Below are positions 1 through 64,000 of a stretch of 64,000 nt of DNA, piece after piece; the first letter of the stretch is position 1, and the number at the start of each line of letters is the position of its first letter. The stretch spans positions 180,585,956 to 180,649,955 of the forward strand of contig CP136063.1 of assembly GCA_032622095.1 (NCBI GenBank). The letters are read 5' to 3'. The notes under the pieces were generated by a model. That model saw only the letters and a list, made by a program, of their open reading frames with translations. It was not told where the DNA came from and made no database searches. A program made the position numbers and the translations under genes. Source of the DNA: Siphonodentalium dalli. Taxonomy: Eukaryota; Mollusca; Scaphopoda; Gadilida; Siphonodentaliidae.

Positions 1-157
1 GTCCCACTCAATATATTTTCCACAAAAAAAGAGATAATATTTGTCAAGAGTGATGGAAATGTATTATGTATAGAAGGCCTGCTAAAAAAATAGTGGTCAC
101 AATGTGCAGTCAAATATAGTTTCTTCTGAGATAAAAGAAAACACAGTTAGTAGCGGG

Positions 158-545
158 GACATGTCTCAATTCCAAAGGTTCGCTGTTCCGAAGGTTCACT
201 ATTCCAAAGATTCTCTATTCCGAAGGTTCGCTATTAAGGAAGGTTCACTATTCCGAATGTTCTCTATTCCGAAGGTTCGCAATTTCGAAGTTTTTTGTTA
301 TTTTAAGGGTTAATTCTATATTCTAAAGTATTGACAGGGTTCTTTATCGCGAAGACTCTTTTTATGAAGGAAATAACATTAAAACAATAAATGTGAGTTT
401 TTTTTCACTGGTTTCCTTGAGATTTAATGTCATTACGTATGACGTTATTTTCATGTCACGCAGCCCACACAATTGCTGTTTCCATACGATTTAATGACAT
501 TACGTGCGACGTTATATCTCAATAATCTTAAAGGCAATAATACGC
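158..545 (+). mobile_element. CCGAAGG-array element, copy 1
   Basis: A conserved left edge (GGGGACATGTCTC) leads into about eight 16-bp units of the form ATTCCGAAGGTTCGCT (about 170-300). A conserved right flank follows, with TTCTATATTCTAAAGTATTG, then TATGAAGGAAATAAC and a CATTACGTATGACGTTAT motif. The same order of left edge, array and right flank recurs near 4265 and 4790, so this is a dispersed element and not an isolated microsatellite. The layout resembles molluscan pearl or Helentron-associated (HINE) elements, but that is an inference. No coding capacity is visible; the short ORF through the array is a by-product of the repeat. Confidence 0.7.
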
Positions 546-992
546 CAGCTAAAGGCGGATTATAACAGTGGTGCTATAACGCTTAAATAATACATACTGC
601 GTAGCATATCGTTGAATAGACGGGTATGATATGAACCTAACTGCAATTGTGACTGTATTAACATCTTCGCTGCTAAATGACGTTATGACGTCGTGTGCTG
701 GGCTATTGACGTTATTGCCATTTTCCAGTGGGAAAATATAACGGGAATATCACAAGAACCATAAAACTGACCCAGTTGAAAGGCTATTATCATTCACAAT
801 CGTGGAACATCATACACTGTTTGAAACTTTGAGATACAGTTATTCCGATGCACAAATCTCTGAGTTACAGTTATGTATAGTGGCCTACTGCTAGTGTGCT
901 GAAGTAGGTCCGTAGTACCTACGGACCATATAGCACAGGGCGTGCACTTTTACGTCGGTAATAGTTACGGACGTCATAGCAACGAAGAGGTT

Positions 993-1454
993 AAAGGCCC
1001 ACTTAATTTTCGATTAACCGATTTTTTTTATCGTGCCTTGATATACGGTTTTAATAACAATCTATGCCATAAAATATGATTAAAATACTATAATTCATCA
1101 CCATTTGAAACGTCTGTGTCTCAGCAGATGCCCATAGGGAAATAAAAAACAGCTGAAATCACAAAAAGATTCCCCCCGTTATGGCTCCCAGAATGCAACA
1201 GAATTCAAACTAAAAATGTATTTTCAATGGAAGGGGAATGACTCTATCTTTAAAATATGCTCCTTGTGCAACAAAACCAGATGAAACTTAAGCACAAAAA
1301 CACGTCGGTAACTCAACACAAAAACATGTTCACAATTTATAACACCGGATAAGCTGATTATACAATGTAAGGGAGCTTCCTATTTCAAATGGTATATAAT
1401 ATGGCATATATTTTTTATATATGTGATCTGGGTGTTCGAAATTTAAGTTGGCCT
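993..1454 (+). mobile_element. MITE with AGGCCCA termini, copy 1
   Basis: The left end reads AAGGCCCACTTAATTTTCGA and the right end reads TTCGAAATTTAAGTTGGCCT, which are inverted terminal repeats of roughly 20 bp. The 460-bp interior is non-coding and aligns along its length with 15692-16116; a truncated copy lies at 5161-5272. The left edge abuts TTAA and the right edge TTAT, compatible with a TTAA or TAA target preference. The superfamily is not assigned. Confidence 0.75.
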
Positions 1455-1693
1455 TTATTGTTGATGTTTCTTTCAAATACAAATTGCCAGTTCGGACAGA
1501 CAGCCTCTCTTACATGTAGTTTATTTCAGTCATGCAGTCATCGTGTTTTAAACTTTCCATAATAAACGATTAACTGATACTGTCTTCTTGCTATTAATAA
1601 CCGACATCTGGGACAATTTAGTAATTAGCGTAATAGTATTTTTTATTCCCGGTGTGGTTTTTGTTTTTTTAATATCGGTAATATTAATTACCT

Positions 1694-1707
1694 CCCCCCC
1701 CCCCCCC
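1694..1707 (+). repeat. Poly-C tract (14 bp)
   Basis: A run of 14 C directly followed by GGG. It is likely a length-variable homopolymer and a site of sequencing uncertainty. Confidence 0.9.
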
Positions 1708-1746
1708 GGGTTTATATTTTGATTCATTTCTGGTTAAATACGCCCA

Positions 1747-1845
1747 GAATAAAAAACCTTCGGAATAGCGAATCTTCGGAATAACAAACCTTCGGAATAA
1801 CGAACCTTAAGAATAATGAACCTTCGGAATAGAGAACCCTACCCG
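1747..1845 (-). repeat. CCGAAGG array, inverted and without its flanks
   Basis: Six units of the 16-bp repeat appear in reverse complement (CCTTCGGAATAG and variants). The flanks shared by the copies at 158, 4265 and 4790 were not recognised here, so this is a fragment in the opposite orientation. Confidence 0.75.
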
Positions 1846-1849
1846 TTAG

Positions 1850-3645
1850 TAGCACATGACTTTTCGGGATCCTCCAATACTGACATCTGACAATGGTACA
1901 TATATTATGTCTGATACAGAGGATTTCGTTCATTTTTTAGAACAGACTTGTAACCTAACAAAACAATTTAAAATCTCGCTATGTTGGGCACATGTATCTG
2001 ATATGTAGCAGCATTTATTTTCAACTGAGAATAATTAAACAGTATAGCACAGGAATAGAGGAGCACCCGTACATTTCTTTAAAACATCTGTATCTTCGTG
2101 GAGATACGATAACCACGTGTCATCAAACACTTAGTCTAACACACTGGATTCATTTATACATAAAACCCAATTGTCGTCTTTTATATTTGTGAACTAATGT
2201 TCATGTTTTGACCCCAATACAAAATAATTTTTTTTAAGTCAATTACAACCACGTCGAAGTATGATTTAAAAAAAATTATAATGTCTAAAGTACGCTCAGT
2301 TGTAAATTAATGTATACTTCATTATTTGTGGGACAAATAATCGCGATAAACAAAACGACAATCACTCCGACAAGGTGAGCCACTACTTATAATTCATGCA
2401 TGAGAATGACGTTTTGTGATGCCATTTGGATATGAGAATACGTGTAATACTTTGAGCAAGAATATTCTCTATTCCCACCAAATGTCCACATCAGAGTACT
2501 TCAAGTTATTTTAACCTGGACAACGCGGGTATAACGCTGTTAGTATACATTAAATCTAGAGCTATTTCATATTGGTAAAATGTTATTAGGACACGAGGGA
2601 TAAGAAACACCAATGAGAATATATATCGTTTGATGTGGATCCAGTTTCACATGGACAAACAAACTACAGTGGATAACATTCATACATGGTACATTGCTGG
2701 AAACGAGCTTAAATTGCATGTGGTTGTCACAGAGGCAATTAGCCAGACATGAGGTCAAATTATTTCAGCGGGTTCTAATATTGACAACGTTAATCATCGG
2801 GAGTGGCAACCACACTGTGTGACTCTTTATACAGAGTAGAAACCCAACGTCTTTGTTCTACCTAGCCATTCTATCTTCCGATTATGAATGCTATATCATG
2901 CTTTACACCACAAGTCGACATTCGCAATCTAGAACGTCCATGTTCCGCAAGTTATGCACAATAAGCTCCCACGGAGACCTATAACAGGCGAACTAGTTCA
3001 CTTCTACACCCGACCACAAAAACAAACATTTGTTTATAGTGCCCATGAACCCCACGTAATTAATATCCGTTTATGTAGCAGCGTGCAGCTCATTTGCATA
3101 CCAGGGGGTTTCTGTCACAATAATACATCACACGTCAGTCTGATGGATTACAATAATATATTCTACTGTTCTTCTGGACACAACGATATGAATGCATTGT
3201 TCGAGTCAAAATAATCTTATATCCATACGTGTCCAAAATACAGATAATTGCTTCGACGCTATATACTACGTTTGGGTCCTAACAAAGTAGTATCGGTATA
3301 TATGCCATTATTGTGTTCACGACAAAGTCCATGTGCAACATCCACTAACACGAACCGTGTCAAAGGGCGTCGTTTTGTTGTCAGCCAAGGAGTTTTTATT
3401 GTTATATAATTCGCTTGGTGTGGTCTTCAGATAGCATAACTTAACAATTAAATAGTTTTCTGTTTATGTTCATCTAAACTTTCCACCTCCTAATATAGCT
3501 CAGGCGTGGAAACCCCTTAACTAACGTCAATAAATCTGAATTATTAGTACTCAATGTTCCCTACAGATATCTTGTAATTCACAGGTATACTTACTTTATA
3601 ATACTGACACCCGGACAGCGTTATTTTGGTCACAGATGGAAACTT
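1850..3645. other. Gene-free stretch
   Basis: AT-rich sequence with only short ORFs (up to 86 codons, 2954-3214) that show no motif, codon bias or splice context. I recognise nothing in it. Confidence 0.6.
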
Positions 3646-3647
3646 GA

Positions 3648-3956
3648 ATAATGGTAGATCCCTTCTGTGTCAATATTCGAACCCATGTTCAGACTGATAC
3701 GCTTCTCAACTCTCTGTGAAAGTGCTTCCTTTAAAAGGATGGACGGTCGTGGATAAGATCATCGTAGTCTGGGCTAGACGACGTTGATGCGGGTTCGAAC
3801 CCCGACATGGGCGAAAATGGGGACTGATTTGCAAGCTTTATCTAACAACATGGACATCTCATTGTGACAATCCGATCGATACATGGCCACTTCGATAAAA
3901 ATGAGAATTTGTTCACGCTCACTGAATCAAGTCATACTGAGTCCGTGCCTCCATAA
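3648..3956 (+). mobile_element. tRNA-like SINE, copy 1
   Basis: The segment contains a canonical pol III B box, GGGTTCGAACCCC, at 3791-3803. About 30 bp upstream is a GTCGTGGATAAGATC...TCTGGGCTAGACGA block. The tail includes CATCTCATTGTGACAATCC, GAGAATTTGTTCAC and ends GAGTCCGTGCCTCCATAA. Copies with the same order occur at 28110-28446 and 42978-43329, and the left edge ATAATGGTAGATC is shared with the latter. The tRNA-like part sits over 100 bp inside the conserved left edge, which is unusual for a simple 5'-tRNA SINE and may mean the unit is composite. Confidence 0.75.
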
Positions 3957-4264
3957 CCCTGATAAATATATTCACGAGTATTCACAATTTAAGATAAGTT
4001 ATTTCAATGAAAATTAAACTGCCGATCGTCTCCGAGCTAACATTCGGCGGAAGTTTTTGCGAGACGGGGTCACCGACTCACCGACTTATTACGCCACAAA
4101 GTGGTGTAAGCTGTATTACAGTTTTTCATGTCCGAGCGGACGATCGATAATCCAATGGGCGAATGTATTATGGTTAGGTATTTCGTACTTGAGTATAAAC
4201 CGTACCGATAGAGTGACGATAGTCCAACAAAGATTAGCACATGTGTTTACGTCACCGGTGTAAT

Positions 4265-4612
4265 TGTGGGGACATGTTTCTATTATGAAGGTTCGCTATC
4301 CTGAAGGTCCACTATTCTGAAGGTTCTCTATTCTGAATACTTGCTATTTCAAAGGTTCACTATTCCGAAGGTTCGCTATTCCGAAGGTTCTCTATTCCGA
4401 AGGTTTTTGTTATTTTTCGATTAATTCTATATTCTAAAGTATTGAATTATCACGAAGATTCTTTTTATGGAGTGTGCGCTCACATCCGAACTGATCCTGC
4501 GCGCATACCGATACAGATACAGGAGGAAATAACTTAGAACATTAAATGTGATTTTGTTTTCGCGGGTTTTCTTGAGATTTAATGTGATTACGTGGGCCCA
4601 TACCTTTGAATT
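4265..4612 (+). mobile_element. CCGAAGG-array element, copy 2
   Basis: The left edge GGGGACATGTTTCTATT is followed by about eight 16-bp units to 4405. The right flank shared with copies 1 and 3 follows (TTCTATATTCTAAAGTATTG; TTTTCGCGGGTTTTCTTGAG). The right part is interrupted near 4480-4520 by sequence absent from the other copies. It is followed by a GGGCCCATACCTTTGAA segment that repeats at 4753, so copies 2 and 3 arose by local direct duplication. Confidence 0.7.
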
Positions 4613-4789
4613 CTTGGCATATAATATGAATGTTGTGGTATATATGGACCCTCCTGCATTGGGACATGTCACAGGTACAGTTGACTTAAGTGCTGTTCTG
4701 TGCGGGCTCCAATTTGGGGGTCAATATTTTAAGGGCCAAATTTAGAATTTTATGGGCCCATACCTTTGAACTCTGGGCATATAATATAA

Positions 4790-5160
4790 ATATTGGGGGG
4801 CATGTCTCTATTCCGAAGGTTCACTGTCCCGAAGGTACACTATTCCGAAATTTCTCTGAATGTTCGCTATTCCGAAGGTTCACCAATCCGAAGGTTCGTT
4901 ATTCCGAAGGTTCTCTATTCCGAAGGTTTTTGTTATTTTAAGGTTAATGCTATATTCTAAAGTATTGAGAGGGTTCATTATCACGAAGATTCTTTTTATG
5001 AAGGAAATAACTTAAAACATTAAATGTGATTTTGTTTTGTTTTCGCGGGTTTTCTTGAGTTGAATGTCATTACGTATGACCTTATTTCTCATTACATATT
5101 CACGCCAAGCAGCCCACACAATTGATATTATAGCCTAACTGCAATTGTGACTTTGTTTAA
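4790..5160 (+). mobile_element. CCGAAGG-array element, copy 3
   Basis: The left edge GGGGGGCATGTCTCTATT leads into about nine 16-bp units (4810-4930), then the shared right flank, including GCAGCCCACACAATTG and CTAACTGCAATTGTGACT, both also present after copy 1. As in copy 1 it is followed by the AGGCCCA MITE, here at 5161 after a shorter gap. The two loci are therefore parallel copies of the same element plus MITE arrangement. Confidence 0.7.
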
Positions 5161-5272
5161 AGGCCCACTTAATTTTCGAGTCATTGATTTTTGTTATAGT
5201 ATATACGGTTTTAATAACAATTTATGCCATAAAATTTGAATAAAATACTATAATTCATCACCATTTGAAACG
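5161..5272 (+). mobile_element. AGGCCCA MITE, truncated copy
   Basis: The left 110 bp of the element at 993-1454 is present (AGGCCCACTTAATTTTCGA through TATAATTCATCACCATTTGA). Similarity ends after GAAACGC and no right terminus is seen. Confidence 0.7.
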
Positions 5273-5392
5273 CAGAATACTTCTATCTCCTAGTTTGAAA
5301 CACCTTTCAAAAACCGCGTGCGTCGTGCGTCGTATATCTAGCAATTAGCAACTAAAATGTCCTCTGCGGCTTTCCATAGATTTCAACGTAAT

Positions 5393-5893
5393 TTGATAAT
5401 TAGGGGTATTTGTGTCCGGGAAGTGTTTTGGACGTGTCAAATCGTGACCCCGACCTGATCTTGACCTTTAAAACTGTCAATGCAAGGTCAATTTGGGTAA
5501 AACGGACGAATTTCGGCGAAATATGATACCTAGGGATACTTTTGTCCGGGGAGTGTTTTTAACGGGTCAAATCGTGACCTGGGCGTGACCTTGACCTTCA
5601 ATGTGGCCAATCAAAGGTCAAATCGGGTAAAACGGTTGGATTTCGACGAAATTTGATACCTATGGGTACTTTTGTCGGGGGAGTGTTTTGGACGGGTCAA
5701 ATCATGACTCCGACCTTACCTTGACCTTCAAAATTGTTAATTAAAGGTCAAGTGGGGTAAAACGGACGGATTTCGACGAAATTTGATACCTATGGTTATT
5801 TTTCTCCGGGGTGGGGTGTTTTGGACGGGTCAAATCATGACCCTGACCTGACCTTGACTTTCGAAATAGTCAATTCAAGGTAAAATCGCTACT
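5393..5893 (+). repeat. 130-bp tandem repeat, four copies, GACCTTGACC-rich
   Basis: Four diverged copies show a period of 130-133 bp, judged from the recurring GTGTTTT at 5423, 5553, 5683 and 5816. Each unit has GTCCGGGGAGTGTTTTGGAC, GTCAAATCGTGACC, CCTGACCTTGACCTT, CAAGGTCAA and GATTTCGACGAAATTTGATA. Blocks rich in TGACCTTGACC are familiar in molluscan genomes. No ORF runs through the array. Confidence 0.85.
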
Positions 5894-6079
5894 TTCTCCG
5901 GAAATCAGATGGGAAACAGCCCGGACGAAGTCGGTCCCATCAGCTTGTGTAATAAAGAAGACAGTTTGAAGAATGTAATGTATAACACGAGAAACGGGAA
6001 AACTTGAAATATGGAAGTATGCAAATTTCCCACATAAAATTTGAAAGCTAGTTTATAGTATAATTATATTATAATTTAT

Positions 6080-6145
6080 ATTTATGGCTAATAATATGAT
6101 ATTGGTGGCGTTACCATTTCTGACTATGGTTTTCTTGTGTTCTGT
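6080..6145 (+). repeat. Dispersed short repeat (GGCGTTACCATTTCTGAC), copy 1
   Basis: About 65 bp including GGCGTTACCATTTCTGAC and TATGGTTTTCTTGT recurs inverted at 21145-21210. It is too short to class. Confidence 0.6.
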
Positions 6146-6644
6146 TTCATATACAGCCGACACAATATTATTGAATAAGGTAGCTATATACGGATTTTGG
6201 AAGAGGTGGCTAATTTGAAAATGATCCATATTTGGAACACGTAATAACTGTATATGCTAGCGGTGAACACGGTGCGTAAGTCTAGCCCATCCATTTAGCT
6301 TGACACGCACTTCGTCCTGGTTTGTGATGCTAGCGCAGAAGTTGAATCTAATCTAAAAGCTTTCCAATCAAAGTGCCAATTTTCTAAGTGAAATTAGGTT
6401 TGTTTGGTCTATTAAGTTGCGACCGTGGGATAACTCGATTGGCTTACAGAGAGAAGAAGAGGGATTCCGCACGACTGTCGAATAAACGCGGTCCCTATTT
6501 GTCCACGTATAGCTGACATTTATCGACAATATTAAGCCACTTTCCCTGAATAAATCAAGATTCTATCAAGATAGGGAACAACTTCGTGTGTATTTTGAAG
6601 GGACCAAGAAACAACTTGCTTCCGATGGATGTAATAAAGCGTAA

Positions 6645-8160
6645 TAGTAGAGGCTCTTATGTACTCCCGTGTGCACTTTGTGAAGAAATATAGCGACTAT
6701 ACCAATGACGTTGCTTGATATCTCAGGCACCAGAAAACAAATGTTAGACACCTTGGGGTCGCGACTGGGTGGATTTATGACGTCATCAAGATGGCCGCCA
6801 TACACAATTTCACAGTATGCACGGAGTCAGTTTGATTAATATCTACTTGTGAATGTATTATAGAAAGTTGATTATCTCACCACTGACGTGAAACTAATAC
6901 ACCATACTTCCATTTGACAGAAAAAGTGGCCACCATAAACCAAGATGGCCGCCAAAATGGCGACCGAAATTCGGAAAATTGATGATTTTTCACACTTTCC
7001 TCTTGAATCATTAACCGATGTTTGAAATTTGTAACGAATAAAGACCTAAATTTGAATAAATTCTAGTATCCAACCATTTCTACAACATAATATGTCATAT
7101 TTCGGATCTCATTCCTGTCAGCTATCTTTAAAATGTGAATTAAAAAACGTGCTATGAAAGTTAACCAAAATTCAATTATGTGATTCTAGCCAAGAGTTGA
7201 ACAGAAAATAACTGAATTTGATGAAGATAATGTAAAAATGTTTTAAATATGTAAATTGCCATATAGTTACACTGAAAATAGTGCATTTTCGTTTAAGATG
7301 GCGACCAAGATGGCTGCCAAAATGGAGAAATCACCAAAATCTGTCCAATTTTTTATTGATATCACTCATGTGTTGGGGAAAAGTAAATATATGTGAATAT
7401 GTGCTACTTTTTCGCGGAAATCCATGGACTTATGGAATCATTTGTAAATTTGGTTAACCATATAGCTGCTTATACCCGATAATTCAACATAATTATACCA
7501 CGAAAATTAAGTCAAATCATCTTCACGGCAGACACGCAAAATTGCAGAATGGGCACTAAGCGAGGAAGACAATTTAACACAGAAAATGAAAAATATTTCT
7601 ACGCTTCCGTTTGAAAGAACAAGATTGATAAAAAACCAAGATGGCTGTCAAAATGGCGACCGACATATAGAAATGTGTTGAATTGTTACACATGCCCCTT
7701 ACATCATTTTTCGGTTATTTGTAAACTGTGGCGAGTAGGACTTGTCTTTGTTTTTATCAGCTATGACACCAAGTACTTTGGAAAACACATTATGCTGTAA
7801 TTTGTGTCTAATTGTTGTCCACAATGCGCTATGTAATCTCACAAATAAACTTGTTTCTCGAGGTTCTAGATACACATTGGACAGAACTAGGCATAATAAA
7901 ATAAACAAAAGTGTACACAGTTTTAAATATCGTTAGTGTCATTCAATTACACTCGACATTGGTCTATTTGACCCAAGATGGTCGCCAGCATGGCCGCCAA
8001 AACTCACAGTTATAAATTATGACAAATGTTTATATTCTCAAACGGTATTTAGCAAAGGAGGTGGATATATTCGCCCAATCTAAATTAGATACTATCATGT
8101 TAAGGTATATTGTGACTATGTTTGACCAAACATAGTTTGTTTATAATCGAGAATATATCA
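6645..8160 (+). repeat. Left arm of the foldback element
   Basis: The arm is itself built from repeated segments, each around a GATGGC-rich core (AAGATGGCCGCCAAAATGG, AAGATGGCGACCAAGATGG, AAGATGGCTGTCAAAATGG, AAGATGGTCGCC) spaced about 330-360 bp apart. It contains several stops in all frames. Confidence 0.75.
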
Positions 8161-10889
8161 GAATGGAATCTTAGAAACCTAACATGAAATTGCCGAATAT
8201 AATTTAACCGATCCTACCCGTTTCCTGGGAAGGAAGTCAAACCGGATATGTGCTGACTGTATCATTATAAGAGCATAACGAGTACTTGAACGCAAAAGAA
8301 TCCATGCAGTCATAATACAGACAGAAATCCAACTTTATGGCTATATTATTTCGTTTGGACACCTTGACTTCATCGAAGTCGAAGTTGCATTGCTATCATA
8401 CTGCCACCGGGAAATATAACTGCTCAACTTAGAAATACACACGTACAGGCATTACATGTTAGTTCAAACACTATTTCGTATCTAATTATGAAACAGATGT
8501 GTCTAATAAGATACAATAAGGGGAGATTGCATTGTTCAGTTTCTTGTTTTTGGCATATCTGTGTTTCATCACCCGAAATTCGTTTGAATAGTTGAGACAT
8601 CGTGTCACTTCTCAAGACGTGAGTCAGCACATGTACCACTCTTGTTACTTCGTCCAATAGATGGTCATATTGCTGGTAGTATATCTACAACCAACTCGCC
8701 CCAACAAACTCATCTCGCAAGCTAACAGAGCTCACCACAAAACTATCCGACTGCATATCAGAGACTCCATATATAATGTTTGCTTCGGTTGTGGAATAGA
8801 GAGTCCATAATACAGATTTAATAAATAAATTTCAATACGGCCGCTGACCTCATAGCAGATACATTGCATATTCACTTCGATGTAGTCTAACAGAACTGTG
8901 CACATAACCGAGTTAATGCTTGTCAGTTTATTTTAGAATATGTCAAAACATCAGTATCTGGCAAAAATTGCCTAAGATTTGCCATTCTACATGTCGAGTC
9001 CAGCAAGTGACAATAACGGCTCCTCAACTTCTTCCTGGTTATCAGCGAAAAAATATCGTGAAATCAAAATGCCTATGCATAGTGCCTGGATATTTAGTGA
9101 TGAAATACCTCATCGAAACACCAGAAGCTCATCTTTGGTCCATGCCATATGATGGTGCATCGAAGTTATGAAAACAGTGACGGGTCATCAAGATCATTTA
9201 ATGGAACGTTTATTAAGATTTCTTACAAAACGACCACGTGGGGACATTCATTAGCATTATACATCAACTGTTATTTCACAGAAAGTAAAGATCTTCGAAT
9301 CACAGAAACCCCGCAATCTCGAACGAAATCATTTAATTGTTTCCATCGAACAAATGTAGTTTATAGAATTTGCTGGCAAACCGTACTACCATAATAGCCG
9401 GATCCACAAGTAGGCCCATTACAAGTTTGGAATATAGATACTGCGCAAAAGTTGGAAGTAATAGATAACAATGTTATGCGAGAGAAGATTGTGGATTGTA
9501 AGCTATTTGAAGAGTCCATAACTGAAATTGACTATTGCTCAGGAAGGTATAAGATTTCAACGTTTAACGACCTGAGTTTTCCGCAGACCTGATTTCATTG
9601 TAGTGGGATATCAATGTTCCTGCATAAAACATCTGGAAAGAATACTACAAACTTTCCACCCAATAATAATACATGTACCTCAACATGTTGGTGAGTTCAA
9701 TTGCCTCTACAGCCAAGTCGAACTGTGCATTGGTGCGAGATATTATTATCAATTTTATCTGGAACATTGCCGATAGCCGATACAATTACATAAATGCAGG
9801 CATTTAAAGAAAATTTGGTGTGAATATGTTTCTTGTATGATATTTTGATGAGAACGCATAACGCAAGCATGAAAAAACTTCGATAACACATGTGCAAATA
9901 TGACATGGGTGTATCTAATATAAACTTGATGAGTGCATAAGTTCTGCACAGGAAGATGGGGATCATACACGGAACGAATTTGCAGTATATGCGATGTCCA
10001 GAAAACTATCTCTGTGAAATCCAAATACACATGTATGCCAATTGAACTCATTATATGAGGCTATCTTTCTATCCTAGCTCGATCAAAATCAGCCACGCTT
10101 TCGCAAATCTTGGGTGTGGTGTCAGTGAGTTGACCTATGAGCTGTCCAGAGCTCCACAGCAGTTTCTGTTTTGGTACGAACCTGAACATAATTTATCTCT
10201 AGTCGCTATAGATCGCATGTAATAAGCAGAGCTCTGGTAGAAATCCGCCAATGCGATTCTTCTTCGCAGAAGACACATATAGCTCACATCTGAACGCTCT
10301 CGTTTTGGTGGTCTGCGACAAAGCAATTACTGTCATATAATCCCCCGATGCACACACAATTTGATATAGATGTTATTCAAGGACGAGCAATTCTAAATTT
10401 TCTCAGTTTCACAAAAGTATACCCTGCGTTTTCGTACATGTATATTAATAAGAACGAATCACACAAATATTAGCTCCTATTCTTATATTTTGACTTAGTA
10501 TACACTAATTATTACGCTTGTTAACATGGAATATGTATGTAATGTCAACGCATTATATGCCCGCTACTGTTTTGGGTACTGCATTGTGTGATGTACATTT
10601 AATTAATTTCCGTGAGCAGCTGAATTTCGGTAGAATTGACTTAGTATGATGGCATTACATGAGCAATACAGGAATCAAGTGAAAAATTCTTATCCAAACC
10701 CCATAAGGGGGGCGATATCAAGGGGAAGTATTGCTCAATACCGACAGCCTTATTGCCGAGGTAGGGATTTTTCTCCAGTCGAGTCACGCAATCAGGACAT
10801 ATCCGATGTACATGTAATGATGGATGTAATCAGAATATATTCAGATTTGGATATTTTCAAATAGGTCAACATCAGATGAATTTATCTAC
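8161..10889. other. Centre of the foldback element, no recognised gene
   Basis: About 2.7 kb of single-copy-looking sequence. The largest frames are 98 and 89 codons on the minus strand (9755-10051 and 9697-9966). They overlap each other, lack a DDE-type pattern that I can see and are interrupted on both sides. If a transposase was once encoded here it is no longer recognisable by eye. Confidence 0.5.
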
Positions 10890-12334
10890 TTTTCATGGTT
10901 TCTGTTTCCATTCTCATGAAATTTCGGATATAAGCAGCTACTGTTCGCAAAATATTCATATTGTATCAGATTGTATCAGCATTCCTGGCACTTTTGTTAA
11001 CAGGGGAACAAATGTGTTTACCAGTAGTCACTGAAACCCACCTTAGGAGCATTATCAATGAAAACAAGCAAATTTTGATGATTTCTCCATTTTGGTAACC
11101 ATCTGAGTCACCATCCTGAATTTAGATTCATATGGATAATAATATGTTAATCTAACATAACATGGTTGTCGAATGATTAGATAGTATCATTTATTCAAAA
11201 TAAGGTTGCTAGTAACCACCGATTTCAAACCGCTGTGAATAATTTAAGAGGCGAGTGTGAAAAATCATCAATTATTAGAATTTCGGTCGCCGTTTTTGGG
11301 AGCCATCTTGTATTTTGAGGTCCAAATTGCACCCTCAAGAGGAAGTGTGATCCAATGGTATTATTGGTCGCGAAACATAGTCATTTCACTATATAAATTT
11401 TCCTCCCAGACTCAATGCCAACTCTGAAATTGTTTATTGTTGTCATTTTGATGATTTCATCTCATTTTCGTCGTTTCATTCTCTCGAATTATTGAGTATA
11501 AACAGCCATTGTTCACAAATATTCATATTATTTCATATCTCCATGTTATTACGCCAACACGGAGCAAATATATTCACCTATATTCACTAAATCGCACATT
11601 AGGAGTGATATCAAAGAAAATTTGACAAATTTTAGTGATTTATCAATTTTGGCAACCATTTTGGTCGCCATCTTGAATATATATGCACTATTTTGGTTGT
11701 AATTATATGGCAATCTATATGTTTAAACCTGTTGCAAATATTTGTCATCAAATTCAGCTATTTTCTGGCTAACACCTGGCTCGAATTACAAAATCGATAT
11801 TTGGTAAAATTTCATAGCATATTTATGAATTAACATTTTGACGACATTTTGTATGAATAAGACCCAAAGTATGACATATTATCATGTTCAAATGGTTAGG
11901 TATTCAAACGTATTTAAAATTAAGTTGCTATTAGTTACCGATTTCAAATAACCGTAAATGTTTTAAGAGACATGTGTGAAAATTCATCATTTTCCCGAAC
12001 TTCGGTCGCCATTTTGGCGGCCATCTTGGTTAAATGTGGTAAATTTTTCTGTCAAAGTGAAGCTTGTTATCATAGTATCACAACAGTAGAGAAATATTAT
12101 ATTTCCTACCATAAATTAACTACTAGCTATTAATCAAACTGATTCAGTGCCTACTCTGAAATTTTGGATGGCGGCCATCTTGATGACGTCATAAATCCAC
12201 CCAGTCGCGACCCCCAGGTGTCTAACATTTGTTTTCTGGTGCCCGAGATATTAAGCAACATCATGAGCATAGTGGCTATATTTCTTCACAAAATGCACAC
12301 GGGAGCCAAAAAATGGACATAAGAGCCTCTACTA
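10890..12334 (-). repeat. Right arm of the foldback element
   Basis: This is the inverted copy of the left arm. Its two internal units (about 10890-11440 and 11450-12060) are in turn direct repeats of each other; the inner one lacks about 150 bp found at 11700-11870 in the outer one. Shared words include ATAAGCAGCTACTGTTCGCA against ATAAACAGCCATTGTTCACA, and ATTTCGGTCGCC. Confidence 0.75.
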
Positions 12335-13437
12335 TAAGGGCAATATGATGACGGCGAGTCGGTCAAAAACTATATTGGGTATTCAATCCGTGTTTTCCGA
12401 TGTTCGCGAACGACAGGTTACCAAGACCGAATATCGCGAACAGGTTATTTGCGAACCGAACACCCGAGAGGTGGGCCGGGAACACTGTGACGACATGTCC
12501 GCGGGTCTAGATTCTTACTCGATTTAACGTCAATTACAAGCTGGCAATACAACATGTTACCATCCATCAACACAATCACTTAAATTATTGGGCTGTCAGC
12601 AAAAAAAAAAAAAAAAAAACATTACACGACCAGTAAGCCCCGTGAAAATCACCACATACACGTCATATACAAGATTCACATGCAACTGTATATACCACTC
12701 TTAACACACGCGTCGTTATGTGTTTATTACACACCGCCCGTCCTAAAATCCGTGAATTAAAACAGACTTACAATGGTTATTCGGGCACACACACTTGCTT
12801 GTTTGCATGTGAAATGATGATTTTATTTTATAGTAAATTACAGTCATGGTTGATGGGAACATCATTAACGTCGTGTGGGGTAAACATGGTGCGTTTGGAA
12901 CGCGCTTGCATTCGGATTTGTAAATATGGAACAGCAAGAACACTGTATAGTAATTCTAGGAACAAGCTTGTAAAACACTGCAGAAGGATTGATATTCGTT
13001 GGTGGAATATGACCGTTTTTTAAAACTTAAATTCGCTTAAAACATATCATAAAAACATTTCGCGGACTTTTTAGACATTTTACAGGAGAGACAAATAAAC
13101 TGATTATATTTTTTACATGCAATGCCAAGTATAGGGGTGCCAAAAATCCGTAGATAAAACCCCCGCGCATCGGCTTATTACGAAACCCACGATTTTGCAG
13201 CAATAGAAAACGAGACAAATGCTACTGAGTTTATACGAATTTTCAGAAATATATATTTTTTCGCGGCTAAATATGACGACGTTTGGAAATTTATACGACA
13301 AAATAGAATGAACATTTATGCCTCGATGTTATAATGTTACAATTTTCCAACCTTTCTTCAGTCGAGAATACATTTAGCTTGGTGGTATTTTCGTTTTACT
13401 AAATCATACTCTTCATAACCATGTGGGCTTGTTGCAT
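12335..13437. other. Gene-free stretch with an A19 tract
   Basis: A run of 19 A occupies 12601-12619. The longest frame is 101 codons (12718-13023, plus) with no recognisable motif. No repeat of other parts of the window was noticed. Confidence 0.55.
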
Positions 13438-13444
13438 AGTCAAG

Positions 13445-13535
13445 CACAGGCATTTGACACTCGGTGTGAATGCACCCTTAGAGTAATTTATTATTACTCT
13501 AAGGGTGCATTCACACGGAGTGTCCAATGCCTGTG
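13445..13535. mobile_element. 91-bp hairpin MITE with 7-bp target duplication
   Basis: Arms of about 42 bp (CACAGGCATTTGACACTCGG... and its complement ending CCAATGCCTGTG) differ at only a few positions and enclose a loop of a few bases. The element is flanked on both sides by AGTCAAG (13438-13444 and 13536-13542), a perfect 7-bp direct repeat that fits a target-site duplication. It has no coding capacity. Confidence 0.85.
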
Positions 13536-13542
13536 AGTCAAG

Positions 13543-14224
13543 TCACTTGACTCGCGGGATCTCCGATTTCTCCCCAATGCGAAGCTATTTTATGGAATTG
13601 GAACCGGACTATCTATAGTAATGGATAACATTTGGCTGAGCTACCAGGACATACATTGGAGGGATACACGCCCATATATGGACGGGCGGATTGACGCGTG
13701 TTCGAACGTGGACCAAACATGTATCCACAAATGAATTATATACATGTAAAATGGTTAAATTCGTTTCACAATGTTCTCCTATCGGTATTATACTCTTCTT
13801 GTTGCGTTGGAGAATTATGAGGTGTGAACACTCTGAACTGTCTGATAATGAACTATGCCCACACTGTTTGGTCGGAAGTTCTTGCGTGTGGAACAATTGA
13901 ATATTTAGTGTGCCAATGTAACGCTCGCAAATAGATAGCAGCCATTGTGTTGATAAAAATGCTAGATTCCATGGTCTAAGTTTCGCAGGAAAATAATGTT
14001 AGCAAATATTAAGGCCATTGTCACACCGAGAAAGCCGTATCAAAAGCTTGGCTGTGTGGACTATATAACTAGTAAAGGGGCGATGTAAATCCCATGCACT
14101 GAATGCACTGTTCCAGTTCCAATGGATACATGCAATATATATGATATACATTAAACCAAGATATCTGCTACATGTCATTGATGATCCTAAGAGACAAGGT
14201 TCGTTCAAATCGTAAGCTTTTGAG
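13543..14224. other. Gene-free stretch
   Basis: Only short frames are present. The overlapping 95-codon minus and 69-codon plus frames at 13609-13900 are antisense shadows of one another and neither is recognisable. Confidence 0.5.
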
Positions 14225-15036
14225 TCAGAGTATTATGCATATAATGCACCGTCCAGTATAACAAACGATGCCATGATGTATCCAACATTTTCTGAAAGCC
14301 ATGTTGTAGTATACGAGGAAAGCGTTTGAAGAACAGTTTATATAACACTGACATAAAGCGTTATGATCCGGTAGCTTGTTCCGGGGTTTTGGCTCTCCCT
14401 TGTGTGGTAGGATTATCAGTTCAGTTTTCATTTGCCCTGGATTGGTTTTAAAAGTCAACATGACCTTAAAGAAAAACACACACCAATGCATGTAGTGAGG
14501 TTGTAGCGTATCTGATTTCTTCAGATAATATCTGGTCTTTGACACCAGACTGCCATTCCCGTTAATCTCAAAGAGGATATTATTACGATCATTGAAAATA
14601 AGGTCACAAATAACGTGACTATTATCGTCCATATGTGTGTGACTTAATATTATATCCATATTAGCATCAATATGGCGTTTAATATCGGGTTCATTCGGTA
14701 GATAAAGATAATCGAAATACAGTTGCCAACACTTGAGGACGGCATGTAGATCTGGGTACACTTGCTCACTAAGTGTCATTTCACATGTGACACATTCAGT
14801 CTTATTATCAGAGTTCGCCAGAAAGAATCAGCGTTATTACTTGATCGAAGTTCAATATCGGCGTATAATATATATTGGCGCTGATATATTGTTAAGTGCA
14901 TCGAGCGACGATACTCTCGTTTTTCCATTATAGGCACAATATGTTGGCGAAAGCCGGAAAGGGCTTCGTAAGACATTCCAACAGCTGACACCCACGCTAA
15001 TCCTTTCTTGTTCGCAGTATCGTAAAGAATGGTCAA
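14225..15036 (-). pseudogene. Unrecognised ORF pair, possibly decayed retroelement
   Basis: Two minus-strand frames, 86 codons (15036-14776) and 184 codons (14779-14225), overlap by ATGA. The downstream frame is open further upstream than its first ATG. In that extension and start, 14794-14729 encodes C-X2-C-X12-H-X4-C, the type of cysteine-histidine cluster often seen near the C-terminus of non-LTR retrotransposon proteins, although a spacing of 12 is longer than the usual 7-8. A later stretch, MKTELIILPHK, loosely recalls reverse-transcriptase text. I cannot name the family. One reading is a single protein broken by a frameshift at the overlap; another is two chance frames. The window shows no promoter or splice evidence. 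Confidence 0.25.
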
Positions 15037-15691
15037 GTCTGAATTTCAGAATTTGTTGACGTCTCTGCCGTGTGTTTCCATCGCTACTATATCGTACGAA
15101 TGCTACCAGACTCTATGCCACTAAATAGATATGAGTGACCAGTGACCTGAAAACGGATGCTGCTCGGGGGAATAACGTTTCATAGTATACGGTATATAAG
15201 GTTACACTATATATATACGTGTTTGTCAATTGTTTCCGGGTGCTGTTTTGTAGGGTGAAGACAGAGTGAACATTGGGAGATAAGAAATATTTGATGTACT
15301 GGGTGCTCCGTCACACATCACTGCGCGGGTAGAACAACATGGATCAAGCACAGAAGACATCATTACAATTGTTGTCAATACGTGGTGGGGATGATATTGG
15401 TGAGAATGGATTAAAAGTAAACTTCGATCCATTGTACGATTCTGCAAACTTAGTTTGCGACCATTCGCTTGCGATCGAAGAAGTCATAAAGAATATCACG
15501 ACGACTTGAGTGATCTAAAATTATGTCATTTCTCAGAACACCCATGATGAGAGTTAAAATCGCACATAACAATGACAGGCCCATGCAGAGATAATGTCAT
15601 GCAAATAGCATCTTCTAGCTCCATGACACATTCTTTTTACACATCATCGTTATGATTCATGCTATATGTATGTAAACTTGTACAACATTAA
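15037..15691. other. Gene-free stretch
   Basis: AT-rich sequence with one 73-codon minus frame (15226-15447) lacking any recognised feature. Confidence 0.5.
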
Positions 15692-16116
15692 AGGCCCAGT
15701 CACCTATTATTTTTGAATAGTGCCTTGATATAGAGTTTAATAACAATATATGACATAAACTATGATTAATATACTATAATTCATCACCATCTGGAACGTA
15801 TGTGTCCCAGAAGGTGTCCATAGAGTAAAAGGAAATAGCTGAACTCGTACAAACATTGTCCCCATTTCGCTCCCATAATGCAACAAAATTCAAGCTAAGA
15901 TATAGAGTTGTTCCCCTTCCATTTAAAATAATAGACTTTTCAGCTAATATCGTCTAAATGAACACGTCGGTACCTCAACAAAAACAACATGTTCACAAGT
16001 TATTACACCGGATAAGTTGATAATACAATGGTTTGGCGCTTCCTCTTTCAAATGGTATATAATATGGCATATAATTTATAAAATGTGATCCGGGGTTTCG
16101 AAAATTAAGTGGGCCT
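15692..16116 (+). mobile_element. MITE with AGGCCCA termini, copy 2
   Basis: This 425-bp copy aligns end to end with 993-1454, sharing GTGCCTTGATATA, ATACTATAATTCATCACCAT, CACGTCGGTA and AATGGTATATAATATGGC. The left end is AAGGCCCAGT and the right end TTTCGAAAATTAAGTGGGCCT. TAA flanks both ends. The terminal word TAAGTGGGCCT is immediately repeated at 16118-16128, perhaps a remnant of a second insertion or of a slipped end. Confidence 0.75.
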
Positions 16117-16981
16117 TAAGTGGGCCTTTGACACAATGAGTTGCATTAAGTTTTAGTATGGTGCCATTTAGCATATCGTTCTCAATTTTGACCACCAAAG
16201 ACTTTTGTAAATTTATGTGCGGATATGGATAACTGCACCATTTGAATTTACTTCGTTTGTGTGCTGATATATCTGCCAGGTCTCCCAATAGCAACGTATA
16301 GTCGTGACTTCATACTCCATTTGATTGTACTTGTTCGGGGCAGTTCCATGTCTATGGGCAATATGTTGCGCCCTCTGGTCAAAATTTAGCTTTGAATATG
16401 TCATTGATTCACTTGTAATTCTAATTCAGGACGGCTGACTGAGTTCCACAGATAGAGCTCGATACGTACATGTACCATTTTAATGAATAATGGAATCAGA
16501 TTGCGTCATAATAAGTAGTCACCAATCTTTTGAACATCTATTGATAAGGAAATGCGTCCGAGAAAGAATTTCGGGATTCCTTGTTCTGAATTGCAGTTTT
16601 ATGCGACCTTTTAAAATGGCGTCACTGACGTTAAGATCACATATTATTACTTCAAAAATGTCGTATATTTTATACATTTCTGAACAAAGAATATTGTCCA
16701 ACCAGCAATGCGAATTTTCATCACATGGCTTAAAAGTTCATTTCTCATTAGATTAGAGCAGGGATAAGAATGTTGCTGGTGTAATCGACCGCGTAATTAC
16801 GAATTTGCAATAAAATGTTTTCGCACTAAAATGGGATTTTATTGGTTTACGACTTCCGTCAATCGAACCGACGAGATGCGACACTGTCAAACTCAGCTAT
16901 AATAGTTAAACATTAACTATAATATACTAATTCAGGATGTGCCTGTCATGTTGAATGAAATTATTTCTACTTGTGCAACAT
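16117..16981. other. Gene-free stretch
   Basis: Frames of 88 codons (16490-16756, plus) and 60 codons (16519-16701, minus) overlap in antisense. Nothing is recognised. Confidence 0.5.
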
Positions 16982-17237
16982 TTAACCCTCTACATACTAA
17001 CTGGATTCTCTCACCCAGTTATAAAAGTAAACATTGGAATTGTTTATTATTCATCTGGAGGGGTGTTCATGAAAATAAGCAGACGATAGACAGACGAATA
17101 TATAATAGAAGTGCAGAAGGATACATATTCGTTATTGAAGGGAAAACTTCAGATAATAAGTTCAACACACGATCTATGGCCATTTGTTGACCTTATTATC
17201 TGAAAAATTTCCCACGAGATCTACTCGTCAATGAGTA
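16982..17237 (+). mobile_element. piggyBac-like MITE, copy 1
   Basis: It begins TTAACCCTCTACATACTAAC and carries the family body (CCAGTTATAAAAGTAAACAT, TGAAAATAAGCAGACGATAG, AAGTGCAGAAGGATA). An internal small hairpin follows, CAGATAATAAGTTCAAC with its complement CCTTATTATCTG. It ends near ACTCGTCAATGAGTAT, just short of the AGGGTTAA terminus seen in the 46.1-kb copy. TTAA plus CCCT ends are typical of piggyBac-type elements. The 83-codon frame through it is incidental. Confidence 0.7.
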
Positions 17238-17239
17238 TG

Positions 17240-18294
17240 TTGTGAAGAAGGGTTTCATCAAACCACATATACTGTGTTGGAAACCAATACATACAAAATC
17301 TCTCAAATTTCTCGGGGTGACCATAGACGAGAACCTCACATTCAAGTATCATATATCCATGATCACAAACAAAATTCTCATGCCACATATTGCGAAAACA
17401 TGTCAAGACAATTTCTCCCAAAAAACGCACCCAAAACCCTTTATTTCGCTCTCATCCACTGTCATCTCATGTACGGCTTAATAATATGGGGCCATGCAAA
17501 TATAACAGATCATTATTCAAGTTTCAAAAGAAAGCCGTACCTGCAAGGCGAAATATCCTACCCATACTGAACCACTTTTTAAGAGGGAAAAGATCCCCAA
17601 ACTGCTTGACTGTATCATCTCCAAATCGCATTATGTATGTATAATTGGAACAACTATCCCATCAACATTCGAAAAAAAAACATTCAAGTAGACACCCATA
17701 TATATAACCAGACACGCCGGAAGTTTGATGATGACAAAACCGAGAAAAAAATTCTAATTAATACTTCCAAAACACACTTTCCCCATTTTTGGAACTGCTT
17801 GATCGCTTCGCACAGAAATTTTCCAAATAAAACACAATTCAAAAGTCTATCACCATTAATCTATTATCACAATATAGTAATAATACCATATGTACAAATC
17901 GAGAATGTAAATCCTGCAGAGTAACAACTGGAAATTACTGACCTGTTATTATTGGTATGTCCCAACAAGTATCACACACCCTGGTACCCTCACCTATAAT
18001 GGGTAATTTAATAATACGCATTTTTTTCATATACGTTCATAAATAGCTTAGCCCTTACATTAAACACATATTCGAATGTCAAACTGTCTTGTTTTATAAG
18101 AACATTTCTCATTGATAAACCCTTCAATGCTCAGCACTGTTGTTAATACTCATTATTCACCTATGAACGCCATCTTATTTATACATGTAACGTTACATTA
18201 CAGAGGTACCGTGGCAGGAAGACGTACATTTTTATACATATATGCACCACTGTATTGTATAAATGTGCAAATAAACATTCAAACTCAAACTGTT
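17240..18294 (+). pseudogene. Non-LTR retrotransposon (LINE) 3' fragment, frameshifted
   Basis: Successive frames encode reverse-transcriptase thumb and C-terminal text: KFLGVTIDENLTFKYHIS around 17308-17361, HCHLMYGLIIWGHAN around 17460-17504, and a C-terminal tail with HFPHFWNCL and KTQFKSLSP around 17775-17855. Each lies in a different frame, so several indels separate them. It corresponds to the same region of the longer copy at 44014-45900 (KFLGIHIDEHLTFKHHVS; SHIMYGIEIWGNA). The probable 3' end at 18272-18294 reads AATAAACATTCAAACTCAAA, close to the tail of that copy. The catalytic palm is absent, meaning it is 5'-truncated, and it abuts the piggyBac-like MITE. It is not functional. Confidence 0.8.
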
Positions 18295-18464
18295 TGTGCG
18301 TTTTCTATATCACAAAATAATTAGATCGAAACAACTAATATGACAAAGTTCTCCAGAAAATCCGAGCATGTCTTAGGTAGATAATCTGCTTAGATTCGAC
18401 AAAATTTGAGTCGACACTGTACTGAAAATGATAGAATTATAGTCACACTATCGACTCATAATGA

Positions 18465-18720
18465 TGCCATTCTAAGCACATTATGTGCGGACAATGATAC
18501 AAATAAGCCAACCAACGACTTTTCAGATTTACGCTCTTTGACATGTGTTTTCACTGTGGCTCGCGCCAGAAAATGAAATAACGGCTATGACTCCTTTATC
18601 TGCTTATTTCAGAATATAATAATCACATTATGTACATATTTCACATTATAGGTCGATTATGTGCGTATTGGCGCGAGGATATGTTGTGTATGAACGATTC
18701 AACCGATACATGTGGGGTTT
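18465..18720 (+). repeat. Dispersed repeat with CGCTCTTT...GCGCGAGGATATGTTG, copy 1
   Basis: This is alignable with 35335-35565: TACGCTCTTTGACATGTGTT, TTTTCACTGTGGCTCGCGC, GAAATAACGGCTATGA, GCTTATTTCAGAAT and CGAGGATATGTTG appear in the same order with about 75-80% identity by eye. It is a non-coding dispersed family of unknown class. Confidence 0.6.
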
Positions 18721-18850
18721 TATGGTCAGATATCGACAGGCAGTTTGGTCATGTTTTCAATTTAGGTCTCGTCGCATAACATTCATTGGTCACCTGTGGT
18801 TAAACATATGATTTCCCGCCTATTATGAGCGAACACCGAAGAGTATTCCT

Positions 18851-19597
18851 ATAATATATGCACAGGAAAATTATTCACAAACGTACCACATGTTATAATA
18901 TATGCACAGGAAGATTATACCCAAACGTATCACATGTTATAATACACACACAGGAAGATTATAGCCAAACATACCACATGTTATAATACATATAGAGGAA
19001 GATTATACCCAAACGTACCACATGTTATAATATATGCACAGGAAGATTATACCTAAACGTACTACATGTTATAATACATACACAGGAAGATTATACCCAA
19101 ACGTACCACATGTTATAATATATGTACAGGAAGATTATACCCAAACGTACCACATGGTGTAATATATGTACAGGAAGATTATACACAAACGTACCACATG
19201 TTATAATATGTGCAGGAAGATTATACCCAAACGTACCACGTGTAATAATATATATACAGGAAGATTATACCCAAACGTACCGCATGTTATAATATATACA
19301 TCGGAAGATTATACCCAAAAGTATCACATGTTATAATATATGCACAGGAAGATTATACCCAAACGTACCACATGTTATAATATATGTACAGGAAGATTAT
19401 ACCCAAACGTACCACATTTTATAATATATGCACATTAAGATTATACCCAAATGTACCACATGTTATAATATATGTACAGGGGGATTATACACAAACGTAC
19501 CACATGTTACAATATATGCACAGGAAGATTATACCCAAACGTACCACGTGTTATAATACACGTACAGGAAGATTATACCCAAAACGTACCACATGTT
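18851..19597 (+). repeat. 44-bp satellite, about 17 copies
   Basis: The tandem unit is 44 bp and includes ACAGGAAGATTATACCCAAA, CGTACCACATGTTATAATAT and ATGC; the GATT word recurs at exactly 44-bp steps, for example 18913 and 18957. Copies are more than 85% alike by eye. The array ends at the hairpin element starting at 19598, and two more units lie beyond it at 20097-20190. Confidence 0.9.
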
Positions 19598-19762
19598 ATA
19601 TAAGGATTAACTGTCATGTGGACTGTTTTTTTGGAGATGTAACCGTGAGGTAAGTGGTCATAACTTGTGTAAAACTCGAAGGGTTTTACATGCAAGTTGT
19701 GACCACTTACCTCACGGTTACATCTCCATAAAAACAGTCCACATGACAGTTAATCCTTATAT
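19598..19762. mobile_element. 165-bp palindromic MITE at the satellite edge
   Basis: Arms of about 80 bp (ATATAAGGATTAACTGTCAT... and the complement ending ...GACAGTTAATCCTTATAT) are nearly identical, with a short loop around 19678-19688 (CTCGAAGGG). The termini sit in TATA, compatible with a TA target. It interrupts or terminates the 44-bp satellite. Confidence 0.8.
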
Positions 19763-20096
19763 TTATATACATGTAGCGAAAAAGCCACTTTTGTAAATGT
19801 ATTTAAATCGAAAAGTGTATCGTGACAAAACCAGCCCAAAATATCCCATAGCACCCTTGTCAAAAGTTAACAGGAACAATTTCTTTATATTGAAACCTGA
19901 TGATTTAATTTAAGTCAATCCTGCGCGAGTCCAAATGCTCCCAAAACATTACGCGTTTTTCTTTCCCGTATCGATGTAATTATGGGCTTGCAGTTATGAG
20001 CTGTTGCGCGTTCACCGAGAAATAACTGCAACTAGTCACGTGGGCGCCGACCAATCGAAATGCTGGATTTAGTGATAATTACACTTAGGATGTACA

Positions 20097-20190
20097 TATA
20101 ATATATACACATGAAGATTATACCCAAGCGTACCACATGTTATAATATATGTACAGGAAGATTATACCCAAACGTACCACATGTATATCG
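20097..20190 (+). repeat. 44-bp satellite, two outlying units
   Basis: Two units (ATGAAGATTATACCCAAGCG; AGGAAGATTATACCCAAACG) sit about 340 bp past the hairpin element and are separated from the main array by it and by unique sequence. Confidence 0.85.
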
Positions 20191-20388
20191 GTATCGTCTT
20201 TTCCGACCAAGCCTGTGTTTAGTGTGCCTGTCATTTTCAGATTGGGGTCTCCATACGGTGAATTTAGTGACGGTATCCCCCATAGCGAGCTATAATCACC
20301 TCATAGTCTGCATGGCCTCATCTACTATGGGAGACAGACTCAGATTTTGAATTTTCCAAATGGTAAAATATTGTGATGTACACCCATT

Positions 20389-20462
20389 GGGAACCTCGAT
20401 TATGCAATATGTCCTCTGCCAATTTGGGAACCTCGATTATGCAATATGTCGTCTGCCAATTT
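20389..20462 (+). repeat. 37-bp tandem duplication
   Basis: Two adjacent copies of a 37-bp unit (GGGAACCTCGATTATGCAAT ... CTGCCAATTT) differ at one position. Confidence 0.85.
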
Positions 20463-20556
20463 GGGGATATAGAGAAACTAAACTAAAAAAGAAATATAAT
20501 TTATGTGAAGTGATATTTGAGAGTAAAGAAACTTTCCAGAGAAGATGAGGGCTAAT

Positions 20557-20647
20557 CAGAATGAGGTCCCCAGTAGGTGAATTTAGTTATGCTAGCCTGT
20601 TATGCGGGATAGCGTCACTAAATCCCCCCTTTGGTGACCTCATTCTG
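20557..20647. repeat. 91-bp imperfect hairpin
   Basis: The left arm CAGAATGAGGTCCCCAGTAG and the right arm ending GGTGACCTCATTCTG are complementary with mismatches, and GAATTTAGT pairs with CACTAAATC further in. A related piece (GAATTTAGTGACGG...TCCCCC) occurs at 20259-20282. It is probably a small MITE. The 116-codon frame 20561-20911 runs through it and is not credible as a gene. Confidence 0.6.
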
Positions 20648-20659
20648 CAAATAATATGC

Positions 20660-21140
20660 GCCTTATTCTCAGGCCTTTTTCCGCATCTTATTACACACTA
20701 TGGTAATGGGCGATACAACTACTCAACGTTCAACAGAGAGGTTCATTTACATACATTGCATGGCAGATTTTCAAATCGGATACCTCGGTACTTTCCGTCG
20801 ATTCCGCGGAATGTAAGCTCGGAAACACAGCGATGTTATATTGGAAAATTACCTTGCTATTCTGAATGTTCATATATTGCCGAGCACTCTTCGATTGTGT
20901 GGTGGCGGTGACAATAATTATGTTTTCTTATATACATATATTTGGAGAGTTGGCAGCTTTCCTCTTATTCTTAACATTTTCTGACATTTCGTCATGCCCA
21001 AGTACCGATACATCCTGTGAAAGTAAGGATTAAATTTTCGTCTGCTATTAAATTAATCTAATAATAGAACAGAGTTAATGCTCTAAACATGAACCAATGC
21101 GGTGCATGCATGTTGTCTCTATGGAACGTGTCAATCGCAA
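20660..21140. other. Gene-free stretch
   Basis: Nothing is recognised apart from the tail of an open frame that starts in the hairpin. Confidence 0.45.
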
Positions 21141-21144
21141 TAGG

Positions 21145-21210
21145 ATACAAGAAAACCATAGTCAGAAATGGTAACGCCCTCAAGATCATATTATTTGCCA
21201 TATATGCAAT
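21145..21210 (-). repeat. Dispersed short repeat, copy 2 (inverted)
   Basis: The complement of the repeat at 6080-6145: ACAAGAAAACCATAGTCAGA and AATGGTAACGCC. Confidence 0.6.
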
Positions 21211-21454
21211 ATAACAACTTTAATGTGGTGATTGTGAAAAATCTGTATATAGGTAACGCCTATGTAGTTGATTATATATGTGATATTTTTTCTAATTTCA
21301 TTTGAAATAGTGGTCTGAGTAGCGCATGAAATAGCATGCAGAATAATAATCGAGCTAAAATTTGCGATCTTCGTAATATGGTTAAAGTACGAGCACGTTT
21401 CTAATTACATTCAGTAATATATACCATCTAAGAATGGCCTCGGGTAATGCACTC

Positions 21455-21990
21455 CTGGTATGACCTCTCATAAAGGATTAATTAAAATACATCTATGGTT
21501 CCATGAGGGTAAATTAAAATATCGTCACACCAGAGAGGGTTAATTGAAATATGGTCCGATGAGGGTAAATTAAAATATGGTCACATCACGGTTAAATAAA
21601 ATATGGTCCCATGATGGTTAATTAATATATCGTCCAATCAGGATTAATAAAAAATATGGTCCCATTATGGTTAATTAAAATTGTACCTTGATTGTTAATT
21701 AAAATATCGTCCCATGAGAGTTAATACAAATATGGACCCATCGGAATTAATTGAAATATGGTCCCATTAAGGTCAATTAAAATATGGTAACGTGACTTAA
21801 TTGAAGACTAAATATATGGTCCCATTATGTGGGTTAACTAAAATTAAAATATGGTGTCAACAGTGTTGATTAAACTTCGGTCCCACTGAGGTGAAATACA
21901 ATATAGTCCAATGAGGGTCAATTAAAATATGATCCAATGAGGACTAATTATAATATGCCCCCTCCCCACGAGTATCAATTAAAACATGGT
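21455..21990 (+). repeat. 26-bp degenerate tandem array
   Basis: About 20 units of the form ATGGTCCCATGAGGGTTAAT plus TAAAAT. The units vary in length and bases. It is a diverged minisatellite. Confidence 0.9.
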
Positions 21991-22594
21991 CCCAGGAAGG
22001 GGGTAATTTCTGAACATTCTTCAATTCATATAGCATTCTGATATATCCTCGGTACACATAAATAAAAATAATGTTTAGAATTAGGCCACATTGTATATTA
22101 AACAACCAACGTGAAGGGTTAGTGTTGGAACTTTTCTTAATAACATCTCTATTCATAGCTCCGATATATTCCGCATATATACAAACAAATGAAAAGCCAA
22201 TATGTACAAACAGCACGAAGGAGTAACCATCCCAATTCATTTAGCATATAACATGCCGATATTTATCGCGTATAACTAATTGAAGAAGTTCACTAATCGA
22301 TATTAAATAACATGTTAAACACCGATATAAACAAACACCTCGGATTCATGTTCGAATTAAAGTTCTTATACAATCGTCAAATCCCCGTGCAGTAAAATAG
22401 TAGATTCGAATTTATGTCACGCGAAAATAAACGAAAGATGTACAAATAACAATGCAACAAAGCAGGTTTAAGATCAATAGAAACACATAACGCACAGCGC
22501 GCAAATGGTTAACGCGCGAATTCCCGTTAGAATTAATCGCCTTGAACTTTTTGGCATCCGAATAACAATTAAGAAACAACTACATCTTATATCG
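21991..22594. other. Gene-free stretch
   Basis: A 98-codon minus frame (21944-22240) begins here but runs into the minisatellite, so it is not supported. Nothing else is recognised. Confidence 0.5.
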
Positions 22595-22850
22595 CACTGA
22601 AAAAAAAAACTTAGTTAAAAGTAACTAAGTTACCTTAGTCAGAACCCCCGTCTCAAAACTAACTAGCTTAGCTTAGTCAGAAATGACTAAGGTTGCCCTT
22701 AGTCATTTCTGACTAAGGCCTTAGACCTTAGTCAGAAATGACTAAGGGCAACCTTAGTCATTTCTGACTAAGCTAAGCTAGTTAGTTTTGAGACGGGGGT
22801 TCTGACTAAGGTAACTTAGTTACTTTTGACTAAGTTTTTTTTTTTCAGTG
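22595..22850. mobile_element. 256-bp near-perfect palindrome, CACTG-ended MITE
   Basis: The ends are CACTGAAAAAAAAAAC and GTTTTTTTTTTTTCAGTG. The two arms of about 125 bp are almost identical in inverted orientation, including the landmark GTCTCAAAACTAACTAGC and repeated CTTAGTCAGAAATGACTAAG words, meeting at about 22722. No target duplication is obvious. The termini suggest a CACTA/EnSpm-type or related DNA transposon derivative, but the superfamily is a guess. Confidence 0.85.
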
Positions 22851-22870
22851 TAGATATAACATATAATATA

Positions 22871-22925
22871 AGGCCTTAGTCAGAAATGACTTAGGCCTTA
22901 GTCAGAAATAACTACGGCTTGACTA
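22871..22925. repeat. Relic of the CTTAGTCA family
   Basis: GGCCTTAGTCAGAAATGACT occurs and is followed by GGCCTTAGTCAGAAATAACT, twenty bases past the palindrome. It is either a second decayed copy or an aborted extension. Confidence 0.6.
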
Positions 22926-23290
22926 TGTCATCACTGTATACATTAGTACATTTAATTGGACCTAATTATTGGGGGTATCATAGCCCTGCAACCTCAGCTG
23001 AACATCGCAACTGCAGATTAAAATAACTGAAAATAATGACTTACAGGTATCAAAATAAATTTTATTAACTATTAAAACAATGTTTTATCTTGAAAGAAAA
23101 TTATTCATCACAAAATACTAGTATGCATTGAATATACATTCAAGATCTGACCAGTCGATAATTGTTTCAAATTGAAACAAAAATTTAAGCTTACATTAAA
23201 ATGATAACGAGCGACCAACATAGAAGATTAAATCGGAGGAAATGAAGAGTTTTTTTTTAGAAGAAAAATTATATGATAAATATCTTCACC

Positions 23291-23431
23291 GCTATGTGTG
23301 GAACTGAGCGCTTGTATCAAGCCACGGTGGAGTTTCCGACACACATCGTGACTTGCCTTCAGGCTCGTCACAATAATTTCAGGAATACCGCCTTAGCTTG
23401 ATACAAGCGTGCATATCCATACACGCATAGC
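23291..23431. mobile_element. 141-bp inverted-repeat element
   Basis: The left GCTATGTGTGG...GCGCTTGTATCAAGC and right GCTTGATACAAGCGTGC...ACGCATAGC form arms of about 30 bp around an 80-bp interior. It has no ORF and is MITE-like. Confidence 0.6.
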
Positions 23432-24052
23432 ATAACCTCTATTTAACAAATGAATGTTTGTTTTCAGAAATGCATGCAATTATGAACGCTTTGTTGCGGT
23501 CACATTTTGAGTGAATCGCGAAAACAAACTTCGCAATAGTTGATTTAAATGTCACAATTTTGAGTGCAAAGTGTCACCATATTAAGGCGCAAAATATTGC
23601 AATAATATCACAAGCGACATGCTTATAAGCGTTTCCACTTGCGAAAATAGCATGCTTAATATACCACTTCTTTTGACTGGTACTGTACTACTGTATACAT
23701 CAACAACAACTATTTGGGATTGGTCCCTTCAAGACAACAGCAGATCCAATATTTAAACGTGTAACTGTGCGCAATGACTTGGCGACAATGTTCTCATGTA
23801 GTCGCACATTTTCCATGAAATATCAGTGAATCAGCCGAAGCTAGTTTGATAAGAACATCCAACCAATAATAGTGTACTCCTGGTAAATTGTCGTGATACC
23901 GGTAACTTGACGATAACATGGCGAACAATGACAATGTCTCATATCCACACGTTTCAATGAACAATGATGAACACAGGATGAATTGGTCGGGGTCATTGTA
24001 AAGTTGGAATTGTAGATATGTGATCATCCATCACGACACAGCATCGGTTTCA

Positions 24053-24156
24053 TTGTTGTTTGTCTATTTGTTGACATTGAAGCTCGTGTGAGTTACACTG
24101 GTGCGCACACTACAGTACTAGTACACGTATGTCCTCTCTTGTAGTTGTACATGCAT
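24053..24156 (+). repeat. 104-bp direct repeat, left copy
   Basis: About 93% identical by eye to 25099-25202 (TTGTTGACATTGAAGC, GTTACACTGGTGCGCACA, CAGTACTAGTACACGTAT, GTTGTACATGCAT). The CACTG element at 25213 lies 11 bp beyond the right copy. Confidence 0.8.
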
Positions 24157-24394
24157 GTCGATCATATTGATGAATTTGATGTGCTCTGAAAGAATTAGAT
24201 TCTGAACAAGTACTGTCATGAACTGCATGTTCAACATTATAATATTAATAGCTGCTCGTTGAGTCGTTGTTATTATTGTCACTGTTGCTTGACATCGAAA
24301 CTTGTGTTCATCTGAATGAAGTCAGACCATTGATTCGATTGAATGGATCATATCATGATTCATCGATTAATTGGCATGCATCTCTGCTCTCGAT

Positions 24395-24450
24395 GAATTT
24401 AGTGGAAATTGTCAATGATTAAGAATTTAGTGGAAATTGTCAATGATTAA
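24395..24450 (+). repeat. 28-bp perfect tandem duplication
   Basis: Two identical adjacent copies of GAATTTAGTGGAAATTGTCA plus ATGATTAA. Confidence 0.9.
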
Positions 24451-25098
24451 TAAGCCTTTTTTTCGCAGAATTTAAACTTGTCCGGTTATCAAAGGAACCG
24501 AAATCAGACCGTCTTTAACAACTGTCCGCAATCGAACAGGTAACAGCCTCGATCACCAAGCCGGAATGAACATCAAGTTCAAGTTAGGGTGCTCGTCCAC
24601 ACTGAATGCCACTGCGAAAAACGTTCACCACACCGTATGTACTGTACTGTGTACATGTAACCTTGAAGGAGTCATCAGTCACACATCTAATTTTGGCAGC
24701 AAATATTTCAGGCGCCGTTCTTTCACATGTAGAATAACGATTCAAACCATTATTGACAAATTGTCCACTTGTTGAATGAAAACAGAGCTCTGAGTCTGAG
24801 TCTGAATAATTACTTAGTTCAACAATACACGATGAACGGTTTCGCAGATTATTTTCATAATTTCTCTTTTATCCTGATTTTATCCGCTCTCTAAATACGC
24901 CATGGTTGTTATTTATGTAATATGTCGTCTCTTTTAGTTCGTTCGACGCTAATATCACGTCTAAATCACTCTGATTTTAGTGATTAAAATGTCGGCCACA
25001 AAATGGAGAAACAATAATTTGAGTTAAAATTACGTACTCGCCATATACGTACCGACCCGATTAACACAGAATGAATGCGATATTATATATATAATATA

Positions 25099-25202
25099 CA
25101 TTGTTTGTTGTCTATTTGTTGACATTGAAGCGTGTGAGTTACACTGGTGCGCACAGTGCAGTACTAGTACACGTATATCCTCTCTTGTGGTTGTACATGC
25201 AT
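25099..25202 (+). repeat. 104-bp direct repeat, right copy
   Basis: Partner of 24053-24156, 1.05 kb downstream in the same orientation. Confidence 0.8.
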
Positions 25203-25212
25203 ATAAAATGTA

Positions 25213-25759
25213 CACTGAAAAAAAACTTAGTCATAGCCTTAGTCATTATGTTACTTTTGGCTAAGTTAGTCAAAAATAACTGAGTTACGGGTTGACTAAG
25301 GCTATGACTAAGTTTTTTTTTGGACGAAAATATTAATATTATTATAACCTAAGTAACTAAGAATTAGTAAGATGTGACTAAGGTCAAACTTATAGTTACT
25401 TTTGGCTAAGTTAGTCAAACATATCCTATCCATCGAAACAATTTTTCATTATCACTCTTGGTTAAAGCCAATTGGCGGTTTGCGTTCACTTGTGCAAAAC
25501 ATTGAAAAAAGCAGTTATACTGTATGGAGCAGATTAAGATTCAGTTATACTGTATGGAGTCATTGCCGTGTATAATATGTCGCCGATAAGTATACTATTG
25601 AGTTTTGCCGGCATGACTGAATCACGAAAATATCAACCTTAGTAACTAAGAATTAGTAAGATGTGACTAAGGTAAAACGTAGTTACTTTTGGCTAAGTTA
25701 GTCAAAAATAACTAAGTTACGGGTTGACTAAGGCTATGACTAAGTTTTTTTTTTCAGTG
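25213..25759. mobile_element. CACTG-ended element related to the 22.6-kb palindrome
   Basis: The terminal inverted repeats are CACTGAAAAAAAACTTAGTC and GACTAAGTTTTTTTTTTCAG plus TG, extending inward through CATAGCCTTAGTCA and its complement. Inside, a sub-block with ACTTTTGGCTAAGTTAGTCA appears at 25250-25275, 25392-25414 and 25684-25706. A nearly complete small copy (25213-25321) ends at a T run without CAGTG. The element looks like two or three overlapping MITE copies merged or internally duplicated. It has no coding capacity. Confidence 0.75.
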
Positions 25760-28109
25760 CGGACTCGGGTTGCACTACAACTTTTAATGCGTCCAAAACA
25801 ACCGGAGTCGGAGTCGCACTACAACTTTTAATGCGTCCCAAAAAATTTCTGCAACATAATACACCCGAGGGGCGTAATAACACTCGGGACATTCAAATAA
25901 AAAGTAGTCCGTCAGCAATATAGTGATTGTATTTCGACGAGTCTGAAATAGGTTAGCCGATTTGACGAAAATGACGATTGCAGATTTACAAGATAACTTT
26001 TCTGGTGTATGAGTGGTAAATCCTAAACGTATCTACGCAACAGTAATTGTGCTCAGTCTTTTTCTCCCCACAATCTGATTACATGGGAATTGACGGTAGA
26101 AATTCAAAGGTCTCAGATTTTTGATTGGTCACTTGGAAACCTTGCAGGATAACCGCAGTTATTCTCTTTGAAGAATAATCTATACGAACTATAGGTAATT
26201 GCGCATCCCTTTGATCATGTACGCTGTTCGTAGACATACGACCATAAACTGTGTGATATAATATGCCTTTGTTTTTCCAAAGCCTAAGTTCTCTTGGATG
26301 CGATGATGTCTGGTGAATATTATTATATATATCGGTTCTTGTCTCGTGAAGTAGACTTGTTAGACGGTGGATGACTAAGCCATGGTATAACGGTCTAGTG
26401 CTGATCCACCCCTGGTCAAGTGGTCCTGGCAATTTGCTAGCGAGATGATTTATTAGCAAATAGGCATATGTTATACAAGACCATGCTGTTGGCGCTGTTC
26501 ATGCTGAATTGATATGATGCTGGTGGGACAAATTGATGCTGTTAAGGAAAGTTTCGTTATAATTTCTGAAGTTTTCAGGCATTTCTTTATGACATTAAGT
26601 ACAAGCTATTAATGTGACACCATATTTAAGATATTAACCCATTTCAAATTATAACCTCATTTACTTCACTTTTATAATATGGAATGAACAATATTTTAAA
26701 TTGGATTGTTTTCAAATACCAAGAACTTATGTAAAATAGATCTTTTTTCAAAAGTGCAATTCTTATGTTCATGATATCTGAAGATCATGGGAAACTTAAT
26801 TATTCTTGGTTCGTGAAATTTACTTGTTTTCATTCAGAAAGGCAGATAACTACCAATAACTAATTGTCTATATATAGAATTGTCATGTCATGCCTGTTGG
26901 TCAGTGATGAATTGGGCTGAGATGAGTTCTAGGTCATACGTCCATAACCAAGTTAAAGCTGACCACTATATCCTCTTAATACTGTGGCATAACGCCAGTT
27001 GATTGCCCCTGCTTGACCACATTGCATGTCAACATTTGTTATCATTGTGCTGGAATATTTATGACTGCTTTATTCGTCATTATAATATATGGGGGTATGA
27101 TACTATATTATGCAATTAAAAATCTAACTCAACATTATGATACAACTCCTCCCATAGAGCCAAGACAACAAGCTTTTTCGTTGTGAGTGGAGTGTTGTGT
27201 GAAATTATTAATTATCATAGCAGTTCTTGGTACCGAAAGGGACCAATACAAAATAATATTTTCATCCTCTCAAATGTATTAAAATCCATTGTTTATATCG
27301 TCTCTTGATAATTGCTCAGATTCGATATACAATGCAGATGCTGATATGTGAAATTCAAGATTTTTCGCCAGATAGATCCAGATAAATTCTTTGTTGAGAA
27401 TCTCTTGCCATTCTTGGCTGGATTTATGTAAAACGAGAGTCTCCCCTTAACGGCAACACAACGAGTTGCCGTATATCGATGCACGTACATATAAGCATGA
27501 CCACGTGTGTTTAACCCTTTGGAGAGTATCTGTATCGTCATACACATGACGTCATGGGTAAATTTAACGTCAACATCATAGAAATAATTAGTAACAAGTT
27601 CGATCAAAATGGTCCAATAATTCATTTTAATTTAGGTGCATTTTTTTGTTAACGTGTGTTATCATAATCGATTGCACTTATACATTTGGGACATTATATT
27701 AATCAAAATAACTCCTATACAAATAATTTATAAATCAGATGATTTATTGAAGTTATGTCTACATAAAATAACACTTCCTAAAACGACATATATGTCGTTC
27801 TACTCCTCAACCGATAGACGACATATATGTCGTTCTACTCACCGAAGAGTTAAAAATTATATATCATTGGATCTGCGAAGAAGCTAACATCTGTCTGCTG
27901 TCTAAATTTCTAAAATCAGATAACTTCCATTCCTTCCGGCATGATAAACTGAGTAAATGGATTGTTTCTTCGTCAAACGTGCCACATTATTTCATAATTA
28001 TGCAAATCAAATGCTTCATGCTTTAACGGCACGTCATATGTATAAAGTCAAATGCTAGATGGAGACATCCCCAATGCCCATGACGTGTCGGGCTAATATA
28101 TATACGTGT
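25760..28109. other. Gene-free stretch
   Basis: A small repeat sits at the start: GCACTACAACTTTTAATGCG occurs at 25784 and again at 25813. Frames of 126 codons (26079-26459, minus) and 110 codons (27293-27625, minus) are not recognisable. ACGACATATATGTCGT, a 16-bp perfect palindrome followed by TCTACTC, occurs twice (27783-27805, 27818-27840). Confidence 0.5.
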
Positions 28110-28446
28110 GTGAATATTCTAACCCATGTTAATTCCGACTGATGCGCTTCCCAAACTTGCTTACTTTTAATGATGTCCCCGCAGGCTGTAGCTGGTGTAG
28201 TTAGGTCGTGATATAAGATCGACGAGGTCTGGGCTAGACGAGGTTTGTTCGTGTTCGAGTGTTCGTACCCCGAGATGGGCGAAATTCGTAACAAATTGTC
28301 AAGCTTGGTCTGAGTTGAGGGACATCTCAATGTGCCATTCTGATCGATACATGGTCATTTCGATAATAAATGAGAATTTGTTCACTTCACTGAAACAAGC
28401 ACATGTGAAGCAATGAACACTCATTCTGAGTCCGTGCCTCCATAAA
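28110..28446 (+). mobile_element. tRNA-like SINE, copy 2
   Basis: An A-box-like TAGCTGGTGTAG lies at 28189-28200. A degenerate B-box region, GTGTTCGAGTGTTCG, lies near 28250-28264. Between them is AGGTCGTGATATAAGATC...TCTGGGCTAGACGAGG. The tail has GGGACATCTCAATGTGCCAT, GATCGATACATGG, GAGAATTTGTTCAC and ends GAGTCCGTGCCTCCATAA, as in copy 1. AGGT occurs on both sides of the inner block, the same block that is amplified in the 51.6-55.8-kb satellite. Confidence 0.8.
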
Positions 28447-28636
28447 AAACGTAATGTAGTATATATATTGACATGTACAAGCTATATATTATAGCTCAAG
28501 ATATTTTCAATATCAGACCTAATATGGTGATATATGAAATAGTCATGGTAACAGTCGTGCTTAGTATGCATGGCTCATACCTAATTCATTAATGTCCATG
28601 AGCCGTGCATATTGTGCGTGATCTGACACATTCTTA

Positions 28637-28692
28637 TTGAAAAGCCGACAGAATCCTAACAGATTTTGTTAGGATTTCCATGAGCTTTTCAA
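28637..28692. repeat. 56-bp hairpin
   Basis: TTGAAAAGC...GAATCCTAACA and TGTTAGGATTTC...GAGCTTTTCAA pair around a four-base loop. Confidence 0.6.
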
Positions 28693-28804
28693 AGAGACTG
28701 CGTGAGACCTACCACGCAATGTTCACGATGAGTCGCGCATGTTGGTGCGTCAGACTAACGGTATATTCCCATTTGCAGCCGCGCGTGCGACTAGACGCAA
28801 CGTT

Positions 28805-29030
28805 TTAACCCTTTATATAATAAATGGTTTATCCCATACAGTTATAATAGTATATGTTCGAATTGCCTATTATTTATTTAGAGGGATGTTCAGGCAATAA
28901 CAGATGATAACAGACAGAGGAAATGGTGATACATGCACACGTGCAGAAGGATTAATGGTCTTTTGTTGAACTTATTATCTGAACATTTCATTATTGTCCT
29001 GAGGGAACAATTCATCAATGAGCATAGTCT
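28805..29030 (+). mobile_element. piggyBac-like MITE, copy 2
   Basis: It begins TTAACCCTTTATATAATAAA and carries the family landmarks (CAGTTATAATAGTATA, GTGCAGAAGGATTA, GAACTTATTATCTGAACATT). It fades at ATCAATGAGCATAGTC without the right terminus. Confidence 0.65.
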
Positions 29031-29243
29031 TTAAATGGTTTTGGTCCAACCGCTCCATAACCATGAGTCAGCTCAACTGCTTTTCTCTTATCTAGTGCAT
29101 GGTAACTATACCATTTCCAACATATATAGGATTTGGTCTAATCAAATTTCCAACTATATAGGATTTGGTTTTGAGTAATGCACTTTTTACTCGTCTTTCT
29201 AGTTGAGTCATGGGCCAACTGAGCGGCGCATATAATAAACAGA

Positions 29244-29408
29244 ATACTACACTTTTTGGTTGGATATGGTAATGATCTCATTCGTGATGACAACAAAAAT
29301 GAATTTCCACTCTTGACAGAGCCACTCGTGGAAATTCATTTTTTTTTGGTCATCACTCATGAAATAATTCCCATATCCACACTGATATCCAACCAAAATA
29401 TGTAGTAT
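29244..29408. mobile_element. Hairpin MITE with GAATTTCCAC arms, copy 1
   Basis: This 165-bp inverted repeat starts ATACTACACTTTTTGG and ends CCAACCAAAATATGTAGTAT. The inner arms GATGACAACAAAAATGAATT and AATTCATTTTTTTTTGGTCA flank a short loop around GACAGAGCCACTCG. The element at 42588-42743 has the same inner arms and different outer ends. Confidence 0.75.
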
Positions 29409-30240
29409 CCTCGATATATTATACCAGAAAAAAAAAATCTAAATTCAATATTAATTGATAGAAGTGTTTCCGGACAGGTGTCCGCAATTCCTGAAACTAA
29501 ATAAAACTTGTCAGGGGGAGATAGACAATATTTAAACTAAATTCTTAGGAACATATTACATCACTAAAAATCAATTGAAACCATTTTAAAATCCCTCACA
29601 TTTGCGTACTCATTTGCTTCGCCATGGTTCAAGGGGCATAACCAATAATTTGAGCGTCGCATTTGATCGATTTTGTGTATTAATATTCAAAGTTGCCGTT
29701 AGCCCTCCCAAACTGGAAGCGGGATGTGGGGGTTCGTGTCGAGTTGTTAATATTGCATGTGTATCAGACATAGCACAACGATATCAACAATACCTGCTTA
29801 TGGTCTGTAAGTGTATGTATGTTATTTTGTTTGTTTGTTTTTTGTATTGAATAACAAAGCATATAACGAATATCACACATAAAATTTTACATCAGATATA
29901 TCAAGGGAGTTGGCACTATTATCTATTTATTTTCAAATACTATATGTGTGGTATAGGGTGGGGTGATAGAACCTCGATGCCAGGGGACTTATATTAATAG
30001 AGTTGTTACCCTTTGTTTTAGGGTGAGATCAATTCCTTGTCCATATACAAAATATTTCATTTCGCATATATGAATGTTGGTGCATCTTACCTAGCTGAAG
30101 ATATCCACGATGCCTGTATCAGACATATCTGGCATCTGCAGATTTATGACTCCCGGCATATCGATTTCCATATGACGCTACTCCAACTCAGCGGATCTTT
30201 CATGGCGGACAGACGATCGTTCAATTTACATGACACTGCA
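29409..30240. other. Gene-free stretch
   Basis: Short frames only. No repeat was recognised. Confidence 0.45.
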
Positions 30241-30715
30241 ATCAATCGGGTTATCAATAGCGACAAATCCTCGAAGCTCGTCGAAATGCTGCCATATTCG
30301 ATGAACAGAACGGCACGCACACCTCCGCAGCTATATAAGTCTATATAATTAGCCGCATATATATCCGCAGATATAAGCAAACTCCCCGCAGGGTTTATCT
30401 CCCTTGGTGACGTGATAAGACCGTTGCCACCGGCGTCATTTTACCCACATTTTGTGGATTTCCGCGATAGTAATATGATACATGGTAATTCAATCAATCG
30501 GGTTATCAATAGCGACAAATCCTCGAAGCTCGTCGAAATGCTGCCATATTCGATGAACAGAACGATACGCAACATCTCCGCAGCTATAAGTAGCTGTATG
30601 TATCCGAAGATATAAGCAAACTCCACGCAGGGTGTATCTACCTTGATTTCTCGATAAGACCACTGACACCGGCGACATTTTAGCCACATTTTGTGAACTT
30701 CCTCGACATTAATAA
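30241..30715 (+). repeat. ~240-bp direct tandem duplication
   Basis: ATCAATCGGGTTATCAATAG through ATGCTGCCATATTCGATGAA is nearly identical at 30241-30310 and 30491-30560. The following parts (AGATATAAGCAAACTCC.CG, CATTTT.CCCACATTTTGTG) also repeat in order at 30371-30470 and 30611-30705. Identical protein text in two short antisense frames is caused by the duplication and is not evidence of a gene. Confidence 0.85.
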
Positions 30716-33700
30716 ATGTTTTAAGCGAAGATATCCACACGTGTAGCCTTAATAAAACACGCAAAATATCGAACAAATTTTGTATAATTTCGTACCTTTA
30801 ACCTTTGAACCCTGAGATATATTTGAAATGCCCCCCACTCTGGCCTACTGTCTATTGCTACACATCGGCTGTACTGGAAGGTTGCCTCAGATTAATAGCA
30901 TATTTGAAGATTTAGTGAACAAAGCAGAATTCAACAATGATCAAATAACTAGAATTACTAACCTTAAAGGCACGGGCGGCGTTCGTTGCAGAAATATTTA
31001 TATTTTTTCAAATCGCCATCAACAGAAGGAACACCAAAATATATACAGTTCCGCTCATATGTCAAACATAATCAGCGCGTAAATAGTATATTGTCACCGG
31101 GACGTACGATGGTGTACGTAAACAAGAGCCTGCTCGTGTTACAGAATGATATAAACGCTCTTTATTATTTCCATATCAGGAAAACAGTAACAAATAACGC
31201 TCTTTGTGTTTACCATATCCGGATCTAAACAAAAGCCAGGTAAAGTAACGTTTTTTTGCTTTTGTTTACATAACAAAGGGGGGAAATTGGACAATAACAT
31301 ACTGTTTATGCCATATTTCTGATTGGCATAAGAACAAAGTCTGTCTATATCTTACTATTCCTTCTGTTTATTGCGGTTTTTGACGGAGGTGAATATTTTA
31401 ACAGCATACCCACCGCCAACGCCGCCCATATCTTTAATAATTATCATACATGTATGTTAGTGAGTTTTTTTCTTGATGTGTAATACCAGTTTGATAAATG
31501 CACAATTGCATGTGTAACTGTATTGTCCATCAGTTGGGAATTTGACCAAGCCTTGTTTCATAATACTATGGAACCTTAGTTCGTACAATTATAAAATCTA
31601 ATCTTACTCCAGTCATACATATTTATGTAAATGTCTGAGAGACCACGTGTTTGCGCCATTCTGTGTCGGTCAAACATAATGGTGTAAGTGACTAAGTGTC
31701 TACGGTATGGCGAAATACAGTATACTGTAATATTTGGGGTTTACTGCCAGATCCCTTTATCTCTTATGTCTTATTCTGCATGTTATATTTGGATTTATGT
31801 GCCTACTTGAGAAATAAAATATTGTTTGCACTAAAAGTATAGTCCACGTCTTTATGGAGATATGTTGATCACCGGAACGGGACCGAGATGAAACAAAAGG
31901 CAATTTAATGATTCAAACCGACAAGTGCCTAAATAATACTATTTAAAAGTACTTGTAATTGATACGCCCTTTCTTGCACGAGCAGATGTATATAAACCGA
32001 TCTTCGCAATATGTTGTATACTAGCTAATTGTCCCCATTGTGTCCCCCGAATTTTTGTCGGAGGACAATTATAATCAACATGTATGTGTGTCCGTGTATC
32101 CGTTTGACAGTCCGGGTGCATGTACAGTTGAGCCAAAGGTGATCAGGTGAGCCTTAGACAAAAGAAAGTTAGACATGATCGACCACCTAATGTCACACTA
32201 CCACACAATGACCGTTATTTAGGAGTTAAGCGGTAGTCTTAAGTGGTCAAACCTGTCATAAGAACACAAGAAATACCACTTAAAAACAAATATATAGGCG
32301 TCCGTCCATCCGTCCGAGTTGTCCGGATTATAACTTTGACAATATTAATCAGAATTCCGTGGGATTTGGTATATAGTTGATATTTGAGCATTTGAGATAT
32401 TTAGTCAGAGTCCGACGATTTTTCACGGAGTTATGCCCTTTTTATCCCTTAAGATATCCCTTTTTGACTTCTTTATTCTTAAAAAACCAAGACGTCACCT
32501 CTTGTTGGGGGACGTGATGTCAACAATTTGCTTTTTGTTGGTTTTTTTTTTCAAACTCACTCTTTTGATTTAGTCTTTTATAACATGTTACATTAGTTTA
32601 GTACAAACTTATCTGTCTGAATACATATACATGACATAGTGATTATTCTATATAAGTATTGTATATATAAGACAATGGGATCGGAGGACAGGCGTTGATA
32701 TCACTAACTAAAACCTCCTCTCCAGCATGCCCACATGCACCACGCATGCATTACATGCATAACACATGGGATTTTCAATCAATGCACAGGCGGCATTAAG
32801 AAAATTAATTCTCTTTGAATGTCTGCTAATGTCTATTCATGAAGGGTCTCGCAGAATTCAAATGCAATTCGTGGGCTCACATATAATAAGCACGTACGTC
32901 AGATAGGAGACACGGGTCTGAATAGATCGAAGCCTATTTTACTTGATTGCAGGATCACACGATGGTTTGATAGCTTTTTGATATCGAACAAGGAATATTT
33001 TACAGTTTGGTCGATAAATTACATGCACTTAATCAAAATCAGTGCAATTTGACTGTAATAAGTTTCCAGCACACGTAGTATGCACGGAGAACAAACGTCT
33101 GTAATATTCAAATAAAAGAGACCCAGTCATTTAAAATGGCTCTGACTCTGTAGTTGTAAATGGGGCAAACTGAATGAGTCATGATAATATATATGAATGC
33201 AACGACGGTGCTATCGATCCTGCAGTATGTGCGTAGTGATAGGAGGTTAGGGGGGTCTCACCCCATCTTTGCCACACCGTTGCACTAGTTTGAAATGTTG
33301 TGCCTGAAACATTGGAAATTTCCGACCACATACGACGACACATGATACTATTGACTGGAAGGATGTTCCAATCAGTATTTATACCAACAGTCAAACATTT
33401 TTGTCGGTCAAATTTTGGACTGAAATAACCATCAGTTGGAATAATTTGAACCACATGGGGTGTTAGGATTCCCCGCAGATGGAAACCTTGAAGTACCAGT
33501 GTTGGCAAGTCCCAACCCAAAAGGTCACCAATTGAACATCCAGTACTTGGAATTTTCCTCATGGTTCAAGTGCAAGCAATTTTAAGTTTGAAATTCCAAG
33601 TTGTAAACCACAAACGGAGACAAATTAGCTACGCCTTTGATATCGATACGCATTTTTGGGTGAACCAAACAACGCATTTCAAGAAAACTATGACGAGACC

Positions 33701-34400
33701 ATGACATTTGAACTCGCATCACTCATATATATACACGGATATATATTCTGCAAAAGTGTGCAGCAGAATTAATAGTTGGAAATCCCTGTAGTTCGTATAT
33801 AGACTTGAACGTTGGTACGGCTGTAGCAAAATATGGTTTGTATTAATCTTCATATTCAAGCATTCTAACAAAATAAAAAATTTGTGCAAGTAAATGTCTT
33901 TATGGACCGGCCGACCCAAAGACTATTGTCCTTATACATCGGTCAGCACGCCTTGGTGATTAATAATGTTTTTACACGGGCATGTGATTCCTCGAATAAA
34001 TCGTTATTACCCGGTTATAGACGCGGGATAGTCGAGGTCTCTGGTAGTCTGCTGACGACAGTGTTGTATCTTTGACATAAACAATTATCCGTTCCCCCAA
34101 CTCGTTTCTTGATGTGCGTTGCTACGCCCATAGCGTTCAGCGCACCGACCTTTGGGGTACGTCGCGATTACAACGGGCATGGACAGGTGAAAGGAATTTC
34201 CTAATGCTTCCTCCAGATGCTAGACCTTCGACCTGGTCACGTAAAACGTATAGCAGGGCGGTTTCCACAACTGGTTAATAATGTAACTGTTCAAGCGCTT
34301 ATTATATGTCATCATCTTTCAATGGGTTCAATGGTTATTCTCATAAATGTGTCAAGATACTCCATCATATTTGACACCATAACACTATTATGTATTTAGT
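30716..34400. other. Gene-free stretch
   Basis: 3.7 kb without a recognisable gene. The longest frame is 127 codons (33179-33562, minus), unidentified. A block at about 32295-32450 (CGTCCGTCCATCCGTCCG, GGATTATAACTTTGAC, CACGGAGTTATGCCC) has the look of a common molluscan dispersed repeat, but no second copy was seen in this window. Confidence 0.5.
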
Positions 34401-34500
34401 TTAACCCTTTCTATACCAAATGCTCATTGACGAGTAGTTCCCTTGGGGAAATGTTCAGATAATAAGTTCAACAAACGTAGTGAACGTATTATCTGGACAT
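34401..34500 (-). mobile_element. piggyBac-like MITE, partial and inverted
   Basis: TTAACCCTTTCTATACCAAA leads into TGCTCATTGACGAGTAG, the complement of the right end of the family. The internal hairpin words follow (CAGATAATAAGTTCAAC...GTATTATCTGGACATTTC), after which similarity stops. This is the right half only. Confidence 0.7.
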
Positions 34501-35334
34501 TTCTGTACTGTAAAATATAAAGTCACATGCGTACTATAGATGTATACACCAGTGCCAAATTGACTGTTACAACTGCGTATACGAATATATGAGTGTTGCC
34601 AAAAGTTACCACAAACAAGTGCCGTGGGGAATACTATTCTTGAAAATTCACAAGAGGATTTGAGAAATGCATTCGTAAGTTATATAAATATTACACCAAT
34701 ACATTGGAAGCACCACGTCACCGTATTATACTCACACATGGAGACACACCTATGTAATTTCATTCTAGTGAAATTGACCCATCCATGTATTTCACCAAGG
34801 TATTTTACCGGGATGTATGTGGTTGTTCTACTAGAGTAATTCTACCAAGGTAAGTTACCTCGATGTTAAGCCGTAGCCGGGCTACGGTTTTAGAAGCCTT
34901 AACATTTGAGACAACATAATTATATGAATGGCATGTGATTACAGAAGGTGTTAAACACTTGTGGACCCAGCCTACTTACTTATAAGAATATTCTTTCCCC
35001 ATTGTGTTCACTTTTAAGCATGGCACCGGGTACAATTGTTTTCCACTGATTAACGAACAAAACATGATTTAGTCTCACAAAAAAAGACGAAAAAACACTT
35101 CAGCTGCGTAATGTGCTACCACTAATATGGTTTGAATAGTATTTATTTCAATTATTTGCGAAAAATTTATAAACTGTTGAAAAACACACAGGGGCTTGTG
35201 TTTGAGAAAATGAGAAACATATTAATGACAAAAAATCTAAATTAAAACGAACGCGCCACTTTAAAACAACGCATCGTTGATTATGAATCTCTGTTATGTA
35301 ATAAGCTCATATTGAACTTATTTAAAAAAAAACA
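34501..35334. other. Gene-free stretch
   Basis: Nothing recognised. A small palindromic word AAGCCGTAGCCGGGCTACGGTTT-like structure lies near 34868-34890. Confidence 0.4.
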
Positions 35335-35565
35335 CAAATAAGCCCATATCGGCATTATTTGAATCTGAATTACGCTCTATATGACCTTAATCGACTTACC
35401 AGATGTACGCTCTTTATAATGTGTTTTCACCGTGGCCCGCGCGATAAAACGGAATAACGGGTATAAGAACACCATGAGCTTATTTCAGAATCAAATAAGT
35501 CCAATGGGAACCTATGTGAATATTTAGGTTCAACATGAACCTATTTGCACGAGGATATGTTGACG
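35335..35565 (+). repeat. Dispersed repeat, copy 2 (see 18465)
   Basis: Shares GTACGCTCTTT, ATGTGTTTTCACCGTGGC, CGGAATAACGGGTATAAG, GCTTATTTCAGAATC and CACGAGGATATGTTGA in order with 18465-18720. Confidence 0.6.
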
Positions 35566-36282
35566 AGAGAGATCATTTCTTGCTTTCAGTCTTCGAGCTA
35601 AAGCCAGCTAATTGCCAAACAAGGGACATTAAAGTCTTGACCAGATTCACGGGATATCTGGAGTGTTTCGCCATCGTAATCTCGTCGAAATTGTATTTCC
35701 TTGGAGCGTGCAGGCTTCCCCGAAATTACGTCACATCCCGTTACGTTGATAGCTTCAATTGGATACTTTTATCTTGGGGGCAATACTATAATAGTGAGTT
35801 GTAAGATTGGCAATATCGACGTGGAATCCCGCGGTCAGGTAAATCAAAAGTCTGCGACAAGTAATCAGACCCACTATTTAACTGGTTAACTTAGACTGGG
35901 AAAATAAGTACTGGAATAATGTCCATGCAGCACTAGCAAGGATTGAGTCCTTGACAATATTATTTAAGCCTATATATAACTATGTTAGACATCTTAAATT
36001 TACAATGTTAGACATCTTAAATTTTATTATAATGTGTATCACGCTATATATCTGGATACATTACTTGACAATCACCAAAATATCAAGCAGTACTGATGTT
36101 ATATATAGTCATTGCGTTGAACACGCCTTATCATATCGGACAGTACTTGCGTACTCTCAGTTTGACCATTCCCAACACCAGACTTACTTGAACAACATTT
36201 TTTTAAGTTGCTTGCAGTAGATGGCGTATTCCTATTTATAGATTCGTGGCTCAAGAGAAATAATCCAGTGTTTCACCCGTGG
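35566..36282. other. Gene-free stretch
   Basis: It contains a 23-bp duplicated word, ATGTTAGACATCTTAAATTT, at 35981 and 36005. Nothing else is recognised. Confidence 0.45.
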
Positions 36283-36485
36283 TTAACCCTTTCTACACTA
36301 AATTAGTTATCCGACTGAGTTATAAAATATGCATTGGAATGGTCTATTGTTCATCGCCAGGTGGTTCCAGTGAAAATAAGCAAACGACAGGCAATATAAG
36401 TGCAGAAGGAGTTCAATTTAATGGAAGGAAAGTTATGTTCAGATAATAAGTTTAACAAACGTTTGAACTTAGTATCTGAATATAT
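36283..36485 (+). mobile_element. piggyBac-like MITE, copy 3
   Basis: It begins TTAACCCTTTCTACACTAAA, followed by GAGTTATAAAATATGCATTG, TGAAAATAAGCAAACGACAG, AGTGCAGAAGGAGTT and TTCAGATAATAAGTTTAACA with its hairpin partner GAACTTAGTATCTGAA. The right terminus is missing. Confidence 0.7.
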
Positions 36486-37169
36486 CGTATAACTTGCAGG
36501 GTTACCCGGCGTTGCCGTGGTTACAGTGATGTGAAAGCCTCTGCATGTTGTGGATATTTGGAGGGAATAGAGATTACTCTTGCTCAAAGTGTTACACGTA
36601 TTCTCATAAATTGTATTATCACAAAACATGATTCATACACATGGAATGTAAGTAGTGGCTCACCTTGTCAATTGTCATTTTGTTTATCGCGATTAATCAC
36701 CAATAAAAAAGTATTTATTTATTTTCTGCGTATACATCAGACGTTATGACATGAAACATGAACATCATAAACACATTAGTTCGCAAAATTTAAAGAGGAC
36801 AATTGGGCTATAAATATACAGAGATGTATCAATCAATCTAATTGGTTAGACTAAGATTTTGAGGACACCTGGCTATCATATCTCCATGAAGATACAGATG
36901 TGTTAAAGAAATGTCCAGGTGCTCGAGATCCTCTGTTCATGGCGCAATCTATTGGTGAAATATTCTCAGTTTAAAAGAAATGATGCTATGCACGTATATC
37001 AGCTACATGTGCCCGTCACAGCGATAGTGATCCATTCTAATATGCAATCCCCTGACGGTTCGAGGTCTCTCAGTTTGCAAGAATATGTGTATCTGTTAAA
37101 TAAAATGAGAAATATATGTTTAATGCTTTCTTCTATGTATCTGTTTTGCTAGCTCATTACACGTTTTTA
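36486..37169. other. Gene-free stretch
   Basis: Short frames up to 77 codons. Nothing recognised. Confidence 0.4.
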
Positions 37170-38975
37170 ACACGCACGATTTGATTCCTTGTATCATTTG
37201 AGAAGAACTTGTTTGAATATCATGGTTATTCGCACTAAACATATTTTTATCAGTTTTTGGTGACCCTCTCGTCCCTATTTCAGGTGGAGGCGGCGCCTCT
37301 TTTTTCATCATTAAACCACACACGTAGACTCATGGAAATATAATCAAAATATATATAACATTGGTGAAAACTGGCGAGTATGCAAATTAGTATCAAATTT
37401 AGGGCCCCATATCTCTCATCCAAACGGCACCAATTTGGCGTATCTAAACCACACGATTAGGTTTATCATATCACGGAGAAGAATATGTATCAATTTGGTG
37501 GAAATCGGCGCTAAACATATTGTTCATCTTGTTTGTGTTCCTCTCACCCTCTATGCATCCTGACTCGAATGGCCCCACTTGTGACAGCTTTTGACATCCT
37601 TAAACCACACGATTAGACTCCTGATATCATGGAGATGATTATTGATAAGTTTGGTACTAATCGGCGACTAAATCAATTTCGATCAAATTTAGTGCCCACC
37701 CACCCACCCCCATCTCTCACCAAAACAGCACCAACATGGCTTCTTTAAATCACACGATCAGACTCCTCGTATTATGGATAAGAATGCATATCACTTGGGT
37801 GGAAATTGGCGCCAAACATTATTGCGTATCAATTTTGGTGCCCCTCTGCCTTTCAGTTCACCCCTGACTCGAATGATGCCACTTTTGATATATTTAAGCC
37901 ATTAGACTCCTCAATCCATCATATATCATTAGACTCCTCATACCATGGGGATAATATTGTATACGTGTGGTGGCAATCGGCGACTAAACCCATTCTTATC
38001 AAATTGAGTGCCCCTCCCACAATCTTTCATCCAAACGACAGCAATTTGGAGTCTTTAAATCGCACAATTATAGTCCTTGTATCATGGAGAAGAATATATA
38101 TAAATTTGTTGGAAATCGGCGCTAAAATTAGTTTGATCAATATTGGTGCCACTCCCCCTTCCGTGCATCCCTGACGCAAATGGCGCCACTTTTGAGATAT
38201 TTAAACAACACCATTAGATTCCTCATATCATGGGAATGATTATATATAAGTTTCGTGGCAATCGGCGCCAACAATTTTTCTGCCCCTCCCCCTTTTCTGC
38301 CCCTGACAACAACGGCGTCACTTTAGAAAATTGTAATCCGCACCATTATTTTCTCGTAACAAGTTACCCCTAGTAGACCCCTTTGGTGCCATCTGGATGG
38401 TCCCCTATAAATTTATATAGACAGACAGACAGATATACAGACAGACAGACAGACATTCGCAAATATAGATATAGATATAAGGGCATTACTCGTCAACGAG
38501 TATTTAGTAAATTCTAACCCGCACCATTATCTTTCTCGTAAAAAGTTACCCCTTGTAAACCCGTTTGGTGCCATCTAGATGGTCCCACACCGCTAAACTT
38601 AGTTGATCAATTTTGGTGCCCCTCTCCCCTTCTGTGCATCCCTGACTCGAACGGCGCCACTTTTGACATATTTAAACCACACCATCACATTCCTTATATC
38701 ATGGGGACGATTATATATAAGTTTCGTGGCAATCGGCGACACAATTTTATTCTGCCCCTCCCCCTTTTCTGCCCCTGACAACAACGGCGTCACTTTGGAA
38801 AATTGTAACCCGCACCATTATCTTTCTCGTAACAAGTTACCCCTAGTAGACCCCTTTGGTGCCATCTGGATGGTCCCCTATAAATTTATATAGACAGACA
38901 GACAGACAGATAGACAGACAGACATTCGCAAATATAGATATAAGGGCATTACTCGTCAACGAGTATTTAGTAAAG
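37170..38975 (+). repeat. Dimeric array of ~150-bp half-units
   Basis: Two related half-units alternate. One has TCTCATCCAAACGGCACCAA and ATCGGCGCTAAAC; the other has GCATCCCTGACTCGAATGG, CGCCACTTTTGACAT and GTTTCGTGGCAATCGGCGAC. Both contain AAACCACACGATTAGACTCC-like text and ATCATGGAGA. The last part is a ~470-bp direct duplication (about 38120-38515 and 38590-38975). Each copy of this ends with CATCTGGATGGTCCCC, a GACA microsatellite and GGCATTACTCGTCAACGAGT plus ATTTAGTAAA. Frames of 122 and 96 codons through it are repeat by-products. Confidence 0.8.
38410..38457 (+). repeat. (GACA)n microsatellite, copy 1
   Basis: GACAGACAGACAGAT, an ATACA interruption, then GACAGACAGACAGACA. The equivalent tract at 38893-38932 belongs to the duplicated segment. 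Confidence 0.9.
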
Positions 38976-41788
38976 AAAGTGAGACTTAACACAATCGTAG
39001 CCATTATTGAACCTATTTTGAAATATATAATTATGTTCATGGAGTTTTCAAACAGACACTGTTTTTTCTCTCTCTAATCGCTCGAATTAGCCAAACACGG
39101 CGAAATGAGAACTGTAGCAAAAATAACGGAACTGTTCTTATAACAGCATCGGTTTTTCGACACCAGTATCATATCAATTCTGCAGGATCCAGCGACATCA
39201 TATCATCTTAGCAGGACTACTTGACCAGAGGTGGGTTCGCATAATACTCCGCGCGTTCCAATTCAATTTCATTCCCGTATAAACTATTTGAAGCGCGAGG
39301 CACAATATTTTAAACTGACAGTCTACAGCAGACATGAACCCTGGAAAATACATATGGAACAAACAGGAAAACCCCCTATTTTGTGTTCTACTTTCAAGAC
39401 ACACGATCTTCGTGTGTTTTCGTGGCATTTCTAAGCTGTGGAATGTTTTATCAGCTCTCTGGCCTGAGCGTTCAAGGTCCAGATCAGAGTGCCTTATGGT
39501 CACATGTGTCGCTCGTGATTAGGTAGTTCCATGTGAGGGTTACGTGACGAAGTGACGCATGCATTGTTATCTTTAGTTCTTAAAATGCCATGCATTCTTT
39601 GTCTATCTCTCATTTGATCGCCTTTGGTTTGGCAGGTACACGTAGAAGTTCAATCTCCAAACAGTTGCGTCCGTTTGAAAATGAACGCATAGCAGTAACT
39701 TGTTCGCTGGCAGATCTTGGTAGAAGCTAGAACAATGTAAGGTGAGTCTACTGCTGACCCCTCCTATAATAATATTCACATTTGAATTTTTTTTTTTTTT
39801 TTTGCAACACTTTTGGCAAGACACTTTTTAATTCCGCCAGAAAGTTGAAAAATATTGACCAACCAATGTTATTAATTTCAGGAATCTCTTAGAATATAAT
39901 TGTCTTAGCGGTGTTTTATAAGGTTTAGTTTAGTTAATCTGATAGCATTGGTATCGACGGACGGGAGGATTACTATATAGTACTTATTATGGCTGTGATT
40001 ACATATAACTAATCATCTGCGTCCTGCTGTCCTCTTCTGATGAAACAACCCTTTTAAATCCGATCGACATCAAAAGTCGCTCAAGCAAGTAGCGATTGTC
40101 GACATATAAGACTCAATGTTACAAAAACTGATAGCATTTGGACATTTCTAAAAGAATTAGGCAAAGAAATATTTCAATTTGGCAAAAGTAAATTTCGGTC
40201 CAGCGCGCACTGCGAATATAGTTCCATGGGGCCACCCGAATCTCAATAGGGAATTTTATGTTTTTGAGAAATTTTCCTGTTTCTCTCATCCAGTTCATAG
40301 CAGGGACCTACAAAAGTGATCAGGAATTTCAGATTTACTTGGCAGGTCACATATCTTTAGCACAAAAAATAGCGTTCTGATGGTACCCTAATTACTGTTC
40401 GAAGTGGCTCTTGGCAAAAATCGCAATGTTTTGTTGGCATCCCAATAAAAAAGACATGCAGCCTTGGCGCTAATATATATTTTATTATTCCACAATAACA
40501 CACATACATTGTGGAAGCAAATATTTGACTTGAATTTTGTATTGAAATTACAAGATATAATAACTTGAAGATGCAAAATTCTACATCTTTATGCATTTTT
40601 ATCATGACATATTTGTACATTAAAAATACGAATAGCCTTCGCGATGGATATTGCCGTTTCAAAAGTCACATCCGTTAAAACCGCCATATATACAGGGGGT
40701 CCGAAATATTTCCAGGCACGTATGATGGGGTGGGTGGATGTCTCTCGGGTCAGAAAAGCAGTTTTTTCCATTTGCCATTTTTTTTCTCCATTTCTGCTAT
40801 TGAGTCTTATTTTGATGTGTTTTGAACAGAAACAGGTCATATATAGTTAATAGCAATGCTATACTATATATAGAGGTTATCAGAAGTTGGATCAGTTTCA
40901 TAATGGCCAACAATAACCCAAATTCAACTTGATAGAACAAGAAACTGCGCTATTGGAAAAATAAAATCAGGATTCCATCTACTGATATAACAAAATAAGA
41001 ATAACTATGCAGAACTCAGCTGAAAATAATCAATAAAATGAAAGCACACTTGACCATATGTGACATGGAAATAAAGATATAATAAATAATGGAATAAAAT
41101 AGACTTTTGACAACGTAAAACATAAAATCTTAACATATAAATTGAAGGCCAGCCGGGCCAGCTTGAATAATTTCAAATTGTTTTCCAAGTCAATGTGGAT
41201 CAGCTTGTAATGTTAATCACAGTAACAAAGATTTTATCGTCACTGATATCGTAAGCAAAAAAGAAGTGAGATTGGGCTATCCATCCATATGTTATTCCCA
41301 ATTATTAAGAAGCCTATTACTTCAGGCAGTGGCTACCAGCCTGCCATTACACGCTATAACATGTTACCTCAGTTCTGGTTTCTGAGATGCCCCAAGAAGA
41401 GTCATGCGGGTATATCATGGTTATGTTTGGTATTAGCATTATTCTTCAAACTGGGACGAACTGGGATGAACAGTTGTATTTCCACATGTTTTGATAAACA
41501 ATTTGGTTCAAGCAATATATCACATAGCAAATATCAAAATATCATATAATCTGAAATGTGTGGTACCATGTAGTCTGTAGAATACTCAAATGTAATTATG
41601 TGACTAGATCATGTGACTATATATTATGAAAATGAATGTTAATAAAAAATTTGACACTCTGCCTATCCCTAGAAATGTGATTATGTTGACACATTTCTTG
41701 ATTAATGACACTTATATGATAAATTCAAATAGTATCGTTATCTTCATTATGCACTGTTCTATTAAAATCTCGCGCAATAAACTATTTA
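38976..41788. other. Gene-free stretch
   Basis: 2.8 kb with a T17 tract at 39787-39803 and overlapping antisense frames of about 100 codons (39198-39503, 40357-40662) without recognisable motifs. Confidence 0.5.
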
Positions 41789-41940
41789 GGGGGTGGGTGT
41801 CCAAAACTGACCGGAAAAAAAATCCTGGAACGGAAAAAAAGGGTGGGTGTCCAAAATTGCCTGAAAAAAAGACGGGAAACGGAATAAATTGGGTGGGTGG
41901 GTGTTTGTTCCGAGGCCGGAAAAAATTAAAATGATCATAC
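41789..41940 (+). repeat. ~50-bp tandem repeat, three copies, GGGTGGGTG
   Basis: GGGTGGGTGTCCAAAA starts units at about 41790, 41841 and 41891, each followed by a CCGGAAAAAAA or CTGAAAAAAAG purine-rich part. The frames on both strands here reflect the repeat. Confidence 0.75.
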
Positions 41941-42109
41941 GTGCCTGGAAATTTTTTCCGACCCTCCCCCCTGATATATACAGAAAGAATATTAAAATAC
42001 ATACAGATTGTTCTTATACCAATAATACATATCGCATAAATAGCATGCTATTATCAATATCGTACGCCTTGTAAGTAAAAAAAGACCAGATTATGATAAA
42101 AGTACAGTG

Positions 42110-42280
42110 ATTAAAGAGTGTGCGATGCGCAAAACACTCAACACCGGGGAGACCACACCATTGAACAATAATCCTTGAAAATCAATATTGCGATGTTGAA
42201 TGGTTCAATGTAAATCACTCTACCAAAAAAAGAATCGTCACGGTGTATGAGTGTTTTGCATATCGTACACTCTTTACGTG
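42110..42280. mobile_element. Inverted-repeat element AAAGAGTGTGCGATG, copy 1
   Basis: The left end AAAGAGTGTGCGATGCGCAA continues AACACTCAACACCGG. The right end is CGGTGTATGAGTGTTTTGCA plus TATCGTACACTCTTTA. The same ends and downstream text (TGTATATAAACAAA.GCTCGG) occur at 50395-50602 and beyond. It is non-coding. Confidence 0.75.
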
Positions 42281-42587
42281 CTGTATATAAACAAATGCTC
42301 GGTTCAAACAAAGTGTGGGTAATATCGCATCCATACTATCATTGTACTATAATATTAGTATTTATTTCTAACTTATTACATACAACCGAGGCCACCCATG
42401 CATTTATTAAGATGACAAAAAACACTAAAATTACAATACGTTACACTATACTCTCAAGTTCATTGTCAGGAATAGACGTATTCAATTGTTTTAATGGTAT
42501 GACTCGCATGTTATTCACTTTAGAACACCAACTGTATCTGCTTCCAATCCCGGGGCCTTTACAAATTGGGAATGATTAATATATAGA

Positions 42588-42743
42588 GGATATCCACACT
42601 TTTTCAGTGGATATGGGTTATATCTCATGAGTGATGACAAAACATTGAATTTCCACGAGTGGCTTTAGCCACGAGTGGAAATTCAAATATTTTGTCATCA
42701 CGAATGAGATTTAACCCATATTCACTGAAAGTGTGGGATATCA
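42588..42743. mobile_element. Hairpin MITE with GAATTTCCAC arms, copy 2
   Basis: The 156-bp palindrome starts GATATCCACACTTTTTCAGT and ends ACTGAAAGTGTGGGATATC. The inner arms GATGACAAAACATTGAATTT and AAATTCAAATATTTTGTCAT meet at CCACGAGTGGCTTTAGCCAC plus GAGTGG. The inner arms match those of 29244-29408. Confidence 0.8.
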
Positions 42744-42977
42744 CTTATATCTCACTGCTAAAACCTTATAATTCATGGGCAAGTATATAATAAAACACGA
42801 TATGTATATAATTGTGCGAGTAATCAGCCATGATATACGAATTGCTTGTGCTGATGCACCAAAGCTGTGCCTTGGTAAAAATTAAAAACTTATTCCTTCA
42901 CAGTATGGTCTTTGGAAAATATGAACGAATCAACAGACAGCCATTATACAGTATATATATATTGTGCTGTTCCAATA

Positions 42978-43329
42978 TAATGGTAGATCAGTGTGTTCTG
43001 TGTCAATATTCGAACCCATATTCAAACTGATACGCTTCCCAAGTTTCGATGAAAGAGCTTCATTTTTAAGGATGTCCCCGTAGCCGATGTGGTTATATGT
43101 CGTCGATAAGATCACCGCCGTCTGGTCTAGACGAGGTTGGCACGGGTTCCAACACCGACATGGACGAAAAAACCGGACAGAGTTTCAAGCTTGAACTGAG
43201 TTGAGAAACATCTCAATGTGTCATATCGATCGATTCGTGGCCATTTCGACATGAAGTGAGAATTTGTTCACGTTAACTGGAGCAAGCATTTTTGAAGCAA
43301 TGAACATTCATACCGAGTCACCCGTGTAA
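42978..43329 (+). mobile_element. tRNA-like SINE, copy 3
   Basis: The left edge ATAATGGTAGATC and TTCTGTGTCAATATTCGAAC match copy 1. An A-box-like TAGCCGATGTGGTTA lies at 43081-43095, the inner block GTCGTCGATAAGATCACCGC...TCTAGACGAGG follows, and a mutated B box CGGGTTCCAACACC lies at 43143-43156. The tail has ACATCTCAATGTGTCAT, GAGAATTTGTTCAC and AAGCAATGAACATTCATAC. It lacks the exact CCTCCATAA end of the other copies. Confidence 0.8.
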
Positions 43330-43954
43330 GGAATTGTGCATTTGATTTGGTTTGCTATCATGGACACATTCACTATAACATACATTGTACGTTCAACTTA
43401 ATATACTCCTGTGTTACTTCTCTTTCACACTGTTTCTCCCTTGGTGTTTCTCGCTGCCTATATATTCATTGTCCATATATGGGTTTAGGACGATGCGTAT
43501 AATGTGGCACATGACAAGTGTATATAGACGAATTATATACGCAACAATACGCTCTGCTGCACGTGTGTCAATTCAATGTAGACGTCAACCACTATTTGGG
43601 ACTTTCTCATGTACATGGTTTGTCGACTGTTCCCAAGAAGTGATTTCAGAAAGCGAAGAACCGCAAAAATTCGTTAATCATAGTTTCCTTTAAACGTTGT
43701 AAGAGTGTCTCGTTCACTCTGTTGAAGCGGTTGCCTGGAGCTTTCACGGAATAATTCATGAGCGCCTCGCTACCAGATTGTGGCATTTCCGCTTTCGCTC
43801 GCGCTTCTTATCACAAGATAATCTATAATAGAATTCTCATGACGTAAGTCTCATCATATCATAATTGATCCCGTCGTTATATAGACTTCTTGACGCTGAT
43901 GCTTCTTGACGCGGATGCTAACATATTACGGTTCCATGATAAATTGCAGCATTA
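43330..43954. other. Gene-free stretch
   Basis: A 102-codon plus frame (43385-43693) is unrecognised. A small direct repeat TTCTTGACGC.GATGCT lies at 43887-43920. Confidence 0.45.
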
Positions 43955-44013
43955 TTAACCCATGCTGTACTCAATGCATGGATTATCCCACTCAGTTATA
44001 AAAGTATACACTG
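43955..44013 (+). mobile_element. piggyBac-like MITE, copy 4, left part
   Basis: It begins TTAACCCATGCTGTACTCAA and continues ATCCCACTCAGTTATAAAAG, TATACACTGGAATAG. The family sequence stops here and resumes at about 45901, with the LINE pseudogene in between. Confidence 0.8.
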
Positions 44014-45900
44014 GAATAGACTTAAAGAAACTATAAGTGTAATATCTACACCTCTATGCCATATCATAAATCTATCAATTGAAAAGGGTATTGTTCCTAG
44101 GGACATGAAAATAGCCAGAATTATACCAATATTCAAATCTAATAAAAAAAACTCTAGTTGAAAATTATCGTCCAATTAGTATACTTCCAATATTTACAAC
44201 GGTACTTGAGAAAGTTGTTTGCAGTCGTTTAACGGAATACTTTGATGATAAATTCTACATTCACCAATATGGGTGTCGTAAAGGTCGCTCCACTATACAT
44301 CCTATAATTAAACTTTTAAATGATGTAGCTAGTGATAATGATAAGAAAACTAAGGACTGTACATTAGCTACTTTTATTGATTTTTCAAAAGCTTTCGATA
44401 CGATAAACCATGATATTCTCTTAACTAAACTCGAATACTATGGAATTAGGGCCAATGTTAAAAACTGGTTTGGAAGCTATTTAAAGGACAGGATGCAATA
44501 CGTAGATATTGAAGGATCAGTCTCCTCAAAGAGGCGCAACACGATTGGGGTGCCTCAAGGCTCGGTACTGGGACCAATACTTTTTCTAATATATGTCAAT
44601 GATATGCACAAAAGTACAACATTGTCTCTTTTGTCATTTGCAGATGACACAACAGTATATTCTTCTCATCATGACATAAAGTCTCTTTTTTCATACCAAT
44701 GCTCAATTAAATGGCTTAAATAATTGGTGTAAGGCAAATAAACTATCACTAAACACCAAGAAAACAAAGTATATTATAATTCAACCAGCAGGTGGTAAAT
44801 ATAATTCCAATAATCACCATCTTATAATAAATGGGAATCAAATAGAAAGAATCGGCAATAATTATCGAGAAACTACATTCAAATTCCTTGGTATTCACAT
44901 TGATGAACATTTAACATTTAAACACCATGTATCTGTTATTTCAACAAGAATATCTCGAGCACTATATGCCATTAATCGTGTAAAAAATATCCTTTCACAA
45001 AAAAGTATGTACATGTTATATCATTCTCTTATTCAAAGTCATATAATGTATGGTATTGAAATTTGGGGCAATGCCAAAACCATCAATAAACTTATCGTAC
45101 TACAGAAAAAAGCTATCCGAACTACCAACAATGCAAGATACAATAGCCACACAGGCCCGCTTTTTAAACTTAGTAAGATTCCAAAAATAAAGGACATATA
45201 CAAAATTAAATGTTATATATTTATGCATGATTGTTAAATACTATTTTACCCAGCTCACTTTTAGACACTTACAACAAATATAATAACCCAACAAAGATCA
45301 CTAGACAAACTGGAAATATTCACGAAACTATGGCTAGAACCACATTTACTGAAAATCTACCGCTACATATCTTCCCAAAACAATGGAAAGAAGTTGACAT
45401 AAATTTACAATCCCTTATGCCACGTACCAACTTTAAACGCCAGGTTACACTATAATTAATTGAGTCTTACCTTGAAAAAGTTTAATGTAAAAACTTATAT
45501 TGTCATGATTGTTATCCAGGCGTCATCATATCACTACTATAATAACAAATCATAGAAAACTGATATCTGTTTAGATCTGTTTAGATATTAGATACTTGTT
45601 CTGTCTCATCATCATTTACATTTTACATTTTCATTTTATATCCAATGATATGGCAGTAGCATTATTATGTTATTGATAAAAGTTGCAATGCCATTTAAGC
45701 ATAAATTTAATTTGAAATTATGACCACTGACCAGGGGAGCTCAGAGCCAGAAAGGAAGTTTTTTTCCAGGGAGATGGTAGGAAGACGACCAGACGGTCAC
45801 GCCACCTCCCAGTAATGTATTATCGCTATTTTCTTTTGTTAATTTGTCTTTACCATTGTTATGTTGATATTTACATTACAAATAAATACTTGAACTTGAA
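44014..45900 (+). pseudogene. Non-LTR retrotransposon (LINE) reverse transcriptase, frameshifted
   Basis: Read through at least three frame changes, this segment encodes most of a non-LTR reverse transcriptase. In order it shows VPRDMKIARIIPIFKS, NYRPISILPIF with LEKVV, IDFSKAFDTINHDILLTKL (the first catalytic aspartate, 44375), VPQGSVLGPILFLIYVNDM (44550) and the F-A-D-D box (44637-44648, the YADD position). NWCKANKLSLNTKKTKY, KFLGIHIDEHLTFKHHVS and IMYGIEIWGNA follow, with a C-terminus near 45455. The style is that of the CR1/Jockey group. The 5' part with the endonuclease is missing. The 3' untranslated region ends AATAAATACTTGAACTTGAA plus CT, short tandem words typical of such elements. 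It sits inside the piggyBac-like MITE. Frameshifts near 44155 and 44690 and a stop at 45235 make it inactive. Confidence 0.9.
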
Positions 45901-46135
45901 CTATCATTCATTTACAGGGAGGTAGTAAAAGCAGATTAAAGAAATTCGACAATATAAAAATAATGCTGATGGATTTCTATTAATTGGAGGGAAATATTTA
46001 GTCAGATAATAAGTTTAACATATAGATAAATGCAAGAGCAGAATGATTCATATTCGTTGGTTGTAAATGTTCAGATAATAAGTTCAACAAAGGACCTATG
46101 AGACGACTCGTCAATGAGTATTTAGTGAGGGTTAA
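45901..46135 (+). mobile_element. piggyBac-like MITE, copy 4, right part
   Basis: The family body resumes with CTATCATTCATTTACAGGGA. Two TCAGATAATAAGTT segments (about 46000-46020 and 46071-46088) follow, and it ends ACTCGTCAATGAGTATTTAG plus TGAGGGTTAA. This is the only copy here with both termini in TTAA (43955-43958 and 46132-46135). Confidence 0.8.
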
Positions 46136-47493
46136 TATGTCACATAGTGTATTTATTCGTGCGCCTCTCCTTAGACACCACAATGAACACTTTCTTAACA
46201 GCCATATAAGAATATGGAACAAAACATAACTTATTGTACAAATAGATACATTGGACTTAGTGGATACTTGCTATAAGTAAAACACGTTGTGTTATTGTCC
46301 TTGTCATTGTATAAGGACAGTGAGTCCGCATACAGGAAAGTATGAGTGATAGATATTCATCCCACAAGAATTGTTCAAGAAACACTCAATAATTAAGTTT
46401 TATCCTTTAGTCAGTTTCCGTATGTTTTCAATCCAAGTCTGATCAAGTTCGCAAGATTTTGCATTTTAATTCAAAAATGCATATACTTTTGTTAAAGACC
46501 GATCTAATATATATACGACATTTTACTGCAGTCTATTTCAATCTTTCATTGATTAAGTTAAAATCCACAAGAAAAATGATATTCCTCACAGGCATTATTA
46601 CATCTACATTTTCTCTCGCATTTTCTAAATTTCTGGTTGGACAAGTCCTACCAACGCCTTCGTTACGTGTATTTCTGTATAAAGGTGAAAGGGGTGAGAG
46701 CTTTCCGATGAATGACAACGAGCATTATTTCCGACTAAATCCTGAACAATTACCCATCACTGTGCTGTGGTTAAGGAGTCGATTATTTAGGGCATTACTG
46801 TACCTAAAGTGTTTACGGCTTGTCCTTGGTAACCGACCTCTTCTCATTGAATTTAAAATGTTTGTTTCAAAGTAAAATGTGGTCACTTTTGTTGAATTGC
46901 TTTAAATAAAAAAAATACACCAAACAATAATTCCTCTTGAAATTGTTGCCGAAATAACTTGTCTATTGTAATAACTGGCTTCACCTTTAATAGCCGGAAA
47001 ATTTCAAATTTAATTTTCTAAGGCGTAATTTCAAATGCGAAATAACATCAAATCGCAGAAGGCCAACGAATTGGCTTGATTCACGTCAAATACAAATAGT
47101 ATCTTGTTTTTATTTTAAAATATGGAAAGCGAATTTTAAATACAAACTATCCGCTTTACGCCGCGTCAGTTTCCTTTTATTTGCGTTCAAGTCGATTTTG
47201 ACTTGTGTGACCTTGAACTTCTTTTATCGCACCTTTTCTTCCCCTATTCAAAAACATTGAGATATTCGCTAATGTTAAATACAATTGCCTGGCGGATTTA
47301 TAGCATATTACGCACTGAGCAGATGTGTCCGATCTATCTAGGGTATATACGGGTAAATTGAAATCAGCAATTAAAATCAATAATCAAATTATGTGTAATA
47401 ACCCAAAGTACTCTGCCAAAAACTGCTTTGGGGCTATCGGCACACTATCATTAATAATAACAATAGTTATTTGATTGAGCTATTTACATTCAT
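46136..47493. other. Gene-free stretch with one unsupported ORF
   Basis: A 138-codon plus frame (46459-46875) has a hydrophobic stretch around residues 40-62 but no homology that I recognise, and it starts from one of several possible ATGs. I would not call it a gene without transcript support. Confidence 0.45.
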
Positions 47494-47497
47494 ATAC

Positions 47498-47959
47498 GTG
47501 ACCCGCCATATCAAATCCAGTCGTAAGTCGGGATTTTTTTTACCCTGTGCCAATGCATTCTCTTATATATGCGAGTCGACCATAGGTCGCCTCGCATATA
47601 TAAGAGAATGCATTGGCCTAACAATTTTTTATCATTTTTTTTAAATAAATGTTTCTTACAATTTTTAGGACATAAAATAAAAAACATCAATTACCCTGCA
47701 GGGAGCCCCACACACATATATAGAAGCATATAGACGAGTGTCGTCTGTTCATGTTTGTCTGGGGCTCTGTATGGGTGAAATTATAAAATTGTTAAATAAT
47801 ACAAGAAAAAATTATTAAAATTGTAAAAAATTGTTAGGCCAATGCATTATCTTATATATGCGAGGCGACCTATGGTCGCCAATGCATATATAAGAGAATA
47901 CATTGGCACAGGGTAAACAAAAATCCCGACTTACGACTGGATTTGATATGGCGGGTCAC
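47498..47959. mobile_element. 462-bp nested-palindrome element with ATAC target duplication
   Basis: The terminal inverted repeats of about 120 bp begin GTGACCCGCCATATCAAATC and end with its complement. Each arm contains its own hairpin: AATGCATTCTCTTATATATG...CATATATAAGAGAATGCATT on the left and the corresponding pair on the right. The 230-bp centre is AT-rich and non-coding. ATAC flanks both sides (47494-47497, 47960-47963), a convincing 4-bp target-site duplication. It is probably a non-autonomous DNA transposon of a superfamily with 4-bp duplications. Confidence 0.9.
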
Positions 47960-48299
47960 ATACATCGAATTGTATATTCTATCTATGAACCGTTTATCGT
48001 CCAATATTATATGTGTAATTGTTTATATAGGTGATATCTTAAGATAAGCACTATCCTTACTTCCAAATCCTTTTAAAAACATCGGTACATTCCATCTACA
48101 TACAATACTTTGGTTAAATAAAATATGTTTAAACTAATGCTTACAATTTAAAATTTTCTGATGATTTTGTAATACTTACCCAACTTCTTGCCTAATATGG
48201 TACCTGCATGTAAATATGAATTCATTAACTAATTTACACATCCCGATAATCAAAATGAAGCGATTGCACAACTTAAGGGCCATGCTTAAAATAATAGTG

Positions 48300-48730
48300 C
48301 ATGTTATTGTATCTTCCTACAATCGAGACAACATTCACAGGTGTGATAATACGTTGTGATGGGCTATATATTATTCGTGCGAACACGCCAGTTCACTGTT
48401 TTAAAACACAACCACGTGAAATTAGGAAAATTCAGTCTATTGATCAATTCACAACAGGAATCAAAACCTACCTGTTCAAGTTGTGTTTTAATGTATAACT
48501 GTTTTAGCCATACATGTAGTTGTTGCCTTCTCATTATCTAATTCTAATAACTGCTAACTTGTTGTCTTAAATGTGTATATCTTATCTGCTTTCGTTTTCA
48601 ACTGTTAATAGTTTTTTATTGTGTATGTTTTAGAACTCTGTATGTGCTATATGTAAAGCGTATCGAAACCTATTTACTGTATAATGCGTTTTTAAATGAA
48701 TATATAATAATAAAATAATAATAATACCTC
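48300..48730 (+). pseudogene. LINE 3' end (L2/CR1-like)
   Basis: The plus frame to 48498 ends with IQSIDQFTTGIKTYLFKLCF, the typical C-terminal text of CR1/L2-group reverse transcriptases (a short S-[IL]-x-x-F-K-x-x-L-K-T-[YH]-L-F pattern). About 230 bp of 3' untranslated region follows with GTAAAGCGTATCGA, then a TAATAATAAAATAATAATAA tail. All of the palm domain is missing, so this is a 5'-truncated insertion. Confidence 0.7.
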
Positions 48731-50394
48731 CTGGAAGGGGCTATCATGCATTTATGGCAACATACAATCCTATTTCTTCTTATTTCATTGTGGTCGTGTT
48801 CGATCATGAATATGTATTTATTTGTAGTAAATAGTTATATTACGTAGTGACATGAGTTAAATGTAAACTGAAGTTACCAGATTGATCAACCTTTACATGA
48901 AACAGTTCGTTATTATCTTTCTGTGTTATAAAGTAATTTATTACATGATCCTACCCTTATCCTTATCTGGGACCATTTCTTTACGCGGGCAAACTACCCA
49001 TTGTTACGTGAAACGTCATCGCATGCCTTATAGAAGCCGATGTTAATTTCGCTCCCGTTTATTGATTTAAGTATATTTTCCCGAGGTTTTGGATATTGTA
49101 ATAAATAGAATCTACAACTTGTAAATTAGACCTAGACCTCACCAAAGGCCCGGTCCAGACTGGACTCGTTTTGTAAATTCCGCAACAAACTGTGGACTCG
49201 TCGTAGATCCTCTATTTCTTGTGACTTATATGAATGTATACGCGTCTCAACTGAAACAGAAACGATCTAGGAACTTATTTATCGGTGGCGATGGAATGAA
49301 AGCCGACACCGAGGCAACTATTTGCTCATAAATCAGGTTCCGATCAAGTTTACAAGTAATTGACCGCCATTTCGCTTCTTTCTATCACTAGCAGCTTCTG
49401 TAATAACGTGCACATTGAAGCAATAAAAAGATCTGTCGTACATGGCCCGATGGGCGACATTTATAGTGGGTTCGAATGCACAAAAATAACTGGCGAGTCA
49501 GATAAGAAAATTAATGGACTTCCAATATTTAGATGATGATTTCCAAGGGAAACGCTGGTTGAATGCAATTTAAGAGAGGTTTCGCAAAATCACGGTTAAC
49601 AGTTCCGATTACAACTATAGGACACTACGTCACCTAGTTATACGTAAATTCTAACCATAACCGTTAATCCCTAACCGCCATAATTATAACGGATAGGGTT
49701 TCAATTTCTTCGATTTCTACCCAACAACTTCTTTTAAATATATATAGACACTCATTAACCTAGGCTTGTTGTATCATACATCCACCATCTATGAAACCTG
49801 CCGACTACCATGAGTTCACCAACACTATGTACATACAACACCTTAAGCAGGTCGCATCATGAGCGAATAAATGTTACAGTAGGGGTGCAGACATTCTTTT
49901 TCTCGTAGATTATATCGGCACGAACCATTTCATATACATGGCAGATACGTTGTACGCTATTGTCACTTTGACACATTAAGCAAGTTTTATTCGCTAGTTC
50001 ATAATTTAGGAGAAATATCGCATGAAAAGTCATAATTTACTCAGCACTTCTTCCAAAAAAAAGGGACAATTCCTGATTTTCTAGACAAATTTTGTTTAAT
50101 CTAGTAAACGAATGAATGTACTAGATATCCATATCAGTGGCATCAACATTTAATGTTGTGAGTTGCTAAATATCAGCGCTACCTGAAGCTTGCAATTATG
50201 TTGCATGTTCGGTGCCGAGATCAACGTAGGCTATTAAAGATACGGTAAGCGTAACAGCCATAAACAGAAAGATTAATATTATAATATAGACAAACTATGT
50301 TCTTGAACCAATCATAAATATCGCGTAAATTGCATGTTAATTTTGGTCATAATAGTACTCTGTTATGTAAACAAACGCCATGTTATGTAAACAA
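48731..50394. other. Gene-free stretch
   Basis: No frame over 60 codons and no repeat noted. TATGTAAACAAA occurs twice near 50360-50390, just outside the next element. Confidence 0.5.
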
Positions 50395-50602
50395 ATAGTA
50401 CGTAAAGAGTATGCAATAAGCAAAATAGTCAACACCGTGGAGGTCCTACTTAGAAATGCCACCAAGTTGTTTACGACATACCGGTATAGCGCTAGCTAAT
50501 CCTCGCCTTTCAAGATTCCGGTGTTGAATGGGTCACTGTGAATCACTCTCCTAAAACAATTACCACGGTGTTGAGTGTTTTGCTTATCGCTCACTATTTA
50601 CG
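50395..50602. mobile_element. Inverted-repeat element AAAGAGT, copy 2
   Basis: The left CGTAAAGAGTATGCAATAAG continues CAAAATAGTCAACACCGTGG. The right CCACGGTGTTGAGTGTTTTG continues CTTATCGCTCACTATTTACG. Downstream sequence to about 50760 (ATATAAACAAACGCTCGG; GGCCACCCATGC) also matches 42280-42400, so the repeated unit is longer than the hairpin. Confidence 0.75.
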
Positions 50603-50937
50603 TGATGTATATAAACAAACGCTCGGCTCACACACAGTATGTTTTGTGGATAATATCGCATTCATACTATCAGTATACTATACTGTTAGTATATTCTTGA
50701 GGAAATTTTCATAATTTGGTAACTGTTATCTCTAAATTATAGCATATAATGTAGGCCACCCATGCCTTTAAATACTTTATGCGAAGATTACAGTCATGCA
50801 ACACAGTCTGATTAAAATCCAGAGCGTTCCTTGTTATGTCTTCCTAATATGGTAGAAATAAAGAGCATTACTGAAATAATAGAAACAAGTTGGAAAATTT
50901 ACATGGCTTTGGCAAGTTTCTTTTGAGCATATACAGG

Positions 50938-51183
50938 GCCAGGAACCTATGTCACTAATGTAATCTCTAAACCGTCGCTCCAGACGATCAGGAACCTACG
51001 TCACTAATGTAATCTATAAACCGTCGCTCCAGACGATCAGGAACCTACGTCACTAATGTAATCTCTAAACCGTCGCTCCAGACTATCAGGAACCTACGTC
51101 ACTAATGTAATCTAAACCGTCGCTCCACACGATCAGGAATCTACGTCACTAATGTAATCTATAAACCGTCGCTCCAAACCGTC
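50938..51183 (+). repeat. 49-bp tandem repeat, five copies
   Basis: The unit AGGAACCTACGTCACTAATG, then TAATCTCTAAACCGTCGCTC and CAGACGATC, is highly conserved. One copy lacks four bases. Confidence 0.9.
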
Positions 51184-51650
51184 GGCTATATATAGTTGCT
51201 ACCTGGAACTCGTTCAGTTGACGAGCTGGACTCGTTCCTAGTGCTCAGCATCCTCTATACGCTAAGGCGCAACGTTATTCGGGGTGGAATTGCATGGAAC
51301 AGTGAGCGGAGCGTCTGAGCAAGGAATGGACGAGCTATATATGTGTCGCATGAGTTATTGACTTACGAGGGAAAGGAGTTATGTTCATTTTACGGACATC
51401 TAGTAAATGGTTTAGGTGCATGTGTTTGATGTTCAAAGTCGCGGCACAATCGATACCAATTTTCCTTGTAAATTGCAGTTATAAATACCAGTTTTTAACG
51501 ACTAGTGATTTGCGAATGTGTTTTGTAGATTTCCAGTGTTTCCATAACTAATGTACTATAGTTTATCACATCCACAATTTTTTTTATATTTGTTTAAACA
51601 ATCATTTTAAATCAAAACCTCTTTGGGTCGGAGACTTCGTGTATGTACGC
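51184..51650. other. Gene-free stretch before the large satellite
   Basis: Unique-looking sequence. No clear SINE left edge was found just before the array. Confidence 0.5.
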
Positions 51651-52973
51651 GGTTTGTACCCGTTGGAGGTCCTGCAATACATCGCAATATGGGCTAGACG
51701 ATGAGGTCGTGAATAACACCGCAATCTGGGCTAGGCGAGGAGGTCGTGAATAACACCGCAATCTGGGATAGACGAGGAGGTCGTGAATAACACCGCAATC
51801 TGGGCTAGGAGAGGAGGTCGTGAATAACGCAGCAACCTGGGTTAGACTAGGGGGTCGTGAATAACACCGCAATCTGGGCTAGGCGAGGAGGTCGTGAATA
51901 ACACCGCAATCTGGGCTAGACGGGGAGGTCATGAATAACACCGCAATCTGGGCTAGGCGAGGAGGTCGTGAATAACACAGCAATCTGGGCTAGGCGAGGA
52001 GGTCGTGAATAACACCGCAATCTGGGCTAGGCGAGGGGGTCGTGAATAACATCGCAATCTGGGTTAGACGAGGAGGTCGTGAATAACATCGCAATCTGGG
52101 TTAGACGAGGAGGTCGTGAATAACATCGCTATCTGGGCTTGGCGAGGAGGTCGTGAATAACATCACAATCTGGGCTAGGCGAGGAGGTAGTGCATATCAT
52201 CGCAATCTGGGCTAGGCGAGGAGGTAGTGCATATCATCGCAATCTGGGAAGAGGAGGTCGTATAAATAACATCGTAATCTGGGTTAGACGAGAAGGTCGT
52301 ATATTACACCGCTATCTGGGCTAGGCGAGGAGGTCGTGAATAACATCACAATCTGGGCTTGGCGAGGAGGTCGTATAAATGTCATCGCAATCTGGGTTAG
52401 ACGAGGAGGTCGTGAATAATATCCCAATCTGGGTTAGACGAGGAGGTCGTATATATAACATCGTAATCTGGGTTAGACGAGGAGGTCGTATATTACATCG
52501 CTATCTGGGCTAGGCGAGGAGGTAGTGCATATCATCGCAATATGGGAAGAGGAGGTCGTATAAATATCATCGCAATCTGGGCTAGGCGAGGGGGTCATGA
52601 ATAACATCACAAGCTGGGAAGAGGAGGTCGTTTAAATAACATCCACAATCTGGGATAGGCAAGGAGGTCGTGAATAATATCGCAATCTGGGCTAGACGAG
52701 GAGGTCGTATACATAACATCGCAATCTGGGCTAGACGAGGAGGTCGTATACATAACATCGCAATCTGATTTAGACGAGGAGGTCGTGAAGAGTATCGCAA
52801 TCTGGGCTAGACGAGGAGGTCGTATAAATAACACCGCAATCTGGGTTTGGCGAAGAGGTCGTGAATAACATCACAATCTGGGCTCGATGAGGAGGTCGTA
52901 TGTATAATATCGCAATCTGGGCTCGATGAGGAGGTCGTGAATAATATCGCAATCTGGGTTAGACGAGGAGGTC

Positions 52974-53928
52974 GTATGTATAATATCGCAATCTGGGTTA
53001 GACGAGGAGGTCGTGAATAACATCACAATCTGGGCTTGGCGAGGAGGTCGTATATATAACATCGCAATATGGGAAGAGGAGGTCGTATAAATAACATCAC
53101 AATCTGGGTTAGACGAGGAGGTCGTATGTATAATATCGCAATCTGGGTTAGACGAGGAGGTCGTGAATAACATCACAATCTGGGCTTGGCGAGGAGGTCG
53201 TATATATAACATCGCAATATGGGAAGAGGAGGTCGTATAAATAACATCGCAATCTGGGCTAGACGAGGAGGTCGTATAAATAACATCGCAATCTGATTTA
53301 GACGAGGAGGTCGTGAATAACATCACAATCTGGGCTCGACGAGGAGGTCGTATACATAACATCGCAATCTGATTTAGACGAGGAGGTCGTGAAGAGTATC
53401 GCAATCTGGGCTAGACGAGGAGGTCGTATAAATAACACCGCAATCTGGGTTTGGCGAAGAGGTCGTGAATAACATCACAATCTGGGCTCGATGAGGAGGT
53501 CGTATGTATAATATCGCAATCTGGGCTCGATGAGGAGGTCGTGAATAATATCGCAATCTGGGTTAGACGAGGAGGTCGTATGTATAATATCGCAATCTGG
53601 GTTAGACGAGGAGGTCGTGAATAACATCACAATCTGGGCTTGGCGAGGAGGTCGTATATATAACATCGCAATATGGGAAGAGGAGGTCGTATAAATAACA
53701 TCACAATCTGGGTTAGACGAGGAGGTCGTATGTATAATATCGCAATCTGGGTTAGACGAGGAGGTCGTGAATAACATCACAATCTGGGCTTGGCGAGGAG
53801 GTCGTATATATAACATCGCAATATGGGAAGAGGAGGTCGTATAAATGTCATCGCAATCTGGGTTAGACGAGGAGGTCGTGAATAATATCCCAATCTGGGT
53901 TAGACGAGGAGGTCGTATATATAACATC
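52974..53928 (+). repeat. Higher-order repeats inside the satellite (150 and 604 bp)
   Basis: GTCGTATGTATAATATCGCA recurs at offsets of 150 bp (GTATGTA at 52974 and 53124) and of exactly 604 bp (53578 and 53728). The block around 52770-53400 is duplicated at 53374-54000 with almost no differences, giving identical 60-codon frames at 52770-52952 and 53374-53556. This shows recent segmental amplification of groups of monomers. Confidence 0.85.
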
Positions 53929-54085
53929 GCAATCTGGGTTAGACGAGGAGGTCGTATAAATAGCATCGCAATCTGGGCTAGGACAGGAAGTCGTGGATAA
54001 CATCAGAAATGTGTGCTATGCGAGGTCGACAATTTTATGTGGGCAGTAGCCTCTATACGGGCGCCTGTGGCGCATAAGATACTAT

Positions 54086-54112
54086 GGGTGGTGGGATGGG
54101 GTGGTGGGTGGG
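54086..54112 (+). other. G-quadruplex-forming motif
   Basis: Five runs of three or more G lie within 27 bases (GGG, GGG, GGGG, GGG, GGG) separated by TGGT, AT, TGGT and T. It lies in the only non-satellite interruption of the array. Confidence 0.6.
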
Positions 54113-55897
54113 AACTCATTAAACGTATGTATAACATTGCAATCTGGGTTAGACGAGGAGGTCGTGAATAACATCACAATCTGGGTTAGACGAGGAGGTC
54201 GTATATATAACATCACAATCTGGGTTAGACGAGTAGGTCGTGAATTACACCACAATCTGGGCTAGGTGAGGAGGTCGTGAATAACATCGCAATCTGGGTT
54301 AGACGAGGAGGTCGTATAAATAACATCGCAATCTGGGTTAGACGAGGGGGTCGTGAATAACATCGCAATCTGGGCTTGGCGAGGAGGTCGTGAATAATAT
54401 CACAATCTGGGTTAGAGGAGGAGGATGTGAATAATATCGCAATCTGGGTTAGACGAGGAGGTCGTATGTATAACATCGCAATCTGGGTTAGACGAGGAGG
54501 TCGTATATATAACATCGCAATCTGGGTTAGACGAGGAGGTCGTGAATAGTATCACAATCTTGGAAGAGGAGGTCGTTTAAATAACATCTGCAATCTGGGC
54601 TTGGCGAGGAGGTCTTCAATATCATCAAAATATGAGCTAGACGAGGAGGTCGTATAAATAACGTCACAATCTGGGTTAGACGAGGAGGTCGTATAAATAA
54701 CATCACAATCTGGGTTAGACGAGGAGGTTGTGACTAACATCGCAATCTGGGTTAGACGAGGAGGATGTGACTAACATCGCAATCTGGGTTATACGAGGAG
54801 GTCGTATATATAACATCGCAATCTGGGTTAGACGAGGAGGTCGTGAATAACATCGCAATCTGGGTTATACGAGGAGGTCGTATATACAACATCGCAATCT
54901 GGGTTAGACGAGGAGGTCGTGAATAACATCACAATCTGGGCTAGGCGAGGAGGTCATGAATAACATCGCAATCTGGGTTAGACGAGGAGGTCATGAATAA
55001 CATCGCAATCTGGGTTAGACGAGGAGGTCGTGAATAACATCGCTAGGAGGTCGTATATATAACATCACAATATGGGCTAGGCGAGGAGGTCGTGAATAGT
55101 ATCACAATCTGGGAAGAGGAGGTCGTTTAAATAACATCCGCAATCTGGGTTAGACGAGGAGGTCGTATATATAACATCGCAATCTGTGTTAGACGAGGAG
55201 GTCGTATAAATAACATCACAATCTGGGTTAGACGAGGAGGTCGGGAATAACATCACAATCTGTGCTCGACGAGGAGGTCGTGAATAACATCACAATTTGG
55301 GCTAGGAGAGGAGGTCGTGAATAACATCAGAAATCTGTGCTAGGAGAGTTCGACAATAACGTAATCTGGGCTCGACGAGGAGGTCGTGTCACTAAAATCG
55401 CAATCTGGGCTAGGCGAGCAGGTCGGGAATAACATCACAATATGGGCCAGGCGAGGAGGTCGTGAATAACATCACAATCTGGGCTAGGCGAGGAGGGCGT
55501 GAATATCATCACAATCTGGGCTCGACGATGAGGTCGGGAGTAATATCGCAATTCGGGCTATAGACGAGGAGGTCGTATAAATTATATCACAATCTGGGCT
55601 AGGCGAGGAGGTCGTGATTAACATCGCAATCTGGGCTAGACGGGGAGGTCGTGAATAACCATATGGGCCAGGCCAGGAGGTCGTGAATAACATCGCAATC
55701 TGGGCTAGACGGGGAGGTCGTGAATAACCATATGGGCCAGGCCAGGAGGTCGTGAATAACATCGCAATCTGGGCTAGATGAGGCGGTGGTTTATTGGAAT
55801 GGAATTGCCTTATACAAGCCTGGGTTAACGCGAAACCCAGTACGAAACATGTATACATGCACTATTCAAACTATGGCTATAAGATCTAGTACGATAT

Positions 55898-56205
55898 TCA
55901 TCATCGCCATCGACATAATCGTCACCATCATCATCACATGATCATCCTCATCATATTAATCATCACCATCATCACAATCATCATCAGTAGCAGCATAACC
56001 ATTATCAGAATAATAATCATCATCTTTATCATCATTATTATTATCATCCTTCATCATCAACATCATCATCATAATCACTATCATCATCACCATAATCATC
56101 ATCATCATAATCTTCATCATAATCGTCGCCATCATCATAACCATCATCGTAACCATCATAATCATCATAATCATCATCATAATCATCATCATAATCACCT
56201 TATTC
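55898..56205 (+). repeat. (ATC)n microsatellite
   Basis: About 300 bp of ATC/ATT/ACC trinucleotides (CATCATCATAATCATCATC). It gives spurious frames rich in His and Ile on one strand and Met and Asp on the other. Confidence 0.95.
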
Positions 56206-56221
56206 ATCCTCAGCTTCCGTT

Positions 56222-56345
56222 TTAATCTCGACGTTGGCGAAAATCGGTTCCGATTTTCAATCTTCATCTGATTTGAGGGGCATTTCAATGTGCCATTCCG
56301 AACGAATGATTATTTCGATCAGTAATGGGAATTTGTTCCAGCACA
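56222..56345 (+). mobile_element. SINE tail following the satellite, copy 4
   Basis: GGCGAAAATCGGTTCCGATT, TTGAGGGGCATTTCAATGTG plus CCATTCCGA, ATTTCGATCAGTAATGGGAA and TTTGTTC match the tails of the SINE copies at 3648, 28110 and 42978 in order. It begins at CTCGACGTTGG, close to where the SINE passes from the amplified block to the B-box region. Confidence 0.8.
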
Positions 56346-56389
56346 TATACAAAGCACGTGATGACACCAAACTGAGTGCATCCACCCGT

Positions 56390-56619
56390 TCTGCATTACG
56401 AGTAGTTCCCATAGGAAATGTTCAGAAAATAAGTATGTTTTCGTTTGTTGAACTTATCATCTGAAGATTTCCCACCAATTAATATGAATCTTTGTGCACT
56501 TTTATTATATTTTCGTCTGTCTTATAGTTCCTAAACACACATCTAGAAGAATGATAGACCATTCCAATGTACACTTTTATAAATGGATGGGAGAATCCAT
56601 TTTGCAATTAGAGGGTTAA
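56390..56619 (-). mobile_element. piggyBac-like MITE, copy 5 (inverted)
   Basis: On the plus strand it reads ACGAGTAGTTCCCATAGG, then GAACTTATCATCTGAAGATT, CATTCCAATGTACACTTTTA and ends at AGAGGGTTAA. It lacks the right TIR, and its truncated end abuts the SINE tail. Confidence 0.75.
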
Positions 56620-58637
56620 ATAACATTAAGACTAGCGAACATCTGTATAAATTATGTTTCGTCACGCTGGAGAATCCAATACTGTCATATACGCAGCGGG
56701 AGAGAGGTCTTGGTTATTTCCTTGAGTGCGCTCTTGAAGGAATCCACTGAGTCGTTATTTGGTGGGGAATCTGGATTCAGAATCCGAATCCGATTACGGG
56801 GGCGGGGCTAATTCCCGATTCTAGGTCAGATTTTGAAATCCACGTGGTCTCCGATACAATGTGTAATGTTCTCCCAGCGTCAAACATGGCTCATGTATTT
56901 GACAAAAGTATCATTTGTATCTTATATTTATAAAGTTCCGACTTAATCGCATCTTTTTTTCAAGTTAAAGTGTGTTTATTGGTGAGGGCAAGCTTTTTTA
57001 ACAGCTCTAGGTCTCCTGAATCAAATTCCGAAGATGTTGTGAAGAACACACGAAACTTGTCAGTTGTACAGGTACGTGGCGACAGGGGTTGGTTGGGGTG
57101 TCTCGACCCCCCCCCCCCCAACTTTGGTACAATTTTCTTAGCTGTGCAGTCATTCATACGTGAGGATAATCAGGATTCTTTTGACTAACTGTTCCAAATA
57201 ATGATACGTACAAGCCAGCAAACGCAACAAACAAACCCGATTTTAAATAAATACATATACAAACTTATGACTAACTCGGGAGAGAGGGTGACCGGTGATC
57301 TGTATATATATTCAACTTGTTTTGGTAGTCATGTTGCTTTGCCATTACTAATGATATATTTTTTCAGTGTAATAACATATGGGAGATTAGGTACCCTTAG
57401 TGAGTCAGCACTTGTCCTCCAAATCCATTGTATATATAAACAAATGTATGTGTTATATATCATGTGTTATCTAAATTTGACAAATATTTGAAATAAATAT
57501 GTTTAAACTAAACTTTAGTACATTTCCAGCAGTTGGAAAATGCATGCATGACACAACATTAGTTGGACATTAATTTGACACCATATATAGGTTGTTCTCA
57601 TTGTTTGATTTTGTCAATCAGTAAAGTTGGTAATTTTCCAATCTTAGTGTGTGTCAGGTTGGATATTTCCAAGGGGGCCAAATGGAATTCTGCGAACCTG
57701 TGAGATTGATGTTTGGTTCAATGTGGGGGGGGGGGTGCAGTTGGCCGGAAATTTGAGGAAACCTCTAGCCACGTCCCTAGAACTTGTACGTGTGGGTACT
57801 TAATCAATAAATTGACTGACATTTCCACTATATAGTCCTGAGATCCTAGAATAAGCTTTACATTTGTGTTTGTGCGATTGGGAGATGCAGTTCACCTGCG
57901 ATCGCAAGACCACAACATTAGCTTCATGAGCAAAGCTTTATTTTCCAACTATTGTACAGCACGTTGGCCAAAAAATGCCTGTGTTTGTGCACTATACAGA
58001 GACTATTGTGCAAAACGACTGCATTTAACGAAACAAAATATTTTAAACATGAAATTGCTATAAGACTAGATAGTACATACGTGTATCTGATAATCCATCG
58101 ATATCATATAATCCTACTATTTCTTGAATAAGAAGAAACATTATAATAACGAACAAAGCAGAAGACATATCCATGCAGGTTCACATGCATTCGGTCAATG
58201 GTGACGTATCCGCCGAATTTGAAATCGACATGCGTTCGGGCGGTATTTTATGGATGGAATTATGAAATGGACATATGAAAGTGACAATGAAATCGACAAT
58301 GATTTGCTTCGCCATCACCCGAAGCGCTTCCCCAGCGTTACTATCAATAGCGTTATTATTTGGCTAATTTCAGTAATATTATCCCAGTTTACACTCGATA
58401 AAACAAATTTGTCTCCGCATTTAAAATTCTTTGATATAGATCGTTTATATTCTGCAATAATTTGTACACAAGGGACGGATTCTTATGTTTTATTGTGTTT
58501 TTAAACTCCGAGGTGGCGAAATCTCGGTTTGTTTACATTACGAACATTTGAGTCCGTAATCGGAATCCGAATCCGAATCTGGATTACCACGAGATTATGA
58601 TTACGGTCTGTTCGTTTACTAATTTTGGTCTGTTCGT
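56620..58637. other. Gene-free stretch with a short LINE-like echo
   Basis: At 56725-56800 the plus strand encodes LKESTESLFGGESGF. Its DNA (GAGTCGTTATTTGGTGGGGA) mirrors, inverted, the end of the LINE at 58690-58704. AATCCGAATCCGAATC words recur at 56785 and 58565. Poly-C (57109-57119) and poly-G (57726-57735) tracts are present. No gene is recognised. Confidence 0.5.
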
Positions 58638-59195
58638 TTACCGAACCACGTCGTACGTGGACCAATCTGTAATCTGAATCCAGATTATCTCACCACATAA
58701 CGACTCTGGCTCGATCCTATCAATTGTTGATTCCTCCAACTTGTAGTCACATATGGTTCGGACAAAGAATGAGTTTGCGAACTGGTTTGTGTTACGTGAC
58801 AGTGTAATATAGCACTTTTTATGGTTAATGATGAGGTGTCGTGGTAGTTGACTCGTAACGTAGTCGTTAAGGTGCTGGCTTTTCTTCCGTATACGCTTTA
58901 TGCAGGGTATAAAATATAGTTGAGGGGAAATAGCCGGGACCAGCGCACCCACCATCTTATTCATAAGGGCCAGTCTATCAATCGTTCTTCTCTTCTCCAG
59001 TGGTGTTAGTTGGAGATTTTTCAGTATGTTTGTCATGTCTCCTTTTTTTCGACTTCTGTAGTTGTTTTTTATGAAGCGAGCTCCTCTTCTCTGTATCCGT
59101 TCTAATTTGTTGATATCCTGTCGGTAGGGATCACATACTGTGTCAGCATATTCCATAACAGGTCTGACTATAGAGCAGTAGCAATACATGTTCAC
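58638..59195 (-). pseudogene. Non-LTR retrotransposon C-terminal fragment
   Basis: A 185-codon minus frame encodes the region downstream of the reverse-transcriptase palm: YCSIVRPVMEYADTVCDPYR (residues 4-23), INKLERIQRRGARFI (28-42), YRSRKKGDMTNILKNL (46-61), LTPLEKRRTIDRLALMNKM (63-81) and SFFVRTICDY (about 141-150). This order is characteristic of a widespread animal LINE group in which the order VRP.LEYA..VWDP, KLE..QRRAARF and L.WE.L..RR..RL..LYK is conserved. The catalytic palm and endonuclease are absent and the normal WN in the FPRTI.DWN motif is changed, so it is a dead 5'-truncated copy. The last 20 codons may read into flanking DNA. Confidence 0.9.
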
Positions 59196-59249
59196 AACAA
59201 ATCATGGACAGTTATCTTACTATATGTGATATTGTTAACACCATGTTTA

Positions 59250-59330
59250 CTGAATTGATTACCACACCCAGCTATAAACATAAACATTGGAATTGTACAT
59301 TATTCATCATGAGGGATGTTCGGTGTAATG
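59250..59330 (+). mobile_element. piggyBac-like MITE, internal fragment
   Basis: CCCAGCTATAAACATAAACA, TTGGAATTGTACATTATTCA and TGAGGGATGTTC match the family interior. Both ends are missing. Confidence 0.6.
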
Positions 59331-59743
59331 ATATGTTCATATCCATCATCATATATCGTGTTTTATGCGTGCCGCCTCCTGCGGGAGGAAAGTGAACATC
59401 CGGGTACTCTCTTCTAATTAATCGATTGTGGAGTCAAGTCGTTGTCTGAATGGTCTCTTGCCAATAGACCCAAATAATTACATAGCAGTACGGTGTAGAC
59501 CAAACAACGATTGGCACGATTGTCAACATATGAAGAGAAGCAAATGACCCCGACTTTCCATGAGTAGTCGAAATTTTCATCTGAAAAACAACTTGTCAGA
59601 ACAAATGCTGAAAAACAACATGGCAACCGAAGCCGAAGAACGTGGCGAAAAATGTTTGGTGAATATCTGAAGGCACTGTCATTCTGAGGAAACTGTTTAA
59701 ATACACCTAAAGGAAAGTTCAAGAATACAAAAAAAAAACAGGT

Positions 59744-60350
59744 ATGAGTTCCCGAAGACCTCTGGGAAATAATAACTTAAATGAAGACATAGAAAAGAAC
59801 TGAAAAACCTTCACTTATCAATTTGAACTATTTCTGAAAGCAAAGGGGAGGAAATGAATGAAAAACGGAAAGTGGCTACATTGCTAACGATAGCTGGAAA
59901 ACGAGCGGTTAAAATTTTAAATTCTTTCAAATTTACAAAAGCTAGGGATGAATTTAAGTGCAAAACGGTGAAGGACAAATTTGAAGAATACTTTGTGCCA
60001 ACACAAAATGAAAGTTACATCTTTCGTAATCGACAGAAAAAAGATGGGGAAAATTACGACTCATACTTTGCTGAACTCAGATTATTAGCAAGAACATATA
60101 ACTATGAAGATACAGAAGATGTAATGCTCCGAGATAAAAATCGTTTTTGGTATCAACGACAAACTCATGACAATTTGTAAAGCGAATGAAAAAGCATACA
60201 AACAGCTACTTGTATTTGACAATCCAAGTTCGTCACATTCACAAGAAGATTCTGATGTCTCTTCGTATGTAAGACCGAAGATTCCAAAGAAGAAAATGAA
60301 TTATGACCCATCCAGTGTATGCAAATTGTGTTCAAATTCGCATCGTTGTC
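59744..60350 (+). pseudogene. Ty3/gypsy-type gag fragment, broken
   Basis: From ATG 59744 the frame reads MSSRRPLGNNNLNEDIEKN, a TGA where Trp is usual, then KTFTYQFELFLKAKG. A frameshift leads to the 108-codon frame 59854-60180, with KVATLLTIAGKRAVKILNSF, KFEEYFVPTQNESYIFRNRQ and GENYDSYFAELRLLART. Another shift leads to LMTICKANEKAYKQLL (from about 60160) and ends at CKLCSNSH, the start of a zinc knuckle. This order is that of gag proteins of K02A2.6-like Ty3/gypsy elements of invertebrates. Protease, reverse transcriptase and LTRs are not seen; the gag is cut off by the CCGAAG array that begins next. It is inactive. Confidence 0.8.
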
Positions 60351-60620
60351 AGACCGATTCTCCGAAGACCTATTACTACGAAGGCCCACAACTCCGAAGA
60401 CCCGATTCTTCGACGGTCCACAACTCCGAAGACCCGATTCTCCGACGGCCCATAACTCCGAAGATCCGATTCTCCGAAAGCCCATAACTCCGAAGGGCCG
60501 ATTCTCCGAAGACCTATAACTCCGAAGACCTATAACTCCGAAGGGCCGATTCTCCGAAGACCTATAACTCCGAAGGCCCGATTTTCCGACGGCCCATAAC
60601 TCCGAAGGTCCGATTCTCCG
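60351..60620 (+). repeat. CCGAAG/CTCCGAAGA array, block A
   Basis: About 16 units of 16-18 bp (CCCATAACTCCGAAGA, CCGATTCTCCGAAGA and variants). The motif is related to, but longer and more GC-rich than, the arrays at 158-4930. The overlapping 106-codon frames on both strands are repeat artefacts. Confidence 0.9.
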
Positions 60621-60950
60621 AAGATTTTGTTTTATCGGGGTATTATCGTTTACTAAATAGTGTACAGTCCAGTGGCGAAGCCAAGGGGTCCCAAAATTCC
60701 TACTACTTAAACCTCTACTTAATTGCTATTTCAGACAATATGGGCCCCTACCAAAACATGTCCAATGTCATGTAAACGCCCGGAAATCGTTCATGGGGCA
60801 TAAAAATATTCGAACTTTTCCTACTGCCCCCACCTTAATGGGAATCCTGGCCCGCCACTGACTATACACCAGATACTATAACGTTACGTTGGCCCATGAG
60901 ATGCCAGAGTAAAATGTACAGGGGTGAACGGGGAAGAACTTGTCCTTTTT
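60621..60950 (+). mobile_element. Element body attached to array A
   Basis: TTTTGTTTTATCGGGGTATT, ACTAAATAGTGTACAGTCCA, GTGGCGAAGCCAAGGGG, AACATGTCCAATGTCATGTA and GGAACGGGGAAGAACTTGTC-like text. It is repeated at 61542-61862 (direct) and about 61925-62252 (inverted and diverged). Confidence 0.85.
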
Positions 60951-61229
60951 CATATATAAAATGAACTTGATTGCATCAAATCACCCCAATGCAGTCGGAT
61001 GTGCACAGTTTAATCATATTAATTGTATTAAGACGTACAGTGTGGCAAAATAATTGTATTTCTTACATAAATTTAAGCATTCTGTGGAAAATTAAGGCTT
61101 GTCGCACACTACTGATGGTGTAGATATCACATTATTATAATACATAGTTAACGTTTCCAATATATGAGGGCCCCTTCCCCCCTTTTCGTACGCCGGATTC
61201 CACCCATTTTGGACCCGTACGCCGGATTC

Positions 61230-61541
61230 CGGTGTCAGACCGGTTTTCCGAAGACCTATTACTACGAAGACCCACAACTCCGAAGACCCGATTCTCCGAC
61301 GGCCCACAACTCCGAAGACCCGATTCTCCGACGGCCCATAACTCCGAAGACCCGATTCTCCGCCGGCCCATAACTCCGAAGATCCGATTCTCCGAAAGCC
61401 CATAACTCCGAAGGGCCGATTCTCTGAAGACCTATAACTCCGAAGACCTATAACTCCGAAGGGCCGATTCTCCGAAGACCTATAACTCCGAAGGCCCGAT
61501 TCTCCGACAGCCCATAACTCCGAAGGTCCGATTCTCCGAAG
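61230..61541 (+). repeat. CCGAAG array, block B
   Basis: About 18 units, almost a copy of block A with the same order of variant units. It begins in GTCAGACCGGTTTTCCGAAG, parallel to GTCAGACCGATTCTCCGAAG of block A. It is preceded by GCCGGATTCC words also found at 62519-62650. Confidence 0.9.
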
Positions 61542-61862
61542 ATTTTGTTTTATCGGGGTATTATCGTTTACTAAATAGTGTACAGTCCAGTGGCGAAGCC
61601 AAGGGGTCCCAAAATTCCCACTGCCCCATTAAACCTCTACTTGCTATTTCAGACAATATGGGCCCCTACCAAAACATGTCCAATGTCATGTAAACGCCCG
61701 GAAATCGTTCATGGGGCATCAAAATATTCAAACTTTTCCTACTGCCCCCACCTAAATGGGAATCCTGGCCCGCCACTGACTATACACCAGATAATATAAC
61801 GTTACGTTGGCCCATGAGATGCCAGAGTAAAATGTACAGGGGAGAACGGGGAAGAACTTGTC
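61542..61862 (+). mobile_element. Element body attached to array B
   Basis: Direct repeat of 60621-60950 with about 95% identity by eye; it contains an insertion of CACTGCCCC and lacks a few bases elsewhere. Confidence 0.85.
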
Positions 61863-61924
61863 GCCCCTGTGCATGTTAGGCTACTCTGACATTCTTGCAG
61901 CGTTTCGTTATAATATACCCGGTG

Positions 61925-62252
61925 CACACCAGTGGCGGAGCCAGGGTTCCCATTTAGGGGTGCACATTAATTAGCATATTTGGGGGATATGTGGGGGATA
62001 TATCATGCATATGATATGCCGAAAGCATATCACGAAGGCCTGATTTGGGGAGCGCATACATGGGAGGGGTCGCCCCCAAACGTTGGTCCGGGGGCTCCCC
62101 TGGGCAGGAACACTGTGAATATTTGAATGCCTAGGAGGGATTTCCTGACGTTTACATGACATTTGACATGTTTTTTGGAGGCGGTCTTCCCTAGGGCCCC
62201 ATTGACCCCGCCACTGGACTGTACACTATTTAATAAGCGATAAAACATGATC
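61925..62252 (-). mobile_element. Element body, inverted diverged copy
   Basis: Read on the minus strand: ATGTTTTATCGCTTATTAAA, TAGTGTACAGTCCAGTGGCG, AACATGTCAAATGTCATGTA and AACGTCAGGAAATCCCTC. It matches the bodies of blocks A and B. The part near 61985-62110 has no partner here. Confidence 0.75.
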
Positions 62253-62510
62253 TTCGGAGAATCGGTTCTTCGGAGAATCGGACCTTCGGAGAATCGGCCC
62301 TTCGGAGTTATAGACCTTCGGAGTTATGGGCGTTCGGAGTTATAGGCCTTCGGAGTTATGGGCTTTCGGAGTTATGGGTCTTCGGAGTTATGGGATTTCG
62401 GAGAATCGGGACTTCGGAGTTATGGGCTTTCGGAGAATCGGGGCGTCGGAGAATCTGACCTTCGGAGAATCGGACCTTCGGAGTTATGGGTCTTCGGAAA
62501 AACGCTACGT
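62253..62510 (-). repeat. CCGAAG array, block C (inverted)
   Basis: About 16 units in reverse complement (CTTCGGAGTTATGGG, CTTCGGAGAATCGG). With block B and the two bodies it forms a large imperfect palindrome, 61230-62510. Confidence 0.9.
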
Positions 62511-62518
62511 AACCCGGA

Positions 62519-62650
62519 TTCCAGACGTCAATTTGAAGCTGGACGCCGGATTCCAGGGTTAATTTGAAACTGGACGCCGGATTCCAGTGTCAATTTGAAG
62601 CTAGACGCCGGATTCCATGGTAAAATTGAAGCTGGATTCCGGATTCCAGG
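62519..62650 (+). repeat. ~32-bp tandem repeat, about four copies
   Basis: The unit GGACGCCGGATTCCAG followed by GGTTAATTTGAAACT. The last unit is altered (GCTGGATTCCGGATTCC). Single GCCGGATTCC words occur also at 61190-61230. Confidence 0.8.
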
Positions 62651-62693
62651 GGGGGATATATTATCTACATGTACATGTTCCATACAAAATAGT

Positions 62694-62829
62694 TATGCGG
62701 ACCGGACCGCTTTGGACCGGTCCGGTCCGCGGTCCAGGGGTGGACCGCGGTCCAGTCCGGACCGGGTGTCACTGGACCGGACCGGACCGCTTTTTGCCGC
62801 CAGTCCGGTACTCTCCGGTCCGGTCCACT
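62694..62829 (+). repeat. GGACCGGTCC-rich palindromic element, copy 1
   Basis: GC-rich, 136 bp, made of GGACCGGACCG, GGACCGGTCC and GGACCGCGGTCC words. A strong local dyad centres near 62740 (GGACCGCGGTCCA-GGGG-TGGACCGCGGTCC). It stands out against the AT-rich surroundings. Confidence 0.8.
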
Positions 62830-63795
62830 ATTTTACTTCAGTTATAATAAACTATCGCGAATATTATTTGGTTTTTGCCGTCATATCAATTAGCAACGAT
62901 GTATTGACGCATTCAAGTGGTTAATATCTATTAAACGTTTGAGTTTGATGCCACGCAAACAATGTATGGATGTACTTTGTACATGTCACTTTCCTTATGA
63001 AAGTGCCAGTGTGGGCGGCCGCCTGCTTTGATGTCGCCGAGTACCGGCCGCCTGCTTTGATGAAATTGATGTCGCAAAATGTTAAGCATTCTGAAAACAT
63101 TTTCAAAATATAAAAATTGCTTGTTTCGTTCTAAATTGTTTTTAATAACTACTATCCTACATTGGCCAACGCTTTGTAGCACCATATCAATGCGACAAAC
63201 ATGCAACTGAATGAGTATGGAACTATTTGTCATAAACAGTGTAACATGGCATCAACTAATCAATTTGGATGGATATCGAATCGAGTATTCTATTGTTTTT
63301 CACAGTTATAATTATCGAAGAAACATGCAAACCACATTACATAGTACATATACAAGACAGTCACATTAATCCAATAGTAGTTGTACTTAGGTATATATAT
63401 CTTTATTTGCTCCCCATCTAGGAGAGTATGTTTTACCACAAAAAAAATTATAGCAATAATACAGAGAAGACAATAGATAATAATAGTATAGTGATTTCGT
63501 TTAAATTTCAATTTAATGAAAATAAGTATGATACGAATCATACATACGAATAGTTGAGTGCCATGTTAGATTGGTTATAACACATTCTGACCCTAGCTAT
63601 ATATCTGTCCAATACATTTAATTAGTGCATGTTCGCATTACTAGAAATACTATTATCGTGCATCGTTCCCATTATATCCCACCATAGACAGACAATGATG
63701 CATACAATATGGACTCAGTAACCGTATAGGTTGTACTATACAGAGTAACACTTTGAGAAAACAGAGAATTCATTAACATATAGCCTACTATAGGT
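62830..63795. other. Gene-free stretch
   Basis: A small duplication GGCCGCCTGCTTTGATG lies at 63017 and 63046. The frames of 100 and 83 codons on the minus strand are unrecognised. Confidence 0.5.
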
Positions 63796-63902
63796 GGACC
63801 GGACCGTTTTGGACCGGTCCAGGCATGTGTCCCGGACCGGAATGGCCTGGACCGGACCGGACTGGACCGCCTTGGCAAGGTGGTCCGGTCCGGTCCGCAT
63901 CA
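63796..63902 (-). repeat. GGACCGGTCC-rich palindromic element, copy 2
   Basis: 107 bp of the same word family. Its right end GGTCCGGTCCGCAT is the complement of the left end of copy 1 (ATGCGGACCGGACC), so it lies in the opposite orientation. ORFs through it are not credible. Confidence 0.8.
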
Positions 63903-64000
63903 CTAATACAAAATATAGCCATACGCGCATTCCATACTTATCAATACACTCTAAGAATTGTGAAATTCCAAACGGTATTAGACCACCATTTTACCTCCAA

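Follow-up and report, generated by a model that had tools for sequence, protein, structure and literature searches.

Satellites built from parts of SINEs are known in squamates (sSats). According to the portion of Vassetzky et al. 2023 (PMC10702118) that bears on their structure, most of them keep an end of the SINE on one side, loci with few copies occur beside long ones, and full-length SINEs form tandems too; the authors regarded it as uncertain whether satellites of this sort occur outside squamates. A second case is PcH-sat of the limpet Patella caerulea, which, as far as the relevant part of Petraccioli et al. 2024 (PMC11121367) goes, has a 179-bp monomer with 118 bp of Nin-SINE, is mainly pericentromeric and makes up about 10% of the genome. 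In the mammalian SINE families Alu and B1, minisatellites have been explained by duplication of a motif lying between repeats of 5-10 bp, with slippage or unequal crossing-over as the mechanism (Haber and Louis 1998, cited in the review PMC6947457).

The satellite described here lies in a window of 64,000 nucleotides (C3:180585956-180649955 of an assembly of 2.23 Gb in 9 contigs; all positions below refer to the forward strand of this window unless a contig is named). Since SINE-derived satellites are already known in squamates and in the limpet, it is a well-documented further example and not a new kind of satellite. It differs from the squamate sSats, as they are described in the part of PMC10702118 used here, in that their units measure about 70-290 nt, whereas the unit of the window is 37 bp long and carries neither promoter box. 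Moreover, abundant sSat variants have a common unit at many loci, whereas the long array described here represents one duplicated locus. With PcH-sat it has in common that the monomer includes a portion of a tRNA-type SINE and lacks boxes A and B, but it shares neither the monomer size nor the mainly pericentromeric location and genome share of PcH-sat, and the relevant part of PMC11121367 describes no intermediate loci, unlike the series presented below. The parent SINE also differs from the mammalian Alu and B1 families. What the present genome offers is a graded series of one, two, about four and about one hundred blocks with part of the parent still attached, so that the initial step in the birth of a satellite, which is usually erased, becomes accessible to testing. 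Provided that the host is not a squamate, the window locus and its few-copy relatives form a further case.

The array was delimited by TRF at positions 51665-55787 (4.1 kb), with a period of 37 bp, 111.2 copies and 76% matches. Its segmentation gave 112 pieces, among which lengths of 37 bp (53 pieces) and 39 bp (35 pieces) prevailed; three pieces were non-monomeric and belonged to an interruption near 54005-54130, and one was a 7-bp remainder. These data bear out the 37-39-bp monomer and the 4.1-kb length that the initial annotation had read from the sequence. The monomer consensus, AGGTCGTGAATAACATCGCAATCTGGGCTAGACGAGG, corresponds to the part of the SINE that lies between its A and B boxes. 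Internal promoter boxes were scanned with the motifs TRGYNNARNNGG (A box) and GWTCRANNC (B box), and neither had a match in the array on either strand. Base shuffles of the array contained on average just 1.2 A-box and 0.7 B-box matches, so the missing boxes do not represent a depletion.

We describe the parent element as a tRNA-like SINE for which target-site duplications are unproven. Its consensus of about 400 bp was built from the three copies of the window and 20 of 41 listed matches, the ragged flanks being trimmed by hand, and it contains one A-box match (position 122) and two B-box matches (positions 185 and 266). The three unexpanded copies that had been pointed out near 3648, 28110 and 42978 were recovered by alignment and BLAST at about 3648-3971, 28107-28446 and 42961-43319, each with a single block; the second of them is also found in the inverted duplicate of the locus described below. 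The unduplicated junction sequence of the SINE occurred at 1779 genomic places at up to 3 mismatches (reversed control 0), a count that takes in tandem arrays of the whole element. The element is dispersed and many-copy and has internal A and B boxes, as is characteristic of tRNA-derived SINEs. In 9 of the 23 aligned copies the match to the query began only at position 84 or later, which looks as if 5' truncation were common, although a diverged head could mimic it. When ten loci were given to ARAGORN, tRNA-like folds were called in six units of L026 and one unit of L005, and in none of the other eight loci. Against the Rfam tRNA model the SINE matched in one of four loci given, at chance level (20.9 bits against a gathering threshold of 29, E 0.96). 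Among 45 SINE-matching loci no target-site duplications and no excess of flanking repeats were seen: a flank word of at least 8 bp was shared in one locus, away from the ends (null 3.5%), and the ends of old copies are uncertain. At C1:44.79 Mb, an apparent repeat of 18 bp flanking a tandem array was rejected as a target-site duplication, its right copy lying about 800 bp beyond the array.

The monomer of the array is derived from this SINE. Its consensus aligned to the SINE consensus with a local score of 56, which none of 1000 dinucleotide shuffles reached (maximum 32), and the matching SINE block sits directly behind the A box. This agrees with the claim of the initial annotation that the monomer is the block between the A-box and B-box regions. 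To the right of the array the SINE resumes in order at 56219-56384, from a degenerate B box onward, with a score of 170 (shuffle maximum 56, 0/1000). In the BLAST alignment 56219-56345 corresponded to SINE positions 185-314; the tail thus restarts at position 185, ten bases past the end of the block, and on inspection it ends about 20 bp before the 3' end of the consensus. The order of the tail, as first proposed, therefore stands, but the array is not followed immediately by the ATC microsatellite: a spacer of about 110 bp (55788-55897) had been overlooked. The query 55780-55900 matched only this place and the duplicated locus in a search that skips very common words. The ATC microsatellite itself was placed by TRF at 55898-56197 and is possibly an outgrowth of ATCATC in the SINE block. 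Together, spacer and microsatellite separate the array from the tail by about 430 bp. The locus combines the features by which a SINE-derived satellite is recognised, namely a monomer taken from part of a SINE, head-to-tail units numbering at least four (111.2 copies here) and SINE sequence that runs from the array toward a terminus, in this case after the 430-bp interruption.

On the left side no convincing SINE head was detected by alignment tests or by BLAST over 49000-51664, where the best match to the SINE was a 13-bp word (E 0.03). Shuffled sequences or random window pieces reached the score of a candidate head in 265 and 126 trials out of 1000 each and in 20% out of 5000. The similarity of TGTACCCGT to TGTCCCCGT of the SINE was rejected as a sign of a head, being equalled by 20% of random pieces of the window. 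The doubt already voiced about a head upstream of 51651 was thus justified, and the founder copy was probably 5'-truncated, which is the simplest account. The 7-bp word ACCCGTT occurs at both borders, adjoining the array start (51658-51664) and where the SINE tail ends (56384-56390), with a frequency of 1.0% under a tight null and 6.8% under a loose one. As no duplications were seen in the SINE family at large, this repeat remains a weak candidate for a target-site duplication.

At the stringency used, the satellite is confined to this locus and its duplicate. With up to 3 mismatches allowed, the monomer junction matched the genome 123 times, 46 times on the forward and 77 times on the reverse strand; 46 of the matches lie in the window array and 77 in a second locus, L001. 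Arrays that have diverged further would go undetected with this pattern, as happened with L040 (see below). Large arrays unlinked to SINE tails, which the initial annotation had named as evidence against its own reading, were accordingly not found at up to 3 mismatches. A query of six monomers also matched only the window array and L001, but the same search missed even single-block SINEs and so adds little. L001 is an inverted copy situated 1.82 Mb away on the same contig, the two loci lying at 180.6 and 182.5 Mb of 301.4 Mb. The spread over several loci or preference for subtelomeric positions, which is a tendency of known SINE-derived satellites and not part of their definition, was therefore not observed here. 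Homology between the window and L001 was found at 28097-28445, 50124-56938 and 59476-64000, the three stretches compared, and the flanks were 97.7-99.6% identical over aligned bases. The array of L001 measured 6.6 kb. Two probe pairs placed closer to the presumed centre did not support L001 as an arm of a continuous palindrome: the first was without a match, and the second gave short repeat matches only.

Copies of the SINE with intermediate numbers of blocks exist elsewhere in the genome. The gapped dimer pattern TAGACGAGG-N{0,25}-AGGTCGTG, searched genome-wide, gave 52 matches (reversed control 4), of which 42 fell in the two arrays, two in L040 and eight in other loci; all nine loci outside the arrays were examined. 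Eight of these were rejected as dimers, no second block being seen in the T-arm variants L036, L037, L038, L039 and L042 or in the A-box variants L041, L043 and L044. In the ninth, L040 (C5:17.11 Mb), the SINE comprises a remnant of the head, about four inner blocks, the B box and the tail, and a dedicated genome search for its junctions matched solely its own two. Among the 40 matches listed to part of L040, the best two, query aside, were L065 and L064. At L065 (C1:7.99 Mb) there are 4.2 copies of a 45-bp unit with 94% matches, followed by the SINE tail and without a head. L064 (C4:288.04 Mb) contains 2.0 copies of a 46-bp unit and, in addition, a 105-bp tail unit repeated at least 3.6 times. 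L045 (C5:97.36 Mb) has 2.9 copies of a 71-bp unit, which starts behind the A box and reaches the B box. The SINE copies with two, three or more blocks that the initial annotation had proposed to look for are thus represented by two (L064), about four (L040) and 4.2 (L065) blocks. The expansions at L040, L065, L064 and L045 are independent of the window array. As they came from targeted searches they yield no frequency, and they look rare against the 1779 places with the unduplicated junction. In its layout L065 resembles the window locus on a small scale.

In the main SINE consensus the block is bracketed by the direct repeats CGAGGT (45 bp apart), GGTT (42 bp) and AGGT (37 bp). The period of L065 equals the CGAGGT spacing, and the matched junctions of L040 are spaced by 44 bp. 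The junction of the window array reads GACGAGG/AGGTCG, and its AGG-AGGTCG does not directly fit any of these three words. A pair of repeats that would give this junction occurs in a more diverged and probably older SINE subfamily with the arm AGGTCGTGGGTTCGA before the B box. With up to 2 mismatches allowed, the arm matched 24 times at 22 loci (reversed control 0), three of the matches being in L045, and the subfamily consensus was made from the 21 loci without L045 plus L036; these loci were chosen by the arm itself, and L050, L061, L062 and others match the SINE over short stretches only. In this consensus GTCGTGG stands on both sides of the block, 40 bp apart. Aligned with the satellite 37-mer, the 40-bp unit between the AGGTCGTG words agrees in 35 of 40 columns, the remainder being 2 mismatches and 3 gap positions. 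Shuffles matched the 6-bp and 7-bp direct repeats of the region in 60% and 21% of cases, and words of this length are no rarer here than in shuffled sequence; a 9-bp form of the repeat, reached in 1.3% of shuffles, is composed from two consensuses. Among the loci checked, which carry the arm or a close variant, 7 bp were shared with the word behind the A box only in L037 and L055, and 9 bp in none. As few present copies keep both GTCGTGG words, we put the chance that these repeats were the seed at about even.

The start suggested in the initial annotation, slippage on the AGGT repeats, finds part of its basis in the data: these 4-bp repeats do have a spacing of 37 bp in the main consensus, equal to the array period, and in its middle part the monomer is slightly closer to the main consensus than to the subfamily, the unit predicted from GTCGTGG scoring 30.0 with the main-consensus middle and 28.5 with that of the subfamily. 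However, such a slip predicts the junction GACG/AGGTCG instead of the one observed, and the unit it produces scored 24.0. Together with an AGG duplication at the junction and a 3-bp loss it would also lead to 37 bp, at the cost of two extra 3-bp changes. The pure slip junction was present at one genomic place at up to 3 mismatches, L022, a broken SINE at C2:67.74 Mb, which was rejected as a slip-born dimer in the absence of a second full block. An AGGT seed with a subsequent AGG duplication thus seems rather unlikely to us. The data show that the monomer comes from the SINE, that the parts follow in SINE order, that the satellite is confined to the two loci at the stringency used, and that intermediates and block duplications exist; the seed repeat, the truncation and the order of events are what we infer. 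A probably 5'-truncated copy of the diverged subfamily would have been the founder, with its stretch from the A to the B box, whose position in the tRNA-like head is that of the anticodon and variable arms, bracketed by GTCGTGG as a 40-bp unit. Slippage or unequal exchange between these repeats would have duplicated the stretch, a loss of 3 bp would have reduced the unit to 37 bp, and repeated unequal exchange, later involving blocks of several monomers, may have raised the number to about 111 copies, leaving the B box and tail on the right behind the spacer and the microsatellite.

Taken as a whole, this birth from one SINE copy, with the GTCGTGG seed held at about even odds, is our best explanation of the locus and quite probable. 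The missing head upstream and the roughly 430 bp between array and tail speak against birth in place and would suit a SINE inserted beside or into an unrelated, pre-existing minisatellite. The monomer itself, however, is SINE sequence and is the part that the remnant lacks between the A and B boxes, and the junction search at up to 3 mismatches found no other array genome-wide, which makes such an insertion highly improbable. Hardly any more credible is an origin from a real tRNA gene or pseudogene instead of a SINE: the block is tRNA-like and ARAGORN called seven units in 2 of the 10 loci given, but the 166 bp downstream are SINE body and not the flank of a tRNA gene, and the Rfam match stayed at chance level. 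The identity of the flanks also allows L001 to be read as an unmerged haplotype and not a duplication, in which case there would be one array only. Against this, L001 is inverted and 1.82 Mb off within one contig, and the two inner probe pairs gave the results described above; we regard it as a plausible reading that falls somewhat short of probable, and it is compatible with the origin from one SINE copy. The initial proposal of one SINE copy whose inner block expanded more than 100-fold is therefore supported by the derivation of the monomer, its restriction to this locus and the intermediates. It is conceivable, though we think doubtful, that the head of a tRNA-derived SINE acts as a built-in satellite nursery, in which CGAGGT, GGTT, AGGT and GTCGTGG bracket the segment between the boxes and permit recurrent duplication, each word with its own period (45, 42-44 and 37-40 bp), with an occasional runaway to a hundred units. 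If this were general, the SINE heads of many animals would show the same series.

The later growth of the array can be followed in the two copies of the locus. In the diagonal scan of the window array a multi-monomer block of 567 bp (52710-53276) was found duplicated 604 bp further on (copy at about 53314-53880) with 98.6% identity. Nothing corresponding to the non-monomeric interruption near 54005-54130 was seen in L001, where no 15-mer of 54031-54120 was present. The array of L001, in turn, showed a 1106-bp period repeated about three times, with neighbours 99.5% identical. Later growth thus proceeded by duplication of multi-monomer blocks, and as these duplications differ between the window array and L001, they arose most likely after the locus had been copied.

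Tandem amplification was also found to involve the entire SINE, the dispersed tRNA-like element with A and B boxes from which the 37/39-bp array is derived. Head-to-tail arrays of the complete element, all of one subfamily and with a unit of 421-433 bp, were detected at the genomic loci L023, L024, L025, L026 and L029, and the array at L023 (C1:26752700-26758300) comprised 11.2 units with 100% matches. The whole-SINE array at 100.19 Mb of contig C2 accounted for at least 21 matches among those listed. In all five whole-SINE arrays whose ends were examined, the array started within the element, as judged by the match to the L023 unit, and in four of the five the final unit stopped at the SINE 3' end. 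Such arrays could represent an inserted 5'-truncated multimer, or they could have grown out of one truncated and one complete copy of the SINE. In this subfamily, the units of L023 and L026 additionally carried a second B-box-like word, GGGTTCGAACCCATG, in the 5' part upstream of the tRNA-like head; this word may be left over from a further tRNA-like module.

Partial duplications were observed within other SINE copies. A tail segment was tandemly repeated at L046 (78 bp, 3.0 copies; C3:215343200-215346200) and at L064 (105 bp, at least 3.6 copies, with 20-bp subrepeats; C4:288044100-288045200), and a perfect 55-bp duplication (2.1 copies, 100% matches) was located around the A-box region of the copy at L055 (C3:158868550-158869400).

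Piecewise comparison revealed that C3:182449500-182495978 and positions 28097-64000 of the window are inverted copies located 1.82 Mb apart, spanning about 36 kb of the window and reaching its right end. Towards the left end, the duplication was not found at the single place tried. The second copy is either a real duplication or an unmerged haplotype. Inspection of its sequence by eye indicated that it also contains the 49-bp tandem repeat (4.9 copies, 50940-51176) that lies a short distance upstream of the 37/39-bp array. Elsewhere in the window, several 16/32-bp arrays based on CTCCGAAG / CTTCGGAG occurred in both orientations at 60354-62498, and further 16-bp arrays of GAAGGTTCGCTATTCC or its complement were located at 169-290, 1747-1831, 4287-4405 and 4808-4928.
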